In this document: positions 1 to 64,000 of the stretch, in pieces
How positions within the stretch are numbered: the stretch's first letter is position 1
Layout: each line of letters starts with the position of its first letter
Source: Gammaproteobacteria bacterium
GTDB taxonomy: Bacteria > Pseudomonadota > Gammaproteobacteria > Pseudomonadales > Azotimanducaceae
Length of the DNA stretch: 64,000 bases
NCBI GenBank assembly: GCA_026707945.1
Contig: JAPOVV010000074.1
Span: 124,001-188,000, forward strand
Direction: 5' to 3'
Program-made: the position numbers and the translations under genes
The notes under the pieces: model-generated
What the model was told of the DNA's origin: nothing
The model's input: the letters and a program-made list of their open reading frames with translations, nothing else
Database searches by the model: none

Positions 1-995
1 TCCGCCGGTATTCGATCTCCCGGTCTGACTTCGAACACGCTCCCAAGCTCGAGGTCGTCTACCGGACGCTCGCTCCATCGACCCGCCTCGTCGCGAAGTC
101 GCGCCGTCCTGGGCCGTAAATCCATGAGTTCACGCACTGCCGCCATCGTTGCCCGTTTAGCACGAGACTCTAGTCGTTTGCCGAGCAGAATGAATGTCAG
201 AATCAAGGCGGCGGCTTCGAAGTACATTTCGCCTTCTGCCGCTTCACCGAGTTGAAGCATCAGATACCAGCTGTAGAGATACGCAGCGGTGGTACCTAGC
301 ACTACGAGCACATCCATATTTGCGCTACCACCACGTAGCGCGTTGTACGCCGCACGATAGAAACGCGCACCGACCAAGAGCTGCAAGATGCTCGCAAGCA
401 CGACTTCTGCGGCCGGCATCATGTGAATCTCTTCCCAGCCGAAGAACTGCGCAAACATTTGCACCAAGAAGGGAATGCAGATAGCACACGACACGATGAG
501 CAGTAACTTTTCACGATCATCGGCGCGTTCGGCGTCCCGCGACGTCGCAACACTCTCAGTGGGGATTTGCAAGACGAACCCCACGTTCGCAATCGCGTCA
601 ACCAAGGCAACGTCAGCGAGGCTGCGCGCGACAAACGTGACTTGCGCCCGTTCTTCAGCGTAGTTCACGTCTACCGATAGCACACCGGGAACGTTGAACA
701 GCGCATCCTCCACCAAATTCGCATGACCAGGATCGGTCATACCTTCAATAAAGTAGATGCGCGATTGGGTCCCAACGTTGAAACCTGTGCGTTCAACGAT
801 CGACCTTAAGTCATCGAAGGCGATGATGGTAGGGTCTAAAACGAGCGTCGCTTTTTCTAAAGGTAAGTTGACGTTAGCTTTTTCTATGCCGTCGGCTCGA
901 TTAAACGCGCGCTCAAGCCGTGCAACACAAGCGCCGCACGTCATACCTCGGATATCTATAGATACGCGTTTCCGCGCTGTGGCCGTGGCGACCAT
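1..995 (-). CDS. copA: Copper-translocating P-type ATPase, N-terminal part (runs off window)
   Basis: Start ATG at 995; the frame stays open to base 1, giving about 331 residues, so the phosphorylation and ATP-binding domains lie outside the window. A heavy-metal-associated domain carries GMTCGACVARLE (residues 17-28, Cys20 and Cys23). A second HMA-like region (about 80-145, GMTDPGHAN) has lost its CxxC. Four hydrophobic segments follow (about 163-186, 197-219, 227-247, 258-274), then the start of the actuator domain with VRPGDRIP at 324-330. Family knowledge: these inner-membrane pumps export Cu(I) or supply copper to oxidases. Only 3 bases separate the upstream oxidase subunit III stop from this start, so the two are probably one operon, suggesting a role in oxidase assembly or copper balance (inference). 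FixI/CcoI is the alternative. Confidence 0.9.
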   Translation of the reverse strand, partial: MVATATARKRVSIDIRGMTCGACVARLERAFNRADGIEKANVNLPLEKATLVLDPTIIAFDDLRSIVERTGFNVGTQSRIYFIEGMTDPGHANLVEDALFNVPGVLSVDVNYAEERAQVTFVARSLADVALVDAIANVGFVLQIPTESVATSRDAERADDREKLLLIVSCAICIPFLVQMFAQFFGWEEIHMMPAAEVVLASILQLLVGARFYRAAYNALRGGSANMDVLVVLGTTAAYLYSWYLMLQLGEAAEGEMYFEAAALILTFILLGKRLESRAKRATMAAVRELMDLRPRTARLRDEAGRWSERPVDDLELGSVFEVRPGDRIPA

Positions 996-998
996 TCG

Positions 999-1616
999 TT
1001 AGGAGGTAATAAATAAACCTACCATCGCAACCCAAACAAATAATAGAAAGTGCCAATATAGCGCGCACTGATCTATCGCATTCTTCATCCGAGTGAATGA
1101 GCCGTCGACCTTTATGTATCGGATCGCACGATACCACGCGATCAGTCCACCGAGTAAGTGAACGCCGTGAATGCCTGTGATCGTGTAGAAGAATGCATTC
1201 GCTGGGTTGCTCTGAGCGGTATATCCGAGATCGAAGAGTTGCTTCCACGCAACTAGCTGTAGCACGAGAAATACGAACGTGAGGACGCCCGCCGTGATGA
1301 AGCGAACACGAACGGCGTCAATCTGTTCTTTCGGCAATGCGGCACGTGCCCATTCAAAAGCGCCACTAACTACAAACAGAACTAGCGTGTTGAACCAAAT
1401 TAACCAAGGTTCCGGGGTCGAAACCCAATCCGTACTGAACGCTTTCCGCATGTGGTACGCCGAGAATAGGAGGAAAAACAACACTCCAACGACGCACAGG
1501 AACAGTACCAATGCGACTTTGCGATTCGTCGCCGTAAAGTAGCTCGTATGAAGATCTACGACGTTGCCTTCTGGCGGAAGCCAGGGCTTTTCCAGGATTT
1601 TTTTAAAGAAACCCAT
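999..1616 (-). CDS. Cytochrome c oxidase subunit III family protein
   Basis: 205 residues with five hydrophobic segments, the usual size for the short five-helix form of heme-copper oxidase subunit III. Typical stretches are GIHGVHLLGGLIAW (about 147-160) and the C-terminal YWHFLLFVWVAMVGLF. A cytoplasmic N-terminus (MGFFKKILEKPWLPPEGN) precedes the first helix. Subunit III is an integral inner-membrane subunit that helps stabilise the oxygen-reducing core. The catalytic subunits I and II are not in the window. The gene directly precedes the CopA-type ATPase, consistent with respiratory-chain context. NorE-like accessory proteins have the same fold and cannot be excluded. Confidence 0.85.
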   Translation of the reverse strand: MGFFKKILEKPWLPPEGNVVDLHTSYFTATNRKVALVLFLCVVGVLFFLLFSAYHMRKAFSTDWVSTPEPWLIWFNTLVLFVVSGAFEWARAALPKEQIDAVRVRFITAGVLTFVFLVLQLVAWKQLFDLGYTAQSNPANAFFYTITGIHGVHLLGGLIAWYRAIRYIKVDGSFTRMKNAIDQCALYWHFLLFVWVAMVGLFITS

Positions 1617-1785
1617 TCAGATTTTTAGCTAGAAGTGATGTGTCTCGTGCCAACCATATGAACCATCACATAGCTAATGACTGGCGCTTAGAAACGAGAA
1701 AACCGGTTGATGAACCGCGGGGAAAATTATAAAAACGGGGGCGTTATTAACGACACTCGCAAAAAGCAACGCAAGAAGACGCATC

Positions 1786-2883
1786 GTGACCAAGACATCA
1801 ATCCTCACCGGTAAGGCTAGTGACTTCCTGAAGATCGGCGTCGGTGCCGCGGGTCGCGGTGACCTCGATACGCTCAAGCAGGTTCTTTCCGAATGTCCTG
1901 AGTGGCGCACTCGAATCGGTTCACACGGGAGAACGATGTTGTGGGAAGCATCATTTCGCGGCCGTCTCAATGTCGTCTCGCATCTGCTCGATACGTACGA
2001 CGACATCGATATTGAAGCAAGAGGATGCCACTATACGCCGCTGCTCGTCGAGATCAGCCCACTCTGTGCCGCGATTTTTAAAAAACGAGCTTCGGTTGTG
2101 AGTCGTCTCGAAGACGCTGGCGCACGACGTGATGTTCTTACTTCAACATTTCTTGGCGAAATCGACATAGTCAGAGAATTGATCAGCGATAAACCAAGTC
2201 TCGTTAACGAAGAGTTCTACCAACACGACCCGCACTTCAACGCGACGCTCTTGCACTACGCGGTCAGCGGTGTTCATCAGAACATCGTGGAATTGCTCAT
2301 CGATCAAGGTGCAAAGATCCGACCTCACAGTGATCTACTTCTGCGCTTCGCGCTCTGGCGTGGAAATGCGGAGATACTCCGGCTACTACTTGAAGCTGGT
2401 CTCGATGTGACTCAGAAAACCTTACTTCAAGGCGATGTTGGCGATACTCGTGTTATAGAAATGCTTAAATCGTTCGGCGCAAAAATCGAGATTGACGCGA
2501 GCCAGAACGGTTGGCCGTCATTGGTATACATCTGCCGTGGCGACCGAGGTGGCAATCCCAAGATCGTTCACGATCTGCTCGACCAAGGCGCGGACGTCAA
2601 TGTCACTAATTACAAAGGGCAAACCGCTCTCCACTGCGCTGCAAAAGCGGGTTTTGTCGAACCGGTTCGAATTCTGTTAGCTCATGGCGCGAACGTAAAC
2701 GCTCAAGATCGCGATGGTGATACGCCGCTACATTGCGCATGTCGGTCGTCCATCAAGAACCACGAGAACCTACAGCAAGTCATCGATCTATTGATTGAAA
2801 ACGGCGCTAGTCTGCTTGTAGAAAATCGCCAAGGACGAACGCCGAAGCAAGTACTGCGGCGCTCAGCAAACCTCGTTCTTTAG
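1786..2883 (+). CDS. Ankyrin repeat protein
   Basis: 365 residues from a GTG start. Ankyrin units are visible along the length: a degenerate N-terminal one (GRTMLWEASFRGRLNVVSHL, about 49-68), middle ones (LLHYAVSGVHQNIVELLIDQG, LLLRFALWRGNAEILRLLLEAG) and two canonical C-terminal units (GQTALHCAAKAGFVEPVRILL, then GDTPLHCACR extending to LIENGAS). No signal peptide or membrane segment is seen, so it is probably a cytoplasmic protein-binding scaffold. Its size and layout match the second ankyrin protein at 28855-29949, which may be a distant paralogue. Partner unknown. It diverges from the oxidase subunit III gene across a 169-base gap. Confidence 0.85.
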   Translation: MTKTSILTGKASDFLKIGVGAAGRGDLDTLKQVLSECPEWRTRIGSHGRTMLWEASFRGRLNVVSHLLDTYDDIDIEARGCHYTPLLVEISPLCAAIFKKRASVVSRLEDAGARRDVLTSTFLGEIDIVRELISDKPSLVNEEFYQHDPHFNATLLHYAVSGVHQNIVELLIDQGAKIRPHSDLLLRFALWRGNAEILRLLLEAGLDVTQKTLLQGDVGDTRVIEMLKSFGAKIEIDASQNGWPSLVYICRGDRGGNPKIVHDLLDQGADVNVTNYKGQTALHCAAKAGFVEPVRILLAHGANVNAQDRDGDTPLHCACRSSIKNHENLQQVIDLLIENGASLLVENRQGRTPKQVLRRSANLVL

Positions 2884-2962
2884 AAACATTGAATTTCCTG
2901 AATGAGCGTGCCGATCAAATCACGACTGGACTCAGACATCGAACGTGGATTAGTCGATAGAT

Positions 2963-3760
2963 CTAGAGCTTTGAGATATTCCCAGTGCCAAGAATCCTGC
3001 TTGAGACTTCCGGAGTACCGTCGTATGTCACGTCTCCTGTCCCCATGATGGTGACGTTTAGTTCATCCGATGCATGTATCCGAACATCACCTGCACCGCG
3101 CACGTTTACTTCGGCTACCGCAGACTTCAGTCCAATTCCACTAAAGTCTCCGCCACCATTAATAGTCACCTCGCATGATGTCGTCGTACCTTCTTTGACG
3201 GCAATCTCTCCTGCGCCATTAATAGACGTTGAGAAATGATCAAACTCACCTTCCTCGATTGAGACAGTACCTGCACCATTTATTTTGAATTCAATTTTCT
3301 CGGTATCAATCGCACCTAAATCGAAGATACCTGCGCCGTTTATCGAAACTTCTAATTCAGGCATCGTCAGGTCTTTTGCGGACATTTGACCACCCCCAAG
3401 CATCTTCAAGGTGTCTATCGAATGGAAGTAGATCGTCCCTTCGACCTGGAGATGAGGTCGAGTACAACGTTTCCCGAAGCCACAATCCCGTGTGATCTCT
3501 AGTTCGCCTCGTCTCACATCGACTACAAGCTCGTCTTGATTTCCTCTAACGAGTTTCAGTGAGACTCGATGCTCATCGCTCTGAACGAGTTCGATGTTTC
3601 CGCTCACTGACATATTTATCTTGGTAAATTCCGCCACGTTCTTGTCGAGTTCATCCCCCAAAATGCTTCCCGAAAAGCAAATCAGTGCGACGACTAAAAA
3701 CGTGCGTGTTAGAGTTGATATATGAGACATCATCACAGATTCGAACGAACAGTTAGCCAA
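2963..3760 (-). CDS. Secreted GIN-domain (DUF2807) protein
   Basis: 265 residues. An N-terminal hydrophobic segment (TRTFLVVALICFSGSILGDE) looks like a Sec signal peptide; translation may begin at one of the internal Met codons (residues 10, 11) just before it. The rest is a regular beta-rich repeat with recurring SINGAG, KINGAG, INGGGD, NVRGAGDV and IMGTGDV motifs about every 18-22 residues, the pattern of head GIN-domain / DUF2807 proteins, which form a beta-helix. Exact roles are poorly known; it is probably periplasmic or surface-exposed. Two Cys in CGFGKRC may form a disulphide. It converges with the ankyrin gene, 79 bases apart. Confidence 0.8.
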   Translation of the reverse strand: MANCSFESVMMSHISTLTRTFLVVALICFSGSILGDELDKNVAEFTKINMSVSGNIELVQSDEHRVSLKLVRGNQDELVVDVRRGELEITRDCGFGKRCTRPHLQVEGTIYFHSIDTLKMLGGGQMSAKDLTMPELEVSINGAGIFDLGAIDTEKIEFKINGAGTVSIEEGEFDHFSTSINGAGEIAVKEGTTTSCEVTINGGGDFSGIGLKSAVAEVNVRGAGDVRIHASDELNVTIMGTGDVTYDGTPEVSSRILGTGNISKL

Positions 3761-3991
3761 ATAGACAGGATCGCAGCGTAATAGTTAGTTTTTAGGCTTG
3801 ATGAATACGCTTGGTAGCGGTTGAATTGACATCGTCAAAGAGCGTATCGAAATTAGCCAGTCCCTCAGTAATAACTCATTGATCTGCAATCTTTTTACGA
3901 GTAATCCATGATCGATTATCTGTCCTACCAAGTGTTTAGAGGCACTGAATCTTCGCTGACGTTTCACGTGTGAATCGGTAGTGATCGAAGA

Positions 3992-4654
3992 TTATTTGGC
4001 GCGACGCACCCAGTCTTTCTTGGCAAACTCCTCACCTTTCGATGAGGCAGCTGAATAAAAAAACGACACGCCGCGTCGACTTCGTTCGGATTGGTTCGGG
4101 TAAGACCAGTGGATTGTTAACGAGCTATGAACTGCGGCATCGCCTGGATTAAGTTCAACCGCAAACGCGCCTTCCGTCGATTCGTCAAAACCAGACAGTC
4201 CGACCTTGCTCTCGTACCGATGCTTATGTGATCCCTTTACGTAATACAGGCACCCGTTTTCCTTTCTCGTATCGTCCAGTGCGATCCATAGTGTTGCGCC
4301 CGCTCTTCGGTGACCCAATGCGTCAAAATGTGGCGCTATCCCAATTTCCTCGCCTGGCAATCTATCAAAAAAAGCCGCCGTGGCTGGGTGCAATTCATCG
4401 TCGATTAATTGTGAGACGACCTTAGCAGGTCGACCTTTGCGGAGTAGCTGATCGAACCACTCGTCATGGACGTTTAGGTTCTTTAACGTACCGGCGAATG
4501 CCTTCGCGTTTTTAAATCGCTCGCGGTGCTTTCCCTTGTCCAGGTACGCTTCAGTTCGAGCGTCTAACTCCACGAGTTCTTCATGGTTTAAAAAGTTGGG
4601 TATGACCACGCAACCATCTCGAGAGAATGCCTCTCGTATCGCATCTAAGTCCAT
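3992..4654 (-). CDS. Phytanoyl-CoA dioxygenase (PhyH) family protein
   Basis: 220 residues, start ATG 4654. Fe(II)/2-oxoglutarate dioxygenase signature: HxD triad (His109, Asp111 in PHFDALGHRR), distal His182 in the family-typical TIHWSYPNQS, and Arg191/193/194 for 2-oxoglutarate binding. The N-terminal pattern GCVVIPNFLNHEELVEL is also usual for PhyH proteins. It lacks a signal peptide and is probably a cytosolic hydroxylase of a small molecule. The substrate cannot be inferred. It is a stand-alone gene between a short gap and the Sel1-repeat gene. PhyH family members range from about 200 to 300 residues, so this is a compact one. Confidence 0.85.
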   Translation of the reverse strand: MDLDAIREAFSRDGCVVIPNFLNHEELVELDARTEAYLDKGKHRERFKNAKAFAGTLKNLNVHDEWFDQLLRKGRPAKVVSQLIDDELHPATAAFFDRLPGEEIGIAPHFDALGHRRAGATLWIALDDTRKENGCLYYVKGSHKHRYESKVGLSGFDESTEGAFAVELNPGDAAVHSSLTIHWSYPNQSERSRRGVSFFYSAASSKGEEFAKKDWVRRAK

Positions 4655-4730
4655 ATGCGATTTTGATCGTTACTAGTCATCACAACGATGTTCGTATACC
4701 GATAAGAGCAGCAGCTATTCATATTGAAAC

Positions 4731-5453
4731 CTAGATGCAAGGCGTTACCGAAATGGCTGCGATCCCCATTTCGCCACCGCTCTCGCTTTGAAGGCTTTCG
4801 ATGCCTTGAATGAGACAGAGGTCGTAGTTGTCGGCCGCGGAACGGAACCGATAAATATCCTTGACTTCACAATTGAGCCAAGACATGTGAGACCCCGCAC
4901 TCCGGATCATTTGACACTTAGTACCCGTCGCGTCGGAACCGTACTTGGCGCGTTCAGCCGCAACTAACGCTTCGACTCTGGAAACTGCACTTTCCGGTAT
5001 TTCGCGAAGCAAAGCACGATACTGCTTACTGATGGCCGGGTCCGTTCTTGGCTCGGCAGCAACGCCGATCCACGTGATGCCCTTAACGGCATCGCGCTCA
5101 GTGGTACCGAGCCCGTATGCATAAATTGCGCCTAAGCGTGCCTGGCTCATCTTGAAGCCCAACTGCGCGCCGACCTCAAGAAAAGGTTTTGCGTCGTCAT
5201 AACGACGCATCTTGTAGAGTTGACCTCCTCGAGCGTTCGCGTTGTAGTAGTGAATCACCTCGAATTTGTTCATATCTTCAATGTCAGGAAGTTGTCCTTC
5301 AACGACAATCTCTTCCATGGGTTGTGAGGTCGGTACTTGTATGCTGTCAGGCTGCTGCGCAAAGTTTGTAGCGCTTGGCAGCAAAATCAACAATGCCAAG
5401 GCAAAAACGGTGCGGCGTATCAATCTAGGACACAAGACAGTCGACCCTTCCAC
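4731..5453 (-). CDS. Secreted Sel1-repeat protein
   Basis: 240 residues from GTG 5453. The N-terminus has arginines followed by a hydrophobic core and SATNFAQQ, a probable signal peptide cleaved near residue 33. A short EEIVVEGQLPD segment resembles the N-terminus of TonB-dependent receptor plugs, but nothing else does. Residues about 75-130 contain a Sel1/TPR-like unit (AKPFLEVGAQLGFKMSQARL, then GAIYAYGLGTTERDAVKGI). The C-terminus has two Cys positions around CQMIRSAGSHMSWLNCEVKD and a final CI. Sel1 proteins are usually adaptors. It faces away from the PspB-like genes. Specific role unknown. Confidence 0.7.
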   Translation of the reverse strand: MEGSTVLCPRLIRRTVFALALLILLPSATNFAQQPDSIQVPTSQPMEEIVVEGQLPDIEDMNKFEVIHYYNANARGGQLYKMRRYDDAKPFLEVGAQLGFKMSQARLGAIYAYGLGTTERDAVKGITWIGVAAEPRTDPAISKQYRALLREIPESAVSRVEALVAAERAKYGSDATGTKCQMIRSAGSHMSWLNCEVKDIYRFRSAADNYDLCLIQGIESLQSESGGEMGIAAISVTPCI

Positions 5454-5501
5454 GTTCTTCGCCTCTTTGAGTGAAGCGGTTTAAGAAAATTCAGATATGG
5501 T

Positions 5502-5520
5502 GAATTAGACCACGATTTAA
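5502..5520 (+). promoter_or_regulatory. Candidate upstream activator box, copy 1
   Basis: GAATTAGACCACGATTTAA lies 84 bases upstream of the GG of the -24 element at 5586. Almost the same sequence occurs at 6065-6083, 83 bases before the second -24 element. The repeated position suggests a binding site for a sigma-54 enhancer-binding protein, possibly PspF-like. No experimental consensus was matched. Confidence 0.5.
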
Positions 5521-5567
5521 TGCAATCTGCTATTTGCACCTTCCTAATCACATAGTTTATTTCTTTA

Positions 5568-5580
5568 AATCAATAACTTA
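5568..5580 (+). promoter_or_regulatory. IHF site, copy 1
   Basis: AATCAATAACTTA fits the IHF consensus WATCAANNNNTTR at every defined position. It ends 5 bases before the GG of the -24 element, the same spacing as in the second copy, and sits between the upstream box and the promoter, where IHF bends DNA at sigma-54 promoters. Confidence 0.6.
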
Positions 5581-5583
5581 ACT

Positions 5584-5600
5584 TTGGCACGCATATTGTC
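5584..5600 (+). promoter_or_regulatory. Sigma-54 (-24/-12) promoter, copy 1
   Basis: TTTGGCACGCATATTGTC (5583-5600): GG at 5586-5587 and GT at 5598-5599 with exactly 10 bases between. The -24 half, TGGCACG, is perfect; the -12 half has GT instead of GC. Predicted transcription start is near 5611, just before the PspB-like start at 5632. Confidence 0.7.
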
Positions 5601-5631
5601 TTATATAAAAGGAAGCAAAAATGGAGTCGAC

Positions 5632-5859
5632 ATGGAATTAACGACTTTTGTCGTACTGATCGTATTGATCAGCTGTTCGACCGGCGTCATCACATCGTAC
5701 TTTAAGTCGAAGAAACGCGCGAGCCAGACGTTATTGAAACGCATTGAACGAATCGAGAAACGGATATCTGACGATCCGCTAGAAGAACGAGTACAGGCGC
5801 TAGAAGCCATCCTCACGGATGAGAAGCGCCGGCTGGATCGCGAAATTCGAAGTCTGTAG
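5632..5859 (+). CDS. PspB-like envelope stress membrane protein, copy 1
   Basis: 75 residues from ATG 5632, chosen because GGAG lies 5 bases upstream and because the predicted sigma-54 transcript starts near 5611, which rules out the longer frame from 5584. One N-terminal membrane helix (about 5-22) is followed by a basic YFKSKKR stretch and a coiled coil. The C-terminus RVQALEAILTDEKRRL resembles the conserved PspB ending (RxQALExILD). Known PspB is a small inner-membrane protein which, with PspC, relieves PspA inhibition of PspF. The LISC segment resembles a lipobox, but the charge pattern favours a bitopic protein with a cytoplasmic C-terminus. No pspA, pspC or pspF is in the window. A tandem paralogue is at 6198. 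Confidence 0.7.
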   Translation: MELTTFVVLIVLISCSTGVITSYFKSKKRASQTLLKRIERIEKRISDDPLEERVQALEAILTDEKRRLDREIRSL

Positions 5860-6064
5860 TGGATGCTAGACTGATTTCTAGATGCAAAGGAGTGAGTCAG
5901 CTCGACCTACTGTCATAGGTACGAGCAAGCGAACTTTTCCAGTACCTCAAATCCACCAACAGGCGATATTTAATCGCGACATTGGTTCAGCGGAGTAAAC
6001 ACTCGCCGGTTCGTGCGAATGCGCCTACTCGATCGACAGATGAGATGACGTTCTTTTAGATAGT
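5860..6064. other. Spacer between the two PspB-like units
   Basis: About 200 bases with no convincing open frame and no strong hairpin followed by a T-run. It separates the first gene from the regulatory region of the second. Confidence 0.5.
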
Positions 6065-6083
6065 GATTTAGACCACGAATTGA
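6065..6083 (+). promoter_or_regulatory. Candidate upstream activator box, copy 2
   Basis: GATTTAGACCACGAATTGA shares TTAGACCACGA and nearly all flanking bases with the copy at 5502-5520 and keeps the same distance (83 against 84 bases) to the -24 GG. A TCTGCTAT element also follows in both, at 5526 and 6099, about one helical turn different in position. Confidence 0.5.
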
Positions 6084-6129
6084 CGTATAACGCTAAATTC
6101 TGCTATCTATTCAATAATAAATATAAATA

Positions 6130-6142
6130 AATCAATAGGTTA
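6130..6142 (+). promoter_or_regulatory. IHF site, copy 2
   Basis: AATCAATAGGTTA matches WATCAANNNNTTR fully and lies 5 bases before the GG of the -24 element, exactly as in copy 1. It is in an A/T-rich run, as natural IHF sites usually are. Confidence 0.6.
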
Positions 6143-6145
6143 GAA

Positions 6146-6161
6146 TTGGCATGAATGTTGC
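6146..6161 (+). promoter_or_regulatory. Sigma-54 (-24/-12) promoter, copy 2
   Basis: TTGGCATGAATGTTGC has GG (6148-6149) and GC (6160-6161) spaced by 10 bases, a full match to the invariant sigma-54 positions. The expected transcription start is near 6173, leaving a leader of about 25 bases. Confidence 0.8.
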
Positions 6162-6197
6162 CTATAATCAAAAAACAACTCAAAAAGGACTCGATCA

Positions 6198-6437
6198 ATG
6201 ATAGGCGAACCTTTCACCATGATTGTGCTGATCGTATTGATTGGTTGTGCTACGGGCGTACTATCGACCTACTTCAAATCGAAACATAAGTATCGTTCAG
6301 ACCCAGACCTTAGGGAGCGAGTGGAGAGACTTGAGGGTTTGATGGGCGATGGATCTTTAGAAGACCGAGTTCGTGCGTTAGAAACCATCGTAACGGACGA
6401 TAAACGAAGGCTCGACCGAGAAATACAAAGACTCTAA
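6198..6437 (+). CDS. PspB-like envelope stress membrane protein, copy 2
   Basis: 79 residues from ATG 6198, with AAGGA 8 bases upstream. Same plan as the gene at 5632: a hydrophobic N-terminus (about 8-22, MIVLIVLIGCATGVLSTYF), a basic junction, a coiled coil and the ending RVRALETIVTDDKRRLDREI, nearly identical to the paralogue. The LIGC segment would pass as a lipobox, but no basic residues precede it. With its own upstream box, IHF site and -24/-12 promoter, the whole unit looks like a tandem duplication of about 370 bp. Expected role, from family knowledge only: inner-membrane sensor or partner in a phage-shock-like response. Confidence 0.7.
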   Translation: MIGEPFTMIVLIVLIGCATGVLSTYFKSKHKYRSDPDLRERVERLEGLMGDGSLEDRVRALETIVTDDKRRLDREIQRL

Positions 6438-6559
6438 GCTCATACTCGCTTTTCGGTAATAAGCTCAAGCGATATTAAGTCGTTGAGCTTCGCTCGTTCA
6501 AATTTGTAGAATCGCCGTCACTTGGTTTTCACGCTCCCTAAAGCCAGCGTTGACAGTTA

Positions 6560-7423
6560 ATGAAGATCGAATCAATTACCGAAAACTTCGGCGCAGTCGT
6601 CACAGATATCGCACTCAATGCGCTTTCTGAACCGGATTTTCGAACGATCGAGCAGGCATGGTTTCGCTACGCCGTACTGGTGTTCCCCCATCAGCACCTA
6701 TCAAATGAAGACCACTTTGCTTTCACGCGCCGCTTCGGACGTTTGGAGAAAGGGCTACCGGGGATCAATACAAAGATGCGTCCGAATATCGGTAATACCG
6801 ACAATGAAGGTAAGGTGTTGCCACGTGAACACATCGGTCGTGTATTCAACATAGGTAACTCTCTCTGGCACTCCGACAGTTCGTATAAACGAGTCGGGGC
6901 TAAGGCATCGTTACTCGCTGCACACGAAGTACCGACCGAGGGCGGTGAAACTGAATGGGCTGATATGCGCGCAGGATACGACGCGTTATCGGACGACATG
7001 AAGCGCTTTCTTTCTGACAAGATTGCCGTACACAGCTATGCGTTTAGTCACTCCTGGCACTATGGTTTGCGCGTTATGCCGGAGGAAGGATTGCGACAAC
7101 TTCCACCAGTAGAGCACCCCATCATAAAAGTTCATCCAGATTCCAAGCGACACGTTTTGTTTGTAGGGCGACACGCAAGCCACATCATTGGCGAGGACTT
7201 CGAGTCGAGTCGTAAGTTATTGCGAGAATTGACGTTCGAAGCGGCTCAGCCCCCACGAACGTTTGGGCATCGGTGGGATGTGGGGGATATTGTGATTTGG
7301 GATAACCGCTGCGTTTTGCATCGTGCTCGCGCGTCGCCGCCCGACCAAGCGCGAAAAATGGTTCGTTCTACAGTCGCAGGGGACGCGCCAGACAACGAGT
7401 GGGCGGTTGTCGAAGCAGCGTAA
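6560..7423 (+). CDS. TauD/TfdA-family 2-oxoglutarate dioxygenase
   Basis: 287 residues. The Fe(II) triad is His104-x-Asp106 (LWHSDSSY) and His254 (WDNRCVLHRAR); Arg265/Arg269 near RKMVRSTV can bind 2-oxoglutarate. The family pattern EVPTEGGETEWADMRAGYDAL (about 123-143) is clear, and length is normal for TfdA-type enzymes. Such enzymes hydroxylate substrates such as taurine or aryloxyalkanoates, causing cleavage. The substrate here is unknown. It converges with the enoyl-CoA hydratase gene with only 6 bases between, and the next genes are also catabolic. Confidence 0.9.
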   Translation: MKIESITENFGAVVTDIALNALSEPDFRTIEQAWFRYAVLVFPHQHLSNEDHFAFTRRFGRLEKGLPGINTKMRPNIGNTDNEGKVLPREHIGRVFNIGNSLWHSDSSYKRVGAKASLLAAHEVPTEGGETEWADMRAGYDALSDDMKRFLSDKIAVHSYAFSHSWHYGLRVMPEEGLRQLPPVEHPIIKVHPDSKRHVLFVGRHASHIIGEDFESSRKLLRELTFEAAQPPRTFGHRWDVGDIVIWDNRCVLHRARASPPDQARKMVRSTVAGDAPDNEWAVVEAA

Positions 7424-7429
7424 CGGCTA

Positions 7430-8281
7430 CTAAGTACCTGTAAAAACAGCCGGCTTTTTCGTAACGAATGCCAGCGCTCCAGCTTTGTGGTCGTTCGAGT
7501 CGAAGCAGGTGATCATGTTGGTCGCTTCGATATCCAGCACGCCCGCAAGATCTAACGTCAACGCGGAGTTCAGATTCTGCTTCATGAGTCGAGACGAGAT
7601 GGGCGGCATGGCCGCGAGCTTCTTCGCGAACGCCAACGCTTCGTCAGCGAACGAATCTTTCTCAAATACCTGGTTCACGATACCAATTCGGTGCGCCTCT
7701 TCCACATCAATGATGTCCGATGTGAGATAGAGCTCTCGCGCTTTCGCTGTGCCGACGAGCTGAGTGAGAAAGTACGTACCACCGTAATCGCCAGATAGGC
7801 CAAGCTTGTTGAATGCTGTTGTGAATCGGGCATCCGAAGATGCAATACGAACGTCGCAAGCTAAGGCGACCGAAAAGCCTCCCCCAGCAGCTACGCCAGG
7901 AATCGCCGCGATGGTGGGTTTAGGCATCGTATGAAGCAACTCAACGATCTCGGTACTTTGGCGAAGTCCAGCTGCACGTTCCGCCTCATTAGGCGCTTGT
8001 GTGTGTTTCGATGGCGAGTTGCGCTCGCCATCTGATGACTCCGCGTTCGAAGCAAACCCCTTGACGTCGCCACCGGCTGAAAATGCTCGACCTACTCCCG
8101 TCAGCATGAGTGTCCGACAGTCCGGGTCGTTTGCAAGTCTTGGTAACGCCTCGTTAAACCCGGCCATCATTGATGGACTGAATGCATTGAGCGCTTGAGG
8201 TCGGTTCATCGTCAACACCGTTAGATGACCGTGTTGTGTCTCAATCAGATGTTGTTGAGGGTCGCTTGCTGCATTACTCAT
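7430..8281 (-). CDS. Enoyl-CoA hydratase/isomerase family protein
   Basis: 283 residues of crotonase fold. Recognisable parts are the N-terminal TVLTMNRPQALNAFSPSM, the first oxyanion-hole segment VGRAFSAGGDVKGFA (about 63-77), and the second, AAIPGVAAGGGFSVALACDV (about 125-144). A short insertion rich in Ser/Asn/Pro (about 80-100) sits after the first. The usual second catalytic Glu of hydratases (GGCELAL) is replaced by GGFSVAL, so an isomerase or other crotonase reaction may be more likely than hydration. Its ATG overlaps the stop of the upstream monooxygenase gene as ATGA, indicating translational coupling and a shared degradative pathway. Confidence 0.85.
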   Translation of the reverse strand: MSNAASDPQQHLIETQHGHLTVLTMNRPQALNAFSPSMMAGFNEALPRLANDPDCRTLMLTGVGRAFSAGGDVKGFASNAESSDGERNSPSKHTQAPNEAERAAGLRQSTEIVELLHTMPKPTIAAIPGVAAGGGFSVALACDVRIASSDARFTTAFNKLGLSGDYGGTYFLTQLVGTAKARELYLTSDIIDVEEAHRIGIVNQVFEKDSFADEALAFAKKLAAMPPISSRLMKQNLNSALTLDLAGVLDIEATNMITCFDSNDHKAGALAFVTKKPAVFTGT

Positions 8282-9879
8282 GTGAGTTCAAATCCTTGAT
8301 AGTTGTTGTTCACGACTTCTTCACACCGTTGCACGTAGTTGGGGAAACCGACATGCGGCATAAATACCCGCGGCTTGCCTGGGATATTTGCGCCGAGATA
8401 CCATGAGTTACAGGTTGGATAGAGCGTCATTCCTGCGATCGCATTCACGTATGCAACCCATTCCTCTTCCGCCGTCGATTCAGCGTTGATCGCTGCGTGT
8501 TCATGCTCACGCATGTACTCGAGACACGCGGTAATCCAATCGACGTGTTGTTCGATCGAGACGATCATGTTGGTCAGTACCGACGGGCTTCCCGGACCGG
8601 AAATCATGAACATATTGGGGAAATTAGCGGTCGTTAAACCTAGGTAGGTTTTGGGTCCTTCTTCCCACTTCTGCTGAAGCGTTAACCCGTCTTTGCCGCG
8701 AATGTCGACACGCAAAAGGGTCCCCGTCATGGCGTCAAACCCAGTAGCGAAGACTACGACATCGAACTCATACTCCGTCGAATCCGTCTTAACGCCAACC
8801 TTTGTCAAGCGTTGGATCGGATCCTTATTAATGTCAACCAGCTTGACATGCGGTAGGTTGTACGTCTCGTAGTACTCAGTGTCCAAACACAATCGCTTGC
8901 AGCCAATCACGTTATCGGGTGAGAGTGTGTCTGCAACATCTGGATCGTCGACGATTTCCCGAATCTGCTCACGTACAAACGCCGCCGCGATGTCGTTCGC
9001 TTCCTTGTTTAAGCCGAGATCATTGAACGCGCCCATGAACGCGAAGCCACCATGTTCCCACCGCTTGTGCAGCTCTTCGTTACGTTCGTCTTCAGGGACG
9101 TCCAATGCGGATTCGTTGCGCCCCGGCATGGTCCCCCGAATTGCTGCTGGTGCTTTCCTATTGAACTCGCGAAATCCTTGATAGTCACCCTTGACACGTT
9201 CCACTTCGTCAGGATCCGCCTCACGATTTCGTGCCGGGATTGAAAAGTTCGGCGTGCGCTGAAACACTACAAGCTCGCCGGCCTCCCTTGCAAGATATGG
9301 GATCGCTTGAATCGCGGACGATCCAGTCCCGATGATCCCGACACGTTTGCCGTGTAAATCCACCGGTTCGTGCGGCCATTGACCAGTGTGATACGTCTCC
9401 CCTTGGAAATCTGAAATACCTTCAATTGCGGGGAGATTCGTTGATGAGAGGCAACCCGTCGCCATGATCAGATACTTCGCGATGACGGTCTCGTTTCGAT
9501 CCGTCGCGATACGCCAGTTCGCTTCGTCGTTTTGGTAGTGCGCCGAAATGACCGACGTTTCAAATTCAATGTCCCGTCTCAAATCGAAGCGATCAGCAAC
9601 ATGATTGGCGTATTTGAGGATTTCTGGTTGACCGGAATACCGTTCACTCCATTCCCATTCTTGCTGCAGTGCGTCAGAAAACGAGTACGAGTATTCCAGA
9701 CTTTCTACATCACACCGCGCACCAGGGTAGCGGTTCCAATACCATGTGCCACCGACGCCGTCTGCACGCTCAAATACAACCGCTCGATAGCCGTGTTCGC
9801 GCAAGCGGTACAACATATACATACCAGCGAATCCGGCACCGACCACGACGGCGTCAAAGGTACGGATCGATTCACTCAT
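8278..9879 (-). CDS. Flavin-containing Baeyer-Villiger-type monooxygenase
   Basis: 533 residues. N-terminal FAD motif VVGAGFAGMYML (about 12-23), then GVGGTWYWNRYPGARCDVES, typical of cyclohexanone-monooxygenase-type enzymes. The Baeyer-Villiger fingerprint FxGxxxHxxxWP is present as FQGETYHTGQWP (about 154-165), immediately followed by a second Rossmann motif GIIGTGSSAIQ for NADPH. The ATG motif VFATGFDAMTG is near 380. These soluble enzymes insert oxygen next to a ketone, giving an ester or lactone. It is coupled (ATGA) to a crotonase gene, suggesting oxidation of a cyclic or aryl ketone followed by CoA-dependent degradation (inference). Confidence 0.92.
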   Translation of the reverse strand: MSESIRTFDAVVVGAGFAGMYMLYRLREHGYRAVVFERADGVGGTWYWNRYPGARCDVESLEYSYSFSDALQQEWEWSERYSGQPEILKYANHVADRFDLRRDIEFETSVISAHYQNDEANWRIATDRNETVIAKYLIMATGCLSSTNLPAIEGISDFQGETYHTGQWPHEPVDLHGKRVGIIGTGSSAIQAIPYLAREAGELVVFQRTPNFSIPARNREADPDEVERVKGDYQGFREFNRKAPAAIRGTMPGRNESALDVPEDERNEELHKRWEHGGFAFMGAFNDLGLNKEANDIAAAFVREQIREIVDDPDVADTLSPDNVIGCKRLCLDTEYYETYNLPHVKLVDINKDPIQRLTKVGVKTDSTEYEFDVVVFATGFDAMTGTLLRVDIRGKDGLTLQQKWEEGPKTYLGLTTANFPNMFMISGPGSPSVLTNMIVSIEQHVDWITACLEYMREHEHAAINAESTAEEEWVAYVNAIAGMTLYPTCNSWYLGANIPGKPRVFMPHVGFPNYVQRCEEVVNNNYQGFELT

Positions 9880-9904
9880 TTAGATTCCTCGGCACAGCAA
9901 TCAA

Positions 9905-11473
9905 CTAATAGATAGAGCCGAGCGACCAAAATTTAAGCTGCCTAATCTCAGTATCCGACCCCTGCGAACGGAACGCGATTCCCAAGCTATCCGATCGAGA
10001 TGGATACACCCTCAATGCCACCGCCTTTCGATCATTGACGAATACTTCAACGATGCTGTGATCGACGAATACACGAAGTTGAACAGGCTCGTCAGGTTCG
10101 ATATGTACTTCGACCGTCTCGGGAGCTCGACATAGAACACCAGGATCCACGGACGAATAACTGTTATCGATCGTCACAAAGCTCGTTCGTGTCTTCCGAG
10201 AGTAGGATGCGCGATCAGGATAGCCTCGTTCACGATAGACCGAGATCCGAGTAGATTCTTCTCTCTCAGGCGACTGCAGGACATTCAGTTCGACCATCGA
10301 TGCGTCGCTTGGTTGTAAGTCGACCTGCAGTTCATAGGCGTTGCCTTCCAGCCCACTTTCAGGTGCGCCGTCGAGCTCGCGCGCTAAGACGTCCTTGTTG
10401 GCTGGAAGTGTTAAGGATTTCAACTCGATCAAATCACCTCGGAGCGACTCGATATCTCCAACCGGTTGAACGTTGACATCGTTCCCTCCTTCTGCAAGCG
10501 TCAATTGTCGTGGGAGCGACATGATCTGATTCCAGCCTTCAGAACTTTTAGCTGGATTCATGTTGAAAACAACGATCACCGAACCGTCCCCCAAGGGTGT
10601 CGCTGAAGGCGCATGCAGACCGCCAGGTCCCGGCGGACCGAAGTTGAACTTCTCGCCATACGTCACGACAAACTTCTGACGTTCTTCGTCGTAGTCACCG
10701 AGCAGATATTGCCCGCCACTCGAATGACTGAAGAAAAGCAAGATGTATTTGTCACCAATAGGCCAAAAGTACGGACATGCGCCGTCGTCGCCTACACGCG
10801 AATAGCGATCTCCCTCGATGAAGTTGTGCAGATAGGTCCAATCGTTAAGGTTGTCGGATTCGAACAAGAAATCGGCCGCAACCATTTGACCTCCCGGACC
10901 GTCGCTCGACTGTCCTGCGGACAACGCGTAGTACTTTCCGCCGGACTTCCATACGCAAGGGTCGAACACGTTGTACGGCACCTCTCCGTCTGGCATTGGA
11001 ATCACAGGTCGATTGCCGACCTTCTCCCAATTCAGCAACAACGGATCGGACGACAACGCGACCATATTGCCCGCACGCGTGCCGTGATACATAGCGATGA
11101 CACGATCGTCTTCTACCAATGTCGCGCCACTATAGCAACAATCCTCAGGATTTGGGTAGATGCAATAAGGTAAGTCTTCCCAGTGAATAAGATCCCGCGA
11201 GATCGCATGCCCCCAATGTTGCCGTGTGTCTTCAGGCGGATACGCCTGGTAGAACAAATGCCAATGATCTTTCCAGTAGCACAGTCCATTCGGATCGTTC
11301 AACCTGCCTTCTGGATTCACATAGTGATACTGCGGGCGATGCGGATCTTGATGCGCTTTTCTAGACTGCTTCATGCGGTTGAGCAGTTCATTCGACTCAA
11401 GCGCCGCGCGCTGTTCAAATAAACTGGTGGGAAACTGCGTAAACGGAACTTTAGATGTACGGTCTTCGGGCAT
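9905..11473 (-). CDS. Glycoside hydrolase family 32-like protein (variant active site)
   Basis: 522 residues with the GH32 plan: five-bladed propeller (about 45-350) and C-terminal beta-sandwich (about 370-520). NDPNG with nucleophile Asp60 is intact, and the RDP region appears as NVFDPCVW (168-175). The position of the EC motif, where the catalytic acid/base Glu belongs, reads GDDGACPYFWPIGDK (about 228-242), so Ala232 replaces Glu. No signal peptide is visible, so it would act in the cytoplasm. Family members cleave fructosyl bonds in sucrose, levan or inulin; the altered residue makes activity uncertain. No sugar transporter or kinase is adjacent. It is separated from the monooxygenase gene by 25 bases. 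Confidence 0.85.
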   Translation of the reverse strand: MPEDRTSKVPFTQFPTSLFEQRAALESNELLNRMKQSRKAHQDPHRPQYHYVNPEGRLNDPNGLCYWKDHWHLFYQAYPPEDTRQHWGHAISRDLIHWEDLPYCIYPNPEDCCYSGATLVEDDRVIAMYHGTRAGNMVALSSDPLLLNWEKVGNRPVIPMPDGEVPYNVFDPCVWKSGGKYYALSAGQSSDGPGGQMVAADFLFESDNLNDWTYLHNFIEGDRYSRVGDDGACPYFWPIGDKYILLFFSHSSGGQYLLGDYDEERQKFVVTYGEKFNFGPPGPGGLHAPSATPLGDGSVIVVFNMNPAKSSEGWNQIMSLPRQLTLAEGGNDVNVQPVGDIESLRGDLIELKSLTLPANKDVLARELDGAPESGLEGNAYELQVDLQPSDASMVELNVLQSPEREESTRISVYRERGYPDRASYSRKTRTSFVTIDNSYSSVDPGVLCRAPETVEVHIEPDEPVQLRVFVDHSIVEVFVNDRKAVALRVYPSRSDSLGIAFRSQGSDTEIRQLKFWSLGSIY

Positions 11474-11538
11474 GGTTTCTTGGGTTGTCTGGACCGGCGA
11501 TTTTAGGTTGGGCTCGTACTAGCAACGACAAGCCGACC

Positions 11539-12690
11539 TTAGGGCAATCCTATTTCTTGACAAAAAGTCGTAAAGGGCAAGACCCTCGTACCGTTAGAAA
11601 CATAGTCGCGGTCACTTAGGTGTACTTGGTAGAAATTAGGAATAGCCGTACGTTCACGGAAGTACTCGATCGCCCGACTTGGTGACTTCGGCCCTGACTT
11701 GCATTCAACAGCGAACAACGCTTCACGTTCACGCATGACAACAAAATCGACTTCCCTACGATCGGTATCACGAATGTAACGAAGTTCCATTTTGAAACCT
11801 TCCGTATCTTCAATGAAGTGGCAATACTTGAGCAAATGACCCGCGACCAAATTCTCAAATCTCTCACCTTTCCCAGGAACCTGCGACCAGTCCCATAGGT
11901 AGAGCTTCGCTTCCTTTTTGACTGCACGTATGCGAGGCGCGGCAAATGGAAGAATGCGAAAGCAGACATACAGATTCTCGAGGATCTCCAACCACCGTTT
12001 CACGGTTTCGTGAGCAACATGGAGGTCTTTTGCGAGGTTATTGATTGATAACGGGGAACCGACCTTGTCAGGCAGCGTCTCAGCCAAGATCTCGACTAGG
12101 GCGACCTCCCGTACACTTTCAAGATCCCTTAGATCTTCATAAACAACGCGTGATATACGTTCGCACTGCCACCGTCGCCACATACGAGTATTGCCGGATA
12201 GAAGCGGTTCTGGGAAACCACCGAACTGTATGAGGTCATCCAGATCGCCTGAATTCGGCTCGGACGCAATTTCATTTAAAGAAAACGGATGTAAACGGTA
12301 GTAGTGATATCGTCCTTGTAGCGAATCACCTGCTTTGCGAAAGTGGTCTAGCCGAGCTGATCCAGTCACCAAAATCGCTGTCGTATCTCCTTGCGTGTCG
12401 TAAAGTCCTTTGATTAGATTGCGCCAACGCGGGAACTTATGCAATTCGTCGAATACGAGCAAGGATTCGCCGCCTGGAAATTTAGCTTCGAACAATGGCG
12501 TACGTGCGTGAATGTCGTCCCAATTCAGGTATGCTGGGTGATTTCGATCAACAGTCCCGAGAACATCCAACGCTAGCGTCGTCTTCCCGACCTGTCTCGG
12601 ACCACCGACAAAAACCATTTTTTGCTTGAGATCGTCATCCACATGACGTCTCAAGTATCGAGCGAGCTTCGATGATTTTGATCGCATCAA
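11539..12690 (-). CDS. AAA-family ATPase with DUF4143 domain
   Basis: 383 residues. Walker A is GGPRQVGKTT (29-38) and Walker B is LLVFDELHKF (77-86). A winged-helix-like region lies about 195-250, and the C-terminal DUF4143 nuclease-like core contains REVDFVVMREREALFAVECK (about 312-331), with the D..E.K arrangement of PD-(D/E)XK folds. Such proteins (AAA_14 plus DUF4143) are widespread and scattered, often considered mobile or defence-related, but their function is unsettled. It is a single-gene unit. The flanking region upstream (12691-13039) is A/T-rich and appears empty. Confidence 0.85.
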   Translation of the reverse strand: MMRSKSSKLARYLRRHVDDDLKQKMVFVGGPRQVGKTTLALDVLGTVDRNHPAYLNWDDIHARTPLFEAKFPGGESLLVFDELHKFPRWRNLIKGLYDTQGDTTAILVTGSARLDHFRKAGDSLQGRYHYYRLHPFSLNEIASEPNSGDLDDLIQFGGFPEPLLSGNTRMWRRWQCERISRVVYEDLRDLESVREVALVEILAETLPDKVGSPLSINNLAKDLHVAHETVKRWLEILENLYVCFRILPFAAPRIRAVKKEAKLYLWDWSQVPGKGERFENLVAGHLLKYCHFIEDTEGFKMELRYIRDTDRREVDFVVMREREALFAVECKSGPKSPSRAIEYFRERTAIPNFYQVHLSDRDYVSNGTRVLPFTTFCQEIGLP

Positions 12691-13039
12691 ATCACGTTTC
12701 CCTAAGCTATTAGCAGCATTAGCAAATTGAGGTAAACCTTAAAATGCTCATGAGTAAATTAAGATTATGTAGAAATTACTCATGCTAGTTCACGTAGACG
12801 TTCACCCGATTTATAGGCACCATAGCTCCTCATAGATTAGCGATCTTAGTGCTTCAATCTCAACCGAGTCCCGTTCTGGTGGGCTTTTGAATACAGCCTC
12901 TGTACCGTTTTATTTCGCCACTACTGACTGATAAGAAGTTTCTTTAACTAATTGTTTTATATACATTCTATAAACTCGATTCAGTAAAAACGAACCGGAT
13001 GAATCTATCGGTCATCTTCAATTCAATGAATCGTCGCTC
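12691..13039. other. A/T-rich intergenic stretch
   Basis: About 350 bases with short A/T runs around 12750 and 12940-12980. No credible frame, RNA gene or terminator hairpin is apparent. Confidence 0.4.
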
Positions 13040-13309
13040 TTATTGTTTATGCGCACGCCGTGTCCAAGGAATACGTTTGAATCGTTTCACGAGAGATAAG
13101 CAGACCAGTAATAAATACTGATAACTCTCGGACCGTACCCATTCACCGGGTACCGAAGCGGCGATAACGATCGTCGTAATTCCCTGTAGCCTGAGGATCG
13201 TAAAAACCCAAATCAATGTGTCGGTGTTTTCTAACTTAAATTCGTTTAGCTCACGGTACTTTCGATGCATCAACGCATATGCGAGCATAGCGACTACGAC
13301 ACCGGCCAA
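13040..13309 (-). CDS. Possible small membrane protein
   Basis: Up to 89 residues from TTG 13309, or 82 from an internal ATG; an in-frame stop lies just before the TTG. Hydrophobic segments at about 2-13, 33-50 and 63-75 with a basic C-terminus (KRFKRIPWTRRAHKQ) resemble a small inner-membrane protein. No family recognised, no clear ribosome-binding site, and it is isolated, so it may be spurious. Confidence 0.35.
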   Translation of the reverse strand: MAGVVVAMLAYALMHRKYRELNEFKLENTDTLIWVFTILRLQGITTIVIAASVPGEWVRSESYQYLLLVCLSLVKRFKRIPWTRRAHKQ

Positions 13310-13608
13310 CCAAGCTCACGAAATGCCCGGCATGCTGAAGAGCAACCTGCTTTGACTTTGCCGCTTTTCGGGGACCAAAACAAACAGCGCTGCTCTCAAT
13401 TGACTCTTGCAGAATCGCTCGCAACCGTAAAGTTCTTAGCGCATATCGTGCTAACGCAAAGCGCAAGAGCACATAGCCTCGTCTACTAGTCGAAACCCGC
13501 AAGGATTCGGTCGACAAGATTGCTGCGAATCAGTCGATGGAACATTCGAACGAATCAGTTTTTCAAACTACAATAGCCGTGTCTAAATGCTCATGGATCG
13601 GGGTGACT
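13310..13608. other. Leader region of the TonB-dependent receptor
   Basis: About 300 bases before the preferred receptor start at 13609. Overlapping short frames here do not look like genes. A promoter is expected but no convincing -35/-10 pair could be fixed. Confidence 0.35.
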
Positions 13609-16578
13609 ATGATGCAATTGATAAGCCAAATACGCGGCGACTCTTTCGCTGGCAGTTTTTCTTTCTTACGTGGCGCTTTCATACTCCTGTTCGCTTCACT
13701 GCTCATGGCGGGTGTAACCCAAGCTCAAGAGGAAGCGGAGGGAGATGAAGAGGAAGTAGATGCGACGGAACTGGAGGACGCACCAGTCGTTCCTGCAACA
13801 CCTATTGAAGAAGTGGTCGTTACAGGTAGTCGTCTCCAACAATTACCTGGCGATCAGGCGAGCCAAGTCATTACATTGGACCAAGACACCATCCGATCTA
13901 TGGGTGAAGTCACTCTTGAACGCATTCTCAGACAATTGCCGCAGAATGCGAACTCAACCAGCGAGAGATTTGGGTCAGATCTGAATCAGGCAAGTAACCT
14001 GACGGGTGCTTCCACCGTAAACCTACGCGGCCTAGGCAGTGAATCGACACTCATTCTCGTCGACGGGAAACGTATTGGCTACAACGGTATCTTAGGCGGT
14101 GTCACTGACATATCGTCGATTCCACTAACCATGGTTGAGAGGATAGAAGTCGTTCTAGACGGCGCATCTGCCATCTATGGGTCAGATGCCGTCGGTGGCG
14201 TTGTCAATGTCATATTGCGGAAAGACTACGAAGGCGTTGAGTTAACCCTTAATTACGACCGACCTGACGCTGCGGGTTACAGCGAAACAAGAGCAGCGAT
14301 AAATACATCGCAGTTACTCGGCAATGTCCAAATGCGCGCTGGTTTTCAACGCGCGAGTCACACCGGCTTGGATGCAGCTGACCGGGAAGTCACGTTGTTC
14401 CAACAGTCGATCTTCTCCGGTCCGCAACTTGATGTCAGATTCTGTTGCTCGCAGCAAGGCGATTCGTTCCCAATCATGTATCGATTGGACGGTACCGTCA
14501 TCTCCTTCCCGGATTTCCAAGCGCTTAGCGACGAAGACAAGGCACGGGCTGAAGAAATTCACTATGCAGTACTGCCAGACGGGTTCAATGAAAACTCGTC
14601 GGTTACCGACATCACGCAATTCGGTCTGCCCAATTGGGGTGCAGAAACTCAGGCAGGATATTCAGTGCTTCCAGAAACCACGCGTGACAGCTACAACCTT
14701 GGTATTTCCACTGAGTTGACCGATTCGATAACACTGGACGCACAAGTTCGCGGCGAGCTGCGGAACACGATTAATCGCCGCGGCTACATTTCATTTACCG
14801 GCGAAACGTTCACGGGTAGAAGCCCTTTCAATCCGTTCGGACGTAGCGTACACGTACGGGGACAACGGCGGGACATGGACCAGCCATACACGGAAACAGA
14901 CGCCAACATATTGGATGTGAGCTTCGATCTGGAAGGTGACCTTAGTGAGCTTTGGAGCTTTGAAGTCAGCGCTGGTACGTCTCGCGAAGATGCAGACAGT
15001 TCCCGGTTTTTTGATCTTGATCGTGCAAGCCTCCGCGCCGGTTTGAATTCGGATGGCGTAACGCCTATTCGACAATTTCTAAGAGGCTTGACACCGGACG
15101 AGTGTGCCGAACGAGGTGGCCGCTTCTTCTTTGGCCTGTGTCAAATCTCAATAGATCCGCCACCTGCGATCAATCCTTTCGGCGATATCTCCGCCTATTT
15201 AGAAGACGAACTCCTAGCGACAAGTCTGAATACGCAACGACGCCTCAGCGGTCTGATTAAAGGCGACGTGTACCAGATGCCAGCAGGACCGGTACGCCTC
15301 TTGGTGGGTGCCAGTAATGAATCCACGGGACTCGAAACTTCGTCAGAATTTCAAGTCGCCGTGCTTGGTACTCCTCTTGGCGATATTTCAAACTTCCATA
15401 CGGAAGCGTCCCGTTCAAACTGGGCTCTGTTCGTTGAAGGCGCAGTCCCACTGATTTCCAATAAGAACGCACGACCCGGAGCAGACCGCGTGAATCTCAC
15501 ATTCTCAGCGAGGCGTGACTCGTATGCCAACCCTGACGTCACTTACTATGAAGATGACGTAGGGATGGACGCAGAGAATCTCCCAGACCCAGGCGCGGAA
15601 ACAACCTGGGGGATGGGGCTTGTCTACGCACCGGTCGAAAGTGTCAGATTCAAACTCAGTCGCCAAACTGCATTCGTCGCCCCGCAACTCAATCAGTTGC
15701 TTAGACAGGCAGCCGAAGGACCCAGTGCTCCTTTCCGCGGTATCTTTCTTGAACAACCCGATGGTAGTCTCGTACAAACGCCCGTCATCGTCAAGGAAGG
15801 CGGAAACCCCGATCTCCAAGCAGAAACAGGCGATACGCTTAGCTTCGGAATCGAGATCTTCCCCACCGCATTACCCGATCTTGGTTTCAAGATGACCTAC
15901 AGCGATGTGGCATACGCGAACCGCATTTCGAGGCTAAGCAATTTCATTGTGGATCCCAACGACTTACCTTCCGATACGATCTACGACGCGGCAAGCGACA
16001 CGTACTTTCAGGAACGTCGATGGATCAACGTGTCATCCATTGACCGAGACGGGATCGACTACGAGTTGCTTTGGACCACGACCTCAGATCGAGGCGAATT
16101 CGATCTGTCCTACAAGCTGTCCAATATTCGCAACTACGATTTCGTCCTTGATCCTGCTGTAGACGATGAAGCCATCAGTGTGGTTGGTACGACAATGGGT
16201 AATACCGCCATTGGCGTAGTACCGAAGTCCGGCCGTTCGCTGGTCGGTCGCTATTTTTATCGCGGCTTTGAAGTTGGGCTGTCGGTGTCCGGTCAGTCTA
16301 AAACTACGACCGTGAGTTCGACAGGGGTGGAACGTTCGTACAGCCCGCCGACGCTTATGAACTTGACGTTCAGTTACCACATGCAAGCTGATTCGCTCTG
16401 GGGCGCGCCAGCGTTTCTAGACAATAGCCGCTTTACATTGGCGATCTCGAATCTCACCGACAAATTCGGAGAAACAACCGTGAGAGGTTCCGGTGGCGGC
16501 ATACTTGAACAGACCTCACCGGATTCGTCGCCACTCTACGGTCGGGCGTTCAGTCTATCGCTACATACGACGTTCTAA
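13609..16578 (+). CDS. TonB-dependent outer-membrane receptor
   Basis: 989 residues from ATG 13609; the frame is open from 13537, but the later start places the signal peptide (SFLRGAFILLFASLLMAGVTQAQ) close to the N-terminus. An acidic segment follows, then the TonB box/plug start PIEEVVVTGSRL and a plug domain with VNLRGLGSESTLILVDGKRI and GSDAVGGVVNVILRKDY. The remainder is a beta-barrel ending in SLSLHTTF with a terminal Phe, as expected for outer-membrane insertion. Two pairs of Cys occur in predicted external loops (RFCCSQ; DECAERGGRFFFGLCQ). The next gene starts 4 bases after the stop and encodes a thioredoxin-like lipoprotein. Ligand unknown. Confidence 0.9.
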   Translation: MMQLISQIRGDSFAGSFSFLRGAFILLFASLLMAGVTQAQEEAEGDEEEVDATELEDAPVVPATPIEEVVVTGSRLQQLPGDQASQVITLDQDTIRSMGEVTLERILRQLPQNANSTSERFGSDLNQASNLTGASTVNLRGLGSESTLILVDGKRIGYNGILGGVTDISSIPLTMVERIEVVLDGASAIYGSDAVGGVVNVILRKDYEGVELTLNYDRPDAAGYSETRAAINTSQLLGNVQMRAGFQRASHTGLDAADREVTLFQQSIFSGPQLDVRFCCSQQGDSFPIMYRLDGTVISFPDFQALSDEDKARAEEIHYAVLPDGFNENSSVTDITQFGLPNWGAETQAGYSVLPETTRDSYNLGISTELTDSITLDAQVRGELRNTINRRGYISFTGETFTGRSPFNPFGRSVHVRGQRRDMDQPYTETDANILDVSFDLEGDLSELWSFEVSAGTSREDADSSRFFDLDRASLRAGLNSDGVTPIRQFLRGLTPDECAERGGRFFFGLCQISIDPPPAINPFGDISAYLEDELLATSLNTQRRLSGLIKGDVYQMPAGPVRLLVGASNESTGLETSSEFQVAVLGTPLGDISNFHTEASRSNWALFVEGAVPLISNKNARPGADRVNLTFSARRDSYANPDVTYYEDDVGMDAENLPDPGAETTWGMGLVYAPVESVRFKLSRQTAFVAPQLNQLLRQAAEGPSAPFRGIFLEQPDGSLVQTPVIVKEGGNPDLQAETGDTLSFGIEIFPTALPDLGFKMTYSDVAYANRISRLSNFIVDPNDLPSDTIYDAASDTYFQERRWINVSSIDRDGIDYELLWTTTSDRGEFDLSYKLSNIRNYDFVLDPAVDDEAISVVGTTMGNTAIGVVPKSGRSLVGRYFYRGFEVGLSVSGQSKTTTVSSTGVERSYSPPTLMNLTFSYHMQADSLWGAPAFLDNSRFTLAISNLTDKFGETTVRGSGGGILEQTSPDSSPLYGRAFSLSLHTTF

Positions 16579-16582
16579 CATC

Positions 16583-17962
16583 GTGAGGATAGCTCTACGA
16601 ACTATCTGCGTCGCAGCCTGCGCATTTATTGCGGGCTGCGGTGCAGACCAAGCTGCGTCTACGACGATGGTCCTTACGGGGGATGTCTCAGCTGCGTATA
16701 CGAACGGTCGATTCGTCATCTTCGACCCAAGTCAGGAGAAAGCACCCAGCTCATCGATCGGGATGTCGACCGCAACTGGGATGTCGACCGCGACGCCAGT
16801 CGCTCCAGCATCTGCTACGAGCAAGCCAGCGTCTTCGATGGGGGCGGTTGGCATGAGTGCAGCAACTGGGGCGGTTGGCATGAGCGCAGCAACTCCGATT
16901 AACGACGCCACAGACGAACCAAAACCGCACCCGAGTGACTCGATCTATCAGTCCCTCAGTATCGTTGCCGAAGCGGAAATTGCGGAGGATGGTACGTTCT
17001 CTTTGACGGCTGAAGTCGAGAACCCACAACCCGTGTACTTCTACGTCCTCTACGCCACAAGCGAAACTGGGGCACACTTCGCCCCCGTTAAGGGACAGCA
17101 TTTCATCCTCGAGCCTGGCAACCTATCTTTGACGATGAATGCGCGCTCACGATTTGTGATTGACGGCGGCTACTACAACGACGCGGTTTTCAATACGTGG
17201 CGTACGTCGCCTGAGTACATCGAAGCCAACGAACAGTATTCCCATCTAATCAAATCGGTCGAGGGCGAGTCTGAGGAAGAGCGACGAAAACGGGTGGACG
17301 CATCGGTTGAGAAGATGAACCACATTCTCGAACTGGAAACGGAAGGGCGCAATCTCGTTGCGACGACTCATTCCGATTTGCTGGTCCGCAAGCTCACCCT
17401 CCAAACGGCATGGTTAACAGGTCAGTGGTATCGCGATGCGCTGAGTCAGTTAGGTGATGAATTGCCAGACGATCCTTGGGTAAAAGAAAGTCTCGTTCGC
17501 CAAGCCGCTGCGGATATACGTCGTGCGCAGCAAGCGCAGTTCTCCGAAGGCAATCAGATTCAAGATTTCGACGCATTTACGCTGGACGGTACTACCTACA
17601 AGTTTTCAGACGTACGCGATCAATCCAAGCTGGTTTTACTAGAGTTTTGGGCGTCGTGGTGCGGCCCGTGCATTGCGGAAATTCCGCACATGAAACAAGC
17701 CTACGAGCGGTTCAAAGAGAACGGTTTTGAGATTGTTTCTTTCACGATTGACGAAGAACGTGAAGATTGGGAACTCGCTTCCCAAGAACAAGCTATTCCC
17801 TGGATTGATTTGGGGATGGGACCTGAAGCACCAGCCGCAGTCGCCTACGGCGTTACGGGCGTGCCTAAGAACTTTCTTGTCGACGCCGAGACAGGCGTCA
17901 TCATGGCAACAGATTTACGCCAACACAAACTTGATGAAAAACTAGAAGAGGAGCTACTTTGA
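16583..17962 (+). CDS. TlpA-like thioredoxin-domain lipoprotein 1
   Basis: 459 residues from GTG 16583, preferred over the open frame from 16493 because it puts a clean lipoprotein signal (IALRTICVAACAFIAGC, Cys19) at the N-terminus and lies 4 bases after the receptor stop. A DUF4369-like N-terminal part includes a low-complexity insert with four GMS(T/A)AT units at about 60-104. The C-terminal thioredoxin fold has FWASWCGPCIAEIPHMKQAY (about 352-371) and a Gly-Val-Pro cis-proline (TGVPKNF). It is probably anchored in the periplasm as a reductant or thiol oxidoreductase. The stop overlaps the next start (TTGA). Confidence 0.85.
   Translation: MRIALRTICVAACAFIAGCGADQAASTTMVLTGDVSAAYTNGRFVIFDPSQEKAPSSSIGMSTATGMSTATPVAPASATSKPASSMGAVGMSAATGAVGMSAATPINDATDEPKPHPSDSIYQSLSIVAEAEIAEDGTFSLTAEVENPQPVYFYVLYATSETGAHFAPVKGQHFILEPGNLSLTMNARSRFVIDGGYYNDAVFNTWRTSPEYIEANEQYSHLIKSVEGESEEERRKRVDASVEKMNHILELETEGRNLVATTHSDLLVRKLTLQTAWLTGQWYRDALSQLGDELPDDPWVKESLVRQAAADIRRAQQAQFSEGNQIQDFDAFTLDGTTYKFSDVRDQSKLVLLEFWASWCGPCIAEIPHMKQAYERFKENGFEIVSFTIDEEREDWELASQEQAIPWIDLGMGPEAPAAVAYGVTGVPKNFLVDAETGVIMATDLRQHKLDEKLEEELL
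16760..16894 (+). repeat. In-frame tandem repeats within lipoprotein 1
   Basis: Two 18-base units (16760-16777, 16778-16795) and two 27-base units (16841-16867, 16868-16894). All encode GMSTAT or GMSAAT, and the 27-base pair adds GAV. The 27-base copies differ at a single base, suggesting recent slippage or duplication. Confidence 0.85.
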
Positions 17963-19455
17963 GCAAATCAGCTGCGTTGTTGACCGCAACATCATTACTT
18001 TGTTTCGGATTGATTGGGTGCGGTATCGATCCGCAGTATCGGTATACCGTAACGGGAGAGCTCGGAGCCACCGGAGAAGGGTTAGAAGACCCGGAGATCG
18101 TCGTAAGACGTTCCGTCTACGTCGACGGAAAGTCGAAGAGGGAAGACATCGCATCGGCGAAAGTTCGTGACGGGAAGATTGAACTCGAAGGCGAAATTCG
18201 CGAGCCGACTGTTGTTCGCATCTATCTTCTCGATGGCGATAAAACCAAAGATTCCGTTGCGGCAGTCATTGAGCCGCTCGCGGCAATTCGCCTCGTCGAT
18301 CTCGGCAAGAACAAAGGAATGATCTCAGACGGTTCCGGCAAGCACGCGCAACTGGTCGCTAGCTGGATGATGAGCGATGACTTTGTCTCGTCTTTAAACG
18401 CATACGGCGATGCGATGACAACGTGGCTGGCAGAAGAAGAAGCCAAGAAGAAAGCCGAAGAAGCCGCGGAGGCTGAGGCGAGTGCCGACGCTTCCGACGA
18501 AACGACTGACGATCAAACGCAGACTGTCGCTTCAGACACGGTCGCGGACAGTGAATCTGAGACCGTTGCGGATGAAGAAATCGATTCTGCAGCTTCGCCA
18601 GTACTAGCCGCGTCCGACGAAGAAGCGCCGCCGAACGCCTGTGCAGGAGACGTCGTAGAAGCTGACGAGGCAGAACAGGACGACGCGGACAGACCTGAAC
18701 GCTACGTACTCTATGACAAGGTGGTCGGCATTCAAAACGACGCGTTGGACGATCTCGCGCGCAATTCCGAAGATCCGATGGACGCGTTACTCGCCATGGA
18801 ACTCGGTGGACTTGGTCGTGTTCAGGAAGGTGTGTCACGACTTGATGAACTGGCTGGCGTCCTCAGCGACGACATCGTCGCGATGCGCATCACGCCGCGC
18901 CGCGAAGGTCTGGTCAACTACCTCAAGCGCGTTGATGCTGACAAGAGCTTAGCCCCCGGTAAATTTGCGCCCGATTTCACACTTGCCGATTTCAATGGTG
19001 CGGACGTTTCACTCGCGAGCGTTCTGGAGAACAACGAAGTCGTGCTGGTTGACTTCTGGGCCTCGTGGTGCGGACCTTGCATCGCGACCTTCCCTGAATT
19101 GAAGCGAATGTACGGCGAATACCGGGAGAATGGTTTCGAGGTCGTCGCGATTTCGATTGACGGTACACGTGAAGAATGGGCAGAGGCGACCGAAGAGCAC
19201 GAGTTGCCGTGGCTCAATCTCGAAGAATTGCAAATAGACGGTTCGCGGGGACCCGTATACAACGCCTACGGCGTGACCTTCATTCCGAAAGGCTACATAC
19301 TGAATAAGGATGCCTGCATTGTCGGAAAAGATCTGAGTACTGAAGAGCTCGACAAGCTTCTAGCAGCTCAATTCTCTAGTTCTGATGTGCCTAGTTCCAC
19401 TCAGGAAGCGGTTTCAGACCTCACCGAGACGGCTGATAACCAGGTCGGGAGTTAG
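17959..19455 (+). CDS. TlpA-like thioredoxin-domain lipoprotein 2
   Basis: 498 residues from TTG 17959, overlapping the previous stop as TTGA. Lipoprotein signal SKSAALLTATSLLCFGLIGC (lipid Cys21). The N-terminal DUF4369-like part is interrupted by a long acidic Ala/Glu/Asp insert (about 157-250). The C-terminal thioredoxin domain has FWASWCGPCIATFPELKRMY (about 364-383) and a cis-proline region TFIPKGY. The paralogous arrangement with the previous gene suggests duplication. The reductant is plausibly DsbD, encoded convergently with a 42-base overlap. Its target could be the co-transcribed receptor or its ligand, which is inference. Confidence 0.85.
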   Translation: MSKSAALLTATSLLCFGLIGCGIDPQYRYTVTGELGATGEGLEDPEIVVRRSVYVDGKSKREDIASAKVRDGKIELEGEIREPTVVRIYLLDGDKTKDSVAAVIEPLAAIRLVDLGKNKGMISDGSGKHAQLVASWMMSDDFVSSLNAYGDAMTTWLAEEEAKKKAEEAAEAEASADASDETTDDQTQTVASDTVADSESETVADEEIDSAASPVLAASDEEAPPNACAGDVVEADEAEQDDADRPERYVLYDKVVGIQNDALDDLARNSEDPMDALLAMELGGLGRVQEGVSRLDELAGVLSDDIVAMRITPRREGLVNYLKRVDADKSLAPGKFAPDFTLADFNGADVSLASVLENNEVVLVDFWASWCGPCIATFPELKRMYGEYRENGFEVVAISIDGTREEWAEATEEHELPWLNLEELQIDGSRGPVYNAYGVTFIPKGYILNKDACIVGKDLSTEELDKLLAAQFSSSDVPSSTQEAVSDLTETADNQVGS

Positions 19456-21564
19456 GATCTCGGGCAGGATCGCCGGCGAGTCAATCGACCCACCTACTTC
19501 GTAAAAGAGGTAGAGCGGCACGCCGGCGCGACCGTGTCGCTCCAACTCAGCGGTAATCGCTGGGTCTTCGGACGTCCAGTCACCCACTAACACTTGAACC
19601 CCTTCGCGTTCAAAGAAGTCGAGGACACGCTCTGACTGCAACGCGACGCGTTCGTTGTACTTGCACGTAATACACCAATCGGCGGTGAAATACGCGAAGA
19701 CAGGTTTGTTTTTAGCCAGAAGCGTTTCAACGGTCTCAACGGACCATGCCATCTCTTGTGCGTATGCCGTGCTTGCGGTTTGAGGCGAGGGAACTAATTC
19801 ATCGTCTCGCGCGACATTCGCGGCGGCGAGTAGTACCAACAGACCAACGATGCCGGAAACGCGCCATCGCCATAGGTTGGTCTCGCGTGCTCGCGTGACG
19901 CTCCACAACACAAACCCAAGCGTAATTGCGGCTACCAATAACATCGCCAATGCGTCGATGCCCCGCTGACCGCCGAGGATCCACATCAGCCAAACCGCAG
20001 TCGCATACATTGGAAACGCCATAACCCGTCGCATCGTTCCCATCCATGCTCCTGGCTTCGGTAATACTTTCTTGGCAGCAGGAACGAATGAGATCACTAA
20101 ATAAGGCAACGCGAACCCCAGCGCCAATCCGAGAAAGATCCCAAGTGCCGCGATGACCGGTTGTACAAGCGCATAGCCGAGTGCCGCGCCCATAAATGGA
20201 ACAGTACACGGCGAAGCCACGATGACGGCAAGAACACCCGTGAAGAATTCACCGCTCTTCCCACCAGATGGCACGATAAAACCACCGCTTATGTTGGCGA
20301 TCGAACCGCGCAGCTCGAACACCCCTGAGAAATTCAAACCGACGGCCACCATCAATAGCGTAAGCAAGACCAAGATCGTTGGACTCTGCAAATGAAAAGC
20401 CCACCCTACCGCTTCGCCAGCCCCGCGCAAGACAAACATGATGATCGCCAGAATTAAGAAACAAACCAAGACACCTAAGGCGTAGACCAACCCAGAAACT
20501 CTTGCGGAGCTAGCGCTTGAATTCGAGAGTTCGACGATTGCCAAAGCTTTTAAACTCAGAATAGGCAATACGCACGGCATCGCGTTCAAGATCAATCCGC
20601 CTAAGAAAGCGAATAGCAAGTTTCGCAAGAAGGCCATCAAATTCGACGTCCCCGATTCGTCGATGCTCGTGTGTGTGACGGTGGTACCCGGTGCACGTTC
20701 GAACGAACGACTGAACTCAACGGCCGCAACTTCATTCACGCGAGTCGCTTCCATCCAGAACGCCTGATCGTGTCCTCCTGAAGCGTCAGTATCGAATAGT
20801 TTGAGAACGAGCGATGTCTCGTTGTACCGGGCGTGTCGGGGACCCGATGGGGTCTCCACTCTAAGAACGCCATCCGACACACGGAAAACCTGCGGTGCGG
20901 CATGATCGATGAACTTTTCGGCAACCGGAAAGAGCCAAACGTCACCATCGACGTCAAAATCCTCCGGTACCTTGAGATCGAAAATTACCGCCTCGTCGCT
21001 TGACGTATACGTCGCACGCCAGGGAACTGAAATCGGGTGTTTCGCACGGGCAGCTGCAAAGCCACTGCGCCAGTCGGAATTCATTGATCCGTCGCCGCGC
21101 GGTAACGCGAGCTCGACCTTAGCTCGTTCAGGAATGCACACGTTGTCGTCGCAGATCAACCAGTTCGCGTTCGCAGCTAATCGGATCGTATCGTCGATAA
21201 CTGTCGGTACTCTGACATTCGCGATAAGTAGCGTCTCTTCGTCATACCCATAGGACATCAGTGGTCCAAATGGGACGAAATTCGGCGACGGAAATGTAAG
21301 TTCGCCGACTTCGAATCCATCTGGCAGATCCCATTTCAAGCTCGCTGGTTTACCAGCATCGCCAGCGTTGATCCAATAGATATGCCAGCCTGGGTCAGGT
21401 CTTAGTAGAAATGCGACCGCAAACTCCTCGCCAGGAACGACGGACTGCACTTCAGCAACTAATTCGACCGTGCTGTTGTCGCTCCGTACCGGGGCTCCGT
21501 GCGCCATATTCCATGAAAGGAAGACGACACACGCCATGAACAGAACGAGTTTCACAGTTGTCAT
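19414..21564 (-). CDS. dsbD: Thiol:disulfide interchange protein DsbD
   Basis: 716 residues. A signal peptide (LVLFMACVVFLSWNMAHGAP) is followed by a periplasmic N-domain with the reactive pair in ICDDNVCIPE (about 138-147), a polytopic domain with Cys in LNAMPCVLPILSLKAL and VASPCTVPFMGAALGYAL, and a C-terminal thioredoxin domain with ADWCITCKYNERVAL (about 641-655). All six redox cysteines are thus present. DsbD carries electrons from cytoplasmic thioredoxin to periplasmic thiol proteins. It faces two CxxC lipoproteins and shares 42 bases of coding sequence with the second. The following gap to the sterol-reductase-like gene is 151 bases. Confidence 0.93.
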   Translation of the reverse strand: MTTVKLVLFMACVVFLSWNMAHGAPVRSDNSTVELVAEVQSVVPGEEFAVAFLLRPDPGWHIYWINAGDAGKPASLKWDLPDGFEVGELTFPSPNFVPFGPLMSYGYDEETLLIANVRVPTVIDDTIRLAANANWLICDDNVCIPERAKVELALPRGDGSMNSDWRSGFAAARAKHPISVPWRATYTSSDEAVIFDLKVPEDFDVDGDVWLFPVAEKFIDHAAPQVFRVSDGVLRVETPSGPRHARYNETSLVLKLFDTDASGGHDQAFWMEATRVNEVAAVEFSRSFERAPGTTVTHTSIDESGTSNLMAFLRNLLFAFLGGLILNAMPCVLPILSLKALAIVELSNSSASSARVSGLVYALGVLVCFLILAIIMFVLRGAGEAVGWAFHLQSPTILVLLTLLMVAVGLNFSGVFELRGSIANISGGFIVPSGGKSGEFFTGVLAVIVASPCTVPFMGAALGYALVQPVIAALGIFLGLALGFALPYLVISFVPAAKKVLPKPGAWMGTMRRVMAFPMYATAVWLMWILGGQRGIDALAMLLVAAITLGFVLWSVTRARETNLWRWRVSGIVGLLVLLAAANVARDDELVPSPQTASTAYAQEMAWSVETVETLLAKNKPVFAYFTADWCITCKYNERVALQSERVLDFFEREGVQVLVGDWTSEDPAITAELERHGRAGVPLYLFYEVGGSIDSPAILPEILTPDLVISRLGEV

Positions 21565-21715
21565 TGCATCTCTCGCATATGCAGAGTCATTCGGTATCGT
21601 GAAAGTTTGGTTCGTTGGTCATTGGACAACACGGACACGCGATCCGTTTCCAAATCATCTGAGTGATTGAACGCTGGTAATTCTGGCGTAAAGTCCGCGG
21701 TCAGGAGCGTCTCCC

Positions 21716-22855
21716 TCAGTAAATTCCAGGCACAATGCGGTATTTCACGCGTTGCCGGTATTCGGTCCATTTTTCAGCACCGTACTTCTCTTCACAAAGG
21801 TTGTAATCGAATCGTTCACGAGGTATGAATAGACCGACGATGAAAATGAAGTAAGTCCATGCCCACAAGTTGGTGAAATAACCGAACGAGAGCGCAACAG
21901 CGAGCGCCAAGAGCATTTCGCCAAAATAGTTCATGTGGCGAGATGCGCCCCAAAAGCCGCTGCAGAGGATTTTTCGCTCACCTGCCTCGATGTATTCCGG
22001 CTCAAAAATGCCTAGGAACTTACGATCCGGCCAGCGCTTAAACGTGTACTTCTGCATGTTGGCGCCGCGCGAAATTGCCCAGCCGCACGCAAAGAGCGCA
22101 GTGCACCCAATCAGCCAGACATAGGTCCATCCTTCTGAAAAACCTGGATGTGGATACGCAGCCATCCCCCACAATGGCAATATGAACATCCAGCCGTATA
22201 CGATCAAACCGCCCCAGAGCATTTTGAAACCCATGCGTTCATGGATGATGTCGAACGTATAGAGTTGAACCCGCTCAAAAATGAAGTAGTCCAGTATGTA
22301 GAAAGTGAAGAACCCTGCGTAAAGGTAGATACCGGGATTGGCATTACTACCGAACGTCTCGTAGTGGTAAGCAGCTCCGGAAAGCGCATTGAGCGCAAGC
22401 ATGGCGCCACCTACGACATAGCAGTACATCTTCACATCGAAGCGTTCGTTCCATAGCGATAGTTCCTGGACGCGACCGTCCCACAACGCGTATAGTGGAT
22501 TTTTCCCATCCGTGGCTGGTTGACCGTACACGGTGATGAGCGCCATAACGAACGTCAGCACTGTTCCTCCCGCAACGGCATAGATCGATGATCGATAGAA
22601 CCAATCACGTGGCATCCCACCAATTTCGAAAGCCCAAACGATCAATGCGAGAACGAACACAAGCAAGCCATTGAGTCGATAGTTGCGAGGCTCACCTGTC
22701 TGCGCATTAATGACATAGCCCGGAACTTTGCGTGCGGGCAAGATCACTTGTGCAATAAAAAACACAAAGAGAATCGCGAACGGTGTGAAGAATCCCGCAA
22801 TCGCTTCCGCGCGAGACAGCTCGAATAGGTGTCCAATCCCAAGCCATTCAATCAC
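21716..22855 (-). CDS. Sterol reductase (ERG4/ERG24)-family membrane protein
   Basis: 379 residues with about nine hydrophobic segments. The C-terminal signature of sterol C-14/C-7/C-24 reductases is clear: ILCSGFWGASRHMNYFGEML (about 304-323) and the ending CEEKYGAEKWTEYRQRVKYR to RIVPGIY. This region binds NADPH in known members. Eukaryotic relatives reduce sterol double bonds; bacterial homologues occur but their substrates are mostly unknown, and no other sterol gene (squalene epoxidase, oxidosqualene cyclase, CYP51) is in the window. It may act on an isoprenoid or other lipid in the inner membrane. Isoprenylcysteine methyltransferase-like proteins share part of this fold. Confidence 0.8.
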   Translation of the reverse strand: MIEWLGIGHLFELSRAEAIAGFFTPFAILFVFFIAQVILPARKVPGYVINAQTGEPRNYRLNGLLVFVLALIVWAFEIGGMPRDWFYRSSIYAVAGGTVLTFVMALITVYGQPATDGKNPLYALWDGRVQELSLWNERFDVKMYCYVVGGAMLALNALSGAAYHYETFGSNANPGIYLYAGFFTFYILDYFIFERVQLYTFDIIHERMGFKMLWGGLIVYGWMFILPLWGMAAYPHPGFSEGWTYVWLIGCTALFACGWAISRGANMQKYTFKRWPDRKFLGIFEPEYIEAGERKILCSGFWGASRHMNYFGEMLLALAVALSFGYFTNLWAWTYFIFIVGLFIPRERFDYNLCEEKYGAEKWTEYRQRVKYRIVPGIY

Positions 22856-23032
22856 GTCGTGTGCCTTACTTCGTTAAAAATCTCTTCGTCATGTTAGCGA
22901 CCTATGCGTTTTTCACAAGTCATTTCAAAAGACGTTTTCGTGACTCAAGCGCATACTGCCACATACCTCGGATATGGAAATCCTGTATGAGGCACAATTT
23001 CGAACTAAGAAGATAAGCAACAGGACACGCCA

Positions 23033-23455
23033 ATGGCTACCGGAACACTCACATTTGATCACATTCATTTGATCGCTAAAGATCCGGAAGAAACCGCAAA
23101 GTGGTATGTCGATGTGCTTGGCGCAGAGATCAAGGCGAGTTATCAGACCCGAAATGCACCTCAAATCAACGTCAACCTCGGGGGTATGACATTGCTCGTT
23201 CGGGGGCAACGGGCGGGGGAAGCGCCATCTGATGCATCTCCCATGCGCGAGTACGCAGACTACTCGAGCCACAATGAATGGGGAACGGATCATTTCGGCT
23301 ACACCTACCACGGTGACTTGCGCGCCTACTGCGATGAACTTCGTTCACGCGGCGCTCAATTCGCTGTCGAACCGTGGGAATTCACGCCGAATAACTGGCT
23401 CTGCTATCTTGCCGCGCCCGATGGCGTCAGCATCGAAATTGTCGAAGGCAAGTAG
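23033..23455 (+). CDS. VOC-family (glyoxalase/bleomycin-resistance fold) protein
   Basis: 140 residues. Two beta-alpha-beta-beta-beta modules: TFDHIHLIAKDPEETAKWYV (7-26) with metal-ligand candidate His11, and a C-terminal module ending in YLAAPDGVSIEIVEGK with Glu136 as likely ligand; His85 in TDHFGYTY is another. VOC proteins act as isomerases, dioxygenases or binding proteins, so the reaction is open. Single gene, ending just before the tRNA-Ala gene on the other strand. Confidence 0.85.
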   Translation: MATGTLTFDHIHLIAKDPEETAKWYVDVLGAEIKASYQTRNAPQINVNLGGMTLLVRGQRAGEAPSDASPMREYADYSSHNEWGTDHFGYTYHGDLRAYCDELRSRGAQFAVEPWEFTPNNWLCYLAAPDGVSIEIVEGK

Positions 23456-23478
23456 TCTTTGAGCTAGCGGAAAAACGG

Positions 23479-23554
23479 TGGTGGAGCCAGGCGGGATCGA
23501 ACCGCCGACCTCAACAATGCCATTGTTGCGCTCTCCCAGCTGAGCTATGGCCCC
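23479..23554 (-). tRNA. tRNA-Ala (anticodon GGC)
   Basis: Reading the minus strand from 23554, the 76-base sequence begins GGGGCCATAGCTCAGC and ends GGCTCCACCA. The acceptor stem GGGGCCA pairs with TGGCTCC with one wobble; the anticodon arm CAACAATGGCATTGTTG places GGC at 23521-23519; the T arm GGCGGTTCGATCCCGCC is canonical; the CCA end is encoded. Confidence 0.97.
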
Positions 23555-23568
23555 GGCCGTCGAGACCG

Positions 23569-23595
23569 ATTATAGAATTCAAAGTTCAAGTGCAA
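23569..23595 (-). promoter_or_regulatory. Promoter of tRNA-Ala
   Basis: On the minus strand a perfect -10 TATAAT (23574-23569) lies 14 bases before the mature 5' end, with a -35-like TTGCAC (23595-23590) 15 bases upstream. The GC-rich discriminator CGGTC after the -10 is typical of stringently controlled stable-RNA promoters. Confidence 0.55.
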
Positions 23596-23612
23596 CGACC
23601 ACGAGTTTGATT

Positions 23613-24551
23613 ATGGATGCCCATAGTTCTCAACAAATCGACATAACGCAACCGCCGTTGAATACCTCTCACCTTGGCGTTATGCAGTCGGCGAGTTCGT
23701 ACTTCGAGCTTCCTTGGTCTACTGCGGAGCTCTTCGTCGGATCGGGCCATGCTTTCATTACAAACATACACGGAGAACTTTGCCCTAGCGGACCGTATGT
23801 TTGGGAAACTGAACCTATGCTGGCACTCTTTTCGAATCTCAATCTCGACATTGAGGTGCTCGGTTTCGTGTTACCACATATGGCAACGAAGGAGCAACGC
23901 GAGGAATTTGACAGTTCCATTCGACAAGCGCTTATGGATGGAAAGGTATGCACGCTCGAGTGTATGGATCATCAAACGGTGTATGGCTTTGACGAAGAAG
24001 GCTTTCTCCTCACCCAACCATGGGGTGGGACGATGGATACGACGCCGCCGAAGCTGAAGTATGGTTCTTGGGAAGGCTTCGACTCCGGCGTACCGCTTAC
24101 TGCTTTTGCAGTATCTAAAAATGACTCAGTCCGAGACTTTTCCCATGAAGTCCTCAAGCCGGCTATCCAGTATGCGCTCGATGTATGGGATCGCTCTCCC
24201 GAGAGTACTCATAACGAGCTTTATCGAATCGGCGCAGCCTCCTATCCTAACTGGATAAGAGCTATCGAAGACGGCCACGGTGGCCAACATGGCGCATGGT
24301 GGAACGGCGTCGTTTGGGGCGAGTGTAAAGCTATGGCAGCCAGCTACTTTGACGCCTTAGCGACCAAGATGCCAGACGCGTCAGAACTCATTACAACCAT
24401 TGCCGCGAACTTTCGTGAAGCATCCGACGGCATGCTGAGAGCTTCCGATATTCAGCAGGAGAAGGAAACGCAAAAGGAAGCCGTGCGCGTAGCTGAGGCA
24501 GCAGAAACTAAGGCGATGGAAGGACTCCGAGAGCTTTTACCGCTGCTATAG
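23613..24551 (+). CDS. Protein of unknown function, possible papain-like (BtrH/C39-type) fold
   Basis: 312 residues from ATG 23613; the frame opens at 23547, but that would overlap the tRNA and its promoter. No signal peptide or membrane helix. The N-terminal half (GVMQSASSYFELPWSTAELF, then GSGHAFITNIHGELCPSGPY) recalls proteins with a BtrH/C39-like fold, and later parts have a WGGTMDTTPPKLKYGSWEGF segment and a helical C-terminus rich in Glu/Ala. I do not recognise a specific family. It converges with gltX, 23 bases apart. Confidence 0.6.
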   Translation: MDAHSSQQIDITQPPLNTSHLGVMQSASSYFELPWSTAELFVGSGHAFITNIHGELCPSGPYVWETEPMLALFSNLNLDIEVLGFVLPHMATKEQREEFDSSIRQALMDGKVCTLECMDHQTVYGFDEEGFLLTQPWGGTMDTTPPKLKYGSWEGFDSGVPLTAFAVSKNDSVRDFSHEVLKPAIQYALDVWDRSPESTHNELYRIGAASYPNWIRAIEDGHGGQHGAWWNGVVWGECKAMAASYFDALATKMPDASELITTIAANFREASDGMLRASDIQQEKETQKEAVRVAEAAETKAMEGLRELLPLL

Positions 24552-24574
24552 AGCACCGATAGCAAAGAAGCGGG

Positions 24575-26059
24575 TTACACGTTAGAGAGTGCAGCCCACT
24601 CCTTCTCCAGTTTCTTCAGTTTCTTATTCGATATCCCACCCAGGCACTCAATCGCCGAACGCAATCGTGCGCGCGTGAGTTCCGGACCCAATACTTCAAT
24701 CGAATCGAATAGCGGCAACGCAACTTTTCGGCCCGACAACGCGACAAAGAGCGGTGAAACAAAATCGCGAACCTTATAGCCACACCGATCGGCCATTTCC
24801 CGCAATGCCATACCAATTTCATCGCTCTGCCACGTCGAGACGTTTTCTAGTGATCGCGCACTAAAGTCCAATATCTTCACTACATCTTCTTCGGACAGTG
24901 ACTTGTGAACGAAATCGTCTACGTCGATGGCCTGCCGATCGCCTACGAGGTAATCGACCTGCGGCAGTACTTGGTCGAATCGTTCGGTACGCTCTTTAAG
25001 CATCGAAACGATCTTTTGAATACGTGCCGCATCTCCTGCCCATGATGCGAAGCGTCTTTGGAATTCATCGTCCGTTAGATCTCGAAGGTAACACCCGTTG
25101 AGCCAATCGAGTTTCTCAACATCGAATACTGGACCTCTAGGCGTGATTCGACCAAGATCTAGGTTCTTTGCGAAATCGGCATAGCTGAATTGCTCGCGTT
25201 CATCGGGCATTGACCAACCCATCGTTGCAAGATAGTTCAGTAACGCTTCAGGTAAATAACCGCGGTCTCGATAGAAATTAATTCCAGTTGGGTTCTTGCG
25301 CTTCGACATTTTTGACTGGTCGCGATTACGCAAGAGAGGTAAGTGGAACAGTTCCTGAAACTGCCAACCAAAATAGTCGTAAATGAGAACGTGCTTCGGG
25401 CAGGACGAAATCCACTCTTCACCACGCAGGATGTGGGTAATTCCCATCAGATGGTCGTCGACCGTAGCGCAAAGGTGATATGTCGGAAAGCCATCCGACT
25501 TCACCAAAACCTGCATATCAACTTGCTGCCAAGGGATCGAAATCTCACCACGTATCTGGTCCGTAAAGACACAATCACCCGACTCGGGTACGCGCAACCG
25601 GATAACGTGCGACTCCCCCGCATCAACGCGGCGCTGGACTTCGTCCTCACCCAGCGTAAGGCAATGACCATCGTATTTAGGCGTTTTTCCTTGTTGTTGT
25701 TGTTCGCGCCGTACTTCATCCAGTCGTTCTGGCGAACAGAAGCATTTAAACGCCCCACCCGTCTCGATCAGTTCATTTGCATGGGTTTCGTATGTCTTTA
25801 GACGTTCACTAACGCGGTACGGTCCGTGTGCCCCGCCAATATCTGGCCCTTCATTCCACTGTAGGTTCAGCCATTTCAAAGCATCCAGAATATCGGTTTC
25901 TGACTGCTTAGAGCTTCGTGCCGCGTCGGAATCCTCAATGCGAAGGATGAAGTCCCCGTCCTGCTGCTCTGCAAACGCTTTATTAAACAGCGCGATGTAT
26001 GCGGTGCCTAGGTGAGGCATACCTGTTGGCGACGGCGCGATGCGCGTTCTAACGGACAT
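24575..26059 (-). CDS. gltX: Glutamyl-tRNA synthetase
   Basis: 494 residues, standard bacterial length. Class I signatures: RIAPSPTGMPHLGTAYIALF (6-25, HIGH-type HLGT) and SKMSKRKNPTG (about 250-260, KMSKR). The anticodon-binding helical domain fills the C-terminal third. It charges tRNA-Glu for translation and tetrapyrrole synthesis. A TATAAT box at 26090-26085 (minus strand) followed by CGGTC resembles that of the nearby tRNA-Ala, giving it its own promoter downstream of lptG. Confidence 0.96.
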   Translation of the reverse strand: MSVRTRIAPSPTGMPHLGTAYIALFNKAFAEQQDGDFILRIEDSDAARSSKQSETDILDALKWLNLQWNEGPDIGGAHGPYRVSERLKTYETHANELIETGGAFKCFCSPERLDEVRREQQQQGKTPKYDGHCLTLGEDEVQRRVDAGESHVIRLRVPESGDCVFTDQIRGEISIPWQQVDMQVLVKSDGFPTYHLCATVDDHLMGITHILRGEEWISSCPKHVLIYDYFGWQFQELFHLPLLRNRDQSKMSKRKNPTGINFYRDRGYLPEALLNYLATMGWSMPDEREQFSYADFAKNLDLGRITPRGPVFDVEKLDWLNGCYLRDLTDDEFQRRFASWAGDAARIQKIVSMLKERTERFDQVLPQVDYLVGDRQAIDVDDFVHKSLSEEDVVKILDFSARSLENVSTWQSDEIGMALREMADRCGYKVRDFVSPLFVALSGRKVALPLFDSIEVLGPELTRARLRSAIECLGGISNKKLKKLEKEWAALSNV

Positions 26060-26084
26060 ACGACGGGTCTAACGGTGGCGACCG

Positions 26085-26090
26085 ATTATA
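26085..26090 (-). promoter_or_regulatory. -10 element of gltX
   Basis: Perfect TATAAT on the minus strand, 25 bases before the gltX ATG. The eleven bases TATAATCGGTC are identical to those at the tRNA-Ala promoter. No good -35 match at 16-18 bases was found. Confidence 0.4.
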
Positions 26091-26112
26091 GAAAGAGGTT
26101 CGATTTTCGACG

Positions 26113-27159
26113 TTATCGGATTCGATGGAGTAAGACCAATCCGATCGTCCAAACCATCAAAATAGGAACGCTGATGGCGACTGCTGGCGGGAGTGCGAAT
26201 ACGACCGTAACGGGGGCGACCAAGGTTTGGAAATAGTGAAATGCAAAACCTACCGCAATTCCGAAGGTTAGACGAGCGCCCATCCCCATTTCTCGAGTGG
26301 AACCCACCACGAATCCAATTGCGATGAGCACCAACCCCAACACACTCAACGGTTTCGTCAGCTTCAACCAGAACTCAATCTGATACTCCGTCGCATCTTC
26401 TCCAGCTTCACGAAGATCGTTAATCTGTTCGTACAGCTGCACTAGCGACATCTTTCGAGGTTCAACCGTGAACGCACTCATCAATGAATCCGCTGAACGC
26501 GGCGTTTCCCACGTTGCACTTGGCGGTCGAGTTACCTCAATCCTTCGAGTTTCAATTGACGTGTCTGTTACGTCCTCAAGTTCCCAACCACCCTCTGCAT
26601 TTTTTGGTCGAGCGGATCTAGCTTCTCGCACGTGCGTTAAGTTTCCTTCTTCGTTGAGTCGATACTGCGAGACTTCTCGAAGGGTCTCACTCGAAGTAAT
26701 CGAACCGATCCGGGTAAATGTGTCGCTTTCCCTCACCCAGGCGGCGTCAATCGTGCCATCAATGGACGAAGCACCTCTTTCATCGGCAGCGAATATCAAC
26801 GGTATTAACGTCTGGGCGAGGATGATCATGAGCACACTCGGTATACAAGCCGATGCGAACAGACGCGTGACTGAGACGCCTGTACTTCGGAATACCGTTA
26901 GTTCGGAATTCGACGACAGGCTGCCCATCCCAATCAGGACACCTAGGAAGACAGCAAACGGCGCAAGTTCCTCGATCTTTCGAGGCATGGTCCTTACCGT
27001 TTGGTCTAGCGCTGCGAGGAATCCGCCTTGCTCTTCTGCGTCCGGAAGTGCATCAAGCAATGTGAACACGAACATCAACAAGCCGCCGCACAAGGTCACG
27101 ACGACCATTGCAAGAAAGGTCGTCTTGCCGATGTACCAGTCCATCAAACGCGTATTCAT
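26113..27159 (-). CDS. lptG: LPS export permease LptG
   Basis: 348 residues. N-terminal MNTRLMDWYIGKTTFLAMVVV and further membrane segments near 50-115 and three at the C-terminus (about 272-345), with a periplasmic beta-jellyroll in between, is the LptF/LptG arrangement. With LptF and the ATPase LptB it forms the inner-membrane transporter that extracts lipopolysaccharide. Its ATG overlaps the lptF stop by four bases (ATGA). Confidence 0.93.
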   Translation of the reverse strand: MNTRLMDWYIGKTTFLAMVVVTLCGGLLMFVFTLLDALPDAEEQGGFLAALDQTVRTMPRKIEELAPFAVFLGVLIGMGSLSSNSELTVFRSTGVSVTRLFASACIPSVLMIILAQTLIPLIFAADERGASSIDGTIDAAWVRESDTFTRIGSITSSETLREVSQYRLNEEGNLTHVREARSARPKNAEGGWELEDVTDTSIETRRIEVTRPPSATWETPRSADSLMSAFTVEPRKMSLVQLYEQINDLREAGEDATEYQIEFWLKLTKPLSVLGLVLIAIGFVVGSTREMGMGARLTFGIAVGFAFHYFQTLVAPVTVVFALPPAVAISVPILMVWTIGLVLLHRIR

Positions 27160-28238
27160 ACGGGTCGCCAGTTCCTGCGCATGAGGTATATTCCGATAAG
27201 ACCCATCAATAGATGAACGGGCCAGAATCCAATGACAGACAACGTCGCGCTATTCTGCAATTGATTCATCGACCCCAAGATCAATCCGTAATACGCGACA
27301 AAAATCAACAACCCAGGTAGGATCTTTCCGAAACGACCAGAGCGCGGCTTGATGCGCCCGAGACCCACAGCGATAAAGGAGACGATGAAGGTCATGGTGG
27401 GCATGGCTAATCGCCAATGCCACTCCAGGCGTTGTTTTGGATCGTTGGGATCGAGTTGTGTCGAAGGGATGCGCGAAGGGTCATCTCGCAACTGGGTCAC
27501 CGCTTCGATTTCAATTCGTTGCGTCATGGCATCGAATGACGCGACGCTATAACCTCGATCTGATTCATCTTGTGTGTAACGTCGACCCGACGATAGTTCG
27601 AGATAGCGTGCACCAGTTTCGGGATCAACGTAGTACTGACCTCGATCAGCCAAAATCGTGGTGTCAGACGTGGGTGTCCTTTGTTGCAGAAATACGTCGC
27701 CTACCGTCATTGCTTCACGGTCAACCTGCCCCATGTAGCTCACGCGTTGGCCGTCATCAAAGGTACGGAACGTGTCGGGTTTGATGACGTCAAACTCGCT
27801 GACGACCTCCTGTGACGTAATGACCTCAAGAAACGTCGCGCGGGCGTCCGGGGTCACCACGAAACTGAAGTAAGCGATAAACGCAACGACCGGTATGACA
27901 ACCCACCCGAGCCACGAGAGTAACCGCAACGGACCCACATTGGCGATCTGGAAGATCGGCATCTCACTATCGGCATCCAAGCGACCGATCGTGAGCAATA
28001 TGGAAAGATATAAACTGAAGGGGATAACGATTTGAAGGAAGTCAGGCATCTTGAGCGCCAGCACCAACCACAAGACCTCCGGAGCAAGCTCGCCTGCTGC
28101 AGCGTCCTGTAAATAGCCTGTAAAGCGACTGCCAAGGCTGATGAGCATGAGGACGAAGAACACTACCGCGAACACAGCCACGAGTTCGCGGAGACAGTAC
28201 TTTGGCGCAATGCCAACGTCAATCATGTCGAATAGCAC
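27156..28238 (-). CDS. lptF: LPS export permease LptF
   Basis: 360 residues from GTG 28238, or ATG 28226 four codons later. Typical N-terminus IAPKYCLRELVAVFAVVFFV, then LALKMPDFLQIVIPFSLYLS (about 82-101), a periplasmic domain (about 130-270) and three C-terminal helices. Partner of LptG in the LptB2FG complex. In many gammaproteobacteria the divergent neighbour is pepA followed by holC and valS; here holC follows directly and pepA is absent. Confidence 0.93.
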   Translation of the reverse strand: MLFDMIDVGIAPKYCLRELVAVFAVVFFVLMLISLGSRFTGYLQDAAAGELAPEVLWLVLALKMPDFLQIVIPFSLYLSILLTIGRLDADSEMPIFQIANVGPLRLLSWLGWVVIPVVAFIAYFSFVVTPDARATFLEVITSQEVVSEFDVIKPDTFRTFDDGQRVSYMGQVDREAMTVGDVFLQQRTPTSDTTILADRGQYYVDPETGARYLELSSGRRYTQDESDRGYSVASFDAMTQRIEIEAVTQLRDDPSRIPSTQLDPNDPKQRLEWHWRLAMPTMTFIVSFIAVGLGRIKPRSGRFGKILPGLLIFVAYYGLILGSMNQLQNSATLSVIGFWPVHLLMGLIGIYLMRRNWRPV

Positions 28239-28396
28239 GCTCCCTTGTTCAATTTAGAAGCTGGATCGTTACCGACCACGTCGATCTATCTCGAATGCGA
28301 TGTAACGTTTGGTGTAGAACTTCGAATTGTCCTTCACTATAGCGGCGACCATTAGCGAAAATTAACGAATCCGGGTTGCCATGTTAGACCAACGAA

Positions 28397-28837
28397 TTGA
28401 AGAATGACGTCGAACTCGCAAACGTGAGTTTTTATCGACTCGATCGGGTCGACCTAGATGGGAAGTTCAAAACTGCTTGTCGTCTCGCATCGCAGGCGTA
28501 TGAGAGGTCAAAGTCGGTGTTTATTTTGACGGCTAACGAGGAAGACTCCCAGAAAATGGATCAGTTGCTTTGGGATTTCCCTTCCAATCGCTTCATTCCG
28601 CACGTACAACGCGCGGAAAAGCCTTCCCATCACAATCTCGTGCGCATTCATCATCAGTTACCCGAAGACAGTCACTACGTGCTCATTAACCTAACTGATC
28701 AAGCGGTCGCGATCGCCGGAAAACTCGAACGCATTTTTGAGATTACGATGCCTAGTGAAGCTGATTCCGCACGCGCTCGCCAGAATCACTACGAACAGTT
28801 AAACTGCACTGTTCAAACCCACTCGATAAAAATCTGA
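28397..28837 (+). CDS. holC: DNA polymerase III subunit chi
   Basis: 146 residues from TTG 28397. The family pattern is visible in SFYRLDRVDLDGKFKTACRL (about 10-29), VFILTANEEDSQKMDQLLWD (37-56) and SNRFIPHVQRAE. Chi links the clamp loader, via psi, to single-stranded-DNA-binding protein. The sequence fits the short HolC type. The stop is 17 bases before the ankyrin gene start, so both may be co-transcribed. Confidence 0.85.
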   Translation: MKNDVELANVSFYRLDRVDLDGKFKTACRLASQAYERSKSVFILTANEEDSQKMDQLLWDFPSNRFIPHVQRAEKPSHHNLVRIHHQLPEDSHYVLINLTDQAVAIAGKLERIFEITMPSEADSARARQNHYEQLNCTVQTHSIKI

Positions 28838-28854
28838 AAGAGAGATTATTTGGC

Positions 28855-29949
28855 ATGAGAGTTGTCGATCCAATCAATCGAGTTCAAGGCGATTTCTTCT
28901 TTCGAGACGAACATAAACTCGATTTAAACAGTCCCGAACGTGAAATGATCGTTGCGGCATTAGGTAAAGCGCCTTTACAGTGGGAAGGCTCGCCAAACAC
29001 GCAACGGATGCGTGAGATTCTCAGCCAGCATCCACGTGTGTTAGAGACGATTGGACCACGTCTGCTCAACACCATTGTCGGCATGAAAGGTTGTGGCCCA
29101 GCCATCGCGTTTCTTCTTGAGCACGACGTGCCGTTTGAGATGGCTCAAGACGTCTACAACCCAATGCACGAAGGCGCATGGTGCGATGCGGTGGACTCGC
29201 TACAAGCACTATTCGAATCAGGCGTCGTCGACGCAACGAGTGTGTCCGTCGAGAAACCTCACCTCGGGTGGCCAGACAACATTTCGCTCATGTATTGGGC
29301 TGCATATCGCGGCTCTGTACCGATGGCGGAACTGCTCATCAAGTACGGTGTTGGCAAACACCATGAACTACGAATGAAGAGTAACGGCGAACGCGGGGAA
29401 ACATCGCTACAGGAATCCGTGTCGCCGCCAAAACTCGGAGCGCAGGAGGACCACCTTAAAGTCGCGCAACTGTTGATCGATGATGGTGCGTACTACGACA
29501 TTGGTTCCGCGAGCGCTTTAAATGATGTAACGCGTGTTGAAGCGCTGATAGCGGAAGACGCAACCATAGCGCACAAAGCGTTGGAGTTTGATATGACCGC
29601 GTTGCATTGGTCCGCACGAGCCGGCGCAGTAGAGGTCACGCGGTTGCTACTCAAGAATAGCGCTGATCCAAACGCGCTCAATCGTTCACACAGGACCCCG
29701 ATTCAGCTTGCAGCAGAGATGAATCAAGCGGATATCGTGAACTTACTCGCAGAAGCAGATGCGGACTTGAATACGCAAGATAAGAAAGGACGCACACCGT
29801 TGCACCGTGCTACCTATGAAGGTAAGGTAGAAGCCGCCGAAGCGCTATTGGCTAACGGCGCTGACCCAAGTGTCACGAATAAGAATGGGAAGACCGCCTT
29901 CGAAATCGCGCGCAAAGAGGCCAAAATCTTCAAAAACGCCTTGTCGTAG
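28855..29949 (+). CDS. Ankyrin repeat protein beside oxyR/katG
   Basis: 364 residues, ATG 28855. Clear ankyrin units in the C-terminal half: MTALHWSARAGAVEVTRLLL, RTPIQLAAEMNQADIVNLLA, GRTPLHRATYEGKVEAAEAL and GKTAFEIARKEAK. The N-terminal 200 residues hold diverged units. No signal peptide. Ankyrin proteins next to catalase genes are known in Pseudomonas (ankB/katB), where they are needed for full catalase activity, so a peroxide-defence role is possible (inference). It sits between holC and valS together with oxyR and katG, where most relatives have holC-valS directly. Confidence 0.85.
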   Translation: MRVVDPINRVQGDFFFRDEHKLDLNSPEREMIVAALGKAPLQWEGSPNTQRMREILSQHPRVLETIGPRLLNTIVGMKGCGPAIAFLLEHDVPFEMAQDVYNPMHEGAWCDAVDSLQALFESGVVDATSVSVEKPHLGWPDNISLMYWAAYRGSVPMAELLIKYGVGKHHELRMKSNGERGETSLQESVSPPKLGAQEDHLKVAQLLIDDGAYYDIGSASALNDVTRVEALIAEDATIAHKALEFDMTALHWSARAGAVEVTRLLLKNSADPNALNRSHRTPIQLAAEMNQADIVNLLAEADADLNTQDKKGRTPLHRATYEGKVEAAEALLANGADPSVTNKNGKTAFEIARKEAKIFKNALS

Positions 29950-30018
29950 CGGGACCGAGTTAGCCTCATATCCATCGCCGACTCAGGCTGCAGACTAAAG
30001 ACCGGTATCAAATCTCGA

Positions 30019-30924
30019 CTAATTCGATCGGGTGAATGATTTGCGGAAGAACTGCGAGAGTGTTTGAAAATCTCGCGTGCGTGACGATGTTGAACGCCAA
30101 GCAACACCGATCCGGCGGAACGCGGGTAACTTAGTTCGCGATAGCGACACGTTCGCACCACTTGTAATCGCCGCATCAACAGCAAGTTTCGGAATTAGCG
30201 CAACACCAATACCCGCTGCAACCATCTGCACCAACGTATGCAAACTCGTCGCCTCAAACGGACTAGAGTTACCCAAATTACGATCATGACAGAATTCAAG
30301 GGTTTGATCGCGCAGACAGTGACCCTCTTCTAGCAACATCAGCTGGTCCATGTCGAGTGTATCAAGATCTACGACCGATCTGCCAGCCAGCGGATGATCA
30401 CGAGCACAAGCGAAGAGCAGTTCATCTTCGAAAATAATCTCGACACAAAAATCGCGAGTGTCGAACGGCAATGCAATGACGGCAAGATCCAGTTCGCCTT
30501 CTGCGAGTCGAGCAAGTAATTGAAGCGTCCGGTCTTCCCTTAAGAACAGCTTCAAAGATTGAAAATTCGAACGGATCGGCGGCATCACTTTCGGCAGGAA
30601 AAATGGACCGATCGTCGGAATGACGCCTAACCGAATCTCTCCGGACATGGGTGCGCGACTCGCTCTCGCGATATCCATCACGTCCTCGGCATCGCGCAAA
30701 AGCACGCGTGCTCGTTCGGCGATCCTCTCACCAACGCGCGTCAACATCACTTGACGATTCGTGCGTTCTGCGACCTCAATCTCAAGGACGGTCTCGAGGT
30801 CACGAATCCCAGCGCTTAATGTTGATTGCGTAATAAAGCAACGTTCTGCCGCTCGCCCAAAGTGGCGTGTTTCTGCTAGCGCAACCAAATACTGAAGCTG
30901 CTTCAGAGTAGGCAGTCGCTTCAC
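30019..30924 (-). CDS. oxyR: Peroxide-sensing LysR-type regulator OxyR
   Basis: 301 residues from GTG 30924, picked because AAGGAG lies 6 bases upstream and the protein then begins KRLPTLKQLQYLVALAETRH, as in OxyR; the frame is open to 31014. Winged-helix domain 1-60, substrate domain 93-300. The redox pair is Cys203 and Cys212 in EEGHCLRDQTLEFCHD, with the same spacing as Cys199/Cys208 of E. coli OxyR. Oxidation by hydrogen peroxide forms a disulphide that switches on target genes. It diverges from katG across 125 bases, the usual regulator-target arrangement. Confidence 0.93.
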   Translation of the reverse strand: MKRLPTLKQLQYLVALAETRHFGRAAERCFITQSTLSAGIRDLETVLEIEVAERTNRQVMLTRVGERIAERARVLLRDAEDVMDIARASRAPMSGEIRLGVIPTIGPFFLPKVMPPIRSNFQSLKLFLREDRTLQLLARLAEGELDLAVIALPFDTRDFCVEIIFEDELLFACARDHPLAGRSVVDLDTLDMDQLMLLEEGHCLRDQTLEFCHDRNLGNSSPFEATSLHTLVQMVAAGIGVALIPKLAVDAAITSGANVSLSRTKLPAFRRIGVAWRSTSSRTRDFQTLSQFFRKSFTRSN

Positions 30925-30954
30925 CTGAAACTCCTTTCTACGTTCGTTTTTTCC

Positions 30955-30977
30955 GATTGATACAACAATTATTAATC
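30955..30977. promoter_or_regulatory. Candidate OxyR operator
   Basis: Imperfect 23-base dyad GATTGATA-N7-TATTAATC centred at 30966, in the oxyR-katG gap, directly upstream of the katG -35. Its arms contain ATA/TAT as in OxyR half sites, but the spacing (7 rather than 9 bases between ATA and TAT) departs from the E. coli consensus. Confidence 0.4.
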
Positions 30978-30979
30978 GT

Positions 30980-31008
30980 TTTACTAAAACGAGAGCTTCC
31001 TCTATGCT
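30980..31008 (+). promoter_or_regulatory. katG promoter
   Basis: -35 TTTACT (30980-30985) and -10 TATGCT (31003-31008) separated by 17 bases, each 4/6 to the sigma-70 consensus. It is weak, as expected for an activator-dependent promoter, with the candidate operator just upstream. Confidence 0.5.
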
Positions 31009-31046
31009 TAACATGTCAAACTGAATAACATCAACTTAAGGGGTAA

Positions 31047-33233
<2,187 letters not shown>

Positions 33234-33241
33234 CGCTTTAG

Positions 33242-33286
33242 AAACCGGTCCGCGAATGCATCATCGCGGACCGGTTTCGTTTTTTT
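33242..33286 (+). terminator. Rho-independent terminator of katG
   Basis: A perfect 14-base stem (33242-33255 with 33264-33277), AAACCGGTCCGCGA against its complement, with an 8-base loop and then CGTTTTTTT. It begins 9 bases after the katG stop. Confidence 0.95.
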
Positions 33287-33441
33287 GGCACTCCATAAAA
33301 GCTAACTAACAAGCGTCGCTATTCAGCTTGATAGAATAGAAGCGCTTTGTTGACTATTCGCGTCAACATCCTTAGTACACACGCCTCACGACCAGCTCCC
33401 ACAAGGAGCTTTCTTGTAGGCTACGACTGGTTGCACGAAAC

Positions 33442-36234
33442 ATGAGCAAACAGCCGCAGCTGGATCCTAAATACGATCCACGGCGCATCGAACAAGACAT
33501 ATACCAAGACTGGGAAGCGAAGGGATATTTCGCTCCACGCGGAAACGGAAAACCGTATTCCATCGTCATTCCGCCGCCGAACGTCACCGGTACATTGCAC
33601 CTGGGACATGGGTTTCAGCACACGATCATGGATCTGCTGATTCGTTTTCACCGGATGGATGGACGTGAAACGCTTTGGCAAACAGGTACGGATCACGCGG
33701 GTATCGCGACCCAAATGGTCGTTACCGAACAGCTGCGTGCGGCCGGCACCTCCCCCACAGAACTAGGTCGTGATGAATTCACCAACCGGGTATGGGAGTG
33801 GCGCGACCAAGCCGGCGGGACCATCACAGAGCAAATGCGGCGCATCGGTTCATCGGTCGACTGGGCTCGCGAAAGGTTCACCATGGATGAAGGCTTTAGT
33901 CGTGCCGTCCTTGAAGTCTTCGTAAGGCTCTACGAAGATGGACTCATCTATCGAGGCAAGCGGCTGGTTAACTGGGATCCAAGTATGGAAACCGCCTTGT
34001 CGGACCTCGAGGTCATCAGCGAGGACGAGAAAGGTTCGTTATGGCATCTACGCTACCCGCTCGCGAATGGCGCGCATACGAAAGATGGCAAGGACTACCT
34101 AGTTGTAGCCACTACCCGTCCTGAAACGATGTTGGGTGACACGGGGGTCGCAGTTCACCCCGATGACGAACGCTATCAAGATCTAATTGGCAAGACGGTG
34201 ACCCTGCCTCTCGTAGGTCGCGAGCTGCCGATCATCGCCGACGACTACGTCGATCCTGAATTCGGTACAGGTTGTCTAAAGATCACACCTGCACACGACT
34301 TTAATGACAACGAAATCGGCGCTCGACACGATCTTGAGCTGATCAATATCTTCACCAGTACTGCTACCTTGAACGAAAACGTTCCCGAACAGTTCGGAGG
34401 AATGGATCGTTTTACTGCCCGTGAAGAGGTCATTTCTCAGCTCGACTCACTTGGGTTGTTAGAACTGCAGGAAGACTACACCGTCCAAATCCCTCGCGGC
34501 GAACGGTCCGGCGAGGTCTTGGAACCATGGCTCACTGACCAATGGTTCGTCGCAATTAAGGAACTCGCAGAACCTGCAATCGAAGCGGTGGAAAGCGGTC
34601 AAATACGTTTCGAACCAAAACGATGGGAGAACGTCTACTTCAGCTGGATGCGAGAAATCAAGGACTGGGCTATCAGTCGCCAACTATGGTGGGGTCACCA
34701 GATACCAGCCTGGTATGACGATGAAGGCAATGTCTATGTTGCTCGTAATGAGCAGGACGCTCGCGCAAAACATCAGATTGATGACGCGACGTCGCTCACG
34801 CGAGATCCCGACGTACTCGATACGTGGTTTTCAAGCGCTTTATGGACGTTTGCCACCATGGGTTGGCCTGATGAAACGCCGGACTTGAGCAGATTTCACC
34901 CAACCGATGTACTCGTGACAGGTCACGACATCATTTTCTTCTGGGTCGCTCGGATGATCATGATGACGCTTCGATTCACCGGTGACGTGCCGTTTAAACA
35001 GGTCTTTGTTCATGGGTTAGTGCGCGACAGGCACGGCCAAAAAATGACGAAAACTAAAGGCAACGGCCTTGATCCGATCGACGTGATCGACGGCGTCACG
35101 TGTGACGACCTCGTCTCAAAGCGAACGGCAAATCTCACGCAAGCAAGTTTGGCCGAAAAAATCGCTGGCGATACCAGTCGAGATTTCCCAGACGGAATTC
35201 CCGCATACGGTACGGATGCACTTCGCTTTACATTCAGTGCGATCGCATCACCTGGACAAAGCAGTTACCCATTTGACCTTCAGCAAGTTGAGGGTTATCA
35301 CTTCTTCTGTAATAAGCTGTGGAACGCGACGAAATTCGTTCTCTCGAACGTGGATGCCGATTTTCGTGCGACTCAGAATCACGGGGGTTTGGCAGACCGA
35401 TGGATCAAGTCGCAACTAAGGCGCGTCATCCAAGCGTCTAGACAAGCGCTCACTAGCTATCGGTTTGACCGATATGCGCAACAACTCTACCAATTTGCAT
35501 GGCACGAATACTGCGACTGGTATCTCGAACTCACAAAACCTGTCTTATTCAATGAAGACAAAGAATCGGAGTCATACGTTGCAGCACAGTCCACATTGGT
35601 CGTCGTGCTCGAGTCGCTCGTTCGGTTACTTCACCCGTTAGTCCCCTACATTACTGAGACCATTTGGCAACAGATCGCGCCACTTTGCGACAATCACTCC
35701 GAAAGTGTCATGCTCGCCGAATACCCAGCGGAAGATGATTTTCAACTAGACGAACAAGCGGAACGAGCGATCGCTTGGCTCCAAGAAGTCGTGACCGCAA
35801 TCCGCAACCTACGCAGTGCACGTCAGATACCACCGGGGAACCAAGTTACAGTCCAAATTACGGGTCATAACGACTCGGATCGCGAATTCGCCGACGTCAC
35901 TCAAGTACCCCTCGCCCGGCTTGCCAAAGTTCGCGAGCTGGAGCTTATCGACGGCGGTATCGCCCCGATTGGATCAACGCAAGTCGTAGGCAATCTGAGT
36001 ATCACATTGCCTTTCGAAGACGACGCGGAACGTCAAGCAGAATCTAAACGACTTCAGAAGGAAGTCGACCGATTGGATTCAGAACTTACGCGTTCCCTTG
36101 ATAAACTCAATAACGAGAACTTTGTCTCCCGAGCACCAGCAGATGTCGTCGAGAAGGAGCGTGAGCGTCAATCCACGTATGAATCGCAGCTACGAGTACT
36201 TCGGGAGCAGCTGAATACGATCGGCGCTGATTGA
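33442..36234 (+). CDS. valS: Valyl-tRNA synthetase
   Basis: 930 residues. HIGH-type motif PPPNVTGTLHLGHGFQHTIM (about 49-68), editing domain with TTRPETMLGDTGVAVHPDD, and a KMSKS-region written GQKMTKTKGNGLDPIDVID, so the loop is KMTKT. The anticodon-binding domain has FDRYAQQLYQFAWHEYCDWYLE, and a C-terminal coiled coil (about 860-928) is typical of ValS. It charges tRNA-Val. Ordinarily next to holC in gammaproteobacteria; here 4.6 kb apart because of the ankyrin/oxyR/katG block. Confidence 0.96.
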   Translation: MSKQPQLDPKYDPRRIEQDIYQDWEAKGYFAPRGNGKPYSIVIPPPNVTGTLHLGHGFQHTIMDLLIRFHRMDGRETLWQTGTDHAGIATQMVVTEQLRAAGTSPTELGRDEFTNRVWEWRDQAGGTITEQMRRIGSSVDWARERFTMDEGFSRAVLEVFVRLYEDGLIYRGKRLVNWDPSMETALSDLEVISEDEKGSLWHLRYPLANGAHTKDGKDYLVVATTRPETMLGDTGVAVHPDDERYQDLIGKTVTLPLVGRELPIIADDYVDPEFGTGCLKITPAHDFNDNEIGARHDLELINIFTSTATLNENVPEQFGGMDRFTAREEVISQLDSLGLLELQEDYTVQIPRGERSGEVLEPWLTDQWFVAIKELAEPAIEAVESGQIRFEPKRWENVYFSWMREIKDWAISRQLWWGHQIPAWYDDEGNVYVARNEQDARAKHQIDDATSLTRDPDVLDTWFSSALWTFATMGWPDETPDLSRFHPTDVLVTGHDIIFFWVARMIMMTLRFTGDVPFKQVFVHGLVRDRHGQKMTKTKGNGLDPIDVIDGVTCDDLVSKRTANLTQASLAEKIAGDTSRDFPDGIPAYGTDALRFTFSAIASPGQSSYPFDLQQVEGYHFFCNKLWNATKFVLSNVDADFRATQNHGGLADRWIKSQLRRVIQASRQALTSYRFDRYAQQLYQFAWHEYCDWYLELTKPVLFNEDKESESYVAAQSTLVVVLESLVRLLHPLVPYITETIWQQIAPLCDNHSESVMLAEYPAEDDFQLDEQAERAIAWLQEVVTAIRNLRSARQIPPGNQVTVQITGHNDSDREFADVTQVPLARLAKVRELELIDGGIAPIGSTQVVGNLSITLPFEDDAERQAESKRLQKEVDRLDSELTRSLDKLNNENFVSRAPADVVEKERERQSTYESQLRVLREQLNTIGAD

Positions 36235-36289
36235 TCGTCTTTTGAGCTAGACTATTCCGAGAAGACCGTTTCTAAAGTGAGCGGCCTAG

Positions 36290-37264
36290 TCAAGCCGATT
36301 CGTTGACGAGTACAACCTTGCCGATTGTTTGATCTGTACGCAATAGATCGTGAGCTTCTTGCGCATGTTCAATAGGAATGGTGTGATCGACAATCGCGTT
36401 CACGTCGCCCGCTTCGATGCGAGGCCAGACGCGTTCACGCAACTGCGCCATGACCTTCGATTTCGCCTCGATTGAACGAGCTCGAAGCGTGGATCCAATG
36501 ACCCGTTGCCGTTTTACCATCATTTGGCCGAGAGGTAACGTCGCATCCGCGCCTCCCATCAAGCCGATAATCACTATTCGCCCATCAACCGCTAGGCTGC
36601 GCAAATTCCGCTCTAAATAGCGACCTCCTACCGGGTCGAGTATGACGTCGACACCCATACCACCCGTCCATTCAAGTATGCGTGCTTCGAAGTCCTCGAC
36701 ACGACGATTACACCCTGCGGTCGCTCCCAACTTCTGACAAGCCCGGACCTTTGCGTCAAAGCCAACCGTAACAAAGCACGGATTCCCGAACGCCTTACAG
36801 AGTTGAATCGCTGCGGTTCCAACTCCACTTGCGCCCGAGTGAATGAGCACGCTTTCGCCGACGGACGCATTAGCTTCCATGAAGATGTTCAGGTAAGCGG
36901 TCGCGAAGACTTCGGGTAATGCTGCCGCTTCGATTAACGTGAGGCGTTCGGGTTTGGGTAACACCTGACCAGCGGGTACATTGACGTATTCAGCATACCC
37001 ACCACCCGACAATAGCGCACACACCTCGTCGCCGACCTCGAACGTACCGACCTGGGAACCAACCTCAACAACAGTCCCGCTGCACTCGAGTCCAAGTATG
37101 TTCGACGCGCCGGGTGGGGGCGGATAGCCACCCGCAACTTGAGATAAGTCCGCACGATTGATCGCTGTCGCGCTAACTTCGATCAGGACTTCTCCGAATC
37201 CTGGTGATGGTTTATCTGTTTGTCGCCAGACTAGCCTCTCGTCAACAATTTCAATCGCATGCAT
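36290..37264 (-). CDS. NAD(P)H:quinone oxidoreductase, zinc-independent MDR family
   Basis: 324 residues from ATG 37264, overlapping the hisF stop as TGATG; a second ATG at 37270 is possible. Medium-chain reductase fold without structural zinc: AINRADLSQVAGGYPPPPGA (about 33-52) and ILGLECSGTVVEVG are typical of the PIG3/TP53I3 type. The Rossmann part has VLIHSGASGVGTAAIQLCKA (about 138-157). Likely a soluble NADPH-dependent quinone or enone reductase. Co-transcription with hisF is indicated by the overlap, though no functional link is known. Confidence 0.88.
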   Translation of the reverse strand: MHAIEIVDERLVWRQTDKPSPGFGEVLIEVSATAINRADLSQVAGGYPPPPGASNILGLECSGTVVEVGSQVGTFEVGDEVCALLSGGGYAEYVNVPAGQVLPKPERLTLIEAAALPEVFATAYLNIFMEANASVGESVLIHSGASGVGTAAIQLCKAFGNPCFVTVGFDAKVRACQKLGATAGCNRRVEDFEARILEWTGGMGVDVILDPVGGRYLERNLRSLAVDGRIVIIGLMGGADATLPLGQMMVKRQRVIGSTLRARSIEAKSKVMAQLRERVWPRIEAGDVNAIVDHTIPIEHAQEAHDLLRTDQTIGKVVLVNESA

Positions 37265-38043
37265 CACCATGAGCGTCGCACCTTGATGCCTTCATTGTGA
37301 AGGTAATCTTTTAGTTCACTCACCCGATAGGTTCCGTAATGAACCATCGAAGCCACCAGTGCTGCGTCGGCTTTGCCATGAGTGAGTACATCGCGTAGGT
37401 GTTCTGGTTTCCCTGCGCCACCCGACGCTATGACTGGGATTCTCGCCGCTTCACTGATCATTCGCGTCAGATCGATCTCATAACCATCAAGCGTGCCATC
37501 CGCATCAATTGAGTTCACGACGAATTCGCCAGCACCTAGTTTCTCTCCGTGCAATGCCCATGTTAGCGCATCCAAGCCTGTATCCGTACGACCCCCATGC
37601 GTCACGACCTCATATCCGGACGGTTGGTCGTTATTTTCGCCAACGAGTTTGATGTCCATCGACAATACAACATTCTGACTACCGATCGCTTCTGCGCATT
37701 CAGCGATTAGCTCAGGTCGTTCTACTGCCGCGGTATTTACGTTGATCTTTTCCGCTCCCGCCAACCGAAGGTCCGTCGCATCCTGCACGTTGCGCACACC
37801 ACCTCCGACGGAGAGAGGAATGAAAACCTCTTGTGCGACGTGCTCGACGACATCAAGCATGATGTTGCGACGATCGCTCGATGCAGTGATGTCGTAGAAC
37901 ACCAATTCGTCTAGGCCATCGAGATAGTACTCTCGAGCTTTCTCCACCGGATCGCCAATATCCTTGGTCTTGACGAACTTGATGCTCTTGGCGAGTTTGC
38001 CGTCGCGAACGTCCAAACACGCGATAACGCGCTTACTAAGCAA
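37264..38043 (-). CDS. hisF: Imidazole glycerol phosphate synthase, cyclase subunit HisF
   Basis: 259 residues from TTG 38043, which gives the standard N-terminus LSKRVIACLDV and places catalytic Asp11 and Asp130 (LSMDIK) at canonical numbers; the frame is open further upstream into hisH. Phosphate-binding loops VGGGVR (79-84) and ASGGAG are present. With HisH it makes imidazole glycerol phosphate and AICAR in histidine synthesis. The sequence (KFVKTKDIGDPVEKAREYY, DITASSDRRN) belongs to a less common HisF branch than that of E. coli. A role in sugar amidation, as for WbpH/WbpI-type pairs, is a weaker alternative. Confidence 0.88.
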   Translation of the reverse strand: MLSKRVIACLDVRDGKLAKSIKFVKTKDIGDPVEKAREYYLDGLDELVFYDITASSDRRNIMLDVVEHVAQEVFIPLSVGGGVRNVQDATDLRLAGAEKINVNTAAVERPELIAECAEAIGSQNVVLSMDIKLVGENNDQPSGYEVVTHGGRTDTGLDALTWALHGEKLGAGEFVVNSIDADGTLDGYEIDLTRMISEAARIPVIASGGAGKPEHLRDVLTHGKADAALVASMVHYGTYRVSELKDYLHNEGIKVRRSW

Positions 38044-38656
38044 CGGTACCGTCCCAGGCAGTGAAGTTACGAATGAGCTCCAATCCGACTCGACCACTCT
38101 TCTCTGGGTGGAACTGAGTACCAAAAAAGTTTCTTAACCCAAGGGCACAACAAAAGGTCGACTCGTAATCCGCGCTCGCGTAGACGCACGCCTCATTCGC
38201 TGGATCCGGGTAATACGCATGGACGAAATAGAACTCATCACCTGGTTTTAAATGTTCAAGAATTGGGTGGGGTTTGGCGACTTGAACGTCATTCCAACCC
38301 ATGTGAGGCACTTTTAAATCAGTGTTCTGCATATTGAAGCGGCGCACGTGACCCGGAATCAACCCGAGCGTCTCAACGTCTCCCTCTTCAGAGCGATCCA
38401 ACGAGATCTGCAATCCAATACAAATACCCAGGATCGGTGTGCCCTCAGCAAACGCTTCCAATAGCGCTAAATCGATGCCACGAGACTGAATACTGCGCAT
38501 TGCCGCCCCCGCATGGCCGACACCGGGAAAAATGATGCGATCAGCCTGCCGAATTCGCGAGGGATCCGATGTTATCGCAGCATCGACGCCAATTTCGGAG
38601 CACGCTCTTTGCACGCTACGCAGATTACCCGCGTCGTAATCGACTATAACAGTCAT
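38036..38656 (-). CDS. hisH: Imidazole glycerol phosphate synthase, glutaminase subunit HisH
   Basis: 206 residues. Class I glutamine amidotransferase: oxyanion loop PGVGHAG (44-50), nucleophile Cys79 in LGICIGLQ, and the His-Glu pair in QFHPEKSGR near the C-terminus. It supplies ammonia to HisF, whose TTG start lies inside its end (8-base overlap). No other his genes are in the window. Confidence 0.92.
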   Translation of the reverse strand: MTVIVDYDAGNLRSVQRACSEIGVDAAITSDPSRIRQADRIIFPGVGHAGAAMRSIQSRGIDLALLEAFAEGTPILGICIGLQISLDRSEEGDVETLGLIPGHVRRFNMQNTDLKVPHMGWNDVQVAKPHPILEHLKPGDEFYFVHAYYPDPANEACVYASADYESTFCCALGLRNFFGTQFHPEKSGRVGLELIRNFTAWDGTVA

Positions 38657-38713
38657 AACGAATATTTCAACGAGTCAATAACACCAGCTAGATTGCTGGA
38701 TTAGGTTACTTTT

Positions 38714-39733
38714 GTGGGCTTGCGAAGACGCGGGATTTTAATAGCGAATCTAGGAACTCCCACGGCTCCTACGCGAAACGATGTGAAGGAATATCTTCAA
38801 GAATTCCTCATGGACCCGCATGTTATTGCGTTACCCGGACCGTTGCGGTACCTAGTCGTTAAGGCAATCGCAATGCGTCGGAGTGCGCAATCTGCCGCTG
38901 CCTATGCAAAGATCTGGACGTCAAGCGGTGGACCTCTACGGGACCACGCGGAATCGTTGGCACAACACGTTCGCGAGGCAACCTCGCTACCGGTCGAAGT
39001 CGGAATGCGTTACGGGAAACCAAGTTTCGAAGACGCACATAAGGCAATGAAGGAGATATGTGACGAAATCTTGGTGATATCAGCCTACCCCCATTACGCA
39101 GACAGCACATATCAGAGCACCGTCGAACGTCTGAAGGAAGTTTTCACAGATATCCGAACGCTCATCACGCAACCTTATTTTGAAGAACCCGCGTTCATCA
39201 ACGCTCACATCGAGCTACTGAATGAACATCTTGAGGCCGACATCGAACATCTCTTGCTCAGTTTCCACGGCGTGCCTGAGCTCCATATTCGAAAGGCTGA
39301 CGAGTCACGCAGCCATTGCCTAGAGGCTGAGGATTGCTGCGGAATCCCACACCCTTGCCAAGCCACGTGCTATCGATTTCAGTGTTTAAGAACTGCGAAG
39401 TTACTAGGGGAGGCCGTTTCAATGCCAACTTCCATCTCGTTTCAGTCCAGGCTCGGGCCAGCGAAGTGGCTCCAACCGTACACGATCGACGAAGTTAGGC
39501 GATTAGCCGAATGTGGCATCCGCAATCTCGCAGTCGCTTGTCCGTCCTTTGTATCAGATAACGTAGAGACACTGTATGAGATCGCGTATGAAGTTCGCGA
39601 CGCGTTTCTAGATGCTGGCGGTAGTCGATTAGACGTTCTGCCATGCTTAAACGAGTCCGAAAAATGGGTCGCGTTAGTCCAAAAGTGGGCGTGTGGGGAA
39701 GGTGAAAATCACACGATCCTGAACGACCCATAA
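38714..39733 (+). CDS. hemH: Ferrochelatase with a cysteine-rich segment
   Basis: 339 residues from GTG 38714. Family motifs: ILIANLGTPTAPTRNDVKEY (8-27), catalytic His in LLLSFHGVPE (about 181-190) and the acidic ACPSFVSDNVETLYEI. Inserts Fe(II) into protoporphyrin IX, the last step of haem synthesis. An unusual segment of about 23 residues after the catalytic His (SHCLEAEDCCGIPHPC to YRFQC) contains six Cys, which might bind metal or an Fe-S cluster. Divergent from hisH by 57 bases. Confidence 0.92.
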   Translation: MGLRRRGILIANLGTPTAPTRNDVKEYLQEFLMDPHVIALPGPLRYLVVKAIAMRRSAQSAAAYAKIWTSSGGPLRDHAESLAQHVREATSLPVEVGMRYGKPSFEDAHKAMKEICDEILVISAYPHYADSTYQSTVERLKEVFTDIRTLITQPYFEEPAFINAHIELLNEHLEADIEHLLLSFHGVPELHIRKADESRSHCLEAEDCCGIPHPCQATCYRFQCLRTAKLLGEAVSMPTSISFQSRLGPAKWLQPYTIDEVRRLAECGIRNLAVACPSFVSDNVETLYEIAYEVRDAFLDAGGSRLDVLPCLNESEKWVALVQKWACGEGENHTILNDP

Positions 39734-39822
39734 AAAACCTCCGTTATTTCGGCACAATCAAGCGCAAGCGTGATATAAATTCCTGCACAAACTTCGTTTA
39801 TCAAGTACGAGGGTCTACTTTA

Positions 39823-40158
39823 ATGGATGTACTCAAATCCTGGCTTCGTGTTGCGCTAGTCGCGCTGTTGGGCACGTTTGTTGCAATTGGATGTGCTGAC
39901 ACGGGCGGCGGCGGCGAAGCTGCTGCACCAGCCGAAGAAGCAGAAACTGTCGAAGCTACAGAACTGGTCGCGGCTGAAGGCGGCGAAGAGGCCGCAGCAG
40001 ATGAGGAAGGTGGCGAAGAAGCCATGACCGAGCTCGAACCAGCCGAAGCAGCAGAAACTGTAGAAGCTACAGAGCTAGTCGAGGCTGAAGGCGGCGAAGG
40101 CGAAGCGGCTGAAGGCGGCGAAGAAGTACCTGCTACTGAATTAGCGCCCGCAGAGTAA
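39823..40158 (+). CDS. Small acidic Ala/Glu-rich lipoprotein
   Basis: 111 residues. Signal with VALVALLGTFVAIGC, lipid Cys at about 24. The mature part is almost entirely Ala, Glu, Gly, Thr and Val and includes two copies of an AETVEATELV-(A/E)-AEGGE unit. Highly negative and probably disordered, anchored in the outer or inner membrane. No family recognised. A frame on the opposite strand (39801-40202) is a compositional artefact. A hairpin at 40216-40241 may end the transcript. Confidence 0.75.
   Translation: MDVLKSWLRVALVALLGTFVAIGCADTGGGGEAAAPAEEAETVEATELVAAEGGEEAAADEEGGEEAMTELEPAEAAETVEATELVEAEGGEGEAAEGGEEVPATELAPAE
39931..40101 (+). repeat. Direct 60-base repeat inside the acidic lipoprotein
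   Basis: Copies at 39931-39990 and 40042-40101 encode near-identical Glu-rich units beginning AE(E/A)AETVEATELV. In-frame duplication explains the present length. Confidence 0.75.
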
Positions 40159-40215
40159 CCACTCTTCGACCTAGTTGCTCTCGCCGAGCAGCACAACATC
40201 AATTTGATAGAGCTA

Positions 40216-40250
40216 GCCTCGTCTGTTAGTTCGGACGAGGCATGCTTTTA
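40216..40250 (+). terminator. Possible terminator after the acidic lipoprotein
   Basis: An 8-base perfect stem GCCTCGTC/GACGAGGC (40216-40223, 40234-40241) with a 10-base loop, followed by ATGCTTTTA, a weak T-run. Confidence 0.5.
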
Positions 40251-40313
40251 CTAGGCCATACTAGCGGCTAATAGGTTACTGTTGTCGGTGAATATGCGAT
40301 ATCGCATTACCGA

Positions 40314-41186
40314 TCATCTCATTTGACGTAGACCCCCTTTGGTCGCGTGGGTCTTGATTGAGTCATAAAAAGACTGGATGAGCGAGCGCGAGTACATCGA
40401 CTTGCGTGCCACGAAGCGAACCGGCCGATTCAATCCACTGCCGCCTAAATCGATCGTTTTCTTTGCGTTGATGGACAACGCGTTGGCGACGCCAAGTGGA
40501 ATCAAGCCATGACCAAAATCCGCTAGTGCCATCTGGGCGACGGAGAAAAACGATTCCAACGACGTTGCGCGGGTTAGGTTCAACCGCTGCATGTCGTCCT
40601 CCATCGCCGCCCACGCACCCGAGCGAGACTCAATCGTCATGACCTGAAGTGGATCGCCGATGCTGTAAGCCAAATCGTTAAGCCCAGACGGCACGATAAC
40701 CATCGGTTCAACGTAGACGATATCGGATTGAAGATCCGACTCTGCATCCGCGGATCCCGTGCATATGCCGACCATCAGTTCACCGGAGCGCAATCGATCA
40801 AGCACCACGGGAGAGCGTTGTGCGTGAAATTCGAAGATAACCTCAGGCATATCCTCTCTAACGGCCGCGAAGAGCCGCGAACCCCAGCTGCCAAGAATCG
40901 ACTCTGACACACCGACGATGATCCTGCCGCTCTGCAGTGCCGTGTCTTCAAGGAACACACTTCGTACTTCCTGCAACAACGGCATCGTACGGTCGACGAG
41001 CTTCCTGCCGTGCTGAGTAAGCACAACTCGTCGTCCGTGCCGTTCGATAATCTTCTTGCCGTAGTAGTGCTCGATGGCCGCGATACGCTTGCTCACCGCG
41101 CCTTGCGAGATGTTCATGCGTGTCGCAGTTTCCTTCATGGTGCCCGTTTGCGCGAGTTGCACGAGAGTTTCGAGATTCTTAATCAA
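40314..41186 (-). CDS. LysR-family transcriptional regulator
   Basis: 290 residues from TTG 41186. Winged-helix domain: ETLVQLAQTGTMKETATRMN, ISQGAVSKRIAAIEHYYGKK (6-45). Effector domain 90-285. It lies divergent to a TSUP transporter with a 141-base gap, so it probably controls that gene in response to a small anion or related metabolite (inference). No unusual residues noted. Confidence 0.88.
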   Translation of the reverse strand: MIKNLETLVQLAQTGTMKETATRMNISQGAVSKRIAAIEHYYGKKIIERHGRRVVLTQHGRKLVDRTMPLLQEVRSVFLEDTALQSGRIIVGVSESILGSWGSRLFAAVREDMPEVIFEFHAQRSPVVLDRLRSGELMVGICTGSADAESDLQSDIVYVEPMVIVPSGLNDLAYSIGDPLQVMTIESRSGAWAAMEDDMQRLNLTRATSLESFFSVAQMALADFGHGLIPLGVANALSINAKKTIDLGGSGLNRPVRFVARKSMYSRSLIQSFYDSIKTHATKGGLRQMR

Positions 41187-41327
41187 TTGAAGTGGCTGCT
41201 GTTGAATAAATCAAAAAAAGTTTTCAGAAACTATGTTCTCGATTCGAAGGACGTTGATCAAGAGTCGACAGTTCAAGCATTACTTAGCTTAGTTATAGCT
41301 AGTTTTGACAACTAGCTCTCAACGCAG

Positions 41328-42089
41328 ATGAACACATTAGTCGCGCTTGCCATCGCGCTACCCGCCATTTTTTTAACGAGTCTTCTTTCAGGTATGGCTG
41401 GTATGGCGGGCGGATTCGTCCTGATCGTGGTTCTTGTCGTACTTATGCCTGTTCCCAGTGCCATGATCCTCCACGGTATCGTCCAGGGCGTTGCCAATGG
41501 TTCACGATTCTGGTTCCTACGACAACACACGGCTTGGCGGATTCTTCCGTGGTATTTCATCGGCGTCATTCTCATCACCGCTATATTCAGTGTCTTCTTA
41601 ATCGTTGCAGATCCTGCGGTTGTACTCATTGCAGCAGGTGGCCTGCCTTGGCTAAGTCAATTTACGCCTGCACGATTCAGTCTAGACATTACTCGACCCT
41701 CGATCGCGCTCATTTGCGGCATCGTGGTAACCGGCGTGCAACTCATAGCCGGCGCCTCCGGACCTGTTCTAGATGCTTTTTATCAACGCACCGACTTGAA
41801 CAGATTCGAAGTCGTCGCGACAAAAGCCGTAACACAAACGATCGGTCACGTCGTAAAAGTCATCTACTTCCTCTTTATCAGCGCTACTGTAACGGATGGA
41901 ACGCACGCTCTATTGAGCTGGTGGGTGATTGGACTCGCGATCGTCGTATCACTGATTGGAACTCGCATTGGTACTCGAGTCCTTGAAAAAGTCTCCGAAG
42001 CGCGTTTCCGACGATGGACAAACGTTCTCATCCTAGGACTAGGCGCAGTGGTCGCCGTCGGCGGTGCGATAGACCTACTCACCAGGTAG
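41328..42089 (+). CDS. TauE/SafE (TSUP) family membrane transporter
   Basis: 253 residues with about eight hydrophobic helices. TSUP features: LLSGMAGMAGGFVLIVVLVV (19-38) near the N-terminus, and a symmetric later repeat VTGVQLIAGASGPVLDAFY (about 135-153) with a conserved Gly-Ala-Ser-Gly-Pro. The family exports or imports sulfite, sulfoacetate and similar organosulfur anions. It could pair with the LysR regulator encoded divergently. It converges with the giant carboxylase gene, 11 bases apart. Confidence 0.85.
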   Translation: MNTLVALAIALPAIFLTSLLSGMAGMAGGFVLIVVLVVLMPVPSAMILHGIVQGVANGSRFWFLRQHTAWRILPWYFIGVILITAIFSVFLIVADPAVVLIAAGGLPWLSQFTPARFSLDITRPSIALICGIVVTGVQLIAGASGPVLDAFYQRTDLNRFEVVATKAVTQTIGHVVKVIYFLFISATVTDGTHALLSWWVIGLAIVVSLIGTRIGTRVLEKVSEARFRRWTNVLILGLGAVVAVGGAIDLLTR

Positions 42090-42100
42090 TCTGTTACGAG

Positions 42101-45100
42101 CTAGTTCTCCGTCGATTCAGGTTCCTTCGATACCGGTTCTACGACGAATAAGAGGTCCCCGGCGTTAACTTGCTGTCCGGTTGCTACGTTGATTCGATTG
42201 ACGCGATATCTTGTACTGTCGGAGAAGAAGACTTGCTCAACGGTATTGATGTCGCGCAAGCGCATGGGAGTAAAGACCTTAAACGCTTCTAGCTGACACA
42301 CCACATCGTCCGTTCCGATCACGTCGTTGACATTCACGTAATCAGGGTCGCCAGGCGTAGGTTTGATATAGAAGATGCCGGTCGAAGGCGCTAAAACCCT
42401 TAGTTCGTCGCTATCTTCGATCTGGATGGCATCCCACCCGACCGCTTGAGCATCAACTGCGGCCATATCGTCGATTTCTTCAATCAGCGCGTCCGCATCG
42501 ATATTGGTGAGCAGATTTGGTAAGTAGCCTGTGTCGTAGATTCCGTCGAGGAATCCCTTGTCTGTCAGGATCGTGCGCAGTAACGGGATGTTCGTATAGA
42601 TCCCTTCAAGTGTCACCTGATTCAAATAGTCGACCAGTTTTTTCGATGTAGATTCACGGTCTTCACCATGGGCGATGACCTGCATGATCATGCTGTCGTA
42701 GTATGGTGAAATGAACTTGCCTTGGCCTGCCGTACTGATGATCTCAACGTCATCATCTTCCGGGAAATCCCACTTGGTAATCTCACCGGCGCTCGGGCGC
42801 AAGACCAATTCACCTTCGCTATCTCGAACCAATCGTTCCGCGTTGATGCGTGCCTCAATCGCGTAACCGTCAGACCCAACTTCAAGTTCCTTGATACTCT
42901 CACCACCGGCGATGCGGAACTGCTCAGCAACGATGTCTACCCCCGATACTAGCTCAGTTACAGGATGTTCAACCTGGAGGCGAGTATTCATTTCCATGAA
43001 ATAGACAGCATCTGAATCCAAGTCGTAGATGAACTCAACCGTCCCCGCACCAACGTAGCCGACGCCACCCGCAATCGAGGCACTGCTCTTAATAACGTCT
43101 TCCAGTAAATTCTCAGGCAACATCGTCGAACCAGATTCTTCGATGACCTTTTGCTTGTCACGTTGCACACTACAGTCTCGAATCCCGAGAACCTTCGTGT
43201 TGCCGTGACTATCGCGCAACACTTGTGCTTCGATGTGACGCAATTTCGTAACGAATTTCTCAAGGTACACATCACCGTTGCCAAATGCCGCGCGGGCTTC
43301 GACCGTGACTCGCTGAAACGCTTCGTAGAAGCTCGCAGCTGATTCAACAACTTGTATACCTTTACCGCCACCACCGTGTACTGCTTTAATCAGAACGGGA
43401 TAACCGATTTCTTCAGCCATCTCCGCCGCGGCATCGACATCCGTCACGACTCCGTGACTACCTGGCACAACAGGAACGCCAAAAGCAATTGCAGACTTAA
43501 TCGCATTGGACTTGTTCCCCATCGTCTCCATACTGCTGACCGGCGGTCCCACGAAATTAATCCCGTGAGATCTAATCAGAGAGGCAAACTGACTGCTCTC
43601 AGATAGGAAACCAATCCCAGGATGCAGTGCGTCGACATGTTCATTTTCGGCCACCACCAGGACAGAACGAGCGTTCAAGTAACTTTCATCGGGCGTACTA
43701 CCGCCAATCGACACGAGCTGATCCTTTGGTCCGAGCATGTCCGCAGCGACCGATTCAACGTCGGGGTCAGATTGGACTAAAACAGTTTCGATATTCTGAG
43801 ATTGCGCAATTCGAACGATTTTCGAAGCAGCACAACCACGGGCGTGGACTAAGACCCGTTTCACTGGGCGATAAAGGTCTTGATCATCGATATGTCGCGG
43901 TGCAGAGAGCGGCAGGGCGGTACCGAAGGTATAGTCGTCGCTTAGTACGGTTGCGATGGCATCTTCAACGGTCGCGGTCGGTGTAGGTATATCGGGATCG
44001 ATTGCACGCAAATCAGTGTCCAGCTCACCGTAAAACGGGTGTTTGACCAATCCTTGCATTGACTCCGGATTGCTCGCGAGGTAATTCGCGAGTATCGACT
44101 CCGCTGGAAGGTGACTCGGAATCACGATCTGTCCAGCAAATGGCATGCTCGTACCAGAGAAGTAATGGGTATGAACCAGCGGATGCGTAACGAAACTTGC
44201 CTGGGCACCGCCCGTGCAGTCACCGTGCCCAAACACTATGACAGGCAGGTCAAAATCGCAGATGAAGCGGGTAATACGATCGTTGATGGCTGCCATTGAA
44301 AACAGTGCACCCGCCCCTTCCTTCGTTTGCATACCACCAGAAGAGATAAAGCAAACAACAGGCAGTTGCTGCTCGGCACAACGGACCAGCAACGTGCAGA
44401 ACTTCTCCGCACTTGCCATATCAAATGCGCCAGCCTGAAAATCGGGGTTCGAAATCACAGCGCCTACGCGTACTTCGCGTTTCGCAAGTTTGAACTTGCC
44501 GATACCCGTGACGACGCCCGCAGGCGGTTCGTCCTTGTCCAAGGCTTTTTCGATGGATTCGCGGAAACCCGGGAAATCGCATGGATCGCTACTCAACATG
44601 TCGCGACCCGACTCTTCAAATTCAGTAAAGAACCGATCGATAAAAGCTTGGTGACTAGTGAGTCTTAACCGCTTGTACTCGTTCAGCGTTTCCTGAATCT
44701 GTAAGTCGCGATACGCGATCTGCAAACGATTCCAAAAATCTCGCCGGCGACCGATGTTTTTTGGTCGGATGTTGCCGGTGAATTTACCGTCGCCGCGTTC
44801 ACTGTCAACGTAGGTTGTTAGCAGACCCTCAAAGAACTCTTTCACCACCACAAACAACGTGTCAGACAGGTCTGTATGAATGAGCTTCTTCCACTCTTCG
44901 ACTGTTGCGAAAAATGTTTTGCTTAAGCGAGTTTTTGAAAGTTGGCGGAACCAGTCCAGAAACGCGTCGCGACGTTCGCGCAAGGCGGCTTCATCTAGCT
45001 CGTTGTCGGGTTCGATTTGATGTAGACCTGCCGTAAACGTTTCATCGATCAAATCGGCAACCGTCTGGCGGTCAAGCGATTGGGTTCGCTGAGCTTGACC

Positions 45101-47005
45101 GGCGATTTGTACGAGACGACCTAGTAACTCGTCGTAGATGACATCGAAAAGCTGGAAATTCCGAATCTCTTCAACGAAATCTCTGCGCAAATCCTCATTC
45201 AGCAATACGTCCACGATGCTGAGGTCTGTTGCCTCTTCACCAAGCACTCTGAGTTCGCGGGGCTGTCGCAAGTGGCTACCAAATCGCTCATTGAGGACAC
45301 GTCGATTGGCTTCAATCGGGGACGTCGGGTTCTCGTTCGCACCCTCTTCCAAAGGACCGGACACGAGCGCGAGATTGAGTTCGACGGAAAGCTGCATGCG
45401 CAGTTGGTCTTGCGAGTAACTGTGGAGCCAGTCCGTCGAACGTAAGAACATCTTCTTGCCGTCATAGGAAAACCGTTCCATCAAAGTCGGCATCAGTTCA
45501 TTGTCGGCAGTCATCGCGTTCATCAACTGATTGACATCGGCGATGTCGCTAGGCGTCACATAGAACGCTGAATCAACGGCGTTGGACAAGTTTTGGTGCA
45601 GTAGCGCTAAATTCCCAGCAGACTCAACCTTCCAATGGTTGTATAGGTAGCTCACGTATGTCGCTAGTAGGGCTTGTCGAGCAGCCTCGAAGTTCGCCCT
45701 CGGTTCACCGCGAATCAAGCTCAGAAGGGTGCCCCGGCTCTCATCCTTTCCTGATTTTCGGGCGATATAGTTCTTCCACGCAGAATTGAGCGACGTGTCG
45801 TACATCAATCGATCGGGGTCGAGTAACCATCTGAAATAGATTCGATTGCGTTCCCGCTCCACACGCGATTGCAGGTCTCCGACGGTCTTTCGGCGCGTGG
45901 TTAGACGACCGTACTGCTGTTTACTCGCTGCCTTAATACGTCGGCGAACGCGTAAATAGCGAAGATAGCGCAACGCATCGCCGAAGACATTGCTAAATTC
46001 CGTGGGGGTTCCAAAACCGCCAAGCTCACCGAAGTTCTCACGTTTTTTCGCACGGGACGAAGGCTCTAAGTACCGAGTCAATGCCTGTCGGTGGTACTCC
46101 ACGATATATGGATTGCTGCCGACAAACGCACGCGCACTTTTCTCGATCGAGTCGATACCCGTGACGATCGCCTTCTTGAGATTGTTGAACTTGTGCTCTT
46201 CGCCAGGGACGTAATCGATGATGCCGTCAATGTTGCCTTGGTTCATCAACTCAAATGGTGAAAGTCCGACCTGCTTGGCGCACTCCTGCCACGATAGATT
46301 CAAGCGTCGTGCGATACTCGCCAAACCTTGCGGCTGAATGGTGCTGAAGACGCCATCCCGCACCGAGAGGATCATGTTGCTTGCGGCAAGCGGAATCGCA
46401 CCCCCGGAATAGCCGACGCCAAAGATGATGCCAAGATTGGGGACATCAACCGCCGACATCTCTGCGATTAAGAGGGAGATTTGGTGGGCTTGGTTGTTGC
46501 GATTCGCAATTTCGTCCCCGGCTGCACCTGGGGTATCCATGAGACTGACGATCGGAATGTTGCGTTGACTGCACCCGCGAACGAATTGAGCGGCGCGTCG
46601 ATGGTGCTCGGGCATCCACTCACCGTTTCGCTCCCTGCGGTTTTGAGCGACGACCCCCAATGGGCGAATGCCGTTCGGAAACTCAACTTCGAGCACAGCG
46701 TCGAGATAGGGTCCTTCTTCCGTCAGTTCGCGGACTTCACCCAATTGCGACACGATTTCTGATGCACTGGCTCTTCGCGTGTTTTCCCCTGGGCTTACGA
46801 CGCGTTCGATATATGAGTCGATATCTAGTCGATCAAGCGCCGCAGCTTCTCGAGCAATCTCGTCGGCGGACAGCAGCCCTTGAACGCTGAAAACCGCTTC
46901 CGGGTCTGCCGAGGGGAACAGATCAAATTCCTTAGCGAGCCGTTCGGCTATTAAATAAAGCCGATCGCCTTCCTTTATTGCGCTATCCATTTGGTGGAGA
47001 CTCAA
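42101..47005 (-). CDS. Giant multidomain biotin-dependent acyl-CoA carboxylase
   Basis: 1634 residues. Order: carboxyltransferase alpha-like domain (about 100-290; SLMDTPGAAGDEI, FGVGYSGGAIPLAASN), a helical region of about 530 residues I cannot assign (290-825), carboxyltransferase beta-like domain (about 825-1030; VVCFISSGGMQTKEGAGAL, GHGDCTGGAQASFVTHP), biotin carboxylase (about 1045-1500; GGGGKGIQVVE and EMNTRLQVEHPVTEL), and a biotinyl-like C-terminal domain (about 1535-1620) with EAFKVFTP replacing the usual AMKM. No zinc finger in the beta-like part. All activities of an acyl-CoA carboxylase are therefore on one chain, with alpha before beta and biotin carboxylase last. Substrate not deducible. 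It diverges from moaB-thiolase-fabY. Confidence 0.9.
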   Translation of the reverse strand: MSLHQMDSAIKEGDRLYLIAERLAKEFDLFPSADPEAVFSVQGLLSADEIAREAAALDRLDIDSYIERVVSPGENTRRASASEIVSQLGEVRELTEEGPYLDAVLEVEFPNGIRPLGVVAQNRRERNGEWMPEHHRRAAQFVRGCSQRNIPIVSLMDTPGAAGDEIANRNNQAHQISLLIAEMSAVDVPNLGIIFGVGYSGGAIPLAASNMILSVRDGVFSTIQPQGLASIARRLNLSWQECAKQVGLSPFELMNQGNIDGIIDYVPGEEHKFNNLKKAIVTGIDSIEKSARAFVGSNPYIVEYHRQALTRYLEPSSRAKKRENFGELGGFGTPTEFSNVFGDALRYLRYLRVRRRIKAASKQQYGRLTTRRKTVGDLQSRVERERNRIYFRWLLDPDRLMYDTSLNSAWKNYIARKSGKDESRGTLLSLIRGEPRANFEAARQALLATYVSYLYNHWKVESAGNLALLHQNLSNAVDSAFYVTPSDIADVNQLMNAMTADNELMPTLMERFSYDGKKMFLRSTDWLHSYSQDQLRMQLSVELNLALVSGPLEEGANENPTSPIEANRRVLNERFGSHLRQPRELRVLGEEATDLSIVDVLLNEDLRRDFVEEIRNFQLFDVIYDELLGRLVQIAGQAQRTQSLDRQTVADLIDETFTAGLHQIEPDNELDEAALRERRDAFLDWFRQLSKTRLSKTFFATVEEWKKLIHTDLSDTLFVVVKEFFEGLLTTYVDSERGDGKFTGNIRPKNIGRRRDFWNRLQIAYRDLQIQETLNEYKRLRLTSHQAFIDRFFTEFEESGRDMLSSDPCDFPGFRESIEKALDKDEPPAGVVTGIGKFKLAKREVRVGAVISNPDFQAGAFDMASAEKFCTLLVRCAEQQLPVVCFISSGGMQTKEGAGALFSMAAINDRITRFICDFDLPVIVFGHGDCTGGAQASFVTHPLVHTHYFSGTSMPFAGQIVIPSHLPAESILANYLASNPESMQGLVKHPFYGELDTDLRAIDPDIPTPTATVEDAIATVLSDDYTFGTALPLSAPRHIDDQDLYRPVKRVLVHARGCAASKIVRIAQSQNIETVLVQSDPDVESVAADMLGPKDQLVSIGGSTPDESYLNARSVLVVAENEHVDALHPGIGFLSESSQFASLIRSHGINFVGPPVSSMETMGNKSNAIKSAIAFGVPVVPGSHGVVTDVDAAAEMAEEIGYPVLIKAVHGGGGKGIQVVESAASFYEAFQRVTVEARAAFGNGDVYLEKFVTKLRHIEAQVLRDSHGNTKVLGIRDCSVQRDKQKVIEESGSTMLPENLLEDVIKSSASIAGGVGYVGAGTVEFIYDLDSDAVYFMEMNTRLQVEHPVTELVSGVDIVAEQFRIAGGESIKELEVGSDGYAIEARINAERLVRDSEGELVLRPSAGEITKWDFPEDDDVEIISTAGQGKFISPYYDSMIMQVIAHGEDRESTSKKLVDYLNQVTLEGIYTNIPLLRTILTDKGFLDGIYDTGYLPNLLTNIDADALIEEIDDMAAVDAQAVGWDAIQIEDSDELRVLAPSTGIFYIKPTPGDPDYVNVNDVIGTDDVVCQLEAFKVFTPMRLRDINTVEQVFFSDSTRYRVNRINVATGQQVNAGDLLFVVEPVSKEPESTEN

Positions 47006-47107
47006 ACTCGCTAACGGTAAAATTCTACCGTGATAATTGCATGGTAACCGGAGCGGCTAATAGCCGCAGAATCGGTATTTCCTCTAACAAATCGGCGACG
47101 TGAAACA

Positions 47108-47620
47108 ATGTCAAACTTGGCCATCGCCGTTTTGACCGTATCCGATACACGAACTCCCGAGACTGATACGTCAGGTGATCTGCTAGCCGACTTGTTAACG
47201 CAAGACGGCCATCGGCTCTCTGCACGCGCCATCGTTAAGGACGATATCTACGAGGTACGCAAAATCGTAAGCGCTTGGATAGCTGATCAGAATATTCAAG
47301 TCGTCATATCGACCGGTGGCACCGGGTTTAGCGGACGCGACACCACACCTGAAGCACTGTCGCCGCTATTCGATACGACGATCGAAGGCTTCGGAGAACT
47401 GTTTCGCCAAGTCTCGTATGAGGAAATCGGCAGTTCGACCATTCAATCGCGTGCCGTCGGTGGTATTGCCAACGACACTCTGATATTTGCCCTTCCCGGT
47501 TCCAACGGCGCGTGTCGTACAGGATGGGAAAAAATCCTTCACGATCAATTAGATGCGAGTTTTCGGCCATGTAACTTTGCGGAATTGATTCACCGTAAAC
47601 TAGAAAACGGAAACCATTAA
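47108..47620 (+). CDS. moaB: Molybdenum cofactor biosynthesis protein MoaB
   Basis: 170 residues, start ATG 47108. MoaB/MogA fold with [20 protein letters not shown] (8-27) and the substrate loop [20 protein letters not shown] (about 65-84), plus [17 protein letters not shown]. It adenylates molybdopterin during molybdenum cofactor synthesis. The stop overlaps the next start (TAATG), linking it with a thiolase gene although no shared pathway is obvious. Other mo genes are not in the window. Confidence 0.92.
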
Positions 47621-48768
47621 TGACGGCATACCTACTTGGCGCGAAACGCACCCCCATCGGTAGTTTTCAAGGCTCTCTGAGTGATCGAAGTGCGACGGAT
47701 TTGGGCGCGCACGCTATCCAAGCAAGTCTTGACCACGCGAATGTTGCGCCAGATCAGATTGATGAGGTGTTAATGGGATGCGTCGTGAGTGCAGGGTTGC
47801 GTCAAGCGCCCGCACGACAAGCCATGCGGAAAGCTGGAATCGACGATTCAACACCGGCAACGACAATCAACAAGGTATGCGGTTCCGGCATGAAAGCCAC
47901 CATGCTTGCGGCAGATCAAATTAACCTCGGTCACGCCAACTACGTCGTTGCCGGCGGCATGGAAAGCATGACAAATACCCCCTTTATCGTGCAAAAAGCT
48001 CGCCAGGGGCTCCGTATGGGTCACGGCGAACTCTCCGACACGATGTTCTGCGACGGATTGGAAGATGCCGAAACAGGCAAATCAATGGGTAGTTTCGCGC
48101 AAGAAACTGCCGATCAGCATCAACTCGGTCGCGAGGCGATGGACGAATATGCGATCAGTTCCGTAAAACGAGCGCTGTCGGCGATGGACAGCGGTGAACT
48201 GAAGGCTGAAATTGAGCCACTAGAGGACGTTTTCGAGGACGAGCAGCCTCGACGATCAAAGATTGATCGAATTCCTACGCTTCGGCCTGCATTTGCAAAG
48301 AATGGAACGATCACGGCTGCCAATGCATCCTCCATCAGTGACGGTGCGTCAGCACTCGTGCTCGCGAGCGAACAAGGGGTAAGGGATGCGAATGGTGACC
48401 CGCTTGCACGCATTGTCGCTCACGCGACAAATGCGATTCACCCATCGCGGTTTACGCTCGCACCCGTCGGCGCAATCGAAAAGGTACTCGACAAAGCAGG
48501 TTTGCGTACAGACGATGTCGACCTCTTCGAAATCAATGAAGCATTCGCGATGGTCACGATGTTGGCAATTTCCGAACTAGGACTTGATCGCGAAAAAGTC
48601 AATATCTACGGTGGTGCTTGTGCACAAGGCCATCCGATCGGCTCGACAGGTAGTCGGCTACTAGTAACTCTCGCACACGCGTTGCGCGCGACGAACCAAC
48701 AGAAAGGCGTTGCAGCCCTCTGTATCGGTGGCGGGGAAGCCACCGCAATCGCGATCGAGCGAGTTTAG
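47620..48768 (+). CDS. Acetyl-CoA C-acetyltransferase (thiolase)
   Basis: 382 residues. Nucleophile Cys87 in INKVCGSGMKA; EINEAFA motif near 307; CAQGHPIGSTGSR with the catalytic His near 345; and CIGGGEATAI with the second Cys at the C-terminus. Complete thiolase with all residues for biosynthetic or degradative acetyl transfer. It overlaps moaB by one base and is followed after 31-34 bases by fabY, so it may form acetoacetyl-CoA for local acyl building. Confidence 0.93.
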   Translation: MTAYLLGAKRTPIGSFQGSLSDRSATDLGAHAIQASLDHANVAPDQIDEVLMGCVVSAGLRQAPARQAMRKAGIDDSTPATTINKVCGSGMKATMLAADQINLGHANYVVAGGMESMTNTPFIVQKARQGLRMGHGELSDTMFCDGLEDAETGKSMGSFAQETADQHQLGREAMDEYAISSVKRALSAMDSGELKAEIEPLEDVFEDEQPRRSKIDRIPTLRPAFAKNGTITAANASSISDGASALVLASEQGVRDANGDPLARIVAHATNAIHPSRFTLAPVGAIEKVLDKAGLRTDDVDLFEINEAFAMVTMLAISELGLDREKVNIYGGACAQGHPIGSTGSRLLVTLAHALRATNQQKGVAALCIGGGEATAIAIERV

Positions 48769-48802
48769 CTTCGAGACGTTGAACTAGGCACAGGTTTCGG
48801 TG

Positions 48803-50650
48803 ATGGTTCCACTACCAGTTATCGTTGGTTTTGGCGGAGTTAATCCCGCTGGACGTGTGTCGTTTCATCACTCGTATCGGCGCACCATTCTGGATGCACT
48901 CGACGCGAAAGGCCAAGCAACGACATACCAGTCTCTCGCCGTTCTCATGGGGCTACAGAAGCAACTGCGCGACGCGCCTGACGCAACGAAGGATTACATC
49001 GAAAACCACACATTAATTCGCCGTATCGAACTTTGGGACCCGGACCACATCGACGTGCATAGTCGTGCGAACTTGAAGGCGAAAGATGGTTCGCCGCTGG
49101 TTATTCGCATGTCACAAAAGCAGTTACCCACGGAAATCCCAGAAAGCTGGCAAGTCAATCCAGTCGACAACGGTGACGTTGAAGTCGCGATTGATGACGC
49201 GGCACAGGTACTGCTCAATGACACAAGATCATCGAAAGTCACGTCCGCCGGTCAACTGCCAACCGGCTACGATCCCGCTTCTCTTTATGCCTCGCGAAAT
49301 CATCCCCGCGGGTTGCAGCTAGCGATCATCGCGTCTTCGGACGCGGTGAATTCCATTGGAATCGACTGGACCGAACTACAGAATCTCGTACGACCTGATG
49401 AGTTCGCAGTCCATGCCGGATGTGCCATGGGACAGCTAGATACGCACGGTGCGGGCGGCTTATTACAAGCTCCGTTTCTTGGTAGACGCCCCACCTCAAA
49501 ACAAGCCGCATTGTGTCTTGCCGAAATGGCTGCGGATTTCACAAACGCGTACGTAACGGGGTCGCTGGGCAGCACCGGTGGTGCAATTGGGGCTTGCGCG
49601 ACGTTTCTTTACAACGCGAAGCAAGGGATCGACGAAATTCGCTATCGCGGTAAAAAGATCGCTGTCGTCGGCAGTACGGAAGCCCCCGTCACGCCTGAGC
49701 TTGTCGAAGCGTTTAGAACCATGGGCGCATTAGCTGAAGACGAAGCGTTGATGGCATTGGATGGTTCGAATGAGCCCGATAACCGTCGTGCGTGCCGACC
49801 ATTCTCCTCAAACGCGGGATTCACGATTTCGGAAGCTGGCGTGTTCGTCGTGCTCATGGACGAAGAAACCGCACTTGAGTGCGGCGCAGAAATCTATGGA
49901 TCGATTGCCGACATCTATGTGAACGCGGACGGCTACAAGAAATCAATTCCGGGTCCGGGAATCGGTAACTACATTACGGTCGGGAAAGCGCTTGGTCTCG
50001 CGCGGTCAATCGTGGGCGACGATGTAGTGAGTCGGCGCTCGTTCATTCACGCGCACGGCACCGGAACCCCACAAAATCGGGTGACCGAGTCCCACATCCT
50101 TAGTGAGATGGCTAAGGCATTCAAGATCGAGAAGTGGCCTGTCGCTGCCATCAAGGCATATCTTGGCCACACGCTTGCGCCTGCATCGGGCGATCAAATC
50201 ACTTCTGCGCTCGGTACATGGCAGGAAGGTTGGATACCCGGTATAGCAACGATCGATCATCTTGCTGACGACGTTTACAGTGACAATCTACGGATCGAAC
50301 CTACCCATCTGGAGGTTGGAGCAGACGGCATGGACGTCGCGTTAGTCAATTCGAAGGGATTCGGCGGTAACAACGCTACTGGGGTTCTCCTATCGCCTTC
50401 AAAGACAAAGGAACTAATTAAGGCGCGTCACGGAAACGGCGCATTTACGGAATATCAAACGAAGCGCGAGCGAGTTATAGAACGAGCGCGGTTATATGAC
50501 GAGAAGGCACTAGAGGAAATTCCAGAACCGATTTATCGCTTTGGTGACGGCGTAATCGAGGGAGAGGAGCTGGGTATCAATTCCGACTCGATTGACGTTC
50601 CTGGCTACGCAAGAGATGTAGACCTTGACGTCAAGAATCCGTATGAGTAA
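48803..50650 (+). CDS. fabY: FabY-like beta-ketoacyl-ACP synthase
   Basis: 615 residues from ATG 48803 (a GTG is one codon earlier). N-terminus VPLPVIVGFGGVNPAGRVSF resembles Pseudomonas FabY, an initiating condensing enzyme of about the same size, larger than FabB/FabF. Catalytic Cys in AIGACATFLYN (about 260), His in HAHGTGTPQN (about 417) and His in KAYLGHTLAPASGDQ (about 455). The extra N-terminal region (about 40-150) distinguishes it from FabF. FabY condenses acetyl-CoA with malonyl-ACP. Proximity to a carboxylase, the source of malonyl-like groups, is notable. Confidence 0.8.
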   Translation: MVPLPVIVGFGGVNPAGRVSFHHSYRRTILDALDAKGQATTYQSLAVLMGLQKQLRDAPDATKDYIENHTLIRRIELWDPDHIDVHSRANLKAKDGSPLVIRMSQKQLPTEIPESWQVNPVDNGDVEVAIDDAAQVLLNDTRSSKVTSAGQLPTGYDPASLYASRNHPRGLQLAIIASSDAVNSIGIDWTELQNLVRPDEFAVHAGCAMGQLDTHGAGGLLQAPFLGRRPTSKQAALCLAEMAADFTNAYVTGSLGSTGGAIGACATFLYNAKQGIDEIRYRGKKIAVVGSTEAPVTPELVEAFRTMGALAEDEALMALDGSNEPDNRRACRPFSSNAGFTISEAGVFVVLMDEETALECGAEIYGSIADIYVNADGYKKSIPGPGIGNYITVGKALGLARSIVGDDVVSRRSFIHAHGTGTPQNRVTESHILSEMAKAFKIEKWPVAAIKAYLGHTLAPASGDQITSALGTWQEGWIPGIATIDHLADDVYSDNLRIEPTHLEVGADGMDVALVNSKGFGGNNATGVLLSPSKTKELIKARHGNGAFTEYQTKRERVIERARLYDEKALEEIPEPIYRFGDGVIEGEELGINSDSIDVPGYARDVDLDVKNPYE

Positions 50651-50764
50651 ACAACGAGATTATTCTTTGTCCCGCGAGATCCGGTTGCTACGCATTCATA
50701 TATCGATGCATTAAAACACTTGTGCCTTCATTGTCATTGTGCGACTGAATCGATCCGCTGACGT

Positions 50765-50983
50765 ATGGGGTTAGAAGACGCCGAATCAACAGCTCGTATT
50801 TTGCTTCGGTGGGTACGGCGATGCATGTTTTTTCTCTGGATCGTAATAGGTATCGCATATTTGATATGGCCTGAAATACGCGATTCACTTTCTGTATTGA
50901 TAGTGGTTATGGGCGTACTAACACTTGTAGTGACGTGGAGAAGCAACTCAAATCCCAATTCAAACGAATCAAACAAGGTCTAA
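50765..50983 (+). CDS. Small two-helix membrane protein, unknown
   Basis: 72 residues, ATG 50765. Two hydrophobic helices (about 17-37, MFFLWIVIGIAYLIWPEI; 42-59, LSVLIVVMGVLTLVVTW) and a polar Asn/Ser-rich tail. It sits in the gap between fabY and the DegT aminotransferase. No family recognised and no strong ribosome-binding site, so it is only a plausible gene. Confidence 0.5.
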   Translation: MGLEDAESTARILLRWVRRCMFFLWIVIGIAYLIWPEIRDSLSVLIVVMGVLTLVVTWRSNSNPNSNESNKV

Positions 50984-51106
50984 CTCATGGTGTTTTCTAC
51001 GGTAACACCTATGCGGACGTCGAGCGTGGTGACATCTGATCTGCGATTAGTGATGAAATCTGAGTTTCGCAGTTGAAATTGTTCGCTGGCTAGCGAGCAA
51101 ATTAAC

Positions 51107-52327
51107 TCAATTCGATAGATCTCTGCTATCGAATTCAACCGAATTAGTCGAGCCGGCATGGTATTTCGTAGTTACGATTCCTATTCGTTGCAGATCTTTG
51201 TCCGACATTTGAGGTGAGAACGGCAACATAACGGCGCTCGAGAGCCTTTTTGCACCTTTAGTTTCTTCACAATTAACGGTAACTAAGCGTCCCGATACAG
51301 CATCAAAACCATTGTTCCGCAATGCGTTTTTAAGACTGTCTGGATTGTCCACCAATACGGGAACCATCCAAAACATGTTAGGGCGCTGGTCTCGCAAGAC
51401 GAGCGGTACACCTTCCCCAATCGTCTCATGAAGCGACGAGCCTTTTGAAATCCTCAATTCGATGTCGGCATCCGAATGGTTGACTTTCCACTCAATAACA
51501 CGCTTGAGTGACGCACACGGTTGAGTATGTAGCCATTGCTGAAATGACGACACTGAGGCCGATTTGGTAAATGCGTGAACGACGTTTTCGTGGTTAATTC
51601 CGAGTACTCGCATGACACGAATCAATACACCGTAAACCGATGGCTGAGTTGCGATTTTCAAGGCTACGAATCGAACGATCCGTAAAAAGTACCGCCAAGT
51701 AGACTGCACGGGATAGCTTGACAACTTTCGCTTCATCGATTCATACAAGTCCGGATTCCGTACGATCGCAACGGAGCCCTGCAATGCCGTCGCGGTCTTC
51801 ATTGGACCGAAAGAAAAAAGCGAAAGCGTGACTCCTTGCGTGCCCCACCAACACTTACCAGCGAAGGCTTGTGCGCAATCTTCGATGACATCCAAGTCGT
51901 AACGACTCGCTAGTTCCAGAACAGGACGTAGAGCAAGCCGATGACCGAAAAGGTGAGGAACGACAACGAAGCGTGTTCGAGGATTGATATTCGATTCAAG
52001 TTGTGGCAGATCTAACTCTGTCGTAATCGGGTCTATGTCCACCCCACAAACACGTAAACGATGGGACTCCGCGATTCGAATCATGTCAGGTACGTTGACG
52101 CCGACGAATATGCATTCGTCACCGTCCTCCAATGACCGCGCGTTCAGGTACAAATCGAATGCCGCTCGGACCGATAAGCAGAAAAGTGAATTACCGTTAG
52201 TTTGAATCGGAAGCTCGGCTTTTTGACGCCGTTCCGGAAAGATCGATAAGCACATGCGTACCGCGTAGCCAACATCAGTCCACGAAAAGTCGATGTCTTT
52301 ACAGGGCCAAACGTGCAAGCTCTTCAT
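51107..52327 (-). CDS. DegT/DnrJ/EryC1-family PLP aminotransferase
   Basis: 406 residues. Fold type I: Asp in DLDVIEDCAQAFAGKCWWGT (about 144-163) binds the pyridine ring, and Lys in SFGPMKTATALQGSVAIV (about 170-187) is the likely Schiff-base lysine. Members transaminate sugar nucleotides or act in antibiotic and surface-glycan pathways. No sugar-nucleotide partners are adjacent, so the substrate is unknown. Residues 240-340 diverge from typical family members. Divergent to the DUF2141 gene across 208 bases. Confidence 0.82.
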   Translation of the reverse strand: MKSLHVWPCKDIDFSWTDVGYAVRMCLSIFPERRQKAELPIQTNGNSLFCLSVRAAFDLYLNARSLEDGDECIFVGVNVPDMIRIAESHRLRVCGVDIDPITTELDLPQLESNINPRTRFVVVPHLFGHRLALRPVLELASRYDLDVIEDCAQAFAGKCWWGTQGVTLSLFSFGPMKTATALQGSVAIVRNPDLYESMKRKLSSYPVQSTWRYFLRIVRFVALKIATQPSVYGVLIRVMRVLGINHENVVHAFTKSASVSSFQQWLHTQPCASLKRVIEWKVNHSDADIELRISKGSSLHETIGEGVPLVLRDQRPNMFWMVPVLVDNPDSLKNALRNNGFDAVSGRLVTVNCEETKGAKRLSSAVMLPFSPQMSDKDLQRIGIVTTKYHAGSTNSVEFDSRDLSN

Positions 52328-52535
52328 GATTTACTTCGAGCGCACGTGAGCGCTTCAACTGCCAGTTCCTAATATCGTACCGCAGGCACCTGTCACGCCT
52401 CAACGACGAAGAAAACCATTCGTCGCTTTCATATGCAGTTCGTACACTTTTTTCTGCGTTTCGTCTGATCCCGCTCGCGAAAAGAAGACTTAACACCATA
52501 ATCGCAGCCGATAAATTCAAATAGAGATGTGAATT

Positions 52536-52946
52536 GTGAAATCCATCGCCATCCTGCTTACGCTGCTTGTCGCAACAAGCTCATTTGCGGCGGAGCTCGT
52601 CATCAAAATCAAAAACGTCAAAGATGACACCGGTACGGTCTACATCGCGATTTGGACCGATGAAGAGAGCTGGCCCGATGGAAAACCGTTCCGCGAGCTC
52701 AATACGACGGCCGAACTAGATGTCACGACAGTTCGTGTCGAGATTCCAGAAGGCACGTACGCAGTAAGCGTTTACCAGGACGTTAATGACAACGGGGAAA
52801 TGGACTATAACGCACTCCGCATGCCGAAAGAACCTTGGGGTGTTTCAAACGATGCGCCCGCCCGTTTTGGACCACCTAAATGGAAAAGAATGATCTTCGA
52901 AGTAGGTTCAGAACCATTCACTGCCGAGCTTAGCCTCAAACACTAA
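52536..52946 (+). CDS. Secreted DUF2141 protein
   Basis: 136 residues from GTG 52536. Signal peptide KSIAILLTLLVATSSFAAE. DUF2141 pattern: GTVYIAIWTDEESWPDG, then YAVSVYQDVNDNGEMDYNAL (about 79-98) and GPPKWKRMIFEV. The domain is a small secreted beta-sandwich of unknown role. The stop overlaps the carotenoid oxygenase start (TAATG), and DUF2141 proteins recur beside carotenoid- or lipid-related genes. Confidence 0.88.
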   Translation: MKSIAILLTLLVATSSFAAELVIKIKNVKDDTGTVYIAIWTDEESWPDGKPFRELNTTAELDVTTVRVEIPEGTYAVSVYQDVNDNGEMDYNALRMPKEPWGVSNDAPARFGPPKWKRMIFEVGSEPFTAELSLKH

Positions 52947-54481
52947 TGCTTAATAGACGAGAGCTGGTACTCGGAAGTGGCGGGTCCCTGTGCGGCTTAA
53001 TGTTGCCGATTCGTGGAATTGCCTCCGATTCGACATACGAGCGCTTTCACGAGAATCTCTCTAGACATCCATGGTTGCGCCTCTATGCCGGTGTTAGCGA
53101 TACGGACACTGGTATCACGCAATGTGAGATTGAAGGCAATTGGCCATCCGACCTGGTTGGAGCCTTGTTCCGTAACGGACCTGGTCGCATGGAACGCGCT
53201 GGTCGAAGATATCAGCATTGGTTCGATGGCGATGGATTAGTTCAAAAGTGGTCAATTGGTCCGGGACCGAACGTGACGCACCGTGCTCGGTTGGTGCGAA
53301 CGCATAAGTACTTGCGCGACGAATCAAAAAACGAGCTATCTCTCGTTGGATTCGGCACCCTCGGCGATGACTCGGTGAGTATTACTGGTCCCGATTCATT
53401 GAACGTCGGCAATATCAGCGTATTGCCGCGGGATGAGGAGCTGTGGGCACTTTGGGAAGGCGGTTCCGCATGGCAATTGAACCCGGAGTCACTCGAAACA
53501 ACAGGTATCGTAGAACTATCCACGGAGTCGGCCGGATTGCCGTTTTCGGCACACCCTCGCATCGAACCGAACGGCACGGTGTGGAATTTCGGGTACGTCA
53601 GTCATATGGGTGCCTTGGTGATATGGCGAATGGATGCCGGCGTTCGAAAACCCGAAATCTCAATCATTCGTCGCAACCCGATGACGATTCCACATGATTT
53701 TGTTGTGACGTCGAAGCATCTCGTGATTCCGCTTCCACCACTCCATTTCGAACCAGATCCCTCCGTCGAGCAGAGCTTCATCGACATGCATGTCTGGCAT
53801 TCGGATCGGAGCCTCGACCTCTTGGTCTTAGATAAGGACGATCCACAAAGTCATTTTGTCGTCGAACTACCTGCCAAGTGGTTGTTTCACTACTCAAACG
53901 CCTGGGAAGACGAAAACGGAGTCATTAGGTTCGAAGGCTTTAAGTACGACGATCCAAGCTTGATGTATGACGCGTTTAAGAACGTAATGCATGGGGAAGC
54001 GCCGACAAGCGTTTCCTTGTCTTCGCTAGTTCAATTTCGGATCGACACGAAGAAGCGCACGGCTACTGTCGAGGATTTGGCAAATGAATTTGAGGCAAGC
54101 GAATTCCCATCCGTAGATCAACGGCGCTCTACCGAACGTCACGAATGGTTGACCATGCTCGCAAACGATTCAAGCTCGAACTCTGCGATGCGACTCGGAT
54201 TGTTGAACAGCGTCGCTCGGATGAATATCTCAACTGGCGCGATAGGCCGTTTCACGTATCCTGAATATGAAATCCCCGAGGAGCACGTATTCGTACCTAA
54301 TCCTAAGGGTACCAGCGAATCAGATGGCTGGATCTTGGGGACATCACTCGATTACGTAAAACAAGAAACGTATTTGAACGTTTTTGATATTGGTAATGCA
54401 ACACCGGAGCCAATCGCACGGGCGACGCTACCTCGTCTGATGCCACTTGGGTTGCACGGGCAATTCGTCACGACGAAGTAG
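52946..54481 (+). CDS. Carotenoid oxygenase (RPE65/CCD family)
   Basis: 511 residues. Seven-bladed propeller with the family signature LFRNGPGRMERAGRRYQHWF (about 74-93). The four iron ligands are His203 (SAHPRI), His250 (IPHDFVVT), His315 (FHYSNAWE) and His504 (GLHGQFVTT). A NRRELVLGSGGSLCGLML N-terminus resembles a twin-arginine or Sec signal, suggesting export. It cleaves carotenoid or stilbene-like double bonds with oxygen. The stop is directly followed by the histidine kinase ATG. Confidence 0.92.
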   Translation: MLNRRELVLGSGGSLCGLMLPIRGIASDSTYERFHENLSRHPWLRLYAGVSDTDTGITQCEIEGNWPSDLVGALFRNGPGRMERAGRRYQHWFDGDGLVQKWSIGPGPNVTHRARLVRTHKYLRDESKNELSLVGFGTLGDDSVSITGPDSLNVGNISVLPRDEELWALWEGGSAWQLNPESLETTGIVELSTESAGLPFSAHPRIEPNGTVWNFGYVSHMGALVIWRMDAGVRKPEISIIRRNPMTIPHDFVVTSKHLVIPLPPLHFEPDPSVEQSFIDMHVWHSDRSLDLLVLDKDDPQSHFVVELPAKWLFHYSNAWEDENGVIRFEGFKYDDPSLMYDAFKNVMHGEAPTSVSLSSLVQFRIDTKKRTATVEDLANEFEASEFPSVDQRRSTERHEWLTMLANDSSSNSAMRLGLLNSVARMNISTGAIGRFTYPEYEIPEEHVFVPNPKGTSESDGWILGTSLDYVKQETYLNVFDIGNATPEPIARATLPRLMPLGLHGQFVTTK

Positions 54482-55519
54482 ATGTTTAAGTCGTTTCTAT
54501 CTCACACCCGAGAACACGCAACCGCTTGGATCGTCGCAGTTACCGTCGCGTTCTGCACGCTTGTAGCAACCGTCCTGACGTTTCTAAATGGTGAAATTTG
54601 GCTGAATTACGTCGCCAGTTACTCAATTGGTATGACGTGCATGTCGCTCCAACTCTGGGTACACGAGCGTCGGCCGGAATCGTGGAATCGTGAATGGGTT
54701 ACTGTCATAACCGGCATTGTCAGCTTGGCGCTCGGCTTGCTACTCGGCGGAGCGCTCGGGGCATTTGACCCGTTTTTCTTCTACCGTTCAAACCCCATCG
54801 GCTTAGTGATCGGTGGTATCGCATGCGTTGTTGCCGCGTTCGTCATACTCCTAATGGGTTACATTCGTGACCTCGAAACCGAACGAGACGCCGTGCGCCA
54901 GCAAGAGCTTGTCATGGAGCGAGAGCTAGCGACTGCTCAACTAAGAACGTTACAAGCGCAAATCGAACCGCATTTTCTGTTCAACACCCTCGCGAACGTG
55001 CAAGCGCTCATCGAAAGAGATCCATCGACAGCGTCTGAACTCGTAGACTCACTCACAAATCTATTTCGGGTATCACTGGACTACTCTCGTTCAAGCAACG
55101 GGACTATAAAAAAAGAAATTGAGCTGATTTCGAGCTACCTGGCTGTCCAGGAGGTTCGGATGGGAGAGCGTTTGACGTTCAAAATTGATGTTGAAGACGA
55201 TCTCAACGATTTCGAGCTACCGCCTTTCTTGATACAACCGCTCATTGAAAATGCAATAAAGCACGGACTCGAACCTTCCGCAAAACCTGGAAGTCTCGAA
55301 GTACAGATAGCGCACATTGAATCCGCGATTCAGATTGTCGTTACCAATACGTGGGAACCGGATCACGTGAATGTAGACGGAGACGGTGTCGGAATAGAAA
55401 ACGTGAAGGAGCGCTTGAATTCGCTCTACTCCAACGCAGCGAAACTCCAGATTAGTCACCCTACCAAAGACCTATTCCGCGTCACCATCGAATTGCCTCT
55501 CGAGAAAGTCGCGGTGTGA
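54482..55519 (+). CDS. LytS/AlgZ-type sensor histidine kinase
   Basis: 345 residues. Four N-terminal membrane helices (about 16-35, 42-56, 76-98, 105-128), a short coiled coil, then the HPK8-type kinase: phospho-acceptor His in QAQIEPHFLFNTLANVQALI (about 158-177), and ATP-binding segments LPPFLIQPLIENAIKHGLEP and GVGIENVKERLNSL. It begins directly after the carotenoid oxygenase stop and its end overlaps the response regulator start (GTGA), so it is the cognate kinase. Confidence 0.93.
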   Translation: MFKSFLSHTREHATAWIVAVTVAFCTLVATVLTFLNGEIWLNYVASYSIGMTCMSLQLWVHERRPESWNREWVTVITGIVSLALGLLLGGALGAFDPFFFYRSNPIGLVIGGIACVVAAFVILLMGYIRDLETERDAVRQQELVMERELATAQLRTLQAQIEPHFLFNTLANVQALIERDPSTASELVDSLTNLFRVSLDYSRSSNGTIKKEIELISSYLAVQEVRMGERLTFKIDVEDDLNDFELPPFLIQPLIENAIKHGLEPSAKPGSLEVQIAHIESAIQIVVTNTWEPDHVNVDGDGVGIENVKERLNSLYSNAAKLQISHPTKDLFRVTIELPLEKVAV

Positions 55520-56268
55520 GTCCGACGGTACTTATCGCTGACGACGAACCGCTGTTGCGTGAACAGCTCGAAGGCTTAGTCAATCGTATTTGGCCAGAGG
55601 CTCGCATCGTCGCTTCTGCCTCGAATGGTGCGGAGGCACGAATTGCTTTGCAAGAACAACGCCCTGATGTCGCGTTTCTTGATATCCGTATGCCTTCACC
55701 AGACGGTTTGGCGTTGGCTGAGGAATTTGCGGACGAACCGAGTCTCATCGTTTTTGTCACGGCGTACGACCAATACGCTGTAGCCGCGTTTGAGAAAAAC
55801 GCCTGCGATTATCTACTTAAACCGATATCGGAAGACCGTTTTCAAGAAACTGTAAATAGGCTTGAGAGTCGACTTGAGAGATCTGATACGACCATGGCCA
55901 TTGCATCAATCAGGCGCGAAATAGAGAACCTCAAATCGAAGCCTCGGCTCGACCGAATCCCTGTTCATCATCGTGGCAAAACGAAGTTAGTTTCGGTGGG
56001 GGACATCCGCTATTTCAAAGCGGACGCCAAATACACACTCGCATTCGATGCGTCAAACGAATATGTGCTTTCGTCGAGTCTTCAGGCGTTAGAAGAACAA
56101 TTAGACGCCGACGTTTTCTGGCGGATTCACCGCAACTGTATCGTTAACGCGAACTTTATCGAAACCGTGCATCGCATTACCAGTGATGTATTTGTAGTAA
56201 AAATCTCTAATCGTGACGACGAACTTCGTGTGAGTCGAAACTATCGTTATAGGTTTCGCGAGTTTTGA
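55516..56268 (+). CDS. LytR/AlgR-type response regulator
   Basis: 250 residues from GTG 55516. Receiver domain 1-120 with acidic pocket IADDEP (7-12), phospho-acceptor Asp in VAFLDIRMPSPDG and switch residues FVTAYDQYAV and YLLKP. LytTR DNA-binding domain about 150-248, with VSVGDIRYFKADAKYT and FWRIHRNCIVNANFIETVHR. Such regulators bind direct repeats upstream of few target genes; the adjacent oxygenase operon is a natural candidate. Confidence 0.93.
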   Translation: MSPTVLIADDEPLLREQLEGLVNRIWPEARIVASASNGAEARIALQEQRPDVAFLDIRMPSPDGLALAEEFADEPSLIVFVTAYDQYAVAAFEKNACDYLLKPISEDRFQETVNRLESRLERSDTTMAIASIRREIENLKSKPRLDRIPVHHRGKTKLVSVGDIRYFKADAKYTLAFDASNEYVLSSSLQALEEQLDADVFWRIHRNCIVNANFIETVHRITSDVFVVKISNRDDELRVSRNYRYRFREF

Positions 56269-56436
56269 GAGAGCCGTGGACACGTCACACGTTCACAGCC
56301 TCGCCAAACGAAGTCGTAGAAACGGAAAGCAATCGTTTGAAATGTCAGTACATACGACTCACTAATTGTTTCCTGCGCAGATTGAGTCTGTGCCCCACAT
56401 ACAATCAAATCAACCCATCTTTCTATTTTCCGCCGC

Positions 56437-57003
56437 ATGAGCAAAACGAAAAATCTTCTAATTAGCTTTCTTACCCCGTTTGGTATGCTCATCGCAATTT
56501 CTATGACGAATGCTTGTGCGCATAGCGTCAGTACCGTCGGCAATGGAAGCACTCAACATCCAAGTGTTGATATAGACAACCATGATCCCAGCAAAGAGGA
56601 ACCAATGGCACATTCAGTTACACCTTTTTTAATGTTCCAAGGTAAGAACGCCCAAGAAGCCATCGACTTCTACCTAGACGTGATTCCCGGTAGTCGTATT
56701 GAAGACGTTCAACACTACGGCGATTCGAACCCAGAATTTGCTGATCTGATTATGTTCGCAACCGTGAGCATTGGTGGGCAGGATGTCAGGTTCAGCGACA
56801 GCCCTATTAAGCATGCTTTCGATTTCACGCCATCATTCTCGTTTCTGATCGAGTGCGAGTCGGAAGAACAATTGAAAGCGATTGCATCACAACTTGAGGA
56901 ATCGGGAAAAGTGCTGATGCCGATTGATTCTTACGGGTTCAGCAAGAAATTCACCTGGGTTGAAGACCGCTTTGGCGTATCGTGGCAATTAGTGTATTGG
57001 TAG
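56437..57003 (+). CDS. PhnB-like VOC-family protein
   Basis: 188 residues from ATG 56437, or 132 from ATG 56605, which has AGAGGA four bases upstream and gives the standard PhnB-like length (MAHSVTPFLMFQGKNAQEAI). The longer form would add a hydrophobic segment (LLISFLTPFGMLIAISMT) that could be a signal peptide. The domain (FQGKNAQEAIDFYLDVIPGS, then KKFTWVEDRFGVSWQLVYW) matches the 3-demethylubiquinone-methyltransferase-like subgroup of VOC proteins. Enzymatic activity unproven. Stand-alone gene. Confidence 0.82.
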   Translation: MSKTKNLLISFLTPFGMLIAISMTNACAHSVSTVGNGSTQHPSVDIDNHDPSKEEPMAHSVTPFLMFQGKNAQEAIDFYLDVIPGSRIEDVQHYGDSNPEFADLIMFATVSIGGQDVRFSDSPIKHAFDFTPSFSFLIECESEEQLKAIASQLEESGKVLMPIDSYGFSKKFTWVEDRFGVSWQLVYW

Positions 57004-57308
57004 CTCGGGATGCATTTCGCGCAAGAGCACTCACGACGTAGTATTTTTGCAGGTGCTAGCCAATTACAGAGTGTTCTAGTCAGTCGCCAACCGGAATACG
57101 ATGACGGCAAATAGGCATCAAATGTACGCGAAGCTATCGCTTAGGTGTCCGCAATAACGTGTGCGGTCCCATATGGTCAATTCCACTCGTACTCGTATCA
57201 TTCAAGCTGCTAGTAGGTTGGCGGACTTAAGACTCGTAATCGTGAACCTGACGCCTAATACATAGGCGAGTGCTGTCCCATATTTGCAGAACTGGAAAGG
57301 ATCTCAAC
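57004..57308. other. Intergenic stretch
   Basis: About 300 bases. A small hairpin GCCTA-N4-TAGGC near 57253 is present. No gene, RNA or good promoter was seen apart from AAAGGA just before the YCII gene. Confidence 0.4.
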
Positions 57309-57608
57309 ATGTACATTTCAGTAATCGGTACCGACAAGCCCGGAATGGCCGAAGTTCGCAGCGCTAATTTCGATGCGTTCGCCGAATTTCTACGCGACCA
57401 TCCAGAATTTCCGGACGTGAAGCTACACCACGGCGGACCTCTTCTCGCCGCCGACGGTGAGACGCCGATAGGGACCCAGCTGGTTGTCGAAGCGCCTTCC
57501 ATAGAGGCTGCTGAGAACTTCATTAAAGCAAGCCCGTTTGGGCGATTAGATTTATACGCAGAAGTTCACGTGCGGCCATGGCGTTGGTTGACCGGTAGAC
57601 CCGACTAG
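57309..57608 (+). CDS. YCII-related domain protein
   Basis: 99 residues from ATG 57309, preferred over an upstream GTG (57270) because AAAGG lies 8-12 bases before it and the protein then begins MYISVIGTDKPG, as YCII proteins do. Dimeric alpha-beta fold: HPEFPDVKLHHGGPLLAADG with a conserved His (about 40), and AENFIKASPFGRLDLYAEVH. Roles in the family are mostly unknown; some members are dehalogenase- or lactonase-like. It is 90 bases before a TauD-family gene. Confidence 0.82.
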   Translation: MYISVIGTDKPGMAEVRSANFDAFAEFLRDHPEFPDVKLHHGGPLLAADGETPIGTQLVVEAPSIEAAENFIKASPFGRLDLYAEVHVRPWRWLTGRPD

Positions 57609-57698
57609 CTGGCTAGTTCATTTCGACGAAACGACCCACAAGCAGCGTTTCGAAGCTAGAGCTTTGATTGGTCTATTGCGCACTTCGCCACGAACATC

Positions 57699-58802
57699 AT
57701 GAGAAATGCAGATGATGTGAATGCACAGGCTTTACCTGACGCCGCAGACGCGCTGATGCAACCTTCGTCAGATCGTGCGGCGTGGATCCCAGAAGAAATG
57801 GAAGCCGATAAGGTCTGGCTTCACAACTTCACCGATCGAGAATTGACGGAGATCCATGAAGCTGTCGAAAACGTAGAGAGGGAGCGCTTAGATTTCCTGG
57901 ATATCGACCGCGATGCCTTTCCACTTCCTCATTTCACTGCAAGATTGACGGAAGTCAGAAACGAACTCCTATACGGGCGAGGATTTGTTCTATTCCGCGG
58001 ACTCGATATCGACCACACCAATCGACGTCGAGCAGCACTTGCTTTCTGGGGCATCTCAATGCACTTAGGCGATGTTGCGCTTTCGCAAAATGCAAATGGT
58101 CATGCGCTGGGTCACGTTTACGATCTTGGTCAAACGAGAGAAAATCCCTTACAACGGGGACCCTACTCCCGTGAGGCGATTCCATTTCACTGTGACTGGT
58201 GCGATTTGACTGGGCTCTGCTGCCTGAATCCAGCAAAACAAGGTGGTCTGAATTCGATCATGTCCTCGGTGACCGTCTATAACGAAATGCTCGAACATAG
58301 CCCAGATCTCGTTGAGGCGCTGACGCATCCAATCTATCGAGACCGGCGTGGTGAAACACCGCAGGGCATGGACGAGTGGTATGCCATTCCTGTGTTTAAC
58401 GTATTCGACGGTTGGTTCAGTGCAAACCTCGAACCCGCCATGACTGACTCAGTCGAGAGATTTGACGAGGTTCCCAAGAAAAGCACGTTGGAACGTGAAG
58501 CGATTGCGGAAATCCAGCGAATTTGCGATGAAAAGCACTTGTCTATGGATTTTCTACCGGGCGATATTCAATTTATCAACAACCACACCACATTCCACTC
58601 TCGGTCTGCTTACGAGGACTACACTGAAGTAGATCGTAAACGACACCTATTTCGCATTTGGCTTAAGTGCTTCGATGGTCGTCCACTGTCACATTGGTTT
58701 TACGATCGGAACGGACCTCAGGGTACCGTAGATCGACCTGGGGGAATCGTCAGATCGGACACCGTACTTACGGCGCCGCTAGTTCCATCGGTACATAGAT
58801 AG
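57699..58802 (+). CDS. TauD/TfdA-like dioxygenase
   Basis: 367 residues. HxD in IPFHCDWCDLTGL (about 164-176; His167, Asp169) and distal His in NNHTTFHSRSAYEDYTEVDR (about 292-311). RGFVLFRGLDIDH near 93-105 is family-typical, as is the ending RKRHLFRIWLKC. It resembles larger TauD-type proteins acting on amino-acid or clavaminate-like substrates rather than taurine. It may be co-transcribed with the YCII gene. Substrate unknown. Confidence 0.87.
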   Translation: MRNADDVNAQALPDAADALMQPSSDRAAWIPEEMEADKVWLHNFTDRELTEIHEAVENVERERLDFLDIDRDAFPLPHFTARLTEVRNELLYGRGFVLFRGLDIDHTNRRRAALAFWGISMHLGDVALSQNANGHALGHVYDLGQTRENPLQRGPYSREAIPFHCDWCDLTGLCCLNPAKQGGLNSIMSSVTVYNEMLEHSPDLVEALTHPIYRDRRGETPQGMDEWYAIPVFNVFDGWFSANLEPAMTDSVERFDEVPKKSTLEREAIAEIQRICDEKHLSMDFLPGDIQFINNHTTFHSRSAYEDYTEVDRKRHLFRIWLKCFDGRPLSHWFYDRNGPQGTVDRPGGIVRSDTVLTAPLVPSVHR

Positions 58803-58994
58803 AGTAGTCTTGCTTCGTACACATTAGTAGTCATTGATTTCGATGTTCCTTTAAAGAATGTAGGTTGAAGATGCGATGAGGTGTTTACTAAAGCCGGCCG
58901 ACTATCGCGTTAAACGAATAGACTTTCGATGGGTCGTTCCATCACGAGACCATATTCAAGTGCTGATCGTCTTAGGCATTAGCTGCGAGTCAGT

Positions 58995-60725
58995 ATGACA
59001 TCAGAATCGGATGTGAGGATGTTAGGACCCAATGAGCAACTCTCAGTTCCTATTGCGTCTGGTTTAGGCATTCAGCTCGTCGCGTTAGTCATACCTGGCG
59101 TCGTACTAATTCCTACCATCGTTTTTCGCGGCGCCGGTCAGCCAGAAGAGATTCTCTTGTGGGGTGTGTTCGCTTCCGTTGTTGTCTGCGGTGCGACGAC
59201 AATGTTGCAAGCAGCTCGACTCGGTCGTTTCGGTGCAGGCTACCTCATCGCGACCGGCACGTCCGGTGCCGCAATGGCGGTCAGCGTCGCAGCCCTAAAC
59301 GCCGGAGGTCCCGCGCTACTTGCGACACTGGTACTTAGCTTGGCGATCGTGCAATTCCTATTCTCCACCCGCCTTGAGCTATTTCGACGCATTCTTACGC
59401 CGACCGTCACAGGAACCATCATCATGCTGACTCCTGTCACGGTAACGCCTGTGATCTTTCAGGAACTAAACAACGTACCAGAGGGCGTAGCGCCCATGGT
59501 TGGTCCGATATGTGCACTGACCACTTTAGCCGTTGTGATAGGAATCATGCTGAAGGCTCATGGATTTTGGCGGTTATGGTCGCCGATCATTGGCGTGATC
59601 GCTGGAGCGCTCATGTCGGTTGCTTTCGGCTTGTACGACATCGAGCGTGTCGTGAACGCGGGGTGGATTGGATTTCCTACGCTTGAATGGCCTGGCTTGA
59701 ATCTTGAATTCAATGTCGCATTCTGGGCACTACTACCCGCGTTCTTGTTCATTACGGTCGTCTGCACGATTCAAACGGTAAGCGGTTCGATCGCAGTTCA
59801 ACGAGTGACTTGGAACGAAACTAAGGCGGTTGACTTTCGCTCAGTGCAAGGTGCCGTCTCCGCCGATTCGGTAGGAAATCTCTTCGGTTCAGTGCTCGGC
59901 TCGATGCCTGTGGGATTTCGCCCGACAGGTACCTCGATGGTGGAGATAACGGGTGTCGGTTCGCGCAGTCTCGGTCTGATACTCGGCGCATCCTTGCTCG
60001 TCCTTGCGTGTGTACCAAAGGCTCTAGCGATAGTTCTCGCCATACCAGGACCCGTTACTGCAACCTTCACAACGATCGTGATGGCATCGATCTTCATCAT
60101 AGGTGTGAAGGTGGTCATTCAAGATGGAATTGACTACCGCAAAGGCGCTATCGTTGGGATTGCATTTTGGGTGGGTGTTGGGTTCGAGTATGGGTCGATC
60201 TTTCCCGACTTCGTGACTGGTTTGTTAGGAAATCTACCAGTGAATGGGATGTTGGCTGGAGGATTGATTGCGTTCTTAGCTACCGGATTCATTGAATTGA
60301 CAAAGCCGCGAAGGCAAAAGTTAGATGCAGAATTGGATCGCTCCGCATTGCCAACCATTCGGGACTTCATTGTCGGATTGGCCAAGCGATACGCGTGGGA
60401 CGAGTCGATGGTTGCGCGCCTCGATGCGGTCAGTGAAGAGACTTTGTTAACTCTACTCGAAGAGCAGGAATCTAAACAGGATGAAGAACCTCGAAGCCTT
60501 CTGGTCGGTGTCACCAATGAAAACGAGCAAGTCACACTTGAATTCATCGCCTCGAGTGGTGAGCAAAACGTGCAAGATCGAATGGCCATGCTTGCTGACG
60601 CCAGTACTCTCGATTCGACTGAACGTGATTTATCACTTCGACTTCTTCGACATCTAGCGTCGTCGGTTCGACATCAGCAGTACTTCGGTACAGACGTCAT
60701 TACCGTTCACGTCGACCGTCGATAA
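58995..60725 (+). CDS. NCS2-family (xanthine/uracil-type) permease with extra C-terminal domain
   Basis: 576 residues. Residues about 20-440 have 12-14 membrane helices of the NCS2 nucleobase:cation symporter fold, with GTSGAAMAVSVAALNAGGPA near 89-108 and the quadruplet region VGFRPTGTSMVEITGVGSRS near 308-327. A cytoplasmic tail of about 125 residues (LPTIRDFIVGLAKRYAWDES to FGTDVITVHVDRR) follows. It looks like a divergent GHKL/anti-sigma-type ATPase-like domain without a clear N-box, and I do not recognise it. The fusion is unusual for NCS2 permeases. Substrate unknown. Confidence 0.85.
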   Translation: MTSESDVRMLGPNEQLSVPIASGLGIQLVALVIPGVVLIPTIVFRGAGQPEEILLWGVFASVVVCGATTMLQAARLGRFGAGYLIATGTSGAAMAVSVAALNAGGPALLATLVLSLAIVQFLFSTRLELFRRILTPTVTGTIIMLTPVTVTPVIFQELNNVPEGVAPMVGPICALTTLAVVIGIMLKAHGFWRLWSPIIGVIAGALMSVAFGLYDIERVVNAGWIGFPTLEWPGLNLEFNVAFWALLPAFLFITVVCTIQTVSGSIAVQRVTWNETKAVDFRSVQGAVSADSVGNLFGSVLGSMPVGFRPTGTSMVEITGVGSRSLGLILGASLLVLACVPKALAIVLAIPGPVTATFTTIVMASIFIIGVKVVIQDGIDYRKGAIVGIAFWVGVGFEYGSIFPDFVTGLLGNLPVNGMLAGGLIAFLATGFIELTKPRRQKLDAELDRSALPTIRDFIVGLAKRYAWDESMVARLDAVSEETLLTLLEEQESKQDEEPRSLLVGVTNENEQVTLEFIASSGEQNVQDRMAMLADASTLDSTERDLSLRLLRHLASSVRHQQYFGTDVITVHVDRR

Positions 60726-61048
60726 CGTACAACGGCGTGATTGCGACGTACATAACAAATGAAGATTCGGAGCTAGATACCGCTTTCAGAGGTGCTGCAG
60801 CAGGGATTTAGATAGCGAATCTTCTTGGATTCGACGGTTTACGTTACGAGATATCATCGCTTCTCGCACATAAGAAGATCATGGGTGCTAAGCGTGTAAA
60901 CCTTGTGTCAAACCAAAAAATACGCTTGCGATGCTTAGGAGCTGATTCCTGCTTCCGTTAGAAATTCGCACTTACCAAAGAAATCAAGCGCCCACGGTAT
61001 CGGAGACTACGATTACATCCCTAATCACTGCGAAAAGCGAGTCTGATT
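60726..61048. other. Intergenic stretch
   Basis: About 320 bases between the permease and the antitoxin remnant. Weak short inverted repeats only, no frame worth calling. Confidence 0.4.
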
Positions 61049-61292
61049 ATGACCTCACTAGAAATCCACGACTTGGATGACGCAATCGTTTGATCTATTG
61101 CGAGCGCGAGCAGCACGAAATACACGATCCGTCCAAGAGGAGGCAACAGCAATCCTGAGTCACGCCTTAGTGCGATCGAACGAGACTAAAGACCTCGTGA
61201 GCATATTCCGCGAACGCTTCGGCGATTCTAACGGCGTAGACCTTCGAATACCCGAGCGCGAGCCGTTACGCGAGCCGCCGACCTTCGATTAG
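61049..61292 (+). pseudogene. FitA-like ribbon-helix-helix antitoxin, frameshifted
   Basis: Frame 1 from ATG 61049 reads TSLEIHDLDDAIV, a typical FitA N-terminus, then hits TGA at 61091. The next frame continues the family from GAT 61092 onwards: DLLRARAARNTRSVQEEATA, ILSHAL and a tail to TAG 61290. Skipping one T in GTTTGATC restores an 80-residue protein of normal length. No FitB/PIN toxin frame follows. It is therefore a decayed orphan antitoxin, a sequencing error, or less likely a +1 frameshift site. Confidence 0.7.
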
Positions 61293-61455
61293 AGTGCCGA
61301 GAACCCACAAATTCGCATCTCTCAACGAACGAAGGATGGCAATTCGCTCTATATGAAGATCGAATAGCTCTACCGAACCACTTACAAATCTATATTCGCA
61401 AATTACTATGGTCAAATGTATAGAACTTGCTGTATTCTTGTATTTGAAACCGAAG

Positions 61456-62250
61456 TCAGTTCATTACCTGATCATTGTCAGATGGCTTCGGTAATTGCGC
61501 CAGATTTCTATCGATCATCTCAATAGTCGCTTCGTCGGAAACTAAGTCTCTAGCAGTTCTTAGTTCGGACCTCGCGGCACCATAGTCACCCATCGAAGCC
61601 CAAACTTCAGCACATTTAAAGTGCGTGAACCAGTCATCAGGATCAATTAATTTCATGTAGTCCACAAACTCCAGACGGCGTACGACATCGCCTTTTACCG
61701 ATGCGACTTCCTGTAAGTTATTGAACATGCGCTTGAGAATGTCCGCGTTACTTGCTAATTCGGGATTGTTTGGTACGCTGATATTTTTCTTCTTTAGATT
61801 CGAAGTAAATGTGTCGTAATCCAAGATGCTGAAGTCGATGGGATTAACGATGACATCGTTAACTTGCGCTAGGAACACGCCAGGGAAATTCACGCCATGA
61901 CTTGACATTGTGAGATGATCACTCACTCCGAGAATGATCGCAACGTACGTAATCGGAATTCCGTGGCGCGATTTGAGCACGTGCTCTATATCGCTATTTG
62001 CGTATTCGTGGAAGTCACTCTCGGTTACCCCTTGAAATCCTTCTTCGTGGAATACCTTCAGCATCATCTCCACGGTTTCTTCACGCTTTTGGATTTCTCC
62101 AGCTAAGTGGAGTAACTGAGTGTCGACCCAATCTAGGTCCGACTCAGGATTTAGGATTCGAGATACTGCTTTTACGCCAAGTAGTAAATGCTCATTGACG
62201 CTTTCCACGCACTCGAGTAATGCGCTGGCATACGGAAGATCTTGTGTCAT
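61456..62250 (-). CDS. SirB1-family protein (transglutaminase-like core)
   Basis: 264 residues. Family segment SDIEHVLKSRHGIPITYVAI (about 88-107), then SSHGVNFPGVFLAQVNDVIV, with the His of GVNFPGHF-type motifs replaced by Val. The C-terminal region (about 195-250) is TPR-like: DPDDWFTHFKCAEVWASMGD, then YGAARSELRTARDLV. SirB1 proteins are cytoplasmic and of uncertain role, often near prmC/hemK. Here the gene stands alone. Confidence 0.85.
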   Translation of the reverse strand: MTQDLPYASALLECVESVNEHLLLGVKAVSRILNPESDLDWVDTQLLHLAGEIQKREETVEMMLKVFHEEGFQGVTESDFHEYANSDIEHVLKSRHGIPITYVAIILGVSDHLTMSSHGVNFPGVFLAQVNDVIVNPIDFSILDYDTFTSNLKKKNISVPNNPELASNADILKRMFNNLQEVASVKGDVVRRLEFVDYMKLIDPDDWFTHFKCAEVWASMGDYGAARSELRTARDLVSDEATIEMIDRNLAQLPKPSDNDQVMN

Positions 62251-62920
62251 TTCCTGAACGCCAGCCTTCGGAGATGGCGTTGGACGAAAACAGTCTTGAG
62301 GTGGCTTGAAATATCGAACCCTATTATCTACTGTACCCTAATCCACGCACCTTGAGACCCAACAACGAGCACGAAATCGCCCGTGTGCTCATCGTGCTTC
62401 TTCCATTTGCAGGAGGCTCGGCGGCGAACGAAGCCGGACGTTGTGAAATAGGTTTTGTTCGTGGCAAGCTTTTTAGTCAAAACGCACTAATCCGAGTTTC
62501 TAAGCGTGTCGTCGCAGCTAGTAACGGTTCGCTATCGCTCAGAAGTTTCAGAAATCGCTATTTCGAGCGTTTACTGGATCAGGTGACGATGGTGATAGTC
62601 TCCAAGTTCTTGCACAGCCAGCCTTTCTATGCATTTCATTGACGCAAAATGAATATCTATTCGATAATTGAACCACGTTCGATGCCAACAAAGCAAATCC
62701 ACATCTCAATCTTGAGCAATGGGTTGCTTTGAAGGCTCATTTCGGACTGAAATGGACGGTTGGTTAATCACGCTAAACCGGTGCGATTGCGATTTACCCT
62801 GAAATCAGTGAAGGAAGAACGTCATCCGCTGGATTTCAGTGAAGCAACTTTGGATTCACGGGCGCAGAAAACGGCGCATTGTTCCAGAATGACATTACGA
62901 ATTAGACGAGGCACTTAGTT
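62251..62920. other. Large intergenic stretch
   Basis: 670 bases. A frame at 62352-62642 (96 residues) lacks a recognised family or ribosome-binding site. The sequence AATCAGTGAAGG and ATTTCAGTGAAG recur near 62802 and 62831. Nothing else is seen. Confidence 0.4.
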
Positions 62921-63622
62921 GTGAATAAAGGCTATTCCGAAAAAGAGTTCGCTTTATTCTCAGCTCGCAAGATAGTCGATGAGGCAGTTTTCAATATGGC
63001 GAGCTATGAAGGGAATCCGTTCACCTTTGTGGAAGTCAAGACGCTGCTCGATGGCGTGACGGTAGGCGGTCACAAGCTATCCGATCAAAATCAAATCCTC
63101 AGGTTACGACGCACATGGGATGAGTTATTTCAAATGGTGGAGAGCAACGCCTTTGATCTATCAAAAAGTACGGCGCTCCAGCTCCATGCGATCTTAGGTG
63201 AACACGAAGCGCTGGAATGGGGTGTATTCCGGTCTGGTCGTGTACGCATCGCCGGGACACATTACACGCCACCCGAGCCCTCTCAACTCGAAGACCGATT
63301 CGATTCCTTAATTACCGACGCGAATGAATCAGGTAACTCTCTCGACCGCGCGATTCGTGTGTTCCTAGAGTGTGCTCGTAGTCAGTTCTTCTTTGACTGT
63401 AATAAACGAATGGGACAGTTTCTTATGAACGGAATACTCCTATCAAACGGTCAACATATCGTGACGATCCCAGCGAAAGACAAGCAGCAATACGACCAGG
63501 CTATGTTGCGTTACTACGATACAGGGGATTCAAGTACGATCACCCAGTTCCTCGAATTGTGTCAGACTAAGCTAGCGAAAGGACTAGGCAAATCTTCGCA
63601 GCGCGGTTCTAACGAAGATTGA
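62921..63622 (+). CDS. Fic/DOC-like protein lacking the catalytic histidine
   Basis: 233 residues from GTG 62921. An all-helical Fic core with QFFFDCNKRMGQFLMNGILL (about 156-175) in place of HPFxxGNxRxxR: the catalytic His is Gln and the Gly of GN is Cys, while Asn, Lys-Arg and the anion-loop helix remain. Active Fic enzymes transfer AMP to target proteins; without His this protein may be inactive, or belong to the known Q-type subgroup with a different reaction. No adjacent antitoxin. Confidence 0.75.
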   Translation: MNKGYSEKEFALFSARKIVDEAVFNMASYEGNPFTFVEVKTLLDGVTVGGHKLSDQNQILRLRRTWDELFQMVESNAFDLSKSTALQLHAILGEHEALEWGVFRSGRVRIAGTHYTPPEPSQLEDRFDSLITDANESGNSLDRAIRVFLECARSQFFFDCNKRMGQFLMNGILLSNGQHIVTIPAKDKQQYDQAMLRYYDTGDSSTITQFLELCQTKLAKGLGKSSQRGSNED

Positions 63623-63966
63623 CAATATGCATCGCCGGATCAGGTTCGGAGATCTAAGTACCCGTTCCATCCACAACGTTATTTCAAAGCGCCCTGTCGA
63701 TACGTGCAAAAAATCCGCCGTTCGTATAGCCTCGATCTTGCGCCACGACCTTCGGATGATCGGGTCGTCTCTCACGTCGCGAACTGAGCTTCTAAACTCC
63801 AACGTTCGTTCGTGAGATCGCGTCTAGAAAAGTTCTATCGGCCAATGTAAATCACCGCTAAAACCGCTCGCTGAATAAAATCCGAGCGTCAGAAATGCGC
63901 GATCTCTAGTAGAAATTCACGCACTTGTCTGGTCCAGATAAACCCTCATTTTTCGGTCTCGAACAC
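63623..63966. other. Intergenic stretch
   Basis: About 340 bases, with no convincing gene. Overlapping short frames on both strands are not supported. It forms the probable promoter region of the gene starting at 63967. Confidence 0.4.
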
Positions 63967-64000
63967 ATGCCCGCACTCGACGGTATCCGCATTCTCGATA
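63967..64000 (+). CDS. Probable CaiB/BaiF CoA-transferase, first codons only
   Basis: ATG 63967 begins MPALDGIRILD before the window ends. The pattern L-DGIR(I/V)LD is characteristic of the N-terminus of class III (CaiB/BaiF) CoA-transferases. Eleven residues are too few for certainty. Confidence 0.45.
   Translation, partial: MPALDGIRILD

Follow-up and report, generated by a model that had tools for sequence, protein, structure and literature searches.

Two predicted PspF-dependent sigma-54 promoters with IHF sites in front of tandem genes for divergent PspB-like proteins

Two small genes, here X1 and X2, lie in tandem in a 64,000-nucleotide stretch of gammaproteobacterial DNA (the window), each behind a promoter region of the same composite layout. 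The locus raises the question of which regulator these promoters answer to, and what kind of proteins they would supply. The preliminary description had proposed control by sigma-54, IHF and an enhancer-binding protein, as in the psp operon. Two modules of box, IHF site and -24/-12 promoter, at window positions 5495-5600 and 6058-6162, are indeed read directly in the sequence. The features of the locus are as follows:

5495..5515, + strand: PspF-type enhancer box, copy 1 (ATATGGTGAATTAGACCACGA; core GTGAATTAGACCAC at 5500-5513), matrix rank 1, with invariant run
5505-5515, + strand: TTAGACCACGA, copy 1, direct reading
5568..5580, + strand: IHF site AATCAATAACTTA, copy 1, consensus match
5584..5600, + strand: -24/-12 sigma-54 promoter TTGGCACGCATATTGTC, copy 1, GG at 5586-5587, 11/13 consensus positions
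5632..5859, + strand: X1, predicted 75-aa PspB-like membrane protein, within an ORF, start 5632 chosen by eye
6058..6081, + strand: PspF-type enhancer box, copy 2 (core GTGATTTAGACCAC at 6063-6076), best match 6061-6081
6068-6078, + strand: TTAGACCACGA, copy 2, direct reading
6130..6142, + strand: IHF site AATCAATAGGTTA, copy 2, consensus match
6146..6162, + strand: -24/-12 sigma-54 promoter TTGGCATGAATGTTGCC, copy 2, GG at 6148-6149, 12/13 consensus positions
6198..6437, + strand: X2, predicted 79-aa PspB-like membrane protein, ORF

The geometry of the modules is closely shared. Both IHF sites match WATCAANNNNTTR completely, and the gap between the IHF core and the GG of the promoter is five bases in both copies, each as originally stated. 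The distance from box to GG differs by one base between the copies, also as described (81 vs 80, counted from the T of TTAG); the earlier values of 84 and 83 are obtained if the box is begun three bases more to the left. The promoter scores out of 13 refer to YTGGCAYG-N4-TTGCW, which we take to be the -24/-12 consensus. A box had been reported for both copies and is present in both, but it is part of a longer element: TTAGACCAC forms the right part of an imperfect dyad, GTG-N8-CAC, that reads GTGAATTAGACCAC in copy 1 and GTGATTTAGACCAC in copy 2. With all offsets counted from the first base of the -24/-12 element and not from a transcription start, the IHF site lies at -16 in both modules and the dyad at -84 and -83.

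X1 and X2 are paralogs, 57% identical over 74 codons, with ribosome sites picked by eye at 5623-5626 (GGAG, X1) and 6184-6189 (AAAGGA, X2). Two ortholog comparisons for each gene gave dN 0.24-0.27 vs dS 1.2-1.4 for X1, and dN 0.13 and 0.28 vs dS 1.37 and 1.73 for X2; with dN of 0.13-0.28 against dS of 1.2-1.7 over the four comparisons, both behave as expected of real genes under purifying selection. In the protein tree, 2 of 15 inner branches are well supported, and the duplication was not dated from it. The earlier label "PspB-like" holds as a distant resemblance at profile level and does not extend to family membership. Pfam PspB gives X1 and X2 17.2 and 15.1 bits (cut-off 25.6) and TIGR02976 gives 21.7 and 21.3 bits (cut-off 51.7; E 2e-4), and because these scores fall under the curated cut-offs the two proteins are PspB-like yet not PspB members; the true PspB of the genome sits elsewhere and scores 93.4 bits. 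Aligning 18 X with 14 PspB proteins by hhalign returned a probability of 95% over 70 columns (E 4.6e-8, for one comparison). The tails of X1 and X2 further resemble that of PspC (E 0.006-0.017), and the X profile matches the PspC tail with 82% probability over 40 columns. X1 and X2 therefore look like distant relatives of PspB in which the final 40 residues are similar to the PspC tail as well; judged by eye, their topology appears to be that of inner-membrane proteins with one membrane span and a helical tail in the cytoplasm. X-like proteins were also observed in Hyphomonadaceae (L083 4980-5219, L084 4986-5219), the former just under the Pfam PspB cut-off (25.3 vs 25.6 bits); pspA, pspC and pspF had no match in the 10-kb stretches of these two loci.

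The genome encodes the components that such control would need. The rpoN gene, on which the original proposal hinged, is present, and a search for a PspF-type activator returned a PspF above its family cut-off (480 bits vs 443.55), encoded beside pspABC and divergent from it. PspA falls just under its NCBIfam cut-off (240.4 vs 242.95). Four HU/IHF-type genes were found, of which one passes one of two IHF-alpha cut-offs and another has IHF-beta as its best match, under the respective cut-offs. Searching with PF00158 gave two strong matches, PspF and a protein of the NtrC type whose gene lies next to a kinase-like one, and four weaker matches of 21-30 bits, over the cut-off of 20.2, that were taken to be other AAA proteins. 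The PspF model at E 1e-30 found the same two proteins and none else in the bacterium's own genome. Another activator could exist, because the four weak PF00158 matches remain and the genome is 96% complete.

The box has a counterpart in the psp operon of the host itself, whose promoter combines GTGTTTTTAACCAC (at -88) and an IHF-like site (GATCAATCAGTTA, at -29) with the -24/-12 element TTGGCATGGTTTGTG. This pspF-pspA intergenic promoter and its E. coli counterpart have the same parts as the window modules, namely an upstream dyad, an IHF site and a TGGCA-type -24/-12 promoter. The host promoter differs in spacing, with IHF at -29 in place of -16 and the dyad at -88. The E. coli geometry is nearly that of the window modules: in the K-12 pspA promoter the dyad GTTAGTGTAATTCGCTAAC lies at -81 (vs -84 and -83), and the AATCAA of a partial IHF match at -18 (vs full sites at -16).

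A matrix derived solely from psp-operon enhancers, those of the five genomes own, G105, G157, G293 and G294, the first three being one genus and the last two having X genes and neighbours close to those of the window, ranked the X1 box first and the X2 box fifth of 127,960 window positions (one-strand); after symmetrisation the ranks were first and ninth. A few other window positions score as high as X2, and these are without such a promoter. Column-shuffled versions of the matrix placed both boxes inside the top 20 in 5 of 2000 trials. In the reverse direction, a matrix of five X boxes was run on seven psp loci and ranked the psp enhancer first or second in four of them. It took first place in own, G293 and G157; in G105 it was second, outscored by an overlapping register of that site, and moved up to first on symmetrisation. 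In the remaining three psp loci, G260, G076 and G279, no dyad was recognisable and no target was marked. Among 20 pspF upstream regions scanned (L102 being omitted as a duplicate of L101), the dyad has a narrow distribution: exact GTG-N8-CAC occurs in four close relatives (own, G105, G293, G294) and a near copy in a fifth (G157). The scan reported none in the remaining 15, one of them from G260, a genome of the same genus. For two of the regions scanned, L093 and L107, the best element is far upstream and possibly distinct from the psp promoter. The preliminary description had noted that the box differs from the usual PspF sites; the box matches the host's own psp enhancer, and the discrepancy arises because PspF enhancers differ between lineages.

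In E. coli, the available parts of the literature describe a PspA that keeps PspF inactive until stress, sensed via PspB and PspC, frees it, and an IHF that helps PspF reach the sigma-54 polymerase (PMC9239133, PMC3709507, PMC3068692). In view of the psp-enhancer match and the presence of rpoN, IHF-type genes and pspF-pspABC in the genome, control by sigma-54, IHF and PspF is well supported and remains the best reading of the locus. We consider it highly probable that both modules are PspF-dependent sigma-54 promoters and that X1 and X2 would be made together with PspABC. Under inner-membrane stress, PspA would release PspF, which would bind the GTG-N8-CAC dyad, some 84 bases ahead of the promoter element. 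The DNA between dyad and promoter would be bent by IHF, and PspF would open the sigma-54 polymerase at -24/-12, so that X1 and X2 would then be produced together with PspABC. The two proteins may become part of the PspB-PspC-PspA complex or tune it, acting as additional sensors, as effectors or in feedback; the predicted membrane span and helical tail would suit an interaction with PspB or PspC.

The first module is conserved in several relatives. Copy-1 promoters were compared for five loci (window, L082, L080, L081, G157); L082 and G105 appear to be the same genome, as their PspF coordinates are identical. A T-GT-AATTAGACCACGATTT-A-G block, the IHF sequence AAATCAAT and TGGCA...TTG are unchanged in all five, and pairs of these promoters are 49-59% identical, except for the twins L080 and L081 (90%). 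With L081 left out (four genomes), 24 upstream columns out of 100 are invariant, and 16 of these are consecutive; such a run appeared in 0 of 20,000 single-base shuffles, a control that ignores relatedness. G260, of the same genus, has X with no such promoter within the 320 bases scanned, and no IHF-bearing module was found for the stand-alone X genes of G084, G265, G184 and G284 (same order) or of L083 and L084 (Hyphomonadaceae). L084 has a weak 9-of-13 element with GTG-N8-CAC at -139 and no IHF site nearby. The locus of G133 (L076) is clipped, and its X promoter enters no promoter count.

For the second module, four copy-2 promoters were compared, and the IHF sequence TAAATCAAT is the same in all of them. 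L080, L081 and L082 keep the IHF site and the promoter of their second copy but have a changed box, which suggests that the enhancer of copy 2 may be undergoing loss or modification in these relatives. The same change, together with the paralogy of X1 and X2, could indicate that the second module is a decaying by-product of tandem duplication, with only copy 1 still under PspF control. We regard this as possible, if rather unlikely, for the window: its copy 2 retains GTG-N8-CAC, has the better promoter score (12/13) and precedes a protein under purifying selection.

NtrC promoters also use sigma-54, and the NtrC-type protein, the only other strong activator match and accompanied by its kinase-like gene, might in principle drive the sigma-54/IHF promoters, in which case X1 and X2 would answer to the nitrogen state. 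The region upstream of the kinase gene speaks against this. Upstream of a -24/-12 element before ntrB, the kinase gene, stands TTGCACTATTATTGTGCAA, presumably an NtrC dyad (spotted by eye against a consensus we assume, and not listed by the pattern script), whose half-sites are in the opposite order to GTG-N8-CAC. The psp matrix scores the ntrB upstream region at -0.2 to 4.1, as against 10-16 for X1 and X2, and no NtrC-type dyad was seen by eye in the X1 and X2 promoters. Because the box before ntrB is unlike the X boxes, NtrC is a very improbable activator of the two modules, and PspF remains the preferred one.

How specific the individual parts are was assessed by genome-wide scans. The 11-mer TTAGACCACGA has 5 copies in the 3.8 Mb of the genome, vs 3 for the reversed control. 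The three copies outside the window are not part of a dyad, and their 7-kb loci contain no -24/-12-like element accompanied by IHF or dyad; in one of them, on C9, a weak 9-of-13 element follows some 90 bases downstream of the 11-mer. The 11-mer was rejected as a marker, because three of its five genomic copies are without the dyad and IHF context. The preliminary description had proposed looking for further boxes near -24/-12 promoters; the composite scan for box half plus promoter (ACCAC-gap-TGGCA) gave 28 matches vs 16 in the control, which is near background when taken alone. The palindrome GTGRNYTARNYCAC, allowed one mismatch on both strands, was uninformative (160 matches vs 266 in the control). 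IHF plus -24/-12 gave 6 matches vs 0 in the control, and 43 vs 8 across nine related genomes. Exactly three places are common to the list for box half plus promoter and the list for IHF plus promoter: the psp operon, X1 and X2. That short upstream regions merely happen to resemble consensus motifs, as the near-background counts of the 11-mer and of box half plus promoter might suggest, is hardly credible beside the IHF-plus-promoter excess, the invariant 16-base run in copy-1 promoters and the matrix match in both directions between psp enhancers and X boxes, and is already contradicted by the conservation.

The gene neighbourhoods connect the X family to the psp operon in a second way. X relatives occur in 12 of 293 genomes of the order, the host's own included, and a species-wide scan found them in five loci, of which two belong to Hyphomonadaceae. 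In G076 and G225 X is the next gene after pspC and shares its strand; in G279 a DUF2807 gene stands between pspC and X. The link between X and psp is obscured in G133 by a contig break. The psp locus consists of pspF-pspABC without X in own, G157, G293 and G260, and in G105 no X was seen behind pspC, where the contig ends about 300 bases further. The neighbours of X in the window, L082, L080, G157 and G260 include a TauD gene and one that we read as a Baeyer-Villiger-type monooxygenase. A psp-operon gene may thus have left the operon in the lineage of the window, or entered it elsewhere, and X would have kept or gained PspF control via its own promoter, doubled in several members. The probable reason for the two extra promoters is that a gene carried within the psp operon by some relatives is located elsewhere here and was duplicated. 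A DUF2807 (Toastrack-type) gene was also observed at window 2963-3760, about 2 kb from X1, for which no PspF-type promoter was noticed in the scans. In L082, an ORF at 1912-3177, resembling by eye an IS200/IS605-type OrfB transposase, lies between the DUF2807 and PhyH genes, and there is no such transposase gene between these two genes in the window.

Among known systems, the closest parallel is pspG of E. coli and Salmonella, which the accessible portions of the literature present as a small inner-membrane Psp gene outside the operon with its own PspF-dependent sigma-54 promoter (PMC9239133, PMC3709507, PMC3844500, PMC3068692). X1 and X2 differ from it in that they resemble PspB and are two tandem copies, and PspG is not among the family matches listed for them. 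A further parallel is offered by the PspB/PspC/Toastrack (DUF2807) variants, in which, in the part of the source available, extra divergent PspB-like genes are tied to pspFABC (PMC11237479). The DUF2807 gene, in the operon in G279 and close to X1 in the window, adds to this likeness; the PspB duplicates described there sit in the operon, whereas X1 and X2 stand alone with their own predicted PspF promoters. In titles and abstract openings, mostly of non-subscription literature, no stand-alone PspF-controlled PspB-like gene is named, which is weak evidence of absence.

The promoter architecture is ordinary for PspF; the new part is its two target genes of an unnamed PspB-like family. The PspF regulon is enlarged by orphan genes, a sensible extension of a known system and not a new system. 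The combination of enhancer, IHF site and promoter has been kept in several genomes of a different lineage, and a small unnamed gene family is tied to PspF in two arrangements, within the operon and outside it with its own promoter. For this lineage, in which the dyad has changed, the comparison yields a PspF site that can be tested, and it puts forward candidates for additional subunits in the Psp sensor complex. More speculatively, and in our view improbable as a whole, X1 and X2 might constitute a hybrid adaptor family, with a PspB-like span and a PspC-like tail, placed outside the operon under two separately tuned PspF enhancers, such that PspF output would determine how many PspB-type subunits the sensor complex contains relative to hybrid ones. 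Such a dosage-set feedback loop is not described for the E. coli system in the portions of the literature available (PMC9239133, PMC3709507, PMC3844500, PMC3068692, PMC11237479).

Several other candidate sigma-54/IHF promoters were noticed. At G000:C36:73633-73669 (L086, L180), an IHF plus -24/-12-like site precedes a gene that by eye resembles a PAPS/APS reductase; GTG-N8-CAC was not seen in the 130 bases upstream. A further sigma-54 and IHF promoter at G000:C37:395714-395754 (L089, L176) lies about 270 bases before an ABC-transporter ATPase gene and has counterparts in G293, G294 and G105 (L177-L179). These C37-type promoters have conserved upstream blocks (TAGYGAGATTTC and GTAGTGGAAA types) that resemble neither the X boxes nor the NtrC-type box, and the psp matrix does not find the C37 promoter when it is considered as a PspF target. 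IHF plus -24/-12 also stands before apparent counterpart genes at G000:C114:128341-128381 (L090) and G294:C37:786-826 (L159, L181), both with CACCACGTTTT upstream. Finally, G294:C11:31401-31443 carries a second psp-like promoter composed of IHF and TTTGGCATAGTTTGTG, on a contig other than that of the PspF locus used.
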